Assembly (NCBI GenBank): GCA_029204225.1
Contig: CM055113.1
Coordinates: 29,121,252-29,185,251 of the forward strand
Direction of reading: 5' to 3'
DNA length: 64,000 nt
DNA from: Diphasiastrum complanatum
Taxonomy: Eukaryota > Streptophyta > Lycopodiopsida > Lycopodiales > Lycopodiaceae
Within the stretch, counting starts at the first letter, position 1. Each line of letters begins with the position of its first letter. Position numbers and translations under genes: made by a program. The notes below the pieces were generated by a model that worked only from the letters and a program-made list of their open reading frames with translations, did no database searches and was not told the origin of the DNA. Shown in pieces: positions 1-64,000 of this stretch.

Positions 1-559
1 TTTATCGACACTTCTGATAAGGAAAGTGACTTTATTGATGTAAATACTGATTCTCTATTGTATTCTTTTATTGGCCAAAATACATCTGCTGATGAATCCA
101 ACCCTATAGAGGAGTCTAAATGTCTATTCAATTTGCCTATATATTATATTAATGACGATGTATATTTTACTACTGCTAATTTATGTAAAATTTTTTACTA
201 TTGCAAAGACGAGGTTCTATGTTTATTATCCGCCACAATTTCCAAATTCTCCGACTTTGTAGATTTTGAAACAGATGACCTTGTTGCTGGTATTGATTTT
301 GATTATGAGGAGGGACTTATGACCGGTGAAGAATGCCTGACTAAGACTTTATTAAATATAGCTGAGGATGGGCGAGGCAGACCATCCGATGAAGAATTCA
401 CGGCATTTCAATCCCAGATGGGCTTCCCTCATCCATCATTATTGCATTTCACTGATGATTCCACTTCAGTACATGGTCATTATATTGATCATCCTGATCC
501 GGTTGCTGCTGATGGTGAAGAATGTGTAAGTGTTTAAACTTCCTTGCATTAGAATGTTT

Positions 560-1214
560 TGTGAAAAATACAGATCCTAAGTGGATCTAAACTCCAAGAT
601 CATTGGCTTGAATGCTTGCACTCCAAACTACATAAGCTAGGAATTGGCAACACATTCTATGCTACCTAGAATGCAAAGAACTTGATCAAAAAGCATTTAT
701 CACAAATGGAAACTTCCATAAACATCAAGTGCGGCCCAAAATAGCATTATACAGTCCATAATACATCAGCCTACCACTTTTGGAAAGCACCTAAGATCAT
801 ACACAATAGCTTGAAGACAATACACACAACAATGCTCTCAATGGAGGAAGAAACAATGACAATGATCTATTGATCTCAATGAAGCATACAAAAGGTTTCT
901 CCAACCTGTTCTCCACGACTTCCCTACTATTTATGGATGAGGAAGATGACTCTCTCTCCTCTCTCTAGAAGGTACTTGACCCTAGATATTCCCTATATAG
1001 GAAAAATAGCTAAAAATGGCTTATATGACCAAAATACATCAAAATGGTCTCATTTTGAAGGGTATGAAGTTTGACACTTCATCATACTGAAAAGATATAG
1101 TAAATAAAAACATTGTGGCCTGGTTCACACGTGTGAAACTCCAGAACCAAAACTATTTACAATTTTAGCCAATTTAGGCCTCAAACTAGCTAGGAAATGT
1201 TGACAATTTTCACA
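560..1214 (-). repeat. 3' LTR of the young copia element
   Basis: This 655-bp LTR is identical to the partner at 6,336-6,990 except at two positions. Because the element is on the - strand, this left copy is the 3' LTR. The pol stop codon (TCA on the + strand, 1,216-1,218) lies one base inside it, and the adjoining sequence read on the element strand is a short purine run (GAAGAGTGAG) that can serve as polypurine tract. Confidence 0.96.
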
Positions 1215-1215
1215 C

Positions 1216-4200
1216 TCACTCTTCAACATTGGATGCTAGTTTCAACATAGTCTTTGAGCACATTCCAAGATTAGATCTATGCATTAAATATAGGTCCTTT
1301 CCCAATGGTTTGGTGAAGATATCAGCCACACACTCCTTTGAAGAGACATGTTGAAGCTCCACCTCTTTGGCAATGACTTGATCTCTCACAAAATGGTGAG
1401 CAATCTCAATGTGCTTGCTCCTTGCATGAAAAACAGGATTGCTTGCCAAGCTTTGGGCTGAAAGGTTATCACAAAGTATGATTGGAGTCTTCTCTGGTTC
1501 CAGCAAGTGAAGATCCAATAACATCCTCTTGATCCAAAGAATCTCCTTGGTGCATGTTGTTAATGCCTTGTACTCGGCTTCGATGGAAGATAGAGAGATA
1601 GTTGGTTGCTTCTTTGATAGCCATGAGACCACTCCATCTCCAAGATAGATTGCAAAGGCACTTGTTGACTTCCTATCCATTTGATCACCTGCAAAATCTG
1701 AATCTGAAAATCCACAAAGGTTAGGTGTAGTACCTCCATACAAGATGCCAAAATCTCTAGATCCCGAGATGTATCTAAGTACTCTCTTTCCTAGCTTCCA
1801 ATGAGCCTCACTAGGATCTTGCATAAATTGACTTAGTTTACCAACCACAAAGCTTAGATCAGGTCTTGTGATGGTTAACCATATAAGAGATCCTATTAGC
1901 TTTCTATAGAGAGTAATGTCCTTGAAGGATCTTTCATTACTTCTTGTAGTTAGCTTTACATTTGATTCCATAGGAGTAGAAACAACTTTACAATCTTCCA
2001 TATGAAACCTTTTTAGAATAGAGTTAACATACTTTTCTTGACATATGAATGTAGATTTAGAAGTTCTAATAATCTCTATTCCTAAGATATAATGAAGTTT
2101 ACCAAGATCTTGAATTTCAAACTCTCTTTTGAGTGCCATCTTGATTTCATCTATATCTAGATTGTTACCACCACTTAAGATAATGTCATCAACATAGATC
2201 AAAAGTAAAGTGATATCATTTTCATTCAATCTAAAGTAGAGAGAATGATCATACTCACTCATAACAAAGTTTTGAGAAAGTAAGAAGGAATTGAGCTTAG
2301 CATACCAACTCCTTGGTGCTTGCTTTAGCCCATACAAACTCTTTTGGAGATAGCACACATGATTAGGCTCATCATGTGAAACATAGCCCTCGGGTTGCTC
2401 CATGTAAATATCTTCTTCAAGATCACCATTCAAGAAGGCATTAGTAACATCCATTTGCCACATATCCCAATCATAAAGAGTTGCAAGAGAGATTAGGATT
2501 CGAATAGTTACCATCTTTGCCACGGGTGCAAAGGTCTCATCATAGTCAATACCATATTCTTGAGCATACCCCTTTGCCACCAACCTTGCCTTGTACTTGT
2601 TGATTGATCCATCTTGATTTGTCTTGATCTTGAAGATCCACTTACAACCAATTGCCTTCTTGTCCTTTGGAAGCTTTACCAACCTCCATGTGTTGCTTTT
2701 GATGAGTGCTTGATGCTCATGATCCATGGCTTGGATCCATTCCTTCTTTTGAATTGCTTCACCTACACAAGTTGGTTCATCAAAAGAGGTAAGAAAAGCA
2801 AAGTTAGAGTTGTCCACCACTTGCTTTCCTTTTTCATCATAGGTTAGCCTTGATGGCTTAGCCCTTTGCCTTTGAGTCTTCCTTGAAGTTTGCTTTGGAG
2901 TGGCATCTCCATCTTCATCCAAGACATCTTGCACATCATGATGATTAGTAGGCACATCAACATCAACATCAACAACATTGGAAACATTCTCTTCATGAAA
3001 GATGACATCCCTACTTATGACAACTTTCTTTGTAGAAGGAATGTACACTTTGTAAGCCTTGCTTACTTCACTATAGCCAACAAACACACCCTTCTTTGAT
3101 GAAGGATCTTCTTTAGTTCTATCATCAAGTGTGATATTGACAAAACATGTACATCCAAAGATCCTACAATGCTTGACACTCGGCCTTCTACCATAAAGAA
3201 CCTCATGAGGAGTTTTACCATCCAAGGAAGCACTTGTCCATCTATTACATAGATAGTTAGCACATGCTAAAGCTTCCCCCCAAAAAGACTTAGCAAAATT
3301 AGCATGTAGTCTCATTGCCTTGGCACATTCACAAAGGGTTCTATTCTTCCTCTCGGCCACTCCATTCTGTTGTGGAGTCCTAGGACTAGACATCTCCCTC
3401 TTAATCCCATGTGCTATACAAAAGTCTTTGAACCTATTTGAGGTGTATTCCCCTCCATTATCAGATCTTAAGCATTTGATCTTTGTATTGAATTGGTTTT
3501 CCATTTCATTCTTGAACTTGACAAATGCAGCAAACACTTCATCCTTACTTTTAAGAAGATAGATCCAAGTATACCTACTAAAGTCATCAATGAAAGTTGC
3601 ATACATCTTTGCCCCACCATTGCTAGTTGTACTAGAAGAATGAATATCAGAATGCACAAGTTGAAAAGCTTCTTTAGATCTAGAAGTAGATCTAGAATAA
3701 GCAAGTCTATGAGATTTGGACAAGGCACAATGTTCACAAACACTATTGTTTGCAACAAGACTTTTAGGGAGACCAAGAACAAGTTCTTTCTTTGCCATTA
3801 CCTCCAAAGATTTGAAGTTGGGATGGCCCAACCTCTTGTGCCAAACTTCTTGGTTTGTCAATTGCTCCCTAGCCATACATCCTTCATGATTAGAGATCAC
3901 ACATGCATCAAGCTTGAAAAGTTTACCATGCCTCCTACCTTGAGCAATCAAGGATCCACATTTACTTATCAAACATGCATCTCCAATGAACTCCACATCA
4001 AGTCCTTTGTCAATCATTTGACTTACACTAAGCAAATTCTTAGTGATTGAAGGAATGTACAAAACATTTTCAAGATTTGCTTTCCTATTTGTTGAAAGGG
4101 AAATAGGAATAGTGCCTATGCCTTTGATGTCACATTGACCATCATTTGCAGTGTAGATGATGTTACCTTCTCCCTCATAAGACAATAAGGATGTAAAGTA

Positions 4201-5163
4201 TTCCTTATGTCTTGTCATGTGAGATGAGGCTCCACTATCAATCCACCAAGGATCATTATCATCTATGTTGGCTAACAAACTTGAAGTCATAACAAGTGAT
4301 TCACATGTGTTATGTTCTTCCTCATCTATTGTAAGATTTCCTTGCCTCTCTCCTTGCTCTCTTTTCTTCTTATAACATTCATTTGCAAAATGACCTTTTA
4401 TCCCACAATAAAAGCACTTGAACTTTGACTTATTGTTCTTAGTAGAAGAGGAAGAGGAAGAGTGATCATCATGATCAAAGTTACCACCTTTGGACCATTT
4501 CCCTTTGCCTTTACCTTTGCCCTTGAATTTGCCTTTTGTGAAGAAAGCCTCTTCACCTCCACCTTGCAAGGATGCACCATCAAGCTTTGATTGCAACCTA
4601 TGTTCTTCAGCCAATAAGATTTCTTGCAAGTCAACCACACTTGGCAAGACTCTTTGAATGGCAAAACTTTGCACAAGGTTAGCATGTTCATTTAGCAAAC
4701 CATTCAACATAACTTGGACTATTTCACCATCTTTTATGTTCTCATCAATGCATGCTAAATCATCACTTAGGGACTTAACTCTCAAGATAAATGCATGAGC
4801 ACTTTCACCCTCTCTTTGCCTACTAGAAAATATTTGTCTCCTTAGGGTCAATACCCTAGATGTGGACTTTGATTCAAAGAGCTTCTTTAAGGCATTCCAT
4901 GCCTCACTTGCACTTTGACACTTTCCAACTTCCTTGAGAAGTTCATTTGTAACATTCATTTTAATGATATGAAGAGCCCTTTTGGCCTTCTTATCAAACC
5001 TTTGTTGCTCTTGAAGTGTGAGAGGTCTCTCTTCAATTTCTGCAACTATGTCCATGAGTTCATTCAACTCAAGTAAGGACTCCATCCTCACTTTCCAAGT
5101 AGAGTAGTTTGATGAACTCAACCTTTCACTAGACTCTAGCATGATCCCACCATTGGAAGCCAT
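1216..5163 (-). CDS. Copia gag-pol polyprotein, 1,315 aa, uninterrupted
   Basis: This single ORF encodes all copia proteins in the usual order. Gag (UBN2 type) covers about residues 1-200. A basic GK repeat precedes a CCHC zinc knuckle (C250, C253, H258, C263). The aspartic protease motif DSGASSHMT begins near 309. The integrase HHCC zinc region lies near 442-480 and its catalytic residues are D506 (HSD), D568 (RSDNGGEY) and E604 (GVAERKN). The reverse transcriptase carries YVDD at 990-993. RNase H follows, with SDSDFAGD and SSIEAEYKAL near 1,150-1,195. The length fits full-length plant copia polyproteins. The start MASNGG opens the gag domain and the stop abuts the 3' LTR. No frameshift or stop was found, so the element may still be mobile. 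Confidence 0.97.
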   Translation of the reverse strand: MASNGGIMLESSERLSSSNYSTWKVRMESLLELNELMDIVAEIEERPLTLQEQQRFDKKAKRALHIIKMNVTNELLKEVGKCQSASEAWNALKKLFESKSTSRVLTLRRQIFSSRQREGESAHAFILRVKSLSDDLACIDENIKDGEIVQVMLNGLLNEHANLVQSFAIQRVLPSVVDLQEILLAEEHRLQSKLDGASLQGGGEEAFFTKGKFKGKGKGKGKWSKGGNFDHDDHSSSSSSTKNNKSKFKCFYCGIKGHFANECYKKKREQGERQGNLTIDEEEHNTCESLVMTSSLLANIDDNDPWWIDSGASSHMTRHKEYFTSLLSYEGEGNIIYTANDGQCDIKGIGTIPISLSTNRKANLENVLYIPSITKNLLSVSQMIDKGLDVEFIGDACLISKCGSLIAQGRRHGKLFKLDACVISNHEGCMAREQLTNQEVWHKRLGHPNFKSLEVMAKKELVLGLPKSLVANNSVCEHCALSKSHRLAYSRSTSRSKEAFQLVHSDIHSSSTTSNGGAKMYATFIDDFSRYTWIYLLKSKDEVFAAFVKFKNEMENQFNTKIKCLRSDNGGEYTSNRFKDFCIAHGIKREMSSPRTPQQNGVAERKNRTLCECAKAMRLHANFAKSFWGEALACANYLCNRWTSASLDGKTPHEVLYGRRPSVKHCRIFGCTCFVNITLDDRTKEDPSSKKGVFVGYSEVSKAYKVYIPSTKKVVISRDVIFHEENVSNVVDVDVDVPTNHHDVQDVLDEDGDATPKQTSRKTQRQRAKPSRLTYDEKGKQVVDNSNFAFLTSFDEPTCVGEAIQKKEWIQAMDHEHQALIKSNTWRLVKLPKDKKAIGCKWIFKIKTNQDGSINKYKARLVAKGYAQEYGIDYDETFAPVAKMVTIRILISLATLYDWDMWQMDVTNAFLNGDLEEDIYMEQPEGYVSHDEPNHVCYLQKSLYGLKQAPRSWYAKLNSFLLSQNFVMSEYDHSLYFRLNENDITLLLIYVDDIILSGGNNLDIDEIKMALKREFEIQDLGKLHYILGIEIIRTSKSTFICQEKYVNSILKRFHMEDCKVVSTPMESNVKLTTRSNERSFKDITLYRKLIGSLIWLTITRPDLSFVVGKLSQFMQDPSEAHWKLGKRVLRYISGSRDFGILYGGTTPNLCGFSDSDFAGDQMDRKSTSAFAIYLGDGVVSWLSKKQPTISLSSIEAEYKALTTCTKEILWIKRMLLDLHLLEPEKTPIILCDNLSAQSLASNPVFHARSKHIEIAHHFVRDQVIAKEVELQHVSSKECVADIFTKPLGKDLYLMHRSNLGMCSKTMLKLASNVEE

Positions 5164-6323
5164 GATTCTAATGTTTCTTCAACTTTTAGGTTCTGTCCTA
5201 AAGCACTTAGCACTCACTTTTCTCTCAACAAATGATAGATAAAGAGATCTATGAAGATTTAGGACCCTAAAACACTTCTATCTTGAACCTAGATGGTTTC
5301 CAAGCATAGAAAGGAAGATTGAAACACATGCAACACTTTGCACACACTAAGAATGGATTACAAAATCAAACCAACCTGAACACACTCTTGCTTAAGCTCT
5401 CAAACTTTCCAGCAAGTGACCAAATCAAGTTATGGTGTGAAGAGTTACTTGCATTCTTAGAAAATACCCAAAACTAGGATGCCAAGATTACCTAGTAATG
5501 AACAAACTTGATCAACATATGATCAACACACTAAGATATTGATTCAACCTGTAAAACCACATGTAAACCACACTTCTAAAAGTTTATAAACTCCAGCAAG
5601 TGATAAATACAAGATTTAGAGGTGAATGAATGAGCACACTTAGTGAATCACAAGACTAGCTTCACTATCTTGTCAAATCTTGGTGTTTAGATGTAGATCT
5701 AAGATCACTTCACATGAGAATGTTCCTCAACCTGTTAAGAACCTGAAAACACACTTGCATAATGGTTAACACCTTCCAGCAAATGCTCCAATCAAATTAC
5801 ATAAGGAGAGTTACTTACATGCTCAACAAAGTACACCAAAATTTATGCCAAAATTGATGACAATCTTTACAATATGCTCTTCACAATGGAGCTTACAATA
5901 TGTTCACCCAAAAAAGGGGATCTTTCATCCAAATGGGAGCTTTGCTCAGCCTTTAGGAGAATTACAACTCACTCAAAAGAGCATTTGTCATCCACTTAAG
6001 GAGAAGTTTCATCCACTTAAGGAGAGTGTTCATCCAAGAATGGAGATTGTCAACAATAGGATTGAAAAGAACATTGTTAGTATTGAATATGCACAAGCCT
6101 CACAATCACAAATGATTAGGTGTTATGATCTGATCCAAAATAGTTTCTTTTCAGCCTATGATCTTCAATAGACCTGAAATATGCTTTTGATCCACAAGTT
6201 CAACTCACAAAACAAAGGTTAGTAAGATTTGATCAACAAAGCAATGCAAAATCATGCTAGAACTTGATCAAACATCCAAATATCACCAAAAATGGAATAC
6301 TTACTGTAAATAGAAGCCAACCA
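5164..6323 (-). other. Copia 5' leader with imperfect tandem repeats
   Basis: About 1.16 kb lies between the primer-binding site and the gag start. It contains three imperfect repeats, each with CAACCTG (near 5,372, 5,545 and 5,728) followed by a CCAGCAA(G/A)TG stretch, with a period of roughly 173-183 bp. A shorter tandem repeat of about 21 bp built on CATCCACTTAAGGAGA lies near 5,988-6,040. No convincing ORF is present; small + strand ORFs are antisense and look fortuitous. Packaging or translation signals would be expected here but none can be assigned. Confidence 0.7.
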
Positions 6324-6335
6324 GCTCTGATACCA
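6324..6335 (-). other. Primer-binding site (initiator Met tRNA type)
   Basis: Read on the element strand the sequence is TGGTATCAGAGC, directly after the 5' LTR end. It is complementary to the 3' end of plant initiator methionine tRNA, the usual primer of copia elements. Confidence 0.95.
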
Positions 6336-6990
6336 TGTGAAAAATACAGATCCTAAGTGGATCTAAACTCCAAGATCATTGGCTTGAATGCTTGCACTCC
6401 AAACTACATAAGCTAGGAATTGGCAACACATTCTATGCTACCTAGAATGCAAAGAACTTGATCAAAAAGCATTTATCACAAATGGAAACTTCCATAAACA
6501 TCAAGTGCGGCCCAAAATAGCATTATACAGTCCATAATACATCAGCCTACCACTTTTGGAAAGCACCTAAGATCATACACAATAGCTTGAAGACAATACA
6601 CACAACAATGCTCTCAATGGAGGAAGAAACAATGACAATGATCTATTGATCTCAATGAAGCATACAAAAGGTTTCTCCAACCTGTTCTCCACGACTTCCC
6701 TACTATTTATGGATGAGGAAGATGACTCTCTCTCCTCTCTCTAGAAGGTACTTGACCCTAGATATTCCCTATATAGGAAAAATAGCTAAAAATGGCTTAT
6801 ATGACCAAAATACATCAAAATGGTCTCATTTTGAAGGGTATGAAGTTTGACACTTCATCATACTGAAAAAATACAGTAAATAAAAACATTGTGGCCTGGT
6901 TCACACGTGTGAAACTCCAGAACCAAAACTATTTACAATTTTAGCCAATTTAGGCCTCAAACTAGCTAGGAAATGTTGACAATTTTCACA
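6336..6990 (-). repeat. 5' LTR of the young copia element
   Basis: This 655-bp LTR starts TGTGAAAAAT and ends TTTTCACA, and supplies the element promoter. A TATA-like CCCTATATAGG stretch lies near 6,765-6,776, the expected place for transcription start on either reading. It is followed by the target duplication TGTTT at 6,991. Confidence 0.95.
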
Positions 6991-7674
6991 TGTTTTTAAT
7001 CACTGAATGTATTAAATTTTTTTTAATCATTTAATGTATTAGAATGTTTTTAATTACTGAATGTTTTATTGCTAACATATTTCCTATTGCAGGATGCTCT
7101 CATAATTGATGATTTTGCTGCGAGACCAGGTGGTTTCAGACAACATGCATTGTCGTTCCAGAGGGATAGTGGACTTGGCCACTATCTTAGACATCTCCTG
7201 AAGAATGAGATCTGCATTGCTCAATCCAAGCTAAGCCCAGTCGGGGAGAGTCTTATAATGGCAGTTAAAGCTTTATCATTTTACCTAGGAGGACATAAAT
7301 TTGTAAAGACAAATAAGATCATTTTTGTCAAAAGATCTTATGTTTTGAACATTTTAGGCTTTACTGATGGGAATGATCCTTTAAGGAGCTCCCATTATTC
7401 ATTGTATTCCACTTATATTGAGCTTAGTGGAAATAAGGATAATGCACATCTATTAGATGCATACGCTAGCAGAGAATTTCTTCATGACAATACTGCCATA
7501 GAATCTGACACAAGATCTGATGATGAATAGTTGACACTTTGTGTTTTGGTATAATACAATCAATACATTTACATTGAGTATTTCTCCTTCCTTGTTCAAT
7601 GAATTTGCAAAGAAATTCTGAACATGTCATGATTTGATGACAATGATGATCTTCTACTCAACAATCATCTAACT

Positions 7675-10100
7675 TTCTCTTCCTGTATGAACTTGCATGC
7701 TTTTCTAAACTTGTTGTATTGTGTGGACTTTGTTATATGTCGAATCTGAACTCTGCGGTAGAACCATTGAAACAATTGACAAATGTAGTTTCATTTTTCA
7801 TTGGTTCCTCCATGTTGTGTATTTCAATGAAATGTTGCTCGTGCTTGCCAATGTGACTTCTCCATCCCTTGTGATGACCATACACTCAAGCTTCCATATG
7901 TATTTGCAAAAAATGTTGTATGATCTCTTAGGATGTGCTGCATACGTCAAAATCATAATGTTATCCTTATGTTTGGATCTAAATATATATGAAAATTTGA
8001 AAGCATTTTGAAAATTTTATACTAACCATGTAATGAGTGATGTGATCTTCTCCCCATGCTTTTGATACTGCATTAACAAACTCAACACAAGTCCTTTGGA
8101 CAGCCTTCTTATCAATATCAGAGTATTTTTCTTTTCTTAAAATAGCAATCATACTATCAAGCTTTTTCCATACATCAACTTTTAGTACTTTGGTTTTGTC
8201 GTCTTTCTCGAAGTCTTGAGTGGCAGCAATAATATTTGTCTAGACTGAGTGTTGAATATTAGAAGCCTTACCAGTATGATTTGATAGGAAACGACGTGCT
8301 TTTTCTCCTCCTATGCTTGGCTTAGTTGGCATGTTCCCATTCTTTCCTGAAAGCTTTTCATCTTTTTATATTTTGACATGTCCTTTATGGAGTCCTGCTT
8401 TTGATAAAACATCTTCTAATCGAGAGATAGCTTCCTTTGCTAATGATGCTGGCTTAGTATTCCAAGCAAAAACTACATGAAGATAAATGATCTTTTCTAT
8501 TAATCTAACTTTTGCATGAAGAGTGCAAACATGCACATTTTTTAAGGGAATAGACAACACAGGCTTCCAGTTTGGATCTGCATATTCTCTAGTAATTCAT
8601 GTACTCCTAGTTACATCTTTTGCCATTTTCATGCAATACAAACAAGGGGGTTTTGATGTAGCACCATGAGAGACATTATACATACATTTCAATGTTTTCA
8701 AATCACCTGCTAAGTGCCATTCAACATTGAAGTCTCCAACTCCTGGAACATTGAGAAGTCCTCCATCCATATGGTCTTGGATGATCCTAGGATAAGATGT
8801 CCTTGAGAATATCCATGATAATATATCATGATCCTCTTTTAGCACCTGTCTACAGAATTAATCAGACTTAGTTTACAATGTATTGATACTATTCAATGAA
8901 TGTAATGTAATAATGAGGCTAGTTACCTGAAACGCTGCCAACCACCATATATCATTTTCCAGCTGGACACTGAATCTGAAATCTTCTTGGTTCTCTGTTT
9001 GTGATAGAGCATCATTCATGAGAGTTATACTAACCCTCTCCATCTTCTGCCCTTTCAAAATTTCTGACTCATCTAACTTAAGTACTATGATTATTTTGCC
9101 ATTCACCTTTTCATTGGTTATATCATAGAATGTGACGATGTATCTCAGCAAGTAATTTAGATCAACAAATAAATTGTTTGATGCATTATAGAATGTCGAT
9201 CTTCCATCATTTCCATACACCTCCTCAATATGCAATGGAGTTCCAGTGATCATATGCATACCTATGTTTAATGTATCCCTCTCTTTCTTCAAGTGATATG
9301 TCCTAGGGATTGGGACTTCTCTAATTTGAACTTGCTTAAAAGCTTCTCTAATTAGTTTAAATATTGGTGCATATTCTTCCCTGCTAATACCTGCAAAATC
9401 ATAAGCACCCTGAACTATAGTCTTATCTAAAATTTTTTGAATGTCCACCATCAAAGACTCTGCTATTTTACACTATACATTTGAAATCCTATTGTTCGTC
9501 ATCATACGCTCAGTGGATTTGCAAGTCAATATTGTGCCCAATGACATTCCTACTGAAGCATTGTCTTTAATATTCCGAGGAGCTACTAATGCAGATTTGC
9601 AAAAAAAACAGATAGTTAACAGAATATCACCATAGCTGAAATTAAATCCAAATGTCATTGAAAAACTTACAAAAATCAGAATATGCTTATTTGAATGCAC
9701 GGATCCTTCTATTTTGATAACCTCTTTTTGAAAGCATTTGAATATCCTTGCAACTTTGTCACTTTCGCTTCATCCATGTAAGTAAATGAGTTATTGAAGA
9801 GAATGTGGGATGTGTCAAAGTGCTTGGATCTTGTGGATATAATGTTCCATCTATCTACAAATCCAAGTTTTTTTTTCCTTCTACCTTGTAACGAGAACGA
9901 TCCTTAGCAGATATACGAATTCCTTTGCCTCCTCTTCTCTGCAAAGGTGCCAAATCAATAGGAATATCCACATGTAGATGATACAATGTCATCATCAAAA
10001 AAATAGTAGAGTAATCAGTTGCATCGAAGTACTGTGACTAGATTCTATGAAGGAAAGCAAAGTACTCATCTTTGATTATATTATATACTATGTACGATCA
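7675..10100 (-). pseudogene. DDE-type (RNase H fold) transposase pseudogene, copy 1, multi-exon
   Basis: Exons read on the - strand. A first block (about 10,100-9,700) contains LWIDGTLYPQDPSTLTHP (W and I vary). A block at 9,634-8,927 contains IIIVLKLDESEILKG, whose Asp fits the first catalytic residue. A block at 8,845-8,027 contains WHLAGDLKTLKCMY (second Asp) and a CLYC cysteine pair. The last block, 7,937-7,675, contains SVWSSQGMEKSHWQAR (Glu as third residue). The introns 8,846-8,926 and 7,938-8,026 have GT-AG ends and keep frame. Stops disable it: TAG in the second block, TGA near 8,597, TAG near 8,240 and TGAs in the last exon, plus a frameshift near 9,770. The family is inferred from motif spacing only. 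It converges on gene B. Confidence 0.6.
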
Positions 10101-10449
10101 ATCCAATCTCCATGCTTGTATGCTTGATTCAAATTTGGAAATGCCGCTCATTTTTTCATTCCAATAGGTAGTTGGCGCTCATATTTCCATTCCAAAGTGA
10201 TGATGGCGTTCATAATTGGAGATGGCACCCATATTTCCATTCTTGTGGAAGGAATGCATATGTAAACATTTTGCAATTTTTTCTGATTCGAATTTGGGGA
10301 TGGCAGTCATATTCTAGATCTAGTGAAAATATTGCTCTTTTCGTAACCAATGGAGGGAATATTTTTGAAATTAGTCAAGTTATATTGCAAGCTGTTAACA
10401 GTTCTTAATTGTGACTATAGACACTCGTCATAAGGATAAACAAAAAGCA

Positions 10450-11046
10450 GTAAGGTAGGATATGCAGAGTGAAGATTTAGGACCAAGCACGAGCCACATG
10501 TCCAACATTGATGTGGGTCGGTCATATGGCTACGATTACGTAGGAGGCACTGCACCAATTACAGTAGAATTAGGGGCCCAACTCTTCTCATGAATTGGTT
10601 GATATCGTAGCTGATCAGATTGTTGATTTTATTAGCAATCATAAGTTACAGTTTACAGTGGGATAATTGATCCAGATTGTGCCTTATTTGGTGGATTTAA
10701 AATGCTCTAAGTTACATGGATATCAACAACCTACAAGATTACCTTTAGTGCCGGTCAATACTATTGTACAATCAACAGAACATAATATTGTTCCGACATT
10801 AAAAATCAAAATCCAAGATCTTAACATTGTGGGTGTACAGATTTATGGTGGGGCAAGTGTGAAGATCATTTTTTGAGAAAACATATCGTAAACTAAAAAG
10901 TATGCATTTGCAAAAAAAAAAAAGTCTACTCGTCATACGAATGGCTAATCATACACATGATTCTCCAGTAGGAGAAATTTGTAAGGTTCTGATGTGCATT
11001 AAAGGATTAAAGTTTTTATTGACTTTTGTAGTTATGAGATATGACT
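10450..11046 (+). pseudogene. Ty3/gypsy gag-protease relic, copy 1
   Basis: Translation of 10,667-10,876 gives an open stretch ending TLKIKIQDLNIVGVQIYGGA. This matches the gypsy aspartic protease pattern in which a DGGS-type motif follows a 'LDWNVDGVLID'-like strand; the catalytic Asp is replaced by Tyr. Downstream frames read RMANHTHDSPVGEI and GLKFLLTFVVM, typical of the next protease strands. Stops and frameshifts are frequent. The homology stops at about 11,046, exactly where similarity between the two large repeat copies ends. Confidence 0.55.
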
Positions 11047-11238
11047 GAAGACATGACAAGGAGTACATCAACTTGCCTACTCAAAGCAGAAGTTTGGAAG
11101 AAGCTTGACAACATGGTAAAATATTTAATAAAATATAAGTTTTCAAATACTGATGTGCAAATGATACTGAAAGCAACCAGCGAATTTGTTGATGCAGTTT
11201 AGAGTGCATGGGGAGCAGATCACATAACACATTATATG
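11047..11238 (+). pseudogene. Divergent transposase exon fragment
   Basis: Translation gives AEVWKKLDNM, then about 25 residues, then SAWGADHITHYM. The younger transposase has DVWKKLDSM and KAWGEDHITHYM in the same spacing. The exon ends ATG before donor GTAAGA at 11,239, the same phase and position as the donor after HYM in the younger gene. One in-frame TAG precedes SAWG. After a possible acceptor (TTTTTTAG near 11,306) a few residues (YILRE) resemble the start of the younger terminal exon (HILRD) before gene B-like sequence begins. It is on the opposite strand to the nearby young transposase, so it belongs to an older insertion. Confidence 0.65.
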
Positions 11239-11332
11239 GTAAGATTTTGAAGTAGTACACAATTCCATGATACTATAGTATAAAATTGATATTTGTTATT
11301 TTTTAGAACCAATGTTATACATTTTGAGAGAA

Positions 11333-12425
11333 ATGTCTAGGTTTGAGACTAGCCATTTCTCCTTTGGAGTTATTGATAATATTGACTATTTCACGTCTAT
11401 CGTTTTTCCATTTCTTTTTGTTTTGCCGTTTGTCACCGAAGGGCCTAGACGTGGAGGCCTTTTCTAAGACTTATTTTAGATTCAAGTCTTCTCAGAATAA
11501 GGATATGATACACTATCAGGACTTGATGAACATTGACATGAATAAATATAAAGCCAAGCTTGAGAGGATGTTTTACAAAGTTGCATGATGATTTGTCAAC
11601 TTTTGTTTGTTATCTTTTGTTAAACATTGAGGATGATTCTAATAATGCTTCATCATCTACTTTCGAGGCCGGTTCCTCAAGTAGTGTCAGAATTGAGAAG
11701 TCCAACCTGCTGATTTGGATTCATTTCTTCAAGATACAAATAAATAATGATGATTGTACAAATTTTGACCCTATCGAAATAGGGCTTTATTTATAGGTCC
11801 TTAGTCTACTACATCTCTTCCCCCTCATTACAAAACTTTGATTACCCTCCCTACGTATAATGTCAATAATGATTCTTTTTTGACATTATCAAATATATAA
11901 GATCTTTTTTACTTCACAGAGGCTGAAGCCCTTTGTATTTTGAGCACGGAATTAGATGACTTTTCTGATTTGAATGATTACGAGATTGATGATCTTCTCC
12001 CTGGAGTGGATGACCCAGTCAACGTGAGGAAAAGATTGCTTGAAGATAGCCGTTGAGCAAGTACATAGAAATGAAGCTGATCTTCCTAGTGAAGATGAGT
12101 TTCTTAGAATTCAAAATCAATTTGACTTTCCAGAGCCATCAATATATTCTCCAAGCTCTTCGACTTCGAGAGGAGGCCACAATGGACAGTCATAAATGGA
12201 GACAAAGGTGAATGCGTAAGTTCTTGTTTGAATTTTACTAGATAATATGTGATGCTAAAATTATGTATTTGAACTCACCTTTGTTTCGATTTCAGAAAAC
12301 TCTTTATGTGGATGAGTTTGCAATTCGTCGAGGACACAGATCTTCCGGCCGGTGAATTTCTAAGAGATCATGCATTGGGTTATTATTTGAAGTCCTTCAA
12401 GAATAATGAGATAAGTGGCATCACC
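11333..12425 (+). pseudogene. Divergent gene B paralogue, broken
   Basis: Several frames resemble gene B in order: FGVIDNIDYF (gene B: FGITENLDYF), YFRFKSSQNKDM and KLERMFYKL (gene B: RLDRMFTKL), then ALCILSTELDDFSDL with DDLLPGVDD (gene B: VLCLLSATISKFSDF with DDLVAGIDF), then PSEDEFLRIQNQFDFPEPS (gene B: PSDEEFTAFQSQMGFPHPS). An intron lies at 12,216-12,295 (GTAAGT to TTTCAG), after GEC, just where gene B has its intron after EEC. Exon 2 begins KTLYVDEFAIRRG, against ALIIDDFAARPG. Frameshifts and stops interrupt it. Conservation of the intron shows that this is a real spliced gene family rather than a chance ORF. Confidence 0.72.
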
Positions 12426-14570
12426 TTCTCTACCTCTTTTGCATAAATCAAATTGGATCACCTAAAAACAAGAAACAAGTAAGCAACTACTACAATCCAA
12501 ATTACAAAGAAAACCAACTATAGAACATCTCTACACATAGTAGGTTTTCACATTTTTAGGCATTTTCCAAGGAAAAGGACCCATCCCAAGAATTATAAAG
12601 TGTGCCCTACAACTAATTTTGAATGTACAAATGGCCAACTAATGTGAGCATACCTTATGATTGGAAAACAAGATGTAACTACAAAAGTGAGCAATCTACG
12701 GGACATGAGGGCTTAGGTGAATGCATATTTTTTTTGGAAAGTAATGCTCAACTACCATGCCCCACGTCAAAAGCACCCAAAATCACCATAAAGTAATGAA
12801 CACATGGCAATTTTTCCCTATATTTCATATTACGTGAAGCCCACTAGAGTCCAATTGTTGAATTCAAGGAGAAAAATGGAATACTCAATGACATACCACT
12901 CATAGGAGGACCTGGAGGGCGACTTATTGATTGATATATGCAAGGACATGGGGCTCAAGCTATCCACACAATTTAAAGCAAAGTGCATACAACTCAGGTT
13001 TTTGAGGGCCATGGTATTGTTGTGGTTGGGGACGGGCGGCTTGCCCTCTCTTCTTATCCATGTGTATTGTACAATAGAAAGGGACTCGGACACCACATGT
13101 AGATAATTTTATCACCCACTTTTTGTTGTTAACTAAATAATTCAAGTTTAAGTTTGAACTTCGTTGCTGCACACTGCATGAACAGTGTTGAGTATTGACT
13201 CGAATTTTAAAATGTGGGTCAGCTGATTGAGGATTGGAAATCAAACAGCTTATGTAACAGTGATGATCCAGTTTAGTATCAATCAAAGCAAAGTCTTGGA
13301 CACTATGCTAATAATAGAGGATTGTCAAAGTTGATTCATACTTGGACATGTGCTTTCACCACACTTACAAGTCTCAAGACAAAGCACGTGGAACTGCTTC
13401 GACTGTGGGTGATTCACTGGTATACGAAAGGCGTCCTATATGCAGATCATCCAACGCTGATCACGAAGCAACGGAGACGTGGTGCTTTATATGGTATGAT
13501 GGGGAAAGCTTTACCTTTCATGACCTAAAATATGAATTTCTTCAGTTTGAGAAAGAGACGCATCGGACCTGGCGAATGCCAGGAAAAAGCGAAACTTACA
13601 GATGACAAACAGCAGGATAGGCCATGCAATCGCTTGGACGTGTGGTCAATCGATAACCCGCAAGTGCTAAAATGGAAATTACGCAGCTCTTCCTTGGGTC
13701 GGAAAAAACCGCACGCACGAAATACTTTCTGTATGACGCAAATCAGTCACCAGGAGTATACATTCATCACATAAACCTTAAAACACATGCAAATTGTAAT
13801 TTGATATGTTTGATCAGCTGATTTTAATATTCCTTAGATCACTAATTTATGGTAGCAAAGTAGAGATTGATCATTGCAAATCCCACTTGTTAACAGGGGA
13901 GGTGAAAGACCACTTTGCTCACAGTTTAAAGAGCATTCAATGGGAAGAAAATGAAACTAGCTACTAGCTACGCAATTTTGTCCCGATTCGAGTCAAACAA
14001 TCATTGTAAAAAGCGAAGCGCATGTTGTAATTATAATTGAATTTTGTATTCGATTTATCTGCGTTTCATATTTGATCTATGCATGTTTCATATCGTTATT
14101 TTGTAGTTAAAAAAAGTTGCATTTTAAAAAGAGACATGAAATAACAAACTAGAAAAGCATGATTTATGTGTGATCAGATAGTTACTAATTACAAAAATGT
14201 GTTTTGCGATTTTTTTACAACATAAAAACATTTCAAATGGAAGCTGATAAAGAACAATGTCGGAATTGGAACAATTACTAACTGATTATATATTGTAAGT
14301 AATTTCCAGTGCTAATGGCAATGTTGTTCAATTGAGTTTGAAAGAAAAAATACGAAGTTATTCAAAATATCGTACAAGAATGCATAGGTAGCTGAACTAA
14401 AGATATGAATTTATATTAAGATTGGAAATTGATAAAATGTGCCAAAAAATTTCAAATATTTGATCGACGTTTCAAATACCAATATTTACGCGAGAGCGGT
14501 GGACGATTGAACTTCTCTCGATGCTGCTTCCCATATACACAAGATTCGCACATCGATTTCAAGTGATCTT
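12426..14570. other. Unassigned AT-rich interval with a short coding-like stretch
   Basis: I see no complete gene. A stretch at 13,320-13,774 is less AT-rich than its surroundings and has overlapping open frames (including WCFIWYDGESFTFHDLKYEF) that a single frameshift would join. I do not recognise the product; it may be the remains of a captured exon or a chance ORF. The rest is AT-rich with many stops in all frames. Confidence 0.35.
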
Positions 14571-14583
14571 CTATGGTAAGCAA

Positions 14584-15963
14584 TCATGTTACCATCTCCA
14601 ATTTTCTCATCAAACTGAGGCTTCCCAAGTTCAAGTGACCAAGCCTCTTATGCCACAACTCAGTTTGCGATGGAATGGATGATACAAGTCCATGTTGCCC
14701 CTTGATTGTAGCATTCAACCTGTACAATTTTGTATTGGGCTCCCTTACTCCATCTGCAATAACTTTGAACTTTTGGTTCACATCCTTCACAAAGCAATGA
14801 TCATGGGCGAATTCTACTTTCAACTTTTGATCAGTAATGACTCCAATAGAAAGTAGATTTTTCTTCAAACTTGGTACATAAAGTACCTCCCTGATCATCC
14901 TGCTTTTGCCATCAGGTAGTTGGATTGAAACGGTGCCTATCCCCTTGATCTTGCACACCTCACCATTTGCTTGTGAAACGGACGTTCCATTATCCAACAC
15001 TTTCAAGCTACTGAACCAATTCTTTTTACCTGTCATGTGTCTTGTGGCTCCCGAGTCAATATACCACGCTTGATCATCTTGATTAGATGACAATGCAGAT
15101 ATGAAGATGCTAGAGTCTTCAATCTCACCCTCATCGACAAGGTTACCTGATTGTTTTGGTCTCCCCTTGCCTTGTTCCACCAGGAATTTGTGACATTCAC
15201 TCTTCCAATGGCCCTTTTTACCACAATGGAAGCACTTGCCTTTCTTCTTAGTCTTAATGGAAGATCCCTCGTCCTCCTGAGACTTGGCAAATTGTTGTTT
15301 AGACTTCCTGTTGCCCTTGCCCTTGCCTTGTTTTTGGCGTGTCGCAAGTGCATGATCATCAGTATTTTGACGTCTAGATTTTACCATTTCTCGTCGTTGC
15401 TCTTCCTGCATCAAGATTCTTGTGAGCTCGTCAAAGGTTGGCAATCTTTCTCTTGATGCTATTCCGCTCACAAACATCTTATAGGGTCCTGCAATGCCGC
15501 ACAATGCATTGTGCACCAGCTCCACATTGCGTATGTGCTCACCAATAGAATGTAGTTTATCCCTCATTGTCTTGATTCTGGTCATGTATGTCAGAATGTG
15601 CTCTCTTTGTTCCATTCAGGCACTATTCAGCTTTGACTTCAGAAACATGATTCTTGACGGATTTGACATCTCAAACTGCTCCTTTAGCACATCCCATGCC
15701 TGTCTGGGTGTAACAGCATCACAAATGTGGGTAATGATGTGATCCTTCACTGACAAGTTAATGAAGGTCAAAGATTTTCTCATCTTTTGGTCGAACACTT
15801 TGATATCCGCTTCATTTGGCAGCCTTCTCTCATCACCTGTGACGACTTCCCACACGTCTTTCTCCATCAGTATGTTTTTCATTTTGAATTTCCACACTGC
15901 ATAGTTGGAAATCTCGTCCAATTTGCTACTTTCACTCAAAATGGACTCTCCCATGTTTGCCAT
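14584..15963 (-). pseudogene. Copia gag-protease, 3' truncated, one in-frame stop
   Basis: Two ORFs (15,963-15,616 and 15,615-14,584) are in the same frame and separated by one TGA; a CGA to TGA change would explain it. The product begins MANMGESILSESSKLDEISN and has a UBN2-type gag, a CCHC knuckle (CFHCGKKGHWKSEC), the protease motif WYIDSGATRHMTG and the start of the integrase zinc region (ELWHKRLGHLN). It stops at 14,584, before the integrase core, so integrase, RT and RNase H are missing. A leader of 1.3 kb and a primer-binding site lie upstream on the element strand. Confidence 0.88.
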
Positions 15964-17266
15964 TGCAAAACTCCTTGAAACTTCTACCGTAGGCTAAAAA
16001 CAGTATGCCGAGGCCAACAGTGATGTCAAAAGTTGAAAATAATGACCTGCACTTTTTCCCTTACCAGGCCACTCGCCACTTTTCCACCAATTTGAAAGCC
16101 AAATTGGCATCGCCTTCCGAAATGCACTCAATCATCAACTCCCAACAACGTGCCCAGTGGAATGGTGAAATCACTTCTGGCGCACTCCGAACACTTTATC
16201 CGCTGCAATCACTCTGTTTTGCTATACTGTACTTGTAGGTACAGTCCGGGTGTCCTTCGTTTGGAGGTTATAGCCTTTCGTTTGGGTCAAAACGGGCAAA
16301 GGACCCAAAAATAGGGATTTTCTTTGTTTTTGAACTGTTTCTTCACCTTGAAGAAACTTCGATCTTCACTTGTGAAGGGACCCAACTCAACTTTCACTTT
16401 GAAAATTTTTAATGAAGTTGAAGGCCAGAATGCACTTCAATTCTTTAGGGCCCTCTTCAATGCTCTTCTAAAAACAATCCACTGGTTCTCTTGGGTCCGA
16501 TGGTCCAAATTCTTTGCTAGAGGTTCGATCTCTATCGTTGATCATGATGGACACTAATCCGACGATTCAGCACTGTCTTCACTACTTGCAGCCATTGGAC
16601 CACCTTAGAACGCTAAGAGGAGACTCCTCTTCCGCGCGCGAACAGACCCGCGACCTCCTTGTCTACGGCCGCGCCTCCCCAAGCTACATGTTGCTTGATC
16701 AAACTCGCCTACGGATCGATTTGAGCACAATCTGAGGCCTGGAACAGAGTTGCCCTACTAATACCAAATCTGTAGAGTGTTTGATCATGAAATTCCGTGG
16801 AGAAACAGTGATTTAAACTCAACTTGACAAAGTGGCTTTTTTTTTTCACCTTTTACCACAAATCTACTAGGTTAACTATCTGGAGACAAATCTCGACACA
16901 AACCTCAAAATATCTCCATGGCTGGTTGACAATGTAGTTAGCTTCCTTCCTATCCTTACGGCATCCAAAACGGTGCACAAACAGCAAAGAAATCACCAGT
17001 TATGTGTAGAAAACCGTAACCCCAAACCCAGTTTCAATTTGCAACTGGCTTCGAAATTGTCAAATTTTCACTAAGTTTTACCCTGTCTGATGCTATGCAC
17101 AAGCTATTAATCCCTCTACTGAGCTTGGCAAGCCTCTATAATCTAGAAACCGTGCACCAGTGCTTCTCTTTCCGTCTTCAACCCGTCGTAAACCCCAAAC
17201 ACTCAGAAGACAATTCTCTCGAAGCTTTCTTCAACGACGATGTTGTACTGTGTACACTCCCTGTAC
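15964..17266 (-). other. Leader of the truncated copia element
   Basis: This 1.3-kb interval lies between the gag start and the primer-binding site. It includes a locally GC-rich patch near 16,610-16,690 with GCGCGCG. Its short + strand ORFs are antisense to the element and carry no recognisable domain. Confidence 0.5.
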
Positions 17267-17279
17267 GACTCTGATACCA
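17267..17279 (-). other. Primer-binding site of the truncated copia element
   Basis: On the element strand the sequence reads TGGTATCAGAGTC, a near match to the initiator-Met tRNA site. The sequence to its right (from about 17,280, beginning ACTTAGAATTTGC) should be the 5' LTR; its far edge, somewhere before 17,600, is not clear because no partner LTR is present. Confidence 0.75.
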
Positions 17280-17599
17280 ACTTAGAATTTGCTTTGCACA
17301 GAAACACAGATCATGCTACACAGTAACACAGACAAAAAACAATCTCCACAACAAGATCACATAGCAACTGTATTTCTCAAAATGAAATTACACTGTACAT
17401 ATAGTTGTTCACTCAGGCAACCCATGCATGACCCAAGTTGTCGTTGGCGGGACACGTGTCCCGTCGACTTGCCTCATGGTGAGGCCAACTAATTCTTATC
17501 CACTAATAGGACCCACAGTACAGTAACATAGTGATTCTACTTTAATTCTAACTCAATCAACGTGAGATCTTCAACTCCTACACGCCTTACAACACAAAG

Positions 17600-18563
17600 A
17601 AATTTGTTCATCTTGGTGACAATAGTACTCACACTATTGAAGGTGAAGGTACTGTAAGATTGTGATTCCAACATGATCAATTCAAATAACTATCAAAGAT
17701 CTTAAATGTTCCCACACTCTCTACAAATCTGTTATCAGTAAGTAGAATTACAAATTTAGGTCATAAGATAGAATTCGAATCTGGTCAATGCAAAATTGTT
17801 GATAGGAGTAATAAGATCCTTGCACTCGGCAAGAGGCATGGTTACTTATATAGATTGGCACGTTGCTATTTGGAGTCTAGTCAAGCCTTGAAAATTTCTA
17901 TTTTAGTCAATAAAGCATTACTATGGCATCATCGCTTAGGAAACTTGAATTATGCATCTGTTTTGAACATGTCCAGACAATCCATGGTTCTTGATCTCGA
18001 CTATCCTTCTGGTAAGGTTGATCTCCCTGTCTGTCATAGCTGCATCTTTGAAAAGTAGACTAGGATTCCTTTTAGATCAAATCATAGGCATGCAGCAAAA
18101 GATTTGTTAGATGTTGTTCATACAGATATATGTGGACCTATGCAAACTCCTTCTTTGCTAGATGCAAAGTATTTCATTACCTTTATTGACAAATTCTCCA
18201 AAAGAACAGTTGTTTATTTCATTAAATAGAAATCAGAGGCTTTCATCAAATTCAGATAATTCAAAGAGCATGCTGAGAATCAAACTAACAAACAAATAAA
18301 AGCACCGAGGTCAGATAACGAGAGAGAATAGATCTCCAATGAATTCAAGGAGTATTGCCTTAACAACGACATTGAGCAACAATACATTACCTCCTATTCG
18401 CCTCGGTCAAATGGTCTTGTTGAGAGAAAGAACAGAACCTTAGTTGAATTGGCAAAGTGCATGTTATCACATGATACACTTATGAATTGCTTCTAGGTTG
18501 AAGCTGTTTCAATAACAACCTATATTCAAAACAGATGTCCTACTAAAGGCCTCTCAGACAAAA
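17600..18563 (+). pseudogene. Copia protease-integrase relic
   Basis: Frames on the + strand read GEGTVRL and VPTLSTNLLSVSRI (protease end), LLWHHRLGNLNYASV and CHSC (integrase zinc region), DVVHTDICGPM (first catalytic Asp), then SDNERE and SPRSNGLVERKNRTL (second and third catalytic regions). Several in-frame stops and small frameshifts are present. The relic ends abruptly at the LTR that starts at 18,564. This is a different copia lineage from the others in the window. Confidence 0.82.
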
Positions 18564-19128
18564 TGTGAAAGATTCAACTAGTTTCATCACATTTTGCTAT
18601 ATTTCCATATTTGGCATATTGAGGCCAAAACTTGTTTTAGACTTAGAGGTTGACTTTTCAAAGTTCATTAGTCTAAATTTCATCTGAATAAACACTTTTT
18701 GAAAGTGTGGAAAAGTTAGAATGCGAGTTTGAGTAGATTCAAATTTGACTAGTTGGGTACATTGAATCTAGACCCAAAATTAGTAGGGTTAGCATTTTGG
18801 TGAGAAAGCCAAGTCGCCAAATAGGGTTTGTACCTGCTATAAAAAGATGTAACTCATGGAGAGAGCAATCTTCTCTCTTCTCTATCTCGTTATACATGGT
18901 TCTCTTGGGTTCTATTATCCATTGGTGCACTATCTTGGTGATTGCTTGCAATTCTATGTGTAGAATGATCTACATTTGCTATTTTTGGATCCACACGTGT
19001 GAAATATAGTAGCTTTCTGGTTTTGTATGGACAACAACTATACTTTTTTATTTCATTCAAGTTTTATCAAGTTCTATTGGTGTTTGCATCTCATTTTATC
19101 TGTAGATGCTGATTTTTCTACATTGGTG
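18564..19128 (+). repeat. LTR of a copia family shared with 57,990-58,565
   Basis: The sequence starting TGTGAAAGATTCAACTAG is a diverged reverse-complement match to 57,990-58,565 along its whole length, including TATA-like GCTATAAAAAG, the motif CCACACGTGTGAAAT and the end GATTTTTCTACATTGG. It has TG at the start. No matching element body is next to it, so it is a solo or truncated LTR joined to the copia relic on its left. Confidence 0.75.
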
Positions 19129-19869
19129 AGATTAGTAGTGTATTTCTCTTTCTAACCAAATATCATTCAAGTAGATTGGATCTTAAGGATTTGAAATCTT
19201 ATCTATGCTCTAATGGACCTAAAATTAAAAAGGACCCAAGTAATCAAAATTGCAATTTGGCTTACAACTTTTTAGAAAGTCAAGTTCTTATGGCACATGG
19301 TTTTGGGTGCACCAAAAATCCTAACCCTAGGTTTATCTATATAAGGGCATGTGACACCATTTTGCAATCACTTTTCATTGTCAAGAATAGAGATTGAGAG
19401 AGAGAGAGAAGCCTCCTCCTACCATTCTTACTTTGTGAAGCCCTCTTTTTTACTTGTGTATGCTTACTTGTGGATGAATGAATGTTTGACTATTGTTGTT
19501 TAATCATGCTATCACATTCTTGAAAGATCGTTAGTCATTCATCCACAAAATCACACTCAAAACAAAATAGGTGCTAGAAAATTCCCTTGAAAGAGATCAA
19601 TAGGACCTATTAGGTAGGCTCTATTTTCAAAATCCTATTGGCTAATATTCACATTGATCCTATTCATTCATCTTGGACCCAACTTGATCTAAGGGTCCAC
19701 AAAAAGTACAATAGAAATCACAAGATTCATGTGAGTCCGAAATTGGACCCAACTCTAGAAAAGTGAACTCTAAGATTAAAATTGACTTTGGGCCTCAAGT
19801 TTTATTTTAATTACAAAGGGGCCCAAGTCTATTATTCTATTTACAATTCAACTTGCATGCTCATTGCGC
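19129..19869. other. LTR-like or unassigned sequence
   Basis: No gene is seen. A TATA-like CTATATAAGGGC at about 19,337-19,348, followed by a GAGAGAGAGAGA run at 19,395-19,412, resembles an LTR promoter and leader, but no partner copy or primer-binding site is visible. Confidence 0.3.
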
Positions 19870-20935
19870 CATGGGCTTATACGCGTAGGATGCCATGCCC
19901 TTGCAACACATTTTACTGACCGATATTATTTATTTACAATTTCTCGGGAATACCCCCAACACCTTCATAGCAGAACGTGTTGCTTGTGCATCTGCTACGA
20001 CCTCGTCTCGTTCGGCAGTAAGTTGTGTGATAACAGTCTGATGGTGGGAGATTTTCATTTCGAGTTGGTTCGGGAGGTGGCTGAGCATTTGTTGTTGTTG
20101 TTGATTATAAGCAGTGAGGTTCCGGATCTGCTGCTACTGTTGCTTGCTTTCCTCCTCCAACCTTACTTTTTCTTTCTAAAGATCTGCCAGAATGCCATCG
20201 TCAAACTGCCTCATGGTATATTGGCCCCTAAGTTTCGAATAAGTTATATTAGGAGCTCATTTACCAACCAAACCGCTTTTTGGGCTGTGAGGGATAGTTG
20301 CTCCCAAGGGCCAATATTAAGAACTATGCGGGTATAGTTGGGATATGGCATGGGATTAAATGGGAGAAAATCTGGAATTGGCAGAGAGCTTGGATTTTGA
20401 GAAAAGATAGGAAGTGGTGATTGAGGGATGAGAGGGGATGTTGGTGGGGGTGATTGTTGTATGAGAGGTGGCGAATGTGGTGGTGACAGAATGCGTGTGG
20501 GGGATGTGTGGATCGGAGGAGTTGTGATGGTGGGGATGTAGTCTATGTTAATAATTGCAAAGCAAAATCATCTACATTGATTGTAGAGTCAAGTAGGGTG
20601 GAAGATTGTATAGGTGAGGACTTTGGTCGAATTGTGGAATCAAAGCCCATGTTGAGTGTGAATGACGGGGTGGATGTGGTAGTAAATGGTGGTGGTAGTG
20701 GTGGAAGAGAAGTTGTGGTAGTAGGTAAGGAAACTGGAACTGTGGAAGTTGGCTGAGTGGACAAAATCACATTTATTGAACCCGAACTTGAAGCTCCGAC
20801 ATCCAATGAACTGTCTGCTCCGGCTATGGCTTGTCTACGTTGTTGGGCCTATTGGAGTAAGGCCTCCTGCTACGCTAGAACCTCCTTTGGGACTTGAGGT
20901 TTGGAGTTGGACATATCCAGAGGCAAATATCTTTT
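19870..20935 (-). pseudogene. Gypsy pol 3' extension: proline-rich segment and coiled-coil-like tail
   Basis: On the - strand the gypsy frame continues past the integrase end into Ser/Thr/Pro-rich sequence (TSLPPLPPPFTTTSTP region, 20,806-20,543), then a segment with IGPWEQLSLTAQKAVWLVNE and a Glu/Gln-rich, possibly coiled-coil stretch. Stops and frameshifts are scattered through it. The + strand ORF at 19,864-20,337 is the antisense shadow of this tail. Such a 3' extension is not part of a minimal gypsy pol; it could encode an accessory or envelope-like product, or be captured sequence. Confidence 0.5.
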
Positions 20936-21594
20936 GAATGACATAAGGTCCTTGGCCAGAAAATTTCAGTTTTCCTTTGAATGCTTTGGCTTGGTATAAC
21001 ATGACTTTATCTCCGACCTGGAACCCTCTAAGTTTTAAGGATCGATCATGCCATGCCTTTTGTCGACGTTTGTGGACTTGTTGAGCATGGATGCTGATGT
21101 GATGTATTTTACACAGTTGTTCCAGATGAAATAATCTATTTGCTAGGATCTGTCGATTATCCAGCTCAAGATTATAGGCTACTCAAAGAGATGGGGTATG
21201 TAATTCTACATGCATAATGGCTTCTTGGCCATATACCAGTTAGAAAGGGGTTAAGCTTGTGGCTCGCTTCGAGGTAGTGTGGTAGGCCCATAGAGCAGCA
21301 TGAAGTTTTAGTTCTCAATTCGATCGGCTGGACTCGACGATTTTGGTGAGAACACCACATAAGATTTTGTTCGTGGATTCTGCCTGGCCATTGCAGCGTG
21401 GATAATACGAGAAACTTCTGTGATGTTTCGGAAAGGAGATTTGCTATGACAGAGTGAAGAAAATGTGTACACCTATCGTTGATAAGTTCTAGAGGACATC
21501 CGAAACGAAAGATAACCTGTTCATAGAGAAATTTTGCGGTAGAACAAGTTTCAACATTGCGAACAGCTCTTTCTTCAGCCCATTTGGTACAATA
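20936..21594 (-). pseudogene. Gypsy integrase, C-terminal half
   Basis: On the - strand this reads YCTKWAEERAV at the right edge, then a degraded catalytic core, then LKFSGQGPYVIQKIFASG near 20,945-20,995, the GPY/F module of Ty3/gypsy integrases. Stops are present. The other half resumes at 24,706; a family-2 copia insertion separates them. Confidence 0.82.
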
Positions 21595-22240
21595 TGTCAG
21601 AAATTGTGAGCTCCTACAACTTTGTCATGAAGCAAAGCGAAGTGGAGCGAAACGAAGCGAAGTGAAACGAAACGAAGTGAAGGTCAAAGGGCGAACGATT
21701 TGCGAAAGTCAAACATACCTCAAGGACCAAAAGACTCGAAACGAAATGAAACGAAACGAAAAGAAAACAAAAGAAAACAATTTGTGCTGCAGTTGGCAGC
21801 TCGACGAGCATGGTGTCTTGTACTTCACGCTCAGCTGAAGAGTTAGCGATAACGGAGAATAACTAACTAGTAAACTCCACGTAGTGGAGATATAAACATG
21901 ATTTTGGATCAACGCAAAAATTAGAGCAAAAAAAGAAAAAGAACAGAATAGAAAAACATAGAGACACGAAAATAGTTGTGCATGAAAGTCCACCAACAAG
22001 CAGAACACAGTGATAGAGCTGAGTGTCAGGCCGTCAACGAGCGAGACACTGATCATCTCGCTCCAAACTCAAAAACTGATAATACAGTTGCTCTATCTTG
22101 CCCATCTCTTTGATTTTTGTTGTCTTGATTGCTATAATGATTTATGTTCTATCATCTGTGGTCGCATGCCTAGGACCGTGAAAGCTTCCACAAAAGAAAA
22201 CTGAACGAAAAAGAATCTGTTCGTGAAACCATTTGCGACA
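21595..22240 (+). repeat. Family-2 LTR of element A
   Basis: This 646-bp LTR starts TGTCAGAAATTG and ends TTTGCGACA directly before the primer-binding site. Near 21,640-21,780 it is rich in repeated CGAAACGAA and CGAAGCGAA words, and it contains a conserved TCCACGTAGTGGAGATATAAAC box (21,875-21,897) that carries the TATA-like element. Confidence 0.85.
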
Positions 22241-22305
22241 TGGTATCATAGCACTGAGGTTATCACTGCGTGATATCTGAACAGTGATTCTCTAGGAAAC
22301 ACAAT

Positions 22306-22771
22306 ATGGCTACAACGATCGATATGAGAATAGCAATTAATCTTGATAGCGGAAACTACAGAGTATGAAAATTCAAAATCAAAACACTTCTAAAGGGTGA
22401 AGGCATCTGGTCGGTGACTGAAGTCACAGAGGTGCAGCCTCCAGAGGGAGACTCAAGGAGACCTGAGTGGATCAGAAAGGATAAGCGTGCAATGGCAATC
22501 ATTGTATCATCCATCATTGAAGAACTACTCATGCAGATTGAAGACTATGAAAGCAACCATGCAGCATGGAAAAGACTAAAATAGAAGTATAAAGTGAGGA
22601 CTGTCGCTTTAGTGATGCATCTTGACAATCATTTGCAATCCATACGATGGGATGGCAACCAATTGGATCAGTATGTTGAGAAGATCAGAACGATTATCGC
22701 TCAACTGCATCAGGTCAGGAACACCAGGTCCCAGCACCACAACAATTGATGTACTTTATGAAATCTCTACT
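22306..22771 (+). pseudogene. Family-2 gag 5' part, element A
   Basis: The reading MATTID, with RIAINLDSGNY, opens the gag and continues with stops (for example TGA at 22,367 and TAG at 22,582) through UBN2-like sequence such as VIVSSIIEELLMQIEDYESN. It breaks at about 22,771, where the following gag/protease segment is inverted. Confidence 0.75.
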
Positions 22772-23192
22772 TGCATTCCATATTGCCATCGAACAGAACT
22801 CGAATTCCAAGATCTGCCATCTTGGAGACTAATAGCAGGTCTTTTCTCAATGAAGATACGTAGAGTGCTCCTAGCAGCTCTGCTTGACCTGACAGTGTTC
22901 ACAGTTGTAGAGTCCTGATGTTCTTGACATCGTGTCGGCCCCCATCACCTAGAATCACTGCTCTGTCGTTTTTGAGTTCTCTGAAGTCGATCAAGATTCT
23001 TTTGTTGCAGGTGATGTGTGAGTTGTTGCTCCTGAATCAATGACTACATCATAGTCTTGTTCAATGTAGTTTGTTGAAGCTTCATCGAGTATTGTGAAAG
23101 CTTCATCACCTTTGTCTGCATCCTTGGATGACTCTTTCCTTCTGTACATCCAACTGTCAGCAATTTGTTTGTTGTTTTCTCGATCATTCGGC
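22772..23192 (-). pseudogene. Inverted gag-protease block inside element A
   Basis: Read on the - strand this holds the end of gag and the protease: KDADKGDEAFTILDEAST, then DYDVVIDSGATTH. A second, separately inverted piece (23,138-23,192) codes for the segment that normally follows the protease. Comparison with element E (55,700-56,140), where the same sequence is collinear with gag and integrase, shows that the orientation is reversed here. Confidence 0.8.
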
Positions 23193-24178
23193 ATAATCAA
23201 CAATTCTGATAGCATATTAAATGCATCAAAAAATGAAGATCAGCTCTGGCACAGAAGAATGTATCATCTGAACATGAGAAGCCTGTATGACATCTACAAG
23301 AAAGACAGTCACAGGTATGAAGATATCCATACTCGATATTGAGTTCTGCAAAGCCTGTCAAAAAGGCAAACAATATCGGAATCCATTCACACATGAGAGA
23401 AGAAGAGCCAAAGAATTTCTTGAGCTCGTCCACTCAGATGTCTATGGACCAATGAAAGTGGATTCGCTCTCAAGATCGAGGTATTTCCTGAAGCTCATTG
23501 ATGATTACAACCGGATGACAACGATCTACTACTTTAAGAAAAAATCTGAAGTGTTTGACTCTTTCAAGAAGTTTGTGGCATTTGAAGAGAGACACACCTC
23601 AAAGAAGATTCAGATAATTAGATTTGATAATGGAGGTGAATACAAGAGCACAATTTTTTTTAAATTCTGCCAAGAACAGGGGATAGAGCATCAATTCACT
23701 CCTGCATACACCCCCGAATATAATGGTATTGCAGAACAAAGAAACAGGATGCTAGTCGAAGGAGCCAGATGCATGATGTCACAGGCTCGATTGACAAGTC
23801 AATTTTGGGCTGAGGCAATAGTTGCAGTAGTACACCTGCAGAACAGATCAACAACGACAGCCTTGGAAAACAAGACACTGTACGAAATGTGGACAAGTAA
23901 TCTGTCATACGTGCATGTATTTGGATGTGCAGCATACAAGCACATTCCAAAAGAAAAAAAACAAACTCGATAAAAAATCAGAACAAACAATCATGGTCGG
24001 ATACTCGAACGGATCACAAGTGTACAGGCTCTACAATCCAACCACGAAGAAGGTCGTTTTGAGTAGAGATGTGAAGTTCGATGAGTCCACATTCCCTGGA
24101 CTGAAGGATGAAAAAGGCCATGAGATCTTCACACTGATGCCAATTCAAGAGGGAGATCGAGAAAGTCTAGTTGATTAG
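23193..24178 (+). pseudogene. Family-2 integrase, element A
   Basis: The frame reads QLWHRRMYHLNMRSL and CKACQKGKQ (zinc region), LVHSDVYGPM (first catalytic Asp), IRFDNGGEYK (second, in a FDNGG variant of SDNGG) and EYNGIAEQRNRMLV (third). The C-terminal part carries VFGCAAYKHIPKEKK, then a frameshift, then TIMVGYSNGSQVYRLYNPTTKK. It ends with a stop at 24,176-24,178, where sequence jumps into the middle of an LTR. Confidence 0.88.
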
Positions 24179-24592
24179 CGTTAACTACTCTTGTAATTCT
24201 CTGTTTAGCTATCTTGTAAACTCCACACAGTGGAGATATAAACACAATTTTGGATCAACACAAAAATTAGAGCTAAAAAGAAGAAAAAGAGTAGAATAGA
24301 AACACACAAAGAGACGAAAATAGTTGTGCATGAAAGTCCGCCAACGAGTAGAACACAACGATAGAGCTGAGTGTCAGGCCGCCAACGAACGAGACATTGA
24401 CCATCTCGCTCCAGACTCAAAAATCGATAATACAGTTGCTCTCTCTTTCCCATCTCTTTGATTTTTGTTGTCTTGATTGCTAGAATGATTTATGTTCTGT
24501 GATCTATGGTCACATGCCTAGGATCTTGAAAGCTTCCGCAAAAGAAAACTAATAAAAAAAAAATATGTTTGTGAACCATTTGCAACATGGTA
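24179..24592 (+). repeat. 5'-truncated family-2 LTR of element A
   Basis: This matches the last two thirds of the 21,595-22,240 LTR, from the GTTAACTACTCTTGTAATTC segment to the end, and is followed by a primer-binding site (TGGTATCAAAGC, 24,590-24,601) and the first codons of gag (MATTIHTRIAISLDGGNY). A primer-binding site after the 3' LTR is not normal and indicates rearrangement. Confidence 0.75.
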
Positions 24593-24705
24593 TCAAAGCA
24601 CTGAGGTTATCACTGCATGATATCTGAACAATGATTCTCTAGGCAACACAATATGGCTACAACAATCCACACGAGAATAGCAATCAGTCTTGATGGCGGA
24701 AACTA

Positions 24706-25080
24706 CGACATAGCGAGATTGAGTGTGTCTAGCAGCGGGACTAATGGGTCCAACATAATCAATTTCCCATTTCTGAGTGACAAGATGTAAAGGCATATCC
24801 TTGAAGAGAGTTGGCCACCAAAATTTGGCCAAGAGGATTTTTAAAGTAGTGATTTTGGAAGAGAAATGCCCTGCTCCAACACCTTCATGAGTGAGGGAGA
24901 TGATAGAGGGTATTTCACCTTCAGTAAGACAACATCGGATAATTCCATCTAACCCTTGTTTGTAAAGTTGGCCTACAATTAACGTATAAGGTTTGGTTTT
25001 GAGGATCAACACATGTTGTTTGGGTTTAGATAAGGATGGATTCCTTTTTCCTAAAGTTAAATATTCTATGATTTCCTTGG
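24706..25080 (-). pseudogene. Gypsy integrase, N-terminal half
   Basis: The - strand reads VGQLYKQGLDGIIRCCL, LTHEGVGAGHFSSKIT (His residues of the zinc region), ILLAKFWWPTLFKDM, then WEIDYVGPISPAARHTQSRYV, which contains the first catalytic Asp region. The frame is cut by the family-2 insertion and continues at 21,594. Confidence 0.85.
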
Positions 25081-26690
25081 CCCAAATGGGTGTAGAGTCA
25101 ACCTAAAATAAGATGGCATCGGGTAAATCATCGTTGACGCCTTGATCTGGGGTAGGTAGGTTAGGAATTCGAGATAGATGGTCTGCTAAAAAATGTTGAA
25201 CTCCCTTTTGAACCACGATCCTAAACTCAAATTCTCACAGTAAGAGGATCCATCGAGTGATACGACCAGTGGTGCAAGTCTTGTTGATGAGATATAGGAG
25301 TGCTTGATGATTAGTGAAGAAGGCAAAAAAATTTCCTAGAAGATAATGGCAAAACTTCTAAACCGCATATACCATTTCCAAAGCTTCTCGTTCGGCAGTG
25401 GTATAATTGACTTCAGCAGGTATCAATTGTCTACTGAGAAATCGGATTGGATAATCCTTTTTGAATTCTCCCGGTTGGATGAGCACTACTCCAATGGCAT
25501 ACTTGGATGCATCGGTATGCACATGGAACTCTTTGGAGTAATCAGGAGCCCGGAGGATAGGTGCATTGGTAAGGGCTTCTTTGAGTTGATTGAATGTGAT
25601 GCGTTGTTCATCAGTCCAATTGGGGACAACAACTACTTTGTAGATTAATCATGCTTTATTAGCGAAGTCAAAAATAAAGCACCGATAGTAGTTGGCGTGG
25701 CCAAGGAAAGAATACACTTGGCGGATGGTATGTGGTTCCGGTAGATTTTGAATGATGAGGATCTTTTCTGGGTCAATTGTGATGCCATCTTTTGAAATGA
25801 TATGGCCTAACACAATACCATGTGTTACCCAGATCTGGCATTTTTCAAGGTTCATGGAGATGTCGAATCGTTGACATTGGATAAAAAAGATAGATGTCGT
25901 GATTCTTCTGAATGTGCACCTAAATCATCCAAGTAAACTTCTAGGGTGTCGCCCATCTGTTGAGAAAAGACAGTTTGCATAGCACGTTGGAAGGTGCAAG
26001 GGGCATTACAGAGACCAAAGGGCATGACTTTCCAACAAAATGTTCTCCATTCTATGGCAAAAGCAATTTTATGTTGATCTTCATCAACAATTTGGATCAT
26101 ATTATATCCGCTAAAGCCATCTAAGAAGGAGTAGGCCTCATCTCCTGCTCGATTATCTAGGATGGATTCTCCGAAAGGTAATGGAAAATGATCACGTTTT
26201 CTAATGGCATTAAGTTTTTTAAATCGACACAGATCCGGAGTTTTCCATTTTTCTTAGGAACGATGACAATTGGGGAGACCCACTCAATATGTTCGATTTC
26301 AAGGATGAATCTTTCATCTAACAAGAGTTGGAGTTCTTCTTTGATTTTGGCCTTGTATATTGGATTGCATAAGTAGGGACAACTAGCAGTTGGCCTCGCA
26401 CCTAGTTAAGGGTAATACAATGCACAACTACTTGGGGGGAGACTCATTTCATGTCTTTATAGGACCAAGCAAAGACATGTCTATATCTACACAGGAGCTT
26501 TTCAAGTCGTCTGCGTTGTTCGCGATTGAGATGAGCCCCGATGTGGACAATGTATTCGTTACTTTCATTTGGCTCACTCAAGGAAAGAATGATGGTTTGG
26601 GCAGGGCCTTCATAGGGCGAATTACCATTTGGCTCACGTTGAGCTTGGGGTAATTGGATTGTCACATCCTCGATCGTATAGTCCTTAAAC
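25081..26690 (-). pseudogene. Gypsy reverse transcriptase and RNase H
   Basis: In element order, RT begins with LNREQRRRLEKLLCRYRHVFAW (26,560 region). The LPFG-equivalent VMPFGLCNAPCTFQRAM and YLDDLGAHS (catalytic YLDD) lie at 26,100-25,900, then VLGHIISKDGITIDPEKI and FLGHANYYRCFI (25,850-25,650). RNase H reads FHVHTDASKYAIG, LSRQLIPAEVNYTTAEREALEMVYAVWKF and ADHLSRIP (25,650-25,160). Several stops and frameshifts break it. The order RT, RNase H, integrase defines Ty3/gypsy. Confidence 0.9.
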
Positions 26691-26874
26691 TATTCAAGCA
26701 CATTATGTGTTGGAGATTTGAGGGGGGGCTTGTCTTTCAACTGTCTGCATGGTGATTTTGGAGGTTCGGAGTTTGGTGTAGGAACATATGCAATCTCAGG
26801 AACTTCCCTAGCAGTGGTAAGGTCATCAGGCGGCTGAATCAAAAGAGGTTTCTTCATCTTTTCCTTCATGGTAT
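26691..26874 (-). pseudogene. Gypsy pol N-terminal linker
   Basis: The - strand reads MKEKMKKPLLIQPPDDLTT and further proline-rich sequence leading into the RT frame. It is cut at 26,874 by family-2 element C, and no gypsy gag or LTR is found beyond it. Confidence 0.55.
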
Positions 26875-27642
26875 TGTTAGAAATGGTGAACTCCTGCAAC
26901 TTTGCCGCAAAGCAAAAGTCAACGAGCCTTGACTCGAAGGTCAAACGATTCGCGAAAGTCAGCGTTCTTCCGGGACAAACGAAGAACGAACGATTTGTGA
27001 ATCATTCGTGAATTGTAAACATACCTCTAGGACCGCAAGAACCGCAAAGGGACACAAAATGAAAAGACATGAAAGAAACGAAAGGAAACGAAAGAAATGA
27101 AGGAGAATCCTTTGTGCTGCAGCTGGCAGCTCAACAGGCTTGGAGTCCTAGACTTCACGCCCAGCTGAAATGGGTAGCAACTGATTAGTTGATTAGTGTT
27201 AACTACTCTTGTAATTCTGTGTTTAGCTATCTTGTAAACTCCACACAGTGGAGATAAAAACTATATTTATGGATCATAACGAAGACTGTAACATAGAGAA
27301 TGTGCGTGAGTAGAGCAGAAAAGAAAAACATTAGAAACGAAAGAGTTGTGCATAAAAGTCTGCCAAGGAGTAGAACACAGCGAAAGAGCAGAGCGTCAGG
27401 CCGCCAACAAGCGCGACACTGATGATCTCGCTCTTAAAATCAAACTGATAATTGATTGTTCTATTTTTGTGCATCTCCTTGTCTTACGCTATCTTGATTG
27501 CTAGAATGAAATCTATTCTGTTGCTAGAATGGAATCCGTTCTATGATGTGTAGTCGCATGTCTAGGTTCCTGTGAAGCTTCCGCACAAAAGAAAATTTCA
27601 AAGAAACAAAATTGTTCGCGACAACGAAATGAAACCAGTTTC
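26875..27642 (+). repeat. Family-2 LTR of element C
   Basis: It starts TGTTAGAAATGGTGAACTCC, similar to element A (TGTCAGAAATTGTGAGCTCC), and contains the CGATTCGCGAAAGTC stretch and the ACTCCACACAGTGGAGAT box. It is followed by the element C primer-binding site. Confidence 0.75.
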
Positions 27643-27706
27643 GCGTATCAGAGCACACAGGTTGTCAAAACTGATATCTAAGCAGTGATTCTCTAGACAA
27701 CACAAT

Positions 27707-27985
27707 ATGGCTACAACAATCCAAACAAGAATAGCAATCAGTCTGGATGGTGCAAATTACAGTGATTCAAGATCAAAACACTTCTGAAGGACGAAGGCAT
27801 CTGGTCGGTGACCGAACTCTCAGAGGTGCAGCTTCTAGAAGGAGACCCGAGGAGAGCTAAATGGATCAGAAAAGATGAGCGTGCAATGGCGATCATCGTT
27901 TCATCCATCAATGAAGATCTACTCATGCAGATTGAAGACTATGAAAGCAGCCATGCAGCGTGGGAAAGATTAAAACAAAAGTATG
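27707..27985 (+). pseudogene. Family-2 gag 5' part, element C
   Basis: MATTIQTRIAISLDGANY opens the frame. A small frameshift follows, then VTELSEVQLLEGDPRRAKW and MAIIVSSINEDLLMQIEDYE, the UBN2-type gag shared by elements A, D and E. It stops at the inversion junction near 27,985. Confidence 0.8.
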
Positions 27986-29265
27986 TTGAGCGGCTTCGTG
28001 AGCAGATCTGCAATCATGTCTTCTGATTTTATGTATTGGACCTGGAGCTCTCCTTTCAAGATTAAATCTCAAATGTGATGGTACTTTAGAGGTATGTGTT
28101 TTGTCTTTGAATGGAAGACAAGAACCTGGGACAGATAAATGACACTCAGAGAGTCCATCATCATCATGCATGGCCCTTCTTGTGGTATCCCGATTGCTTC
28201 CAACATCATCTACAGCCACACTACCTCGTTCGCCACCTTTAAAGCTGCGATGTATTCAGCTTTGCAAGAGGATTGAGCTACCAAGGTTTGCTTTTTGCAT
28301 ATCCAGCTGATTGCAACTCTGCACACTATGGTACATCCTCCAGTTATGGACTTGTTGTTATCTTTGCAGCTCGCCCAGCTAGCATCACTGTAGTGATGCA
28401 ACTCAAATCCCTTTCTTTCGTTCTTAGCTCTGTAGGCTAATCCCATATTTTGGGTACCCTTCAGATACTATAGGATTCGTTTTGCCATTTGCCAATGTGC
28501 CATGCTAGGATTGGAAGAGAATTGGCTTAAAGCATAAACAGAGAAAGCTAGATCGGGTCTAGTACAAATTGTAAGGTACATCATACTACCGATCAAGTTT
28601 TGGTAGGGTATACCTGCCATCTTTTGTTCTTCCTCTTCTGTTTTTGGTCAATCCTGCTTCGTCAGCTTGGCTCCAACTATCATTGGTGTGGCCTTTTCTT
28701 TGGAGTCCAACATGTGATACTGCTTAAGCCCTTTTCTGGCATATTCAGAATGACTCAAGTGCATTTCGCTCTTTGTTCGATCTCCTTTGATCTCCAGCCA
28801 GAGGTATTTTGTTGCTTCTCCAAGATTTGTGATTTAATAACTTTCAAAAATGTGACTCTTCATGTCTTTGATCAGCATCAAGGAATTTCCTATCATTAGG
28901 AAATCATCCATGAAGATAGTCAGTATTACAAAATCTTTTCCTACTCTTTTTATGTAGACATTACAGTCTGGTTCTGTAGGATTGAAGTCTAGAGACTTCA
29001 GAAGACTATCGAGCTTCTTATACCAATCTCGTGATGCTTGTTTTAGACCATAGATGCATCTCTGCAACCGACAGACATATTGTCAATTGTCGGCGTCTTC
29101 AAATCTTTCAGACTGCTTCATGAAGATTTTCTCCTCTAGATCTCCATGGAGAAAGGTTGTTTTCACATCAATCTGGTGCATTTCCAGATTGTGCTGTGTG
29201 ACTTATGCAAGGAGTAGTCGTATGCTTGTCATCTTGACCATCAACGAATATGTGTCGAAATGACT
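27986..29265 (-). pseudogene. Inverted family-2 RT-RNase H, element C
   Basis: On the - strand: RCIYGLKQASRDWYKKLDSL and FMDDFLMIG (the YVDD region, here FMDD) in RT at 29,067-28,834, then copia RNase H motifs HYSDASWASCKDNNKSITGG and AQSSCKAEYIAAL at 28,446-28,210. The usual YVDD is altered to FMDD and stops are present, so it is not functional. Confidence 0.85.
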
Positions 29266-29973
29266 GATAGCAGATCTTTTCTCAATGTAGGCATATAAAG
29301 TACTCCTGGTAGCTCTGCTTGCCCTGACAGTGTTCGCAGCTCTAGAGTGTCGATGTCTTTGACATCATGTCTGCTCCCATCACCTAGAATCACTGCTCTG
29401 TTATTTTTGAGCTCTCTGAAGTCGATCAAGATCTTTTTGTTGCAGGTGATGTTGCTCTTGAATCAATGACTACATCGTAGTCGTGTTCAGTGTAGCTCGT
29501 TGAAGCTTCATCAAGTATCGTGAAGGCTTCATCACCTCTATCAGCATCCTTGGATGACTCTGCAACATTAGCCTTTTCAGCTTTTTTTTTTCTTTTTGGG
29601 TTGAATCTGCAATCGTATGCAGAGTGCCCCTTCTTCTTGCAGTGCATGCAAGGTATTGCTAGATTGAACCAGCATTTCTTGGTCGTATGGCCTGGTTTGT
29701 GACAATGATCACAGGAAGAAGATTGTTGATTCGAGGACTTCGTCTTCTCAAATCTTGGCTTGTTCTTGTTCTTCTTCTTTCCTTTCGTGAAGAGGGCCTT
29801 CTCTTGATCACTACTTCCCTCTCCTTCGTCTCTCATCAGTCTCTCATCAGTGACAAGACTGACTGCTTTGTCGAATGTCATATCTGGTAGACTCAATATG
29901 AGCATTCTCAGCGGCTGATAGGACGTCGGTAGAGACTTCATAAAGTACATCAGCTGCTTTGGTGCTGGGACTG
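29266..29973 (-). pseudogene. Inverted family-2 gag end and protease, element C
   Basis: The - strand reads PKQLMYFMKSLPTSYQPLRM, a Lys-rich stretch, two CCHC-like knuckles (CDHCHKPGHTTKKC and CMHCKKKGHSAYDC), then DYDVVIDSRATS, where the protease DSG has become DSR. Two knuckles in a row are characteristic of this family (also in elements D and E). Confidence 0.85.
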
Positions 29974-30308
29974 TCAAAATATTGAAAAATCTATGTAATG
30001 TTGTGAGTATGGGTCCTAAAAATGCCAAAGATGAATTGAGCTCTTTTGGCTTAGTATAAACCCATCTTAGAATAAAATATTCAAGGTACGTAGAAGTAGA
30101 AACTCGAGCTACCGTAGGAAACTTCTATTTTAGTAGGCTTCACTTAGGCCTAACATAATATAGCAAGGACACCTAATTTTTAATGCAGCCAAAAAATCTA
30201 AATCCAATATAACATCTATTTTTTCAAGCCCTTCAAAATTCATCTTTTTAAGCTTAGAATGAGTGAAAAGAGGGCCCGATATTTCCTTGGGCCCCCATTT
30301 TGAAAAAA
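29974..30308. other. Unassigned interval between element C and the GC-rich block
   Basis: I see no clear gene. A - strand reading (30,250-30,130) MNFEGLEKIDVILDLDFLAA could be a displaced continuation of the acidic tail of the H3-like gene, because both contain NFEG at the edges of the GC-rich block; this is weak. Confidence 0.3.
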
Positions 30309-30466
30309 AATAAGGGGGAGGGGGATGGGAGTACACCTCCCCCCCCGTACCCTTGTACCCCCCCCCCCCCCCCCCGGTCTCTCTCTCTCTCCCTCGGGGC
30401 CAGCTGGCCCGTCAGGCCCCACCCACCCCTCCGACCCTCCGGGCCGCTGGCCCTCGAAGTTACTCA
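30309..30466. repeat. GC-rich low-complexity block with long C run
   Basis: About 160 bp in an AT-rich region contain two C homopolymers (the longer from about 30,357), a CT repeat (TCTCTCTCTCTC) and CGGGGCCAGCTGGCCCGT-like GC palindromes. It interrupts the acidic - strand ORF downstream of the H3-like gene, giving glycine-rich nonsense translation. It looks like inserted or expanded simple sequence. Confidence 0.7.
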
Positions 30467-30886
30467 GCACCAGCAACTCATTGGATGAACCTCTTGCAAT
30501 GTCATATTGCAAGAGTGTCAGCCCAGACTCTATCACAGGATCATTGATAGAAGTCCGTCTGTCTTTGAGATCCAAGCAATCTAGAACTCCAAAATTAATA
30601 CTAAAATCAAGTTCATCTAGTCTAAAACAAAAAGGAGTACCAATTGTATTTATGGCATCAGATATGTCTTTCTCAAATTTAAGATAATCATCTGAATCTA
30701 TATATGTATAAAAATTTGGAGGAAGAGGAGGAGGTGGATGTGTAGTATCTACAATAATTAAAGGGGTATCCAAAACAAATGTAGCTATATTTACAACATT
30801 ATCAACAACAACGTTATCTACAATTGATTTTGGGTCAGGTTTCATAGAATCTGTGGTGTCTACCCTCTTTACTTTCTTTGCTCTTG
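30467..30886 (-). pseudogene. C-terminal extension ORF of the H3-like gene
   Basis: The frame opens upstream of MKPDPKSIVDN (ATG at 30,845) and overlaps the H3-like stop codon in a different frame. Read back to the G5 run at 30,886-30,890 (CCCCC on the coding strand) it gives RAKKVKRVDTTDSMKPDP, a natural continuation of the Lys-rich H3-like C-terminus. A one-base change in the homopolymer would join the two. The product is acidic, with a PPPPLPP stretch and no recognised domain. It could instead be a separate overlapping ORF. Confidence 0.5.
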
Positions 30887-31359
30887 GGGGCTGTCTGCTT
30901 CCTAGGATGCTTCGTAGGAAGATCAGTCCTATCTAGAGGAGTTGGTCTGGGAGCAGCAGGCTGAGATACGTGTAACCTGCAAAACCTCTCCCTCATTCTC
31001 ATCAAGAGCTGAAAATCCTTGGGAATTATGGTAACTCTCTTGGAATGGATGGCAAGCAAAAATGAATCTTCAAAAAAAAAACTAAGGTAATCTTCAGCAG
31101 CCTCCTGAAGGCACTGAAGAGCACTGGGTGTAAATCTGACCAGCTTTTCGAGATCATTTCTTCTTATGTTTCGGACAGCATGGTAGAATGGAGCTCTTGG
31201 GATCAACAGAGCAGTTGATCTCTGATACTTGCGTATCTCAGAGAGCCACCTGTTGCAGTTGCGCATTCTAGGTCTAGCAGGAGGTGAAATGGCAACCGCA
31301 GGGGCTGAGGATGAGCCAGGAGAGAAGAAGTCCCTCCTTGTCTGCTTTCTCCTATCCAT
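30835..31359 (-). CDS. Histone H3-like protein, CENH3-like features, with C-terminal extension
   Basis: The 174-residue product has a histone fold of H3 type at about residues 38-127: EIRKYQRSTALLIPRAPF (alpha-N and start of alpha-1), LVRFTPSALQCLQEAAEDYL (alpha-2) and IHSKRVTIIPKDFQL (loop 2 and alpha-3). Loop 1 is one residue longer than in canonical H3 and EAAEDYL resembles plant centromeric H3. The N-terminal tail (37 residues, MDRRKQTRRD start) lacks the canonical Lys9 and Lys27 contexts. Unlike normal H3, about 45 basic residues follow the core. No intron is seen. It is divergent from gene B across an 0.8-kb repeat-rich spacer. It may be a nuclear histone variant, a mobile-element cargo or a decaying duplicate. 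Confidence 0.85.
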   Translation of the reverse strand: MDRRKQTRRDFFSPGSSSAPAVAISPPARPRMRNCNRWLSEIRKYQRSTALLIPRAPFYHAVRNIRRNDLEKLVRFTPSALQCLQEAAEDYLSFFFEDSFLLAIHSKRVTIIPKDFQLLMRMRERFCRLHVSQPAAPRPTPLDRTDLPTKHPRKQTAPKSKESKEGRHHRFYET

Positions 31360-32186
31360 GGATGTGTACTATGCAATAGCGGACTTGTGCATGACGGCGA
31401 GGATGAGCAGGGAAGGATGATAAAGATCTCGCAGAGGACCGATATGTACAGACAGAATGTACAGTATGTCGGACCTGTGCGAGTTGAATATATGAAAGAG
31501 CGATTAGTTTTGAAGAAAGACGCACAAGTGCGATACGGGGGGACACGTAGGCAGATGTATCGGACCTGTGCGCATGGAAGGCGGTAGGTGGAATTTCGAT
31601 TGTGAAGGACGCGCACAAGTGCGATATGCAGAGCGAAAAAAAAAAAGTGAAAAAAATTCATCGAAGTTTGTGATTTTATATCGCGGTAGGAAATAATGTC
31701 CTATCACACGTGTGGGAGTTGTACGGACAAATGAGAGAGCAACATGTGTCACCCTATCACTTTACACATGTGGGATTTGTACGACCAAATGCGAGAGCGA
31801 CACGTGTTGTCGAGCAAACGAATGAACACATGACACATGTCCAGGTGTCATTTCACATGTGTCCAGGTGTCACCTCACACGTGCCAGTGCCTGTAGTCGA
31901 ATCAAAAGTAGACACATGTCCATTGACCATTGACCACACATGCAAAAAGTTAGTATAAATGTCACAAAAACCAATTAATTTTTTTACCTTTTTCATTATC
32001 GAAATTTGCAGCATATCGCCCTTGTGTGCACGCATTGCTTTCCGTTTGCTTTCAACGACACCTATTTGCACACAAGTACGATATTCGATATCTGCCTGCC
32101 ATACATATCCCTCTTGTGCGCCATCTTGATAGTTAGTTTTGTTTCTGTGCTCCCTCGCGCACAAGTGTGATATTCACTTTACTTCC
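31360..32186. promoter_or_regulatory. Divergent intergenic region with four inverted-repeat units and G-box-like repeats
   Basis: Nine copies of a motif close to GCGCACAAGTGCGATATGC alternate in orientation: reverse at 31,377, 31,465, 31,556, 32,011 and 32,104; forward at 31,521, 31,611, 32,067 and 32,157. Eight of them form four reverse/forward pairs with internal spacers of about 34-38 bp, and paired units are about 91 bp apart in two clusters. Between the clusters, CACGTG- and CACATG-containing repeats occur (an imperfect 50-bp tandem at 31,704-31,812; ACATGTCCAGGTGTCA and a variant near 31,835-31,875). This could be a bidirectional promoter or transposon subterminal repeats. Confidence 0.7.
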
Positions 32187-33757
32187 ATGGCCTCTTCCTC
32201 AAGATCCTCATGAGATTCAGGCTTGAGTTCATTTCTTAGTGAATTTGGGATTACTGAAAACCTAGACTACTTCCACAGCCTATTCAGGCCATATTCACAT
32301 ATTTTCAGGACTGCACGACCAAATTCTGACGTTTTTTATGAACATTATGTTAGATTTAGAGATATACTTAGTAAGCATGTTTTCTCCATAGGTTCACTCC
32401 AGTACATGCATTATACTAATCTTGTTCATTTCTTCCCAGCTTTCAGACATAGACTGGATAGAATGTTTACCAAATTGTTTGATCTTTTCAGAAGCAGTTC
32501 ATTGTGTCCTTATTGCAACAAGAAATGTCGATCGGTTGAATATCAGAGTGGTTTCATACTTTTCCTGTTAGTTCAAATCCCAGATGATGAGGAAGTTTCT
32601 GTTGGTGACTCTCCTTTTGCATCATCCTCTGTTCAGTCAGCTATTAAAGATATCAGTCACTTTTTTATCGACACTTCTGATAAGGAAAGTGACTTTATTG
32701 ATGTAAATACTGATTCTCTATTGTATTCTTTTATTGGCCAAAATACATCTGCTGATGAATCCAACCCTATAGAGGAGTCTAAATGTCTATTCAATTTGCC
32801 TATATATTATATTAATGACGATGTATATTTTACTACTACTGATTTATGTAAAATTTTTTACTATTGCAAAGACGAGGTTCTATGTTTATTATCCGCCACA
32901 ATTTCCAAATTCTCCGACTTTGTAGATTTTGAAACAGATGACCTTGTTGCTGGTATTGATTTTGATGATGAGGAGGGACTTATGACCGGTGAAGAATGCC
33001 TGACTAAGACTTTATTAAATATAGCTGAGGATGGGCGAGGCAGACCATCCGATGAAGAATTCACGGCATTTCAATCCCAGATGGGCTTCCCTCATCCATC
33101 ATTATTGCATTTCACTGATGATTCCACTTCAGTACATGGTCATTATATTGATCATCCTGATCCGGTTGCTGCTGATGGTGAAGAATGTGTAAGTGTTTAA
33201 ACTTCCTTGCATTAGAATGTTTTTAATCACTGAATGTATTAAAAAAATTTTAATCATTTAATGTATTAGAATGTTTTTAATTACTGAATGTTTTATTGCT
33301 AACATATTTCCTATTGCAGGATGCTCTCATAATAGATGATTTTGCTGCGAGACCAGGTGGTTTCAGACAACATGCATTGTCGTTCCAGAGGGATAGTGGA
33401 CTTGACCACTATCTTAGGCATCTCCTGAAGAATGAGATCTGCATTGCTCATTCCAAGCTAAGCCCAGTCGGGGAGAGTCTTATAATGGCAGTTAAAGCTT
33501 TATCATTTTACCTAGGAGGACATAAATTTGTAAAGACAAATAAGATCATTTTTGTCAAAAGATCTTATGTTTTGAACATTTTAGGCTTTACTGATGGGAA
33601 TGAGACTTTAAGGAGCTCCCATTATTCATTGTATTCCACTTATATTGAGCTTAGTGGAAATAAGGATAATGCACATCTATTAGATGCATACGCTAGCAGA
33701 GAATTTCTTCATGACAATACTGCCATAGAATCTGACACAAGATCTGATGATGAATAG
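32187..33757 (+). pseudogene. Gene B copy 2: two-exon gene of unknown function
   Basis: Exon 1 (32,187-33,188) starts MASSSRSS, has a TGA at codon 9 (32,211), then continues DSGLSSFLSEFG. Exon 2 is 33,320-33,757. The 131-bp intron has donor GTAAGT and acceptor CTATTGCAG, phase 0. Full length is about 479 codons. Features: aromatic N-terminal region (NLDYFHSLFRPY), a cysteine cluster CPYCNKKC near residue 107, a long acidic middle, and an exon 2 domain beginning ALIIDDFAARPG. No membrane segment is clear. I do not recognise the family. The early TGA fits a CGA to TGA change; without it the frame is open throughout, and in-frame starts after it could still be used. Confidence 0.75.
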
Positions 33758-33901
33758 TTGACACTTTGTGTTTTGGTATAATACAATCAATACATTTACA
33801 TTGAGTATTTCTCCTTCCTTGTTCAATGAATTTGCAAAGAAATTCTGAACATGTCATGATTTGATGACAATGATGATCTTCTACTCAACAATCATCTAAC
33901 T

Positions 33902-36330
33902 TTCTCTTCCTGTATGAACTTGCATGCTTTTCTAAACTTGTTGTATTGTGTGGACTTTGTTATATGTCGAATCTGAACTCTGCGGTAGAACCATTGAAAC
34001 AATTGACAAATGTAGTTTCATTTTTCATTGGTTCCTCCATGTTGTGTATTTCAATGAAATGTTGCTCGTGCTTGCCAATGTGACTTCTCCATCCCTTGTG
34101 ATGACCATACACTCAAGCTTCCATATGTATTTGCAAAAAATGTTGTATGATCTCTTAGGATGTGCTGCATACGTCAAAATCATAATGTTATCCTTATGTT
34201 TGGATCTAAATATATATGAAAATTTGAAAGCATTTTGAAAATTTTATACTAACCATGTAATGAGTGATGTGATCTTCTCCCCATGCTTTTGATACTGCAT
34301 TAACAAACTCAACACAAGTCCTTTGGATAGCCTTCTTATCAATATCAGAGTATTTTTCTTTTCTTAAAATAGAAATCATACTATCAAGCTTTTTCCATAC
34401 ATCAACTTTTAGTACTTTGGTTTTGTCGTCTTTCTCGAAGTCTTGAGTGGCAGCAATAATATTTGTCTAGACTGAGTGTTGAATATTAGAAGCCTTACCA
34501 GTATGATTTGATAGGAAACGACGTGCTTTTTCTCCTCCTATGCTTGGCTTAGTTGGCATGTTCCCATTCTTTCCTGAAAGCTTTTCATCTTTTTATATTT
34601 TGACATGTCCTTTATGGAGTCCTGCTTTTGATAAAACATCTTCTAATCGAGAGATAGCTTCCTTTGCTAATGATGCTGGCTTAGTATTCCAAGCAAAAAC
34701 TACATGAAGATAAATGATCTTTTCTATTAATCTAACTTTTGCATGAAGAGTGCAAACATGCACATTTTTTAAGGGGATAGACAACACAGGCTTCCAGTTT
34801 GGATCTGCATATTCTCTAGTAATTCATGTACTCCTAGTTACATCTTTTGCCATTTTCATGCAATACAAACAAGGGGGTTTTGATGTAGCACCATGAGAGA
34901 CATTCTACATACATTTCAATGTTTTCAAATCACCTGCTAAGTGCCATTCAACATTGAAGTCTCCAACTCCTGGAACATTGAGAAGTCCTCCATCCATATG
35001 GTCTTGGATGATCCTAGGATAAGATGTCCTTGAGAATATCCATGATAATATATCATGATCCTCTTTTAGCACCTGTCTACAGAATTAATCAGACTTAGTT
35101 TACAATGTATTGATACTATTCAATGAATGTAATGTAATAATGAGGCTAGTTACCTGAAACGCTGCCAACCACCATATATCATTTTCCAGCTGGACACTGA
35201 ATCTGAAATCTTCTTGGTTCTCTGTTTGTGATAGAGCATCATTCATGAGAGTTATACTAACCCTCTCCATCTTCTGCCCTTTCAAAATTTCTGACTCATC
35301 TAACTTAAGTACTATGATTATTTTGCCATTCACCTTTTCATTGGTTATATCATAGAATGTGACGATGTATCTCAGCAAGTAATTTAGATCAACAAATAAA
35401 TTGTTTGATGCATTATAGAATGTCGATCTTCCATCATTTCCATACACCTCCTCAATATGAAATGGAGTTCCAGTGATCATATGCATACCTATGTTTAATG
35501 TATCCCTCTCTTTCTTCAAGTGATATGTCCTAGGGATTGGGACTTCTCTAATTTGAACTTGCTTAAAAGCTTCTCTAATTAGTTTAAATATTGGTGCATA
35601 TGCTTCCCTGCTAATACCTGCAAAATCATAAGCACCCTGAACTATAGTCTTATCTAAAATTTTTTGAATGTCCACCATCAAAGACTCTGCTATTTTACAC
35701 TATACATTTGAAATCCTATTGTTCGTCATCATACGCTCAGTGGATTTGCAAGTCAATATTGTGCCCAATGACATTCCTACTGAAGCATTGTCTTTAATAT
35801 TCCGAGGAGCTACTAATGCAGATTTGCAAAAAAAACAGATAGTTAACAGAATATCACCATAGCTGAAATTAAATCCAAATGTCATTGAAAAACTTACAAA
35901 AATCAGAATATGCTTACTTGAATGCACAGATCCTTCTATTTTGATAACCTCTTTTTGAAAGCATTTGAATATCCTTGCAACTTTGTCACTTTCGCTTCAT
36001 CCATGTAAGTAAATGAGTTATTGAAGAGAATGTGGGATGTGTCAAAGTGCTTGGATCTTGTGGATATAATGTTCCATCTATCCACAAATCCAAGTTTTTT
36101 TTTCCTTCTACCTTGTAACGAGAACGATCCTTAGCAGATATACGAATTCCTTTGCCTCCTCTTCTCTGCAAAGGTGCCAAATCAATAGGAATATCCACAT
36201 GTAGATGATACAATGTCATCATCAAAAAAATAGTAGAGTAATCAGTTGCATCGAAGTACTGTGACTAGATTCTATGAAGCAAAGCAAAGTACTCATCTTT
36301 GATTATATTATATACTATGTACGATCAATC
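33902..36330 (-). pseudogene. DDE-type transposase pseudogene, copy 2
   Basis: This is the same gene as at 7,675-10,100, displaced by 26,227 bp. By homology the exon blocks are about 36,330-35,930, 35,861-35,154, 35,072-34,254 and 34,164-33,902 (read downwards). The same motifs are present: WIDGTLYPQDPSTLTHP, KLDESEILKGQ (Asp), LAGDLKTLKCMY (Asp), CLYC and SQGMEKSHWQAR (Glu). Stops shared with copy 1 include the TAG after NNRISNV, the TGA after VTRST, and those of the last exon. A possible donor (GTAAGC) near 35,920 is intact here but mutated in copy 1. It converges on gene B, with about 145 bp between stop codons. Confidence 0.6.
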
Positions 36331-36676
36331 CAATCTCCATGCTTGTATGCTTGATTCAAATTTGGAAATGCCGCTCATTTTTTCATTCCAATAGGTAGTT
36401 GGCACTCATATTTCCATTGCAAAGTGATGATGGCGTTCATAATTGGAGATGGCACCCATATTTCCATTTTTGTGGAAGGAATGCATATGTAAACATTTTG
36501 CGATTTTTCCTGATTCGAATTTGGGGATGGCAGTCATATTCTAGATCTAGTGCAAATATTGCTCTTTTCGTAACCAATGGAGGGAATATTTTTGAAATTA
36601 GTCAAGTTATATTGCAAGCTGTTAACAGTTCTTAATTGTGACTATAGACACTCGTCATAAGGATAAACAAAAAGCA

Positions 36677-37273
36677 GTAAGGTAGGATATGTTGAGTGAA
36701 GATTTAGGACCAAGCACGAGCCACATGTCCAACATTGATGTGGGTCGGTCATATGGCTACGATTACGTAGGAGGCACTGCACCAATTACAGTAGAATTAG
36801 GGGCCCAACTCTTCTCATGAATTGGTTGATATCGTAGCTGATCAGATTGTTGATTTTATTAGCAATCATAAGTTATAGTTTACAGTGGGATAATTGATCC
36901 AGATTGTGCCTTATTTGGTGGATTTAAAATGCTCTAAGTTACATGGATATCAACAACCTACAAGATTACCTTTAGTGCCGGTCAATACTATTGTACAATC
37001 AACAGAACATAATATTGTTCCGACATTAAAAATCAAAATCCAAGATCTTAACATTGTGGGTGTACAGATTTATGGTGGGGCAAGTGTGAAGATCATTTTT
37101 TGAGAAAACATATCATAAACTAAAAAGTATGCATTTGCAAAAAAAAAAAAGTCTACTCGTCATACGAATGGCTAATCATACACATGATTCTCCAGTAGGA
37201 GAAATTTGTAAGGTTCTGATGTGCATTAAAGGATTAAAGTTTTTATTGACTTTTGTAGTTATGAGATATGACT
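36677..37273 (+). pseudogene. Ty3/gypsy gag-protease relic, copy 2
   Basis: This is a near-identical copy of 10,450-11,046 with the same decayed protease motif (VQIYGGAS) and the same stops. Similarity between the two large copies ends at about 37,273-37,277. Confidence 0.55.
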
Positions 37274-37277
37274 GGAG

Positions 37278-38408
37278 TTGATGCGTATCTCATACTTTTG
37301 GAAAGACCCTAGTTGATAGCTGCATAAGTCGTGCATGATTGGACGACGAGATTGTCATGTGCCAAATCCGAAAATAATAGCACTTACAATGAAGTAAAGC
37401 TAATAGCAAGAAAAGTACAAGACTATCATGATAGCAATACTATCCATAGAAAGCTAGAAACATGGAGAACTGTTAAAATTTTGTTAGGATCTAGTGTAGT
37501 ATGAAGATCACATCAATCAATCACCATAGACACTCCTAAAAAGCTCTCAAAGATGGCACAACAAAAGCTAGTAGATTACAAAGAAACATTGTACATACAG
37601 AGTAATTAGAAACTGCATGAAAAGGCAGGTGTCCTAAAATTGGCCTACCACCTGTCAAACTAAGGTCCGGGCCTAGTATGGCCAAATTCGACCAACAAAC
37701 TTGGGACATGCCCCCAAGTATAGCAAGTACTATATATAACTCTGTACATACTAACTTTTTCTATGTGTGGCTACTCGGCTAACCCAAGTAGCCGGCTACG
37801 GGATCAGTGCCAGATCAATATATCCTAATAGATCACATCCCGATCACAACCATATACAGTAAACCAAATAGACTGTACACTAATTACATCATCACATTTA
37901 GAGCTTATACTAATGAATAAGATCAAAATTGATTTCTAACTCTCTCGCTTAAGCTCAAATGTGATAAGAGTGAAAAGCAATAATTTGTAGCAATGTCTGG
38001 AGTGTCCAAAAGATGTTATGCATGTCCTGCTACTCTGTACTTGACTCACACTTAAGCACACCAACAAACCATCAGGTTTGACTCACAAAGTAACATGTAC
38101 ACACAATGCTCATATAGAGAGTCTATTACACTCATGACCAACTGACTCGTCCCCATCCAACTTGAAGAGAAGTGGACCACATGAGCGACATGGCTCAAAC
38201 TGAGGAGATTCCACTGCCACCATGAGACTTACATCCTCCACCTAGCTAGGCTGATATCCTATCAGACACTTACAAGCACAGACTTGTAAAGCTGACATAA
38301 ATGAGCGACTGAGGCTCAACCTGAGGAAATCTTACTGCCACCATAAGATTTCACCCTCACTAGATAGATAGCTAGTAGACAATGGCAAGTCAATGAGCAT
38401 AAAAATGA
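37278..38408. other. Unassigned interval with a 120-bp tandem repeat
   Basis: I see no gene. An imperfect tandem duplication with a period of 120 bp starts at 38,183 and again at 38,303 (both begin GAGCGAC, followed by GGCTCAA and CTGAGGA). The left part (to about 37,937) may be a 3' LTR of the following copia element, but it does not resemble the LTR at 40,712, so I do not assign it. Confidence 0.4.
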
Positions 38409-40080
38409 CTACTTCATTTCAAACATAGAAAATGCACAACCACATACAACTACTTCATATGGTATATTTCCTCCAAGAGCTCCAGCACTCCTCAAAGCTT
38501 TGATCTTCAATGAGAATTCCATCTCAACGTATGCTTTGAATAATAGTAAATAATCATGCATCATAAATCTTGAAGAAAGAAGAAATGTGCACCTTGTGTG
38601 ATCCTCCTCCTTTGAAGACTTGGATATATAAGCAACCTCAAGAGATTTTGCACTCTCTCTTGGGTTTAATTTGTAGATTCCTCCATATCTAGATCCATAT
38701 GCAAGGATCTCACCATCCTTCTTGATCACACAATTGTCAAGATGGAAATTGACATCAAGCCCACCATCAAGTAATTTGCCAACACTTATAAGATTCTTTG
38801 TAATCTTGGGAACAAAAATAACCTCTTGAAGAGATAGAACTTTTGATGATGCAAGCTTCAAGGGAATAGTCCCTACTCCTTCTATTTTGCACTCTTGGTC
38901 ACTCGCAATATATATGGACTTCTTGACTCCTCCATAAGGCATAATAGTTGAAAAGGAATCCTTGGAGCTACACATATGTGAAGATGCTCCACTATCAATA
39001 TACCAAGAGTCAACCATCTTGAAGGTGGAAAAGGAGAAATTTGATGGCATAAGAGAGCATTCTCCATCACTTGCAATAAAGTCTTCTTTCTCATGAGAGA
39101 TGTTGGCTTGCTTGAATTGATTCTTCTTCTTGAAGCAATTGGTGGCATAGTGGCATTTCTTGCCACAAAAGAAGAACTTAAGTTATTTTTTCTTCTTCTT
39201 TGAAATATATTGAGAGGAATCATCATCCTCTTCATCTTGGTCTTTTGCTTTGCCCTTAGAGAGGTGTTGGTGTTGCTTTTTGCTCCTCTCTTTGTGCTTG
39301 GCAAATAAAACTTTGTCTTCACCATTATGATTGAGTGACAATTTGTCCAGCCTTAATAGCTTGTTCTCATGCCTTGATTATTTGGCCATTAGTACTCCTT
39401 GAAAATCCTCCAAAGTAGGTAGCTCCTCCTTGATGGCATAGGATTGGACAAGGTTCTCATACTCATCTCTTAAGCCATTAAGTATGACTTGAACTAGCTC
39501 ACTTTGATTTATGGATCCTCCAATACAAGCAAGCTCCCTATGAGTATCTTTCACTCTCAACACATAATTAGTTGCACTCTCATCACTCTTTTGAGAACTT
39601 TGAAAGATTTGATTTCTAATAGTGAGGAGCCTAGAGGTATTTTTGGCTCCATAGATAGCTTTGAGAGTATCCCAAGCTTGCTTGGCCGAGTTGCAATCAC
39701 CAATCTCTCTGAAAATCTTATTAAAGACATTCATCTTGATAAGGTGGAGAGACATTCATCTTGATAAGGTGGAGAGCCATCCTAGCTCTCTTCTTGTACT
39801 TTTGTACTTCTTGAAGGACTTGAGGCTCCTCCTCAATCCCAAGTACAATGTCCATCACATCTTGGAGTATCAAGATAGACTCCATTCTAACCTTCCAAGT
39901 TGGAGGTAGATAGTCTTTCACTAGATTCCAATAGGTAGGAACCCATAGATGCCATGTAATAGTGAAGACTCCTTGTAATGAGACACTAAAATGTTGCTTC
40001 TCTCTCAGTATAGGATCCTTTAAAGGTGTACTACCAAATCCTATGCAAGATCTTGCAGCAAAGTGAGGTATTGACCTCAC
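38409..40080 (-). pseudogene. Copia gag-protease, frameshifted, pol missing
   Basis: Four overlapping - strand frames make up a gag and protease. Gag: MALHLIKMNV, SAKQAWDTLKAIYGAKNTSR and LVQSYAIKEELPTLEDFQ. A Lys-rich region and a CCHC-type knuckle remnant follow, then protease WYIDSGASSHMCSSKDSF. A 25-bp tandem duplication (39,725-39,749 and 39,750-39,774) causes one frameshift. After the protease the frame runs into GGNIPYEVV and stops; integrase, RT and RNase H are absent. The gag is related to that of the young copia element at 1,216-5,163. Confidence 0.85.
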
Positions 40081-40698
40081 TAGCTTTTCTAATCTCTCTT
40101 AATCTAGATCACTCTCATCTCAATTGATGAAGTGTGGGCTAAATTTGGGTCAAGCTATATTTGGCACGTGGGAAACACTCCAAGAATCCAAAAATCACTC
40201 AAATACAATCCAATTGTATGATAGAATGTGGCTATGACCCCAAATTGATACCTAGATCTCAAGAAAGTGTGATTGGCAAGCCCAGAAGTATGATTTTTTA
40301 TTAAACAAGCATAAGGGAGTCATAAAAAAAAGTGTCCAACTAGGTTGGGTGCCCTACCCACCTTGATTCAATTGACTATAACTTTTCATTGGGAGATCCA
40401 ATCATTATGAAGTCGATTGCTACACAAACTAGACTCAAATAGCTTTCAATTAGCTATCAAGCACCAAACTTGGATCACACACGGAAGAGAACCACCAAAG
40501 TGAATTGGGATGTCCTTCACACGTGTCTAAGCAGGGAAATTTGTACAATATCAGAAATGGTTCAATCCTTATGATTATGAGCCCTTTTGATCCAATTTTG
40601 CTTGAGATAGCATGGGAGATGCAAAGTAGTCTCTCTAGATCTTAATTTTCAAGGAATTTTTGGAACTTTGGATGAAACAAGCATCAAGAGCTTAGGTA

Positions 40699-40711
40699 GG
40701 CTCTGATACCA
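40699..40711 (-). other. Primer-binding site of the pol-deleted copia element
   Basis: On the element strand this reads TGGTATCAGAGCC, next to the LTR that starts at 40,712. Confidence 0.85.
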
Positions 40712-41417
40712 TTTGAAATTTCACACGTGTGGAATGTCCTAAAAGTGTGTGAATGATCTCCTAAGCAAGCTTATGCACTTGTTGATGGATGCTAGATTGA
40801 ATTCCAAGATCTAGATAAAAAAACTAAGGCATAGAGGCAAAGATGGATGCATATGTTGATAACCAAAGTACATACACTTCGAAAAACTTGATCCTTGAAA
40901 AAACTAAGTAAAATTAAGCTCCTCTCCTCAAGTAGAGAGAGAATAGGAAACAAGCAAATGTCACCAAACTCAATGTCTGACTCAAAACTCAACTTAGATT
41001 ATGATTCACAAATGGAATACATATAAAACTCATGGAGAATCCTCCTTGCATGCTATTGGACCCCTAATCCTAGCCTCTCTAATGCTATTGGATGAGTGAT
41101 GCATCCATCCTACAATTCTATTGGACCCTTCTTCAAGATTTCTCAATTCCTATTGGAGCCCTTGACCAAAGCCAACACTTTGACTTCATCGCTCATCAAA
41201 CTACATTAATACAAGTGTCACAATCCTATTTACTAGCCTACATAGCTCGCGTTTGCGTCACAAATGACTTTTGGCTCAATAGCGGCATTACATGTGGATT
41301 TGACCAATTTGCCAACTATGCCAATTTTGGCCCTATCACAACTCTACACAAAGATGCTTGACATAAAACTTTGTCATACCCCTAAACTGAACATCATAAA
41401 CTATTTTTGACTTTTTC
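40712..41417 (-). repeat. 5' LTR of the pol-deleted copia element
   Basis: The sequence is clearly similar to the LTR at 46,752-47,492: both begin near TGAAATTTCACAC(G/A)TGTG, share GTGTGTGAATGATCTCCTAAG, and end with CTCTACAC(A/C)AAGATGCTTGACATAAAA-type sequence. The right edge is approximate. Confidence 0.78.
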
Positions 41418-41605
41418 TACATGTGGGAACATGCTCCACAATGTGATCTTTTCCTCACAAACAAAAAACATAAAACAGCCAAGATAGATTTTGACCATTT
41501 TTTCACATCGATGAGGTGTTCTTGGCATATTATCATCATCCATATTGTATCAAGCAGATACTCCTTGAAAGAGATCATACCAAAATGCCTTCCAGTCATA
41601 TGGAT
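41418..41605. other. Short unassigned interval
   Basis: About 190 bp lie between a copia LTR and a gypsy LTR. A - strand ORF (GRHFGMISFKEYLLDTIW) is open throughout but I do not recognise it. Confidence 0.25.
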
Positions 41606-42875
41606 TGTGATGCCACGAAAATGTTAAATATTGAATATCAACATAAATATGACATGATATACTCAAAAATGAAGATATGAGCTAGATAAGTATAAATCAT
41701 GAAGAGGCCTAAGTCATTTTTCGGGAATATATCTCCTAAGTACTTGTCTTGTAATAAAGGACAAGACCTTTTAAAGGAAAAGACATTGTCTTGGACAACC
41801 TTTACTAGGTTGTCCATATGAAACGACTAAATATGAAAAGGCATGATAAACTAGAGTAACTTTAACTCATAGTTAAGTATACCTCCTATGGTATAGGTGA
41901 ACGTATTTTCAGTCTAATCGTTAACTAGACCCTTTCGCGGGAGCGACACACTTGTTGTTTTAGAGGTGTGTTTGTTCGCCCCGTAGAACATATATTGATC
42001 TCACACTTCAGTGTCGATCATCGAGAGAGAAGAACTTATGCTTATGTAAGAGATTGAAGAAGTGAATAGAGTTCTGTGAGTTATTATCTCTTATCTCTGT
42101 TCTCCGCACTGTTGAGTGTGAGTGATCTGGAGTCTGCTAACAATCTCTAACACATTTCATGAATTTCTCTCTGATCAGATAGACACTCTAGTGCATTATA
42201 GTCGTTTGCTATGTTTTCGTAAGGCATGCTCTAATGAACTGTCTTTAAACCATCTTATTCGTCTGTCGCGAATACTTCCTTTTCGGCACTCGAATAACGA
42301 CTATCTTTGGTACAGTCTAGCATGATCATTGAATAAAGTTGTATGTATACATATGAGATGACAGTCCCTCTCTGAAAAATTAAGTCTCTGATCTGTCTTC
42401 CTGATTGGCATTGACATAAGTTTCTAACGTATTCTAAAACTCTTCATGTTATTTAACCATTAAGTTGTACTTTAGTTGTTGAGGACTTTTGTCTAGAAAT
42501 GAATAGTTTGTGAACGCGATTAATTAATTGTCTGAACAGTCGCGAATACATCGAACAATTCTTGATTATCTGTTGACACCTTAATCATCCAGAGTGTAGT
42601 ACCGTTGTACTACTCTGATAACATCTCATCTGTAGAACACGCTTCATCCAATTCGATAGTGGCCAGATTGTTGTTCTGAATTTATTAACACTACCCATTC
42701 CAAACATAAGTAATACTGGTTACTTTTTAATGTCTGTTGACAACCAGAATAACACTCGAAACCACTTGCCATAATTGTACCAAAAACATAATTTTCTAAT
42801 GTTGTCCTCTGTGGCAACGACATTATTTACTATAAAATCTATATTAACCCTGTTGGTATAGTACGACATATACCA
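41606..42875 (+). repeat. Gypsy 5' LTR
   Basis: It begins TGTGATGCCACGAAAATG, a typical plant Ty3/gypsy LTR start, and ends near CATATACCA. It is followed by ATTTTTGACATCGTTGCCGG, which matches the leader next to the LTR in plant Tat/Athila-type gypsy elements. No 3' LTR partner is seen. Confidence 0.72.
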
Positions 42876-44390
42876 ATTTTTGACATCGTTGCCGGGGATA
42901 GTTTAGAAAAGTTATATTTATCTGACAAATCCATTTCCATCTCTAGTGTATGTCAGATAAAGAATCCAGATTAGAACGATACGTAAGCTTAGAGAGGAAT
43001 TTTTATGAAGACAAAGTGAGAATACTAGTCGAAGAAATCTAGACAAAATCACTGTCCAGTTACTTGAACTCCTAATTAGCTTCAGTATGGAGGTCCTGCT
43101 ACATGTTTCACTTCTAACTCCAAAATTAAATATGATTATTTTAAAAGGACTTCTTCCGATGATGCAGATAGCTATGTCTCACAATTCGAGTCAATTGCTA
43201 ATGCGAATAACGAGGAAACTGACGTAGACAAACTACGAATTTTCCCTAGTCTGCTAAGAAAGCAGACGCGCATATGGTACAGTCAAGTTGAACCAGGCCG
43301 TGTAGGAACCTAGTACTTGCTGAAAGATGCATTTCTGAACCAGTTCATAGAGATGGAGAACTGAAGGATGTCACTGTCTACATTCAAGCCAAGCCATTCA
43401 CAATGAATTTCATTGTTATCAAACCACTCAGTTTGTCATCTTATTCTATGCTGATTGGACGACCTTGGCTTTATCAATCAAATGCAAGTGTACATTGGAA
43501 ATCTAGAGAGCTGAGATTTCAAACTGGTGAGACTAATAACCGAGGTAAGCTAGCAGAACAAATCATAACCTGGAGTCGTGACAATTATGAAGGTGAAACT
43601 CCTTTGTCCAACACCAGCTTTACATCAGAAAAATCTTCGTATGCCTTGAATATTTTTTCCAATGGATCTGATATTGAAGTGCGGTACTTTGAATGTTATG
43701 AGAATGCTGATGATGAAGAATTCTTCGATGCCTGCGACGCTGAAGTGGATGTTTTGTATGAAGAAATTAACGTTGCAGACACAAATCGAAAGAGTCTAAC
43801 GATTTGAGTGACGAATCTGAACACAAATTTGGTAACAAGAACTAGGTTGACGACAAAAAAAACATTTGTGGAGTCAACCATGCGTGAAATTCATGGCCAT
43901 ACCAAGGCTTGTATGACATAAGGTATCATTTTATCCAATTCTACTGAACTAATTGAACTTGCACCTGGCAGATTTGTGCATGTTTCGAAGTCACTTGGAG
44001 AATCGGAGTTAGTGGAAATCACTGAACTATTGAAGGAGTATCAAGATGTTTTTGCCTGGTCGCTCGACGATTTGAAGGGTATACCTGCAGAATTTGGAGA
44101 GCACCGAATTGATCTTAAGGAAGATGTTGTACCTATTCAACAAAGACAATATCGTCTCAATCCTAAGTACTCTCTCATGGTTAAGGACGAACTTAACAAG
44201 CACCTTAAGGTAGGTATAATCTATCCCGTCTTAAGTAGTGAATGGGTTTCACCCATTGTTGTCGTCCCAAAGAAGAAGACTGGCAAAATACAAATATGCT
44301 AGGATTTCCGCAAACTCAATGTTGCCACAAGGAAGGACCATCATCCTCTGCCTTTCACTGATTCCATTCTAGATCAGAAACATCTACAGG
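42876..44390 (+). pseudogene. Gypsy gag, protease and RT start, truncated
   Basis: Gag appears at about 43,130-43,310 as YFKRTSSDDADSYVSQFES and LRKQTRIWYSQVEPG. Protease end is at 43,403-43,520, with SSYSMLIGRPWLYQSNASVH. An acidic linker follows. RT starts with LVEITELLKEYQDVFAWSLD, then HRIDLKEDVVPIQQRQYR and WVSPIVVVPKKKTGKIQIC, then DFRKLNVATRKDHHPLPF after a TAG. It ends before the catalytic YLDD region at about 44,390. Several stops and deletions are present. Confidence 0.88.
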
Positions 44391-44700
44391 AGGAGCAAAT
44401 GACAAGATTAAAGACAGAAGCTGCTTTGTCCCTGATCACCACTGCAGGGTCAATCACTGTCGATCTGATGAAGCTGAACCAACTCCAAGGCCAGATGCTT
44501 GACAGTCGAGTTCTTACAACCGCTCGAGGATGCGAATGCTCTTGTCGAGGAAGAGTTGGCGGAGCTGAAAGAGCTCTCCAGTGATGCCACCCCATCTTGC
44601 AATGGGCCCGATGCACACGATGACTATCTTCAGACCCTGCTGCAAATTGATGAACTTACATAGCAACTCCAAGCTGTGCCTGCTTGCACCGGAGCCTCAG
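44391..44700 (+). other. GC-richer coding-like fragment, possible captured host exon
   Basis: Frames read QMTRLKTEAALSLITTAGSI with VDLMKLNQLQGQ, then after a frameshift LEDANALVEEELAELKELSS and DDYLQTLLQIDELT. It is Leu/Glu-rich and coiled-coil-like, with more G+C than its surroundings. It is unlike gypsy RT or copia RT and lies between the two. I do not know the source protein. Confidence 0.45.
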
Positions 44701-45160
44701 ACCATCCAGAAGTCTTTATGGACTTAAGCAAGTACCAAGATCATGGTATGCTAGACTCAATCCTTTTCTTGTCTCACTAGGATTTATCCTAAGTGACTAT
44801 GATCCTTCCATGTATCTAAAGTTTTATGTTAGTCATATTGTCATTCTTCTAATTTATGTTGATGATATTATCCTAAGTGGAATTTAAATCAATCCAGTTA
44901 AAGAGAATAAAGTTGCAATTGGAAGTGAGTTCAAGATGCAAGATCTTGGAGAAATCCACCACATATTAGCCCTAGAGATTGACTTTCATAATGATAAAGC
45001 CGTTACATGTCAATCTAAGTATGCTCTTTCAATGTTGAAAAAATTTAATATGATAGATTGTAAGGGCATTGACACTCTTATGGAGCAAGTTGTAAAAGAT
45101 CCTAATAAGGGAGATGAAAGATCCTTCAAGAAAAAGCCGACATCATTAACAAATTGTTGA
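44701..45160 (+). pseudogene. Copia RT fragment
   Basis: The frame reads RSLYGLKQVPRSWYARLN, LLIYVDDIILSG (catalytic YVDD), a stop, then FKMQDLGEIHHILALEI and CQSKYALSMLKKFNMIDCK, the thumb region of copia RT. It ends at a stop at 45,160; no RNase H follows. Confidence 0.88.
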
Positions 45161-45989
45161 AACCAAGTCACCACAATATCCTATGCTATGGCTATATGAG
45201 AAGAAAAGTTTAGTTTTCTTTTAATCATATGCTGAGCAGGACAAGTTCTTTTATTTTGCATAGATTTACTATGCTCAGCATAGGAAGATCTCTTTCTCTC
45301 ATTAGGGGATATTAGAACTCAAAATGGGCCCTTTATCAAGATGCTTTTTTTTTACTTCGCATGCTTTCAACACTTAAGTGGCCCAATCAATCGTGTCCAT
45401 CTGTGATGAATTGTAACAGTGGTGGACGGACGGAGATTGCTTTTGTCTTTCCTAGCCAAATTTTGGTGATTTTCAAAAATCCCCCCCGAACAGTACAAAC
45501 GATTGTGATTGGACCACAAATACTGCCCGAATACTCTTTTGCTGCCCGTATTTGTACACTCGAGGTTGATTTGACGTAAATAGTTATAAACTGTAGTTAA
45601 CTAATCCCTGTAGTTTAGGAACTTCTTGTCATTCTTAGGTATACCTCTCATTCTCTTTGTTCTCAATCATACTCAACTTCCATAGAGATATTTTGGACTA
45701 ATGACGACACAGAGACCAAGAGGAACCATTGATGCAGGCCAGAGCAGTTTGTTTGGTGTGGGCCATGCGATGTCCTAGTATCGAATCAGCGCGCATGTGT
45801 ACAGATCAACAGTGAGGCAATATAGGAGGCGCGCGCCGTACCGATAACCCGAGTATGAAAGCCCCAAGGTTTTCAATTTCTTCTTGTTTTTTTTTTTTGG
45901 AAAGAGCTCGATGAGAGCTTCGCAACGGCATCAGAATGATCTCGTTCAGAGTTACGGTTTAAACGTTATAGGCAGTCAAAGTTTTGGGG
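45161..45989. other. Unassigned interval
   Basis: No gene with support is seen. A T run lies near 45,888 and a short GC-rich stretch (GGCGCGCGCCG) near 45,827. The + strand ORF at 45,361-45,579 carries no recognised motif. Confidence 0.3.
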
Positions 45990-46101
45990 CAGAAGGAAAG
46001 AAAAACGTGGATTTGTGAATAGATGGAACATTACATCCACAAGATCCAAGCACTTTGACACATCCCACATTCTCTTCAATAACTCATTTAGTTACATGGA
46101 T
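45990..46101 (+). pseudogene. Transposase first-block fragment
   Basis: The translation EGKKNVDL, a stop, then IDGTLHPQDPSTLTHP matches the first block of the transposases at 9,700-10,100 and 35,930-36,330 (EGKKNLDLWIDGTLYPQDP) and at nucleotide level over about 110 bp, on the opposite strand. TGG has become TGA. It shows that further copies of this element family exist. Confidence 0.75.
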
Positions 46102-46129
46102 ATGCAATGGGCATAGTGGATTACTAGGA

Positions 46130-46740
46130 TATTGGCCCAAAACTTTATACAGAAGAGAAGCCTGAAGATGACACAACTAAATCAAAATAAAAGTCGAAGG
46201 ATGGTAAAGCCTTCACGCTTATTATTCTCAAATTATCAGACACTCAGATTGGCCACATACCTGAAGCTCAAACTTTGAAAGAAGTATGGCACATTCTGAG
46301 CTCACTATATGATGTGAGATACGTAACTTCTAAGTTACATCTATGAAGAAAATTCTTCACTCTCAAGATGTCGAATGGTGATTCACTTCAGAATCACGTT
46401 AACTAGTTTAAGAATCTCTTACAATAGATGGTCATTGTCGAATCATCAGTCATAGATGATCAAGACACGATCATGACATTGCTTTCAAGCTTGCCCTCTA
46501 CATATGAGAACAGGGTGATGATCATATTGACACACTCAGATTTAACTCTTACCAGAGTTATCACTATGTCGCTGCAGGAAGATAATCGAAGAAGTCACGA
46601 TGCTTTGTCGACTTCATCATCTCAACCTCTATATGTCAACAAAGAAGCTCTAAGCAATCTGCCTCAAATCAGAAACCGACTTAAAGTCAAGAACAATTAT
46701 CAAATCCACAATTGAAAAAGAAGATGTTTAGTAAGTATTG
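46130..46740 (+). pseudogene. Copia gag relic
   Basis: The frame reads AFTLIILKLSDTQIGHIPEA, LKEVWHILSSLYDVRY, then SSVIDDQDTIMTLLSSLPST and YENRVMIILTHSDLTL, typical of UBN2 gag. Stops are frequent. It ends near the LTR that starts at 46,752. Confidence 0.8.
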
Positions 46741-46751
46741 CAAGTGCACTA

Positions 46752-47492
46752 TGTGAAATTTCACACATGTGAAAATGTCCTAATGTGTGTGAATGATCTC
46801 CTAAGTCTAAGCTTATGCACTTTAGATCAATACTAGAGTGAAATCCAAGATCTAGATCAAAATCTAAGGCAAAGAGGCAAAGATAGATGCGTAGATTGAT
46901 AACCAAAGTGTTTCTACATGTAAGAGAAGTACTCCATGAAAAAAAAAACTAAGGAAAATTAAGCTCCTCTCCTCGGATAGAGAGAGAATAGAACAATTGT
47001 TCTCATGTAGAGAGAGAAGGTAATACTCACAAAAACTTGATTACACTCAAATTTGCTCAAAATCTCAATTGCATAATGATTGGTAGAGAGAGTACATATG
47101 AAACTCGTGGAGAGCTTTTCTAACTTCCTAGTGGACCCCTAGTCCTAGCCTCTCTAATGCTATTGGATGACTGATGCATCCATCTTGCAATTCTATTGGA
47201 CCCTTTATGAAGATTCCTCAATTTCTATTGGACCCCTTGACCAAAGCCAATACTTTGACTTGATCACTCATCAAATTACATTAACACAAGTGTCACAAGC
47301 CTATTTACAGGCCTAACTAGCTCGAGATTGCATCATAAGCTACTTTTGGCTCAATAGAGGCATTACATGTGGATTTGACCAATTTGCCATCTATTGCAAT
47401 TTTTGACCCTATCACAACTCTACACCAAGATGCTTGACATAAAAACTTAGGAAACCCCTAAAGCTATGATAGATAGCTTTTTATGATTTTCA
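46752..47492 (-). repeat. 3' LTR of a copia element (same family as 40,712)
   Basis: It begins TGTGAAATTTCACACATGTG and ends TTATGATTTTCA. On the element strand the adjoining AAGGAGGATTT is a good polypurine tract, followed inwards by the end of pol (47,518-47,790). Confidence 0.82.
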
Positions 47493-47517
47493 AAATCCTC
47501 CTTAAAAGATATCTATT

Positions 47518-47790
47518 CTAAAAAAACATTGATCTTGGAATCATTCCAAGATTGGATCTATGTTTGATGAAGGAACTCTTGAATAGAGGCTTGGTGAGTA
47601 GATCGGCAATACAAGATGATGAATTAATATGCTGCAAATGGATCTCTCCTCCAATAAGTTTATTTCTCACAAAGTGGTGTGCCACTTCTATGTGCTTGCT
47701 TCTTGCATAAAAAATTGGATTATTTGCAAGTGCTTGGGCCGAAATATTATCACAATATAACAATGGTAGAGTTAAAATAACAATGATCAA
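47518..47790 (-). pseudogene. Copia RNase H C-terminus
   Basis: The translation reads LYCDNISAQALANNPIFYAR, SKHIEVAHHFVRNKLIGGEI and CIADLLTKPLFKSSFIKHRS, the conserved copia RNase H tail, ending next to the polypurine tract of the 46,752 LTR. The rest of this element upstream (rightwards) is missing. Confidence 0.9.
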
Positions 47791-48149
47791 CTTATACAGT
47801 GCTTTCTAAATTTGACGGTACCACGTGTGCCCAGTTCTAGAATTATCAGGCCATCTTTCTTTTGTGAGCCCTTTGAGTGCTCTTAAACAACTTTATCTTT
47901 GTACTTGTAATGATTTGTGAATACACAATTTATGGGGAGCTATTTCGTCTTGTCTTGTCTTGATACGATGTGTTGTGGTGATTGATTAAATCGTATTCTC
48001 AACTTGATATCAGAGCCCTTGGTGGCTACAATCACTGGACAGGAACGAAGAGTCATGAATTCACGGACAATTTATTGGCTTGGAAGCACAAAGCCACTGT
48101 TGTTCAAATATGTGTTCCACGGTACAGGTGACCGTTCAAGCTTGTCATA
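47791..48149 (+). repeat. Copia LTR end, primer-binding site and gag start
   Basis: The sequence to 48,003 looks like an LTR 3' part (its left edge is unclear). TTGATATCAGAGC at 48,004-48,016 is a variant initiator-Met primer-binding site. The next bases code for gag-like VATITGQERR without a clear ATG. The element is cut at 48,150 by family-2 element D. Confidence 0.55.
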
Positions 48150-48732
48150 TGTCGTAAAACGGTTTCGTTTCGTTGTTGCAAACGATTTTGTTTCTTTTGA
48201 AATTTTCTTTTGTGCGGAAGCTTCACAAGAACCTAGACACGTGACTATACATCACAGAACAGATTTCATTCTAGCAATCAAGACAGCCTAAGACAAGGAA
48301 ATGCACAAAAATAGAACAATTAATTATCAATTTGATTTTTTAGAGCGAGATCGTTAGTGTCTCGCTAGTTTGCAGCTTGACGCTCTGCTCTTTTGCTGTG
48401 TTCTGTTCATTGGCAGACTTTCATGCACAGCTATGTCGTTTCTCTTCTTTTTTGTTTTCCACTCTACTCTCTATGTCTCACTGTATCTTACAGTATTACA
48501 GTCTATTTTTTTTTCTATCCAAAAAGGATAGTTTATATCTCCATTGTGTGGAGTTTACAAGATAGCTAAATAGAGAATTACAAGAGTAGTTAATGCTAAT
48601 CAACTAATCAGTTACTGTCCGTCGTTGCCACCCGTTTCAGCTGGGCGTGAAGTTTGAAAATCCAAGCCCATTGAGCTGCCAACTGATTCGCGAATCGTTC
48701 AACCTTTGAGTCAAGGCTCGTTGACTTTCACA
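48150..48732 (-). repeat. 3' LTR of element D
   Basis: This 583-bp LTR, on the element strand, starts TGTGAAAGTCAACGAGCC after the purine tract AAGAGGAA and ends CCGTTTTACGACA. It contains the family-2 ACTCCACACAATGGAGAT box. Confidence 0.85.
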
Positions 48733-49680
48733 TTCCTCTTGAACCTTGCAGCTTTGCACATTTAATCCAATTGTCTTTCTTTGCTTGGAAAAGAGTGGCT
48801 TGTCGAGCGGCTTCGTGAGCAGATCTACAATCATGTCTTCTGATTTTATGTGTTGGACCTGGAGCTCTCCTTTCAAAATTAAATTTCGAATGTGATGGTA
48901 CTTCAGAGGTATGTGTTTTGTCTTTGAATGGAAGATAGGATCCTGGGACAGATAGATGGCACTCCAAGAGTCCATCATCATCGTGCATGGCCCTTCTTGT
49001 GGTATCCCGATTGCTTCCAGCATCATCTGTAACCACACTACCTCTTTTGCCACCTTTGAAGCTGCGATGTATTCAACTTTGCAAGAGGACTGAGCTACCA
49101 AGGCTTGCTTTTTGCATATCCAGTTGATTGCAGCTTCGCACGCTATGGTACATCCTCCAGTTATGGACTTGTTGTCATCTTTTGCAGCTCGCCCAGCTTG
49201 CATCACTGTAGTGGTGTAGCTCGAATTTTTTTTTTTTCGTTTTCCATTCTGTAGGTTAATCCCATATTTTGGGTACCCTTCAGATACTGTACGAATCGAT
49301 TTGCCATTTGCCAATGTGCCATGCCAGGATTGGAAGAGAATTGGCTTAAGGTGTAAACAGAGAAAGCTAGATCGGGTCTGGTACAAATTGTAAAGTACAT
49401 CAGACTACCGATTAGGTTTTGGCAGGGTATACCTGCCATCCTCTGTTCTTCCTCTTTCGTTTTTGATCTTCCTCTTGAATTGGCAGCAATGTGAAGATCT
49501 CATGGCCTCTTCCGTCTTTCAGTCCAGGGTCCTGTCCACATTTTGTATAGTGTTTTATCTTCCAACGTTGTCGTTGTGGATCTGTTCTGCAGGTGTACTG
49601 CTGCAGCTATTGCCTCAGCCCAGAATTGACTTGGCAATCGAACCTGTGCCTATGTCTTTCTTGCACATGTCATACTAGCT
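48733..49680 (-). pseudogene. Element D RNase H, RT end and integrase remnant
   Basis: The frame reads AGIPCQNLIGSLMYFTICTR and PDLAFSVYTLSQF (RT end), AKDDNKSITGGCTI and AQSSCKVEYIAASKVAKEVV (RNase H), SKTKHIPLKYHHIR and MIVDLLTKPLDKPLF (tail). To the right, SQFWAEAIAAAVHLQNRSTT (about 49,640-49,575) is the integrase C-terminal part joined directly, with a deletion, to the RT end. Confidence 0.88.
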
Positions 49681-49710
49681 CCACATGTTCAGATGATACA
49701 TTATCCTATA

Positions 49711-51032
49711 CTAGAGCTGATCTTCATTTTCTAATGCATTTAATATGCTACTAGAGTTGCTGATTATTTTGGCCTGGTAGAGGTTTCCTTCTCTGCATCC
49801 GACCGTCAGCAACTTGTTTGTATTTTTCTCGATCATGCGGCATGGGTTGCCATCGAACAAAACTCGCATACCAAGATCTGCCATCTTGGAGACTGATTGC
49901 AGATCTTTTCTAAGTGAAGGCACGTAGAGTGCTCTTGACAACTCTGCTTGACTTGACAGTGTTCGCAGCTGTAGAGTGTCGATGCCTTTGACATCGTGTC
50001 TGCTCCCATCACCTAGAATCACTTCTTTGTTGTTTTCGAATTCTCTGAAGTCGATCAAGATTTTCTTGTTGCAAGTGATGTGAGACGTCGCTTCTGAATC
50101 AATGACTACATCATAGTCTTGTTCGGTGTAGCTCGTTGAAGCTTCATCGAGTATCGTGAATGCTTCATCACCTCTATTAACATCCTTGGATGACTTTGCA
50201 ACATTTGCCTTTTCAGCTTTGTTTTTTCTTTTTGGCTTAAATCTGCAATCGTATGCAGAGTGTCTCTTCTTCTTGTAGTGCATGCAAGGTATTGCTAGGT
50301 TGAACCAGCATTTGTTGGCTGTATGGCCTAGTTTGTGATAGTGATCAGAGAAAGAAGATTGTTGATTCGAGGACTTCGTCTTCTCGAATCTGGGTTTGTT
50401 CTTGTTTTTCTTCTTTCCTTTCGTGAAGAGAGCCTTCTCTTGATCACTGCTTCCTTCTCCTTCATCCCTCATCAGTCTTTTATAAACGACAAGACTGATT
50501 GCTTTGTCGAATGTCATATCTGGTAGACTTAGTATGAGCATTCTCAAAGGCTAATAGGACGTTGATAGAGACTTCATGAAGTACATCAACTGTTGTGGTG
50601 TTGAGAGCTCGTGCTCTATCTTGATGCAGCGAGTTGAGCGAAGATAGTTCTAATCTTCTCAACATGCTGATCTAATTGGTTGCCATCTCATCGTATGCAT
50701 TGCGACTGATTGTGAAGGTGCATGACTGAAGCTGCAGTCCTCACTTCATACTTCTGTTTCAATCTTTTACATGCTACATGGCTGCTTTCGCAGTCTTCAA
50801 TCTGCATGAGTAGATCTTTGTTTATGGACGAAATAATGATCGCCATTGCACGCTCATCTTTTTTGATCCATTTAGCTCTCCTCGAGTCTCCCTCTAGATG
50901 CTGCACCTCTGAAAGTTTGGTCATCGACCAGATGCCTTCGCCCTTCAGAAGTGTTTTGATTTTGAATTTCCAGATTCTCTAATTTGCGCCATCAAGACTA
51001 ATTTCTACTCTTGTCTGGATTGTTGTAGCCAT
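49711..51032 (-). pseudogene. Element D gag and protease
   Basis: Gag starts at 51,032 (MATTIQTRVEISLDG) and runs through MTKLSEVQHLEGDSRRAKWI and MAIIISSINKDLLMQIEDCE with a stop near 50,551. Two knuckles follow, both decayed (SDHYHKLGHTANKC and CMHYKKKRHSAYDC), then the protease DYDVVIDSEATSHITC (DSG changed to DSE), LGDGSRHDVKGIDTLQL and VGCREGNLYQAKI. Confidence 0.88.
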
Positions 51033-51084
51033 ATTGTGTTGTCTAGAATATCACAGCTTAGATATCAGTAGTGATAATCTGCCA

Positions 51085-51096
51085 GCTCTGATACCA
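51085..51096 (-). other. Primer-binding site of element D
   Basis: TGGTATCAGAGC on the element strand is a perfect initiator-Met type site directly inside the 5' LTR. Confidence 0.92.
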
Positions 51097-51622
51097 TGTC
51101 ACAAAACGGTTTCGTTTCATTGTCGCGAACGATTTTGTTTCTCTTGAAATTTTCTTGTGTGGAAGCTTCACAAGAACCTAGACACGCAACTACACATCAT
51201 AGATAGATTTCATTCTAGCAATCAAGACATCGTAAGACAAGGAGATGCACAAAAATAGAGCAACAAATTATTAGTTTGATTTTTTAGAGCGAGATCGTCA
51301 ATGTCTCGTTCGTTGGCGGCCGACGCTCTGCTCTTTGGCTGTGTTTTACTCGTTGGCAGACTTTCATACACAGTTGTGTCGTTTCTCATCTTTTTCATTT
51401 TCTGCTCTACTCTCTATGTCTCACTGTATCTTACAGTATTACAGTCTATTTTATTTTTATCCAAAAAGGATAGTTTATATCTCCACTGTGTGGAGTTTAC
51501 AAGATAGCTAAATAGAGAATTACAAGAGTAGTTAATGCTAATCAACTAATCAGTTACTCTCCGTCGTTGCCACCTGTTTCAGCTGGGCATGAAGTTTGAG
51601 ACTCCAAGCTCGTTGAGCTGCC
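51097..51622 (-). repeat. 5' LTR of element D, truncated
   Basis: It matches the 3' LTR of element D closely from its inner edge outwards but ends after GTTGAGCTGCC, about 60 bp short of the outer end. Beyond it lies unrelated sequence. Confidence 0.82.
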
Positions 51623-52190
51623 GAAATTTGAAGCTGATATAGTGCCGTTTTTGTTAGTGCCAAATATAATGTCGCACATCCATTTGATGAACCCTATAAT
51701 GGCAGGAGCCTTTTATTTTCTGGTAAATAGAATCCCCACCTTCAGACAAGTCAAACCAGTTTTCTAGCAACGCCGAATCCATTATCTTTTTCGCTTTCTT
51801 GACAGAACCTACAGTTAGTAACCCAAAACATTCCGCAAAATCTTCGATGTTTAGCTCAACAACTTTGTGATGCACTGAAAAGTAGCACACATTTTCTCTG
51901 ATGCTGACACTATCTGCCATTTCATTACAAATTTCAGTAAGTAAGAGCGAATTGTCTTTGTATTTGATTGTATTCAATTTGAACAATTATGCTCCAACTA
52001 TCCATTCTTCATAAGGGATTTCGGCTCTAGCCTTCCATACTCTGGTGGATTCCATTTTGTTTGTAGAACGGAGATAGAAAATTTCACAACAAAATCAGAG
52101 AATGAAGGAGTCAGAAAATCGCTCGCGGAATACGCTATGGCAAAGTGAAAAATATGGCAAGTAAATGAGACATAAATCACTTCTAAATTG
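51623..52190 (-). pseudogene. ORF remnant of unknown family
   Basis: Two - strand frames joined by stops read TKWNPPEYGRLEPKSLMKNG, then YKDNSLLLTEICNEMADSVS, VCYFSVHHKVVELNIEDFAE, CFGLLTVGSVKKAKKIMDSA and LLENWFDLSEGG. The pattern (short strands, then an 'ELNIEDFAECFGL' helix) resembles plant retrotransposon gag-like or 'plant transposon protein' segments, but I cannot assign it. Confidence 0.4.
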
Positions 52191-52369
52191 GATGACGTCA
52201 GCCAATGATGGAGGATATTGTTGTTGTAATAACTGTTGGAAAAATTAATAGTAGGCGTACGCCAACCATATAATTAGAAAATATGAAGGATCAATTTTTT
52301 TCAAAGGGTCGAAATACAGATTTGAAATTGCTTACATAAAACCAAGAGTTTATTTGTAAATCAATTCTA

Positions 52370-54152
52370 TGGTTGATTGTACTTCTTAAAACAAGAGCCA
52401 TTTACTCTTGTATCAAAAAAATTTCCTTCAAGATCAGCTAGCTGGATCGAATTGTTGGAAAATACTTTAATTACTTTATAAGGCCCCATCCATTTTGTAT
52501 GTAATTTTCCAAGAAAATTTTATATGTCTGTTGTCATATAAAAGTGCCAAATCACCAGCTTTAAGAGAAATTTTTTTCAAACATGTATCATAATGTTCCT
52601 TTCTCTTCTTTTGTACCACTATTGTTTCCTCCAAAGCACAGAATCAATCTTCCTCCAATCGAGATATCTGATGTAGTCTTTTATCAATAATGTTATGTGA
52701 TTCTTCACGATCTGCATGTTGAATTCGATATGTTGGAATTTCGAATTCGATTGGGAGTATTGGGTACATTCCATAAACTAAATAATATGGAGTTTTTTTA
52801 GTTGTAATCTTTTCAGTATTCCAATATGCCCAAAGAACTGTTGGTTTTTTTATATCCCAATCAGTGGAATGCTGATTTGTGATTTTATTCAATATTTTAC
52901 ATAAAATACCATTCGCTCATTCAGTCAATCCGTTTGCTTTAGGATTATATAGAGTTGTCCTTCTATGAATTAATCATATAATGTTTCAATAATTCTGCAA
53001 TAGTATTATTTGTGAAATGAGTTCCTCTGTCACTGACAAGTTCTAAAAGACAGCCATATTTTGTAATTATATTAGCATATAGAAAATTGACAACAGTCTT
53101 TGCATCATTTTTTTTTTGTAGGCTCAACTTCGACCATTTTTGTACAATAGTTTGTTGCTATTAATATATATCGGTTTTTCATGTGTCTTGTAGTTGGCTT
53201 AATCGGTCCCACAAAATCGATACCCCATTTTTCTAATGGTGCCAATGGTAAGATTGGTACCAATGGCCAATTAGTCGATCTTGCTATTTTATCCATTCTT
53301 TGACATGGATCACAGTTTATAATGAACTTATGCACATCTCTGTACATAGTGGGCCACCAATATTTGCCATTCATGATTTTTCAAACTATGTTCTTCAATG
53401 CATAGTGTTCTCCAGCTTTTTCTTCATGAAAAGACTTCATCATTATTTGAATTTCTGCTAGTTCTAGACACCTTCGGAATTCATCATCACCTCCCAATTT
53501 AAAAAGCACACTAGATATAATCATATATGGTGCTACTTTTATTGAAAGACATTCTTCTCTTCCCGTGTCATTCCTTCCGGATATAACAATGTTTGCAAAT
53601 ATTGAATGATATCACCTTATATAGAATTTTTGTTATTTATCAGCATTAATTCTTCGTCAAATAGATTATCCGATATTGGGTCCTTGGGTTCAGTTGTTTC
53701 TAATCTCGACAAATAATCCACATTTGCATGGTATTTGTCGGGTAGGATTTCCACTGTATCATCAAATTCTGATAATAGAATAATCCACCTTGCTATTCGA
53801 CCTGATAAATCCGGTTTCTTGACCAGATATTTTATTGCATAATGGTCTACATGAAATGTAAATGCATAACTCAATAAATAATGTATAATTTTTTTTTATT
53901 GAATATATCATTCCCAAGGTCTCTCTCTCAGTAGCAGAGTAATTCTTTTTCGATACAGATAATTGCCTACCTGCATAATATATAGGATAATCTTTCTTCT
54001 CATCAGCTTTCTGACTTAGAATGCTTCCAATAGCAAAGGAAGAAGTGTCCACATAAACATGGAATTTCCTGGTCCAATCGGGGGGTCGTAATATCAAAAC
54101 AGTCTTCAACTTAGATTTCAATCCTTCAAAAGACTTTTGACGGTCTCTCAAA
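52370..54152 (-). pseudogene. Gypsy RNase H and integrase, 5' truncated
   Basis: In element order: RKFHVYVDTSSFAIGSILSQ and YYAGRQLSVSKKNYSATERE (RNase H, 54,151-53,900), FHVDHYAIKYLVKKPDLSGR, then integrase [20 protein letters not shown] with CDPCQRM (zinc region), [40 protein letters not shown] and the GPY/F module (HTKWMGPYKVIKVF) near 52,500. Stops and frameshifts interrupt it. The RT is missing; element E cuts it at about 54,152. Confidence 0.88.
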
Positions 54153-54805
54153 AACTCTGAGACACGAAACGAAGCGAAACTCGAAGGTCGAATGATTCGC
54201 GAAAGTCAAACATGCCTCCAGGACCAAAAAGACATGACACGACATGAAACGAAAAGAAATGAAAGAAAATCTTTCTCGCTGTCAGTTGGCAGTTCAACGG
54301 GCGTGGAGTCTTAAAGTTCACGCTCAGCTGAAACAATTAGCATTAACGAAAAGTAACTGATTAGTTGATTAGCGTTAACTACTCTTGTAATTCTCTGTTT
54401 AGCTATCTTGTGAACTCCACACAATAGAGATATAAACTTTTTTTTGGATCAAAAGTAAACACAGAGAATGTGCGTGAGTAGAGCAGAAAAGAAAAGAAAT
54501 AGAAACAAAATAGTTGTGCATGAAAGTCTTCCAACGAGCAGAACACAGCGGAAGAGCAGAGTGTCAGGCCGCCAATGAGTGAGACACTGATCATCTCATT
54601 CTAAACATTAATATGATAATACAGTTGATCTATCTTGTGCATCTCCTTATCTTCCACTGTCTTGATTGCTAGAATGATATATGTTCTGTGATCTGTAGTC
54701 GCATGTCTAGGGTCCTGCAAGCTTCCGCATAAAAAAATTCAAAAAAAACAAATTCGTTCGCGACAAACCAAACTCGTTCGTGATGAACCAAACTCATTCG
54801 CAACA
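54153..54805 (+). repeat. Family-2 LTR of element E
   Basis: It carries the CGAAACGAAGCGAAACTCGAAGG start region (the outer few dozen bases seen in element A are missing), the ACTCCACACAATAGAGATATAAAC box near 54,414, and ends TTCGCAACA directly before the primer-binding site. Confidence 0.82.
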
Positions 54806-54868
54806 TGGTATCAGAGCTACAGGTTATCACTACTGATATCTGAACAGTGATTTTCTAGACAATACAAT

Positions 54869-55790
54869 ATGGCTACAACGATCCAACCAAGAGTAGCAAT
54901 TAGTCTTGATGGTACAAACTACAAGATATGGAATTTCAAAATCAAAACACTTCTGAAGGACGAAGGCATCTGGTCGGTGACCGAACTCTCAGAGGTGCAG
55001 CCTCCAGAGGGAGACCCGAGGAGAGCTGAATGAATCAGAAAGGATGAGCGTGCAATGGCGATCATTGTTTTGTCCATCAACGAATATCTACTCATCAGAT
55101 TGAAGACTGCAAAAGCAGCCATGCAGCATGGGAAAGATTAAAACAAAAGTACGAAGTGAGGACTGCAGCTTCAGTGATGCATCTTCACAATCAGCTACAA
55201 TTCATACGATGGAATGACAACCAGTTAGACCATCACGTTGAGAGAATCAGAATGATCTTCACTCAACTCGCTGCATCAGGACAGGAGCACCAGGTCCCAA
55301 CACCACAATAGTTGATGTTCTTCATGAAGTCTCTACCTACATCCTATCAACTGTTGAGAATGCTCATACTGAGTCTACCACGTATGACATTCGACAATGC
55401 AATCAGTTTTGTTGCTGATGAGAGACTGATGAGGGATGAAGGAGAAGAAAGCAGTGATCAAGAGAAATCTCTCTTCACGAAAGGAAGGAAAAAAAACAAG
55501 AACAAACCCATATTCGACAAGACGAAGTCCTCGAATCAACAATCTTCTTCCTATAATCACTGTCACAAACTAGGCCATATAGCCAACAGATGTTGGTTCA
55601 ATCCAACGATACCTTGCATGCACTGCAAGAAGAACGGGCACTCTGCATACGATTGCAGATTCAACCCAAAAAAAAGAACAACAATTAGAACGCAAATGTT
55701 GCAGAGTCATCCAAAGAGACAGATAGAGGTGATGAAGCCTTCACAATACCTGATGAAGCTTCAATGAGCTACAATGAACAAGACTACGAT
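54869..55790 (+). pseudogene. Element E gag
   Basis: MATTIQPRVAISLDGTNY opens gag, followed by IWSVTELSEVQPPEGDPRRA and a stop, then MKSLPTSYQLLRMLILSLPR and two CCHC knuckles (YNHCHKLGHIANRC, with Tyr before Asn-His-Cys, and CMHCKKNGHSAYDC). A frameshift lies after NPKK near 55,672. Confidence 0.85.
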
Positions 55791-56886
55791 GTAGTCATTG
55801 ATTCAGGAGCAACATCACACATCACCTACAACAAGAAAATCTTGATAGACTTCAGAGAACTCAAAAATAACAGAGTGGTGATTCTAGGTGATGGGAGCAG
55901 ACACGATGTCAAAGGCATCAGAACTCTACAGTTGTGAACACTGTCAGGTCAAGCAGGGCTGCTAGGAGCACTCTACGTGCCTTCATTGAGAAAAGATATG
56001 CTATTAGTCTCCAAGATGGCAGATCTTGGAATTCGAGTTTTGTTCGATGGCAATACATGTCGCATGATTAATAAAACTACAAACAAATTGTTGACGGTTG
56101 GATGCAGAGAAGGAAACCTCTATCAAGCCAAGATAATCAACAATTCTGATAGCATATTAAATGCATTAAAAAATGAAGATTAGTTCTAGCATAGGAGAAT
56201 GTATCATCTGAACATGAGGAGCTTGTATGACATGTGTAAGAAAGACATAGTCACAGGTCTAAAGATATCAAGACCCAATACTGAGTTATGTGAAGCCTGT
56301 CAGAAATGCAAACAACATCGAAATCCATTCACACATGAGGGAAGAAGAGCCAAAGAGGTTCTTGAGCTTTTCCACTCAGATGTCAGTGCACCGATGAAAA
56401 TGGATTCACTCTCAGAATCAAGGTATTTCCTGACATTCATAGATGATTATAGCCGGATGACTACGATCTACTACCTAAAGAAGAAATCTGAGGTGTTTGA
56501 TTCCTTCAAAAAGTTCGTGGCATTTGCAGAGCGACACACCTCAAAGAAGATTCAGATCATCAGATCTGACAATGGAGGTGAGTACAAGAGCAAAGAATTT
56601 TCAAAATTCTACCAAGAACAAGGGATTGAGCATCAGTTCACTCTTGTGTACACATCAGAATATAATGGTGTCGCAGAAAGAAGAAACATGACGCTAGTCA
56701 AAGGAGCCAGATGCATGATGGCACAGGTTCGATTGCCAAGTCAATTCTGGACTGAGACAATAGCTGTAGTTGTACACCTGTAGAACACATCAACAATGAC
56801 AGCGCTGGAAAATAAGACACCGTACGAAATGTGGACAAGTAGAAAGCCTGATCTATCATACGTACATGTGTTTGGATGTGCAAACA
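55791..56886 (+). pseudogene. Element E protease and integrase
   Basis: Protease reads DYDVVIDSGATSHITYNKKI with intact DSG. The zinc region has MYHLNMRSLYDM and CEACQKCKQHRNPF. The integrase core has ELFHSDVSAPM, IRSDNGGEYKSKEF and EYNGVAERRNMTL, so all three acidic catalytic residues are kept. In-frame stops occur at 55,936, 56,180 and 56,780. It ends after LSYVHVFGCAN at the truncation. Confidence 0.9.
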
Positions 56887-57989
56887 GACTGTAAAGGACC
56901 AATTTTTACCGCGTATCAGTAATCAATTTCTGAGAAGGAACTGGATGAATGCCAACGGACTCCGACCAACTGGCAGTCGAATTTGAAGACCTGATTACTT
57001 AGTATAAATCAGTAGTTCATATATCTCATTATCAATGATCAAGATCTGAAATGTTATTGTGAATTGTGAAGGGGCTAAGTGTTATTCATTGCTTCATTTG
57101 TTTATGGTTTCTTACACTTCATATGGATCTACATATAAATTTCAATCTCTATGGTCTTTGAAAATTATTTCAATAAACCAAAAGAGTGATTTTTATAGGC
57201 TCATTTTTATTGTTTACATCTAGTGAGATGGTGTTAAGCTTCTCTTATTAGTAGCATAGGTGAAATATGATTCAAAAAGCTCTTTGTTCATGACCTTAAT
57301 GTCTTGAAATATTGGTTTATACTTTTTTATGCTATATTATCTTCTTTGGCCTCACTTCTCAGATTTCTCAAGAAAAATGCTAATTTTTTGAATCTATTAA
57401 ACCAGTAGCCCAACCATAAATTTCAAATTTTATAACATATATGATGGTTTGATGGTTTGATGGATCTACCATCAAAATAAAAAATGGTTTTGGTAATTCT
57501 ATATTTTTTTTTCATAAGTAGATCAAAATTCTCATTTGCATCTTTTATTAGTTTGGTTTGTTGGTTTTGATTTCTAGTTTACTAGTTTGATCATGGTCTA
57601 CTATAAAAAACCAATAGTTTCAAAATCTTTAATCTCAAATATCTTTGTTTCAATATTTTTGAAACTAATCTTGTATAATAGCTATTATGGTAGTTTCCTC
57701 CTTTGTTTTCTTGTTAATGGAACTTGGGAGGATTTGTCTATTATATTCAGGGTACCCGGGCACCCGGGCATTAGTGTCGATGCTCATGCCCGGGTGCTTG
57801 AGAAAAAAATCGAAAAAAAATGTGTCTGTCTAAAATTATGAAGCCTAGTGTCTTCAAGTGTGGCATTTGGAAAGTAGATGCATAATAAAATCACATTTGT
57901 AGTTTGATTTATGTGAAGGATTTTATATCATTCAAGATCCAATCCATGTCCCTGATCTTTGGTTACAATAAGGAACAAACCAACAATCC
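56887..57989. other. AT-rich interval with a GC-rich perfect hairpin
   Basis: No gene is supported; most frames are closed. At 57,760-57,771 and 57,786-57,797 a perfect 12-bp inverted repeat (GCACCCGGGCAT) has a 14-base loop, within an otherwise very AT-rich sequence. A short GATGGTTT repeat lies near 57,442-57,460. Confidence 0.5.
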
Positions 57990-58565
57990 TGCCAATGTAG
58001 AAAAATCAGCATCTACATACAAAATGAGATGCAAACTCTAAGAGATACTGATCAAACATGAACAAAAATATAAAATATGTTTTCTGTCCGTACAATTACA
58101 GTACCCTACTGTATTTCACACGTGTGGAACTGAAAATAGCAAAATATGAGCATTCTACACACAAGATTGCAAGATATCACCAAGATAGTGCACCAATGAC
58201 TAGTAGAACCCAAAGAGAACCATGTATAATGATAAAATGAGAGAGAGAAGAGAGAAGATATGTCTCTCCACGAGTTATATCATTTTATAGAGTGTCCAAA
58301 CACTATTTGGCCACTTGGCTTTCCCTCCAAAATGTAAACCCTAGTATTTTTGGGTCTAGATTCAATGTACCCAAAGTTCAAATTTGAATCTCTCTCAAAC
58401 TCGACTACCATCTTTCCCACACTTTCAAAAAGTGTTTATTGAATGTATTTTAAACTAATATAACTTCAAAAAGTTTATCTCTAAGTCTAAAATGAGTTTT
58501 GGCCTCTTATTGACAATTTACCAAAATATGACTAAACTAGACTAAACTAGTTGAAATCTCTCACA
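57990..58565 (-). repeat. 3' LTR of a pol-deleted copia element
   Basis: This is homologous, in reverse, to 18,564-19,128. It starts TGCCAATGTAGAAAAATC and ends GAAATCTCTCACA. On the element strand the adjoining GAAGAGGGAG is a polypurine tract. Confidence 0.8.
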
Positions 58566-59278
58566 CTCCCTCTTCAACTAGTTTTGGCATAGTTTTGACA
58601 ATAGAACTTTGATCCAACTTTAGAATGATCTCCATCCTAAGTATAGATATCCTTTCTAAGGTTCTAAAGTGTCTTTCATAATTGATATAGAGAATAGTGT
58701 CCAAATTGGATGCTTCACTATTTCTTACATCAATTTTACACATCAAGATATAACTAGAACATGAAGAACCAAATAGAATGTAAATGAAATAATTCCTCCA
58801 TGCTTCAAACTTTGAACTCTCTGGAAAATTACATCAACCAAACAATAAATGTGAGTGATGACCATTTGCTTGCTTGTCTCCTCCAACTTTGTCCTTTCTT
58901 GATATGTCTCCACCATAAAACTCCATGAATGAGCCTCCATCTCCATCTTGCCACAAGATATCATCAACACTTGATGACTTGGCCATGAATGAGTGACATA
59001 ATGAACCTCCATTAGCTTCATTTACATCAACAAAACCAACCAAGAATGCTAGTAAAACTCCAACAATAAGATATTGCAAGACAATGTAGCTAGTTTGTCC
59101 TTATCTTGACAATTTGCACACATCCACATGAAATAGCTCAAACATGAGATAGAATAAGTAAAGTAAACTTGAACAGCACTTTCTTGCTGCTCCTTTGACC
59201 TTACTTGAGTCTTCATACACCTGCAAATATAGATCCATAACATCTTTGCCAAATTTAACCTTCCTTTGATGCTCTTGA
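58566..59278 (-). pseudogene. Remnant of copia pol end and unassigned internal segment
   Basis: Next to the polypurine tract, SSIVKTMPKLVEEGV resembles the pol tail of the young copia element (GMCSKTMLKLASNVEE). Between this and gag lie about 0.5 kb with short ORFs (SSSVDDILWQDGDGG) that I cannot match to protease, integrase or RT; most of pol has been lost or replaced. Confidence 0.5.
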
Positions 59279-60110
59279 CTAGCTCCAAATTGCCACCTTT
59301 CCTTTTGTGTTGTTGAAGCCCTTTGAGACCAACATCTTGATCTTCAACTTGACCATCAAAGTAATTGAACAAAATTTGTTTTCTAGATCCATTACTTGCT
59401 TTTCCAGTATGAAAACCATGAGCGTCTCACCTTGATCTTGCCCTTTAGGCCATTTGCCTTTTCCTTTGCCCTTGCCTTTCATGGACATAGCCTCCTCTTC
59501 ATATTGAGATGTTGATGTAGATCCATCTCCTCTTGATTGAAGCCTATACTCCTCATTCACCAAGATTTCTTGCAAATCCACAATACTTGGCAAAGTCTTT
59601 TGAATAGCAAAACTTTGAACAAGATTAGCATGATCATCCAACAAGCCATTAAGTATAACTTGAACAAGTTCTACTTCCTTAATGCTTTCATCAATACATG
59701 CTAACTCATCATTGAATGCTTTAACCCTAAAAACAAAAGCATGAGTACTCTCTACCTTCTTTTGCAAACTTTGAAAGATTTGCCTCCTAAGAGTAAGCAC
59801 TCTTCATATAGACTTGGATTCATAAAGCTTTTTCAAAGCTTTCCAAGCCTCCAAAGATGATGTGCACTTACCAATCTCCTTGAGAAGTTCATTGGTAACA
59901 TTCATCTTAATCATGTGTAGAGCCTTCTTTGCTCCCTTGTCATACCTCACTTGATCTTAAGGTGCTTGAGGCCTCTCCTCCACACCTGCAACAATCTCCA
60001 TCAACTCATTCATCTCCAATAAGGACTCCATCCTCACCTTCCAACTAGAATAGTTGATTGAGGTAAGCCTATCATTGCCTTCCAACATGAATTCACCACT
60101 TGTAGCCATG
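59279..60110 (-). pseudogene. Copia gag of the pol-deleted element
   Basis: MATSGEFMLEGNDRLTSINY and SSWKVRMESLLEMNELMEIV open gag (start 60,110-60,108), a stop and frameshift follow, then LTLRRQIFQSLQKKVEST and NDELACIDESIKEVELVQVI and a GKGKGKGKWPKGQ stretch. It is clearly related to the young copia gag at 5,163-4,400. The 5' LTR and primer-binding site are missing; the sequence runs into a + strand copia RT relic at about 60,200. Confidence 0.85.
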
Positions 60111-60206
60111 TTGCAATGACCTGATCTTCTTCTTTCAACCTGTTCCAATGCACAAAGCACTCTCTTGAATGTGAACAAATGAACTCAAGAAGAAATCACA
60201 AAGATA

Positions 60207-61223
60207 TGGCTTGAAACAAGCTCCTTGTGCTTGGTATGGATACATTGATAAGTATTTCATAAGCCATAGTTTAATGCATACTTCATCATATTAGGGATGG
60301 CTCTGTACTCTTGATTGTACTTTATGTGGATGATGTAGTCATTGCTAGTAGTCATGATAATCTAGTGAAGGAAGTCAAATTAAATCTCTGTAGGAAATTT
60401 GATATGATAGATCTGGACATGATGCATTACTACTTAGTGTGTGGAAGTCTAGCAAAATGGTCATGGATTTTCACTTACCTAGACAAAATATGTTGTCGAG
60501 AACTACTCAAGAGATTTCACATGGTAGATAGTAAGGTATCATCAACTCCCATCAAAGTTGGTGCAAAACTCTTAAAGTATGATGATAGTGATTCCTTTGA
60601 TGCTATTGAATATCATTTGTTAGTGAAAATTCTTATCTATTTCTCAACTACTAGAGCAGATATTTGCTATCTTGTGGGTTAATAAGTCAATTTATGCATA
60701 CACCAAAGCAGTCACATTGGAAAGCCGCTAAGCTTATTCTTAGGCATGTGAAAAATACAACAAAATTTGTCTTATTCTCATAATGGTAATACTGTGAAAC
60801 TATTTGAGGGCTATGTCGATGCATATTGGGATGGAAACATGTATGACAAATGCTCTACTTCAAGTTATGTTTTTTATGTTGGCAATGATTGTTTTTCATG
60901 GTTCAACAAAAAGTAGAATATAGTGGCTCTATCTACTACTAAAGATGAGTACAAAGCTTTAGGAAGTGTTGTACAAAAGGTTTGGTTGAGATAGTTGCTT
61001 GCAAAGATTGGATTTCAACAAGATTACGGGAGTATCATTTTTTGTGATAGCCAGTGGTATACAGATTGTCAAAAATCTACTTCATGCTAGGACTAACCAC
61101 ATAGAGGTTAAGTACCACTTTATACATGATCATGTGCTTAATAATGAGGTTAAAGTAGTACATTGTAGCACTGTCGATCATATAGCTGATTTTCTTAGAA
61201 AACCGTTAAGGACAAATTTGTAA
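60207..61223 (+). pseudogene. Copia RT-RNase H relic
   Basis: LKQAPCAWYGYIDKY, LLIVLYVDDVVIASS (catalytic YVDD), LCRKFDMIDLDMMHYYL and ISTTRADICYLVG-like sequence (FSTTRADICYLVG) mark RT. RNase H follows with a GYVDAYWDGNMYDKCS-like segment, and the tail reads HARTNHIEVKYHFIHDHVLN and TVDHIADFLRKPLRTNL. Stops and frameshifts occur throughout. It is a lineage distinct from the young element. Confidence 0.85.
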
Positions 61224-62841
61224 CATTCAAAATAAACTTAAGCTTTAGGTGTTGGATTTGAAAGCTTAGGTTTACTACGACGGTAGAAATCTGTTAGTAC
61301 AATGACTTGCTATTCAAGGTGGCGGTTGTCAGTGCATAGGATGGTTTCTGTTTCTGGGCTGTTTTTTCTGGTTTCTTTCTGTTTTTTCTGTTGTTCTTAC
61401 AAATCAAAGAAGCTGTGGGTCCGAAAAGTCCGATTTTTGTTGTGAATTCAAGTCAGCATCTGTGAAGCTATGTTTGGGCATGAGATTGTACTCCATTCAA
61501 ATCACATCCTTGATAGTGTCTTCCAGTTGTGCATTTTCCTGTACCTTTCAATCTTTGGTATGGAGTTAATTGTACATAGTGGCAAATACATATTTTCTTT
61601 GCAGATGCAAACCGATTTCATATTTGCTTGCCTCTGCTTTAGGATTTGCCTTCACACAAACATTTGGATACTAAATTCTAGATCAAGTTACTTGTTGGAT
61701 TGGCTTTTTAAACGTAGTCGCTTTGCCAAAAACATGGGAGAATGTGCTTTGAGAGAGTTGCGAGCCTAACGACAATTAAGAACTCTTCTAGTTTTTCTCC
61801 CCACCCATTCGATTCTTTGAACCTTTTCTTCACCATTCATTCGATAATGACATCCCTGCTTTTCTCCCCTGCCAATTTGTTTAATAGTGCTTGCAACAAT
61901 CTTTACTTTTGCATTGCAGTAACAGAAAACTAGAGCCTTTTCAAAGAGTGCGAACTAGTATTTCTAGGCAAATGTAATAAATGCAAGTAGACCCTCTTAA
62001 AGAAAGTAGAGTGAGCCACCTTTTGATGGTGACCTCTAGTGGAGAGCATTATTCCACTTGTAATTTGTGAAATGTCGAAATTCTACTAGGATGCCACCTA
62101 AGGAGCTCTCTTGCTTATTTAAGAGACTCCCTCTTTGTGAAGAGGAGCTTTTTGTGTATTCTATCAACTCCATGCTGAAATGAGAAGAGCCTCCATGAGT
62201 TAGATGCATCCATTGAGCTCCTTGATCCTTATGGTTTTCTTGAGTGATGCCCCTATGATCATGCCCTTCCATTCATATTGTGTGTGGTTGTGGATCTAGA
62301 GTGGATTAGTTTTCTTGCTTTCCTAGTTGTGGATTAGATTTCATGTTTTCTTGTGGATTAATGTAGGAGCCAACATTCAAGTAAACTAAATAGGCTAGAA
62401 ATTTGGCATAAATCTTGCATATTCTCTAACATTCTAGCTCTTGATGTTCTTGGGATGTCCAAGAATCAAAAGACTGGTTAGTTTCTTGATTCTTGGACTT
62501 CTAACATGCTGTGAATTAGTTCTTGTTTCTTGTTTTGTCAATTTATGCAAGTAAAGTAGTGTAGGATCTGATTTTAGTTCGTTTTGCAGCAAAGTAGAAG
62601 TAGGAATCCATCGTTGTTCAACTGAGCAGTAACGTAGATCATTTGTTGAACACATTGGCTTGCATTTTGGTTGATTATGCATGTGCATTCAGTTCAAGAG
62701 TGACCCATCCGGATGTCCTCTGACAGACAGGACAATACTACAATGATTATCAGTCCCTTCAGTCTAATCTGGGCCTTAAAACAAGAAAGAAACAAAGAAG
62801 ACTAGTAAACAGATTCTATAGGCTCTAAAGATGTCAACAGT
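61224..62841. other. Unassigned interval after copia RNase H
   Basis: No gene is supported. The first part may include a 3' LTR of the preceding copia relic, since the RNase H tail ends at 61,223, but I find no partner copy. Several short ORFs in both strands lack recognisable motifs. Confidence 0.3.
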
Positions 62842-63938
62842 ATGGAAATTATCGGACAAATAAAATGTTGTTCTACATGTGGAAGTACAAATTTCTTCAA
62901 GAAAGAACATGATAAGAAGTTTCAAAATTCGAATGAAAATGTCCCACCTTATGCAATAGCTAATACTTTTTTATGGAAATATACATATACAAATGAGGAA
63001 CAAAAACAGTGGTATACATGCGCTTTATGTAAAACTTATCCAGATCGAATAAAATACATAGTATTTTCTTCGCCTACGTATTTACGTTCTCTTTTTAAGA
63101 TTGACATGTCACATTTACAATTGTTATCCATAATAGATATTTTAGTAGATGTGACTCGACACATAAACTCATTCGTGATAGGATAACTTGAAAAAAGATC
63201 GCTTTTCGACAATCTGATTGCTTGCAATTCGAATAGATATACGAATGATAAAGAAGAATTAGAAAACGTGTTACACCAGAATATTTTGCACAATTCGATA
63301 TTAAGAACTTTTTTGAGCATATATGAATATAGTGCCGAAACTCAAGTGTTACCGTTTATACCTTAGCTTCGTGTCAAGAAATGTTAAAAACTGAAATACA
63401 TGCATTCGAAAACATGGAAATCGATCCATTCGAACGACTATATATATTATTGCAAGACATAACGCCCTGCAGCAGAAGACAAAATATCCAAAAAGATGAC
63501 ATATATACATATTCAAATTTACGGATTAGAACAAGAACGCATGAACGAAAAGAAACATCGATGTTTAGAACAAAAGTTTCTGGATTGCCGTTAATGACTG
63601 AACAAAAACAATTCATCACATTAAAAAATGCAATTTTCCCATTTATGTTTTCATTTGGTCACGGTTATTACGATGGGAAAATACGTTATATCGATTACAT
63701 AAAACTGAGAGTTTCTTCATTGTTTTCTTCATTTACACTATATCCACCATGTTTACTTATAATGTATCAAATACGACAAGCAATCTTGATAACAACAAAT
63801 GTGTCATCTGTTGTTTTGCAAAAAGACATTATCGAATTCGTTAATAAACATCCAACTACAAATGAAGAACAGATTTTTAGAAATGTTTTGAAATTCACTT
63901 TCCCACGCGAAATGCCATGGCATAGACGGAATTTTTAA
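62842..63938 (+). pseudogene. Helitron-like N-terminal replication/helicase fragment
   Basis: The first ORF (62,842-63,186) reads CCSTCGSTNFF, then WYTCALCKTYPDRI, suggesting a zinc site from two CxxC pairs, and YLRSLFKIDMSHLQLLSIID. After frame changes the second ORF (63,381-63,938) has FRTKVSGLPLMTEQ, then AIFPFMFSFGHGYYDGKIRY, YIKLRVSSLFSSFTLYPPCL and IMYQIRQAIL. The FP-FMF-FG-G pattern followed by an aromatic helical region is like the Helitron helicase-like N-terminal domain that precedes the Rep and Pif1 helicase modules. Those would lie past the window. Stops between the ORFs and a 31-bp duplication at the end break it. The assignment is by pattern only. Confidence 0.5.
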
Positions 63939-63969
63939 AGATCCATCATGGCATAGACGGAATTTTAAA
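63914..63969 (+). repeat. 31-bp tandem duplication at the end of the Helitron-like ORF
   Basis: CATGGCATAGACGGAATTTT occurs at 63,917 and again at 63,948, separated by a few extra bases. The second copy differs by one T. The duplication introduces the stop that ends the ORF (after WHRRNF), so the upstream protein probably continued through it. Confidence 0.75.
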
Positions 63970-64000
63970 GTTTTGAAAATGATTAGCTCTAACGTGACAA

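Follow-up and report, generated by a model that had tools for sequence, protein, structure and literature searches.

Analysis of a 64,000-nucleotide stretch of DNA from Diphasiastrum complanatum (referred to here as the window) revealed a histone H3-like gene that is close to certain to belong to a transposon. In a reference copy (c8), the element is a discrete unit of ∼8.7 kb with 35-bp terminal inverted repeats, which opens with the 35 bases CATTAGAGGAGTTCTCAATATCAAAAAGACCCTTT and closes with their reverse complement. Four genes lie along it, namely, in this order, A (+, transposase-like), B (−), C (+, H3-like), and D (−). Intact copies of gene C encode one protein of 328–338 amino acids, comprised of a short H3-like tail, a full H3 fold, a linker, and a conserved C-terminal domain; two further open copies are shorter, at 261 and 274 residues.

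Structure of the Element and Its Copies in the Window

Fifteen copies and their flanks, fetched from the list of H3-like matches with a preference for open frames, were compared with the window. Both element ends are present in two of them (c8 and c9), one end in seven, and neither in six. No target-site duplication is evident at c8, and at c9 it amounts to at most 2 bp.

The window holds a truncated copy on the reverse strand at 30457–36652, aligned by blastn with c8 from element position 5820 down to 147, in which both ends and gene D have been lost; the piece at 35796–36161 is missing from c8. The transposase-like gene A was located by tblastn at 33895–35822 (−), with exons at about 35822–35154, 35072–34254, and 34158–33895. 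Gene B, at 32187–33757 (+), consists of two exons, the first running from the ATG at 32187 to about 33188 and the second from 33320 to 33757, and in this copy it contains an in-frame stop at 32211–32213.

A second partial copy of the element occupies positions 1–10425 (−) and is split by a Copia element. The two copies are 99% identical where they overlap, with the similarity of the second stopping inside the spacer between genes B and C, and the H3-like gene that might accompany it is absent from the 4 kb to the left of the window. The inserted Copia retrotransposon, at 560–6990, has 655-bp LTRs that are 99.7% identical and an open frame of 1315 codons at 1216–5163 (−). Adjoining the end of the second partial copy, at 11044–11238 (+), is a piece 51% identical to gene A, so that a divergent relative of the element is also present in the window.

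Linkage of the H3-like Gene to the Transposon

A search of the 1.745-Gb genome (5176 contigs) with the H3-like query gave matches of 80–100% at all 150 of the scored places, which were the best 150 of 7249 candidates (a first-look number and not a copy count); the match of 100% is the window itself. All 150 scored places likewise matched when the C-terminal domain (best 150 of 4295 candidates) or a transposase exon (best 150 of 10158 candidates) was used as the query.

The 150 transposase places were then set against the 300 H3 and C-terminal domain places. At 37 of the 150, an H3 or C-terminal match lies 0–5 kb downstream on the same strand, in 32 cases at a distance of 3.5–3.7 or 4.1–4.3 kb, and none of the 150 has such a match in the 5 kb upstream on that strand or within 5 kb on the opposite one. 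When the transposase places were randomly shifted in 200 trials, the mean was 0.07 and the maximum 1. The value of 37 is a lower bound, the lists holding the best matches only. In addition, the H3-like gene lies inside element sequence in 12 of 12 small loci; at the window copy (L001), element sequence ends soon after the break in the gene.

These results bear out the proposal of the sequence-only reading that an H3 domain had been captured by a mobile element, a proposal made with no mention of a transposase or of terminal repeats and now strongly supported by copy number, by shared ends with inverted repeats, and by genome-wide linkage to the transposase. The gene is not the single copy without gene B beside it that was expected of an ordinary gene. 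Gene B is indeed divergent from the H3-like gene, with a repeat-rich spacer between them, and the suggested check on whether other copies always lie next to gene B showed this arrangement in 12 of 16 copies (the 15 fetched and the window) but not in c5, d1, d2, and d4, which start in or near this spacer or have a deletion there. One further locus, L040, is a derivative of the element in which a deletion has placed part of a gene A exon beside the H3-like gene's start. That the gene instead represents an ordinary dispersed family of host H3 variants, placed near transposons by chance, has a true histone fold in its favor but is very improbable and was rejected, given the high copy number, a transposase linkage specific in strand and distance, and the shared element ends.

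The Transposase-like Gene

Gene A is one of a family that includes many metagenomic proteins and for which Pfam gave no transposase match. It matched 29 database proteins among 6424 candidates (best E = 4e-118), and the metagenomic relatives P0053–P0081 are 32–45% identical to it over 51–90% of the query. These relatives are like gene A in D404 and E405 (28 of 28 rows of the alignment) and in D501 (29 of 29 rows), and the alignment also includes CxxC and HxxxTLH stretches. Residues of this kind would be in keeping with a transposase of the RNase H-like type that contains a zinc-binding insert. No Pfam family matched gene A at E values up to 10, its relatives P0053 and P0058 gave only weak coiled-coil-type Pfam matches below the cut-off, no solved transposase was matched, and no relative was found in viral contigs scanned with the transposase alignment.

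The 35-bp inverted repeats at the shared ends are a trait of class II elements with terminal inverted repeats. Mutator elements, including VANDAL, were ruled out by the lack of a Mutator-type transposase match in Pfam scans of gene A and its relatives, and KDZ transposons, for whose transposase Pfam holds models, by the lack of a KDZ match in the same scans. Helitrons and Helentrons were ruled out by the terminal inverted repeats; the gene pieces scanned also gave no Rep or helicase match.

The H3-like Gene in the Window

The window copy of the H3-like gene contains an open reading frame of 174 codons at 30835–31359 (−), present in the ORF list and recognized by Pfam. It matches the Pfam Histone family (PF00125) over residues 21–123 with E = 1.2e-25 and 90.5 bits, compared with 98.2 bits for an open copy (cut-off 26.4), and it matches solved H3 chains with a best E of 8.7e-23. 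The histone H3 fold spans residues 36–123 by Pfam and PDB alignments, which corresponds to 30991–31254 (−) as computed from the ORF. The open reading frame first described from the sequence is thereby confirmed, as is the similarity to H3 in a profile search, whose absence had been named as the observation that would remove the claim.

When the intact protein was compared with the window by tblastn, residues 1–159 were found in one frame and residues 144–297 in another, in agreement with the one-base frame change into a C-terminal extension that had been noticed earlier. Of the conserved C-terminal domain only the start is present, in this other frame at 30457–30713 (−; tblastn, and blastn to c8), and the gene is broken at 30457, before the end of the protein. 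A block with long C and G runs, at 30296–30456, lies right at this broken end. The frame change is damage to the window copy, since open copies encode the same protein in a single frame of 328–338 codons; a reading of it as a genuine feature of the gene was therefore rejected. The change itself had been correctly seen from the window, though not its absence from open copies.

The Element-encoded H3 Protein

The element protein has a complete H3 fold, and in an open copy the core shares 54% identity with that of a canonical host H3 (L039). The start of the tail can be aligned with that of H3 (M-x-R-x-K-Q-T), and equivalents of the residues that we take to be H113, R116, and D123 are kept. As anticipated from the window alone, loop 1 has one residue more than that of L039 and the tail, in the window ORF as in the alignment with host H3, is divergent. 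The protein further differs from H3 and CENH3 in being transposon-borne and encoded at high copy number, in its shortened tail, and in the ∼200 residues that follow α3.

The tail also differs in its lysines. A single lysine is found within the first 37 residues in 11 of 13 open copies (c2, c3, and c6 among the 11 being near duplicates), at the K4-like position of the sequence M-D-R-R-K-Q-T; the other two copies have none and two, respectively. In the tail of host H3, 8 of the first 46 residues are lysines. Equivalents of the tail sites presumably numbered K9, K14, K18, K23, K27, and K36 are lacking in the element protein.

Judged by its Ka/Ks (given below), the C-terminal extension is a conserved domain. 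It gave no Pfam family above its cut-off, and no relatives were found for it or for the proteins of genes B and D, so that the roles suggested below for these parts are guesses. The 34 database matches to the whole protein cover 25–48% of it, and all those inspected or aligned match through the histone part. Two apparent relatives by score, P0022 and P0023, are tandem H3-H3 fusions and were dropped. A metagenomic protein of 391 residues, P0040, can be aligned with the element H3 from its first residue past the end of α3, with 34% identity across 177 residues. Its loop 1 is longer, and it does not match the C-terminal domain significantly; a similar element elsewhere may be its source.

Motifs in the Spacer between Genes B and C

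The divergent spacer at 31360–32186 contains nine copies of GCACAAGTGCGATAT in two clusters, at 31376–31627 and 32013–32173, which lie near both gene starts. The copies alternate in orientation, and intervals of about 53 and 38 bp recur between them. Allowing up to three mismatches on both strands, shuffled sequence gave a mean of 0.06 copies and a maximum of 1 (200 shuffles). A second motif, ACACGTGTCGCTC, occurs twice in the window spacer, compared with 0.03 times by shuffling. A related 12-base form of the first motif is found in 11 of 12 copies examined and is missing in d4, where the spacer is absent. The motifs look like candidate sites for a shared regulator or a transposition protein.

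Proposed Function of the Element H3

We think that the protein of gene C is best accounted for as a self-encoded anti-silencing histone that would oppose silencing of the H3K9/K27 type, a reading to which we give a probability of about 0.4 and which we place first on the strength of the tail, the shared regulatory spacer, and the analogy with VANC. According to a report on VANDAL transposons (PMC5735166), VANC proteins bind short clustered motifs in the element's own non-coding DNA and undo silencing. The present element resembles VANDAL, as described there, in being a DNA transposon that has other genes in addition to the transposase and short motifs densely placed in its non-coding DNA (PMC5735166). 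VANDAL elements differ in having no histone, and the present element in having no Mutator-type transposase match; moreover, the VANC21 motifs are described as arrays of one orientation, whereas those of the present element alternate (PMC5735166).

In the proposed mechanism, the gene C protein would still form H3-type nucleosomes with host H4, and its C-terminal domain or the gene B protein could bring it to the element by way of the motif clusters in the spacer. Because the tail has no K9 or K27 site and keeps a K4-like one, such nucleosomes might resist H3K9/K27-type silencing, and the promoter of the element would be kept open.

Second in our ranking, and rather unlikely, is a role in integration, where the element H3 would enter chromatin of a particular kind, such as that of centromeres or of newly replicated DNA, and its C-terminal domain would tether the transposition complex and so steer insertion. 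A histone fused to a conserved domain would make a natural tether, and the longer loop 1 and divergent tail are CENH3-like features. Copies also cluster locally, as at five places within 21.5–21.9 Mb of contig C23, although such clusters may be segmental duplications. The overall spread of the copies argues against this role: of 134 of the best 150 places (small contigs and a few others being omitted), the 113 with known contig extent cover all ten deciles of relative position. Insertion is consequently not confined to one zone per chromosome, and a limitation of that kind is unsupported.

Other H3-like Families and the Origin of the Element H3

Capture of a centromeric H3, with gene C derived from host CENH3 and its product competing with or imitating CENH3, is unlikely and stands behind the integration role. 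The longer loop 1 and divergent tail relative to host H3 are traits of CENH3, and the stretches LIPRAPF and AAEDY are as in plant CENH3 in the alignment. A gene with one or a few host copies would be expected of CENH3, but the 150 scored matches at 80–100% lie on many contigs. Element H3-like proteins formed one clade with support of 100 in two trees and joined the metagenomic P0040 with support of 68, while their grouping with a provisional set of plant CENH3 sequences had support of only 47 and 37.2/23. The captured gene may thus have been either a canonical H3 or a CENH3.

Nor was a host CENH3 recognized with two queries among the best 150 matches of each. One CENH3 query gave 13 places in a single top score class, along with numerous other H3-like places; the one place of that class that was inspected is L039, a canonical H3. 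Among the matches listed for both queries, the places proved to be canonical H3, intron-containing H3, and H3-like element places only. L047–L049, on contig C20, are host H3 variants taken as intron-containing genes because their last exon appears to start in loop 1.

Eight short stretches were inspected, namely L039, L040, a second H3-like family (L041, L042, L043, L045, and L046), and a third (L044). The second family (WLQDIRSYQ...LARRLRRERN) is multi-copy and has proline-rich or serine/threonine-rich stretches before the fold. The third, L044, has a frame of 527 codons with a canonical-looking start, MARTKQT; all 150 scored places matched this query, many at 75–89% and another group near 56–62%, the latter suggesting further H3-like families beyond the three. 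The genome thus holds at least two more divergent H3-like families besides that of the element, with 44–49% core identity between the three and a complete fold in all of them.

Copy Condition and Selection

The remaining explanation, that an H3 gene was caught by chance and is of no use to the element, we regard as about as improbable as capture of CENH3. Transposons frequently capture host genes, and many copies of the present element are dead; by hand count, stops interrupt the match in 98 of the 150 scored H3-like copies. Set against this, the match is free of stops in the other 52, and 26 of the 150 combine a match without stops with an open frame of at least 326 codons (both hand counts). 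The complete fold has also been kept in at least three divergent H3-like families.

Among nine open copies (36 pairs), the H3 core had a median Ka/Ks of 0.16 and the tail one of 0.42; among eight copies (28 pairs), the linker had 0.61 and the C-terminal domain 0.33, c4 having been left out of the linker, C-terminal, and whole-protein rows. Pooled pN/pS over 14 copies, counted after c3 and c6 (near duplicates of c2) had been dropped, came to 0.19–0.20 in the H3 core and 0.33 in the C-terminal domain. The same copies gave 0.45/0.77 for two gene A exons, 0.55/0.36 for gene B, and 0.49/0.61 for gene D. The core value is biased, as the copies had been picked with an H3 query, and it was withdrawn as proof of selection. 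Four copies picked by the C-terminal domain gave a pN/pS of 1.34 in the core, where stops occur, and of 0.26 in the C-terminal domain, and this behavior of the core is what a useless passenger would lead one to expect. We rely instead on the figure of 0.33 obtained for the C-terminal domain among the H3-picked copies, in the choice of which this domain played no part; set beside 0.36–0.77 for genes A, B, and D, it argues against a passenger.

Implications

Histone sequences within a mobile element have a precedent in Culex, where one report (PMC4067079) describes a rolling-circle Helentron carrying H4 and H15 gene fragments in eight copies with stops, frame shifts, and indels. Those are fragments (PMC4067079), whereas the element described here has terminal inverted repeats and its H3-like genes are open. 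No report of a transposon encoding an intact core histone or H3 was found in a literature search that mostly covered sources outside subscription journals, and the word histone occurs 0 times in the main text of a 2026 review on how plant transposons capture genes (PMC13317346).

More broadly, it is possible rather than probable that an entire class of DNA transposons comes with a histone H3 of its own. The class would include no fewer than three deep families in this genome and might have relatives in further eukaryotes. Elements of this class would package or mark their own DNA with a histone that host enzymes cannot methylate at K9 or K27, so that the parasite would carry its own chromatin identity.

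Escape of transposons from silencing by means of motif-binding proteins is known. If the gene C protein enters nucleosomes, as the anti-silencing reading supposes, the parasite would be acting on the basic unit of chromatin itself, and natural H3 variants lacking those sites could be used to test how host and transposon contend over H3 marks. The element is a jumping gene with its own version of a DNA-packaging protein, perhaps used to stay active or to choose a landing site.
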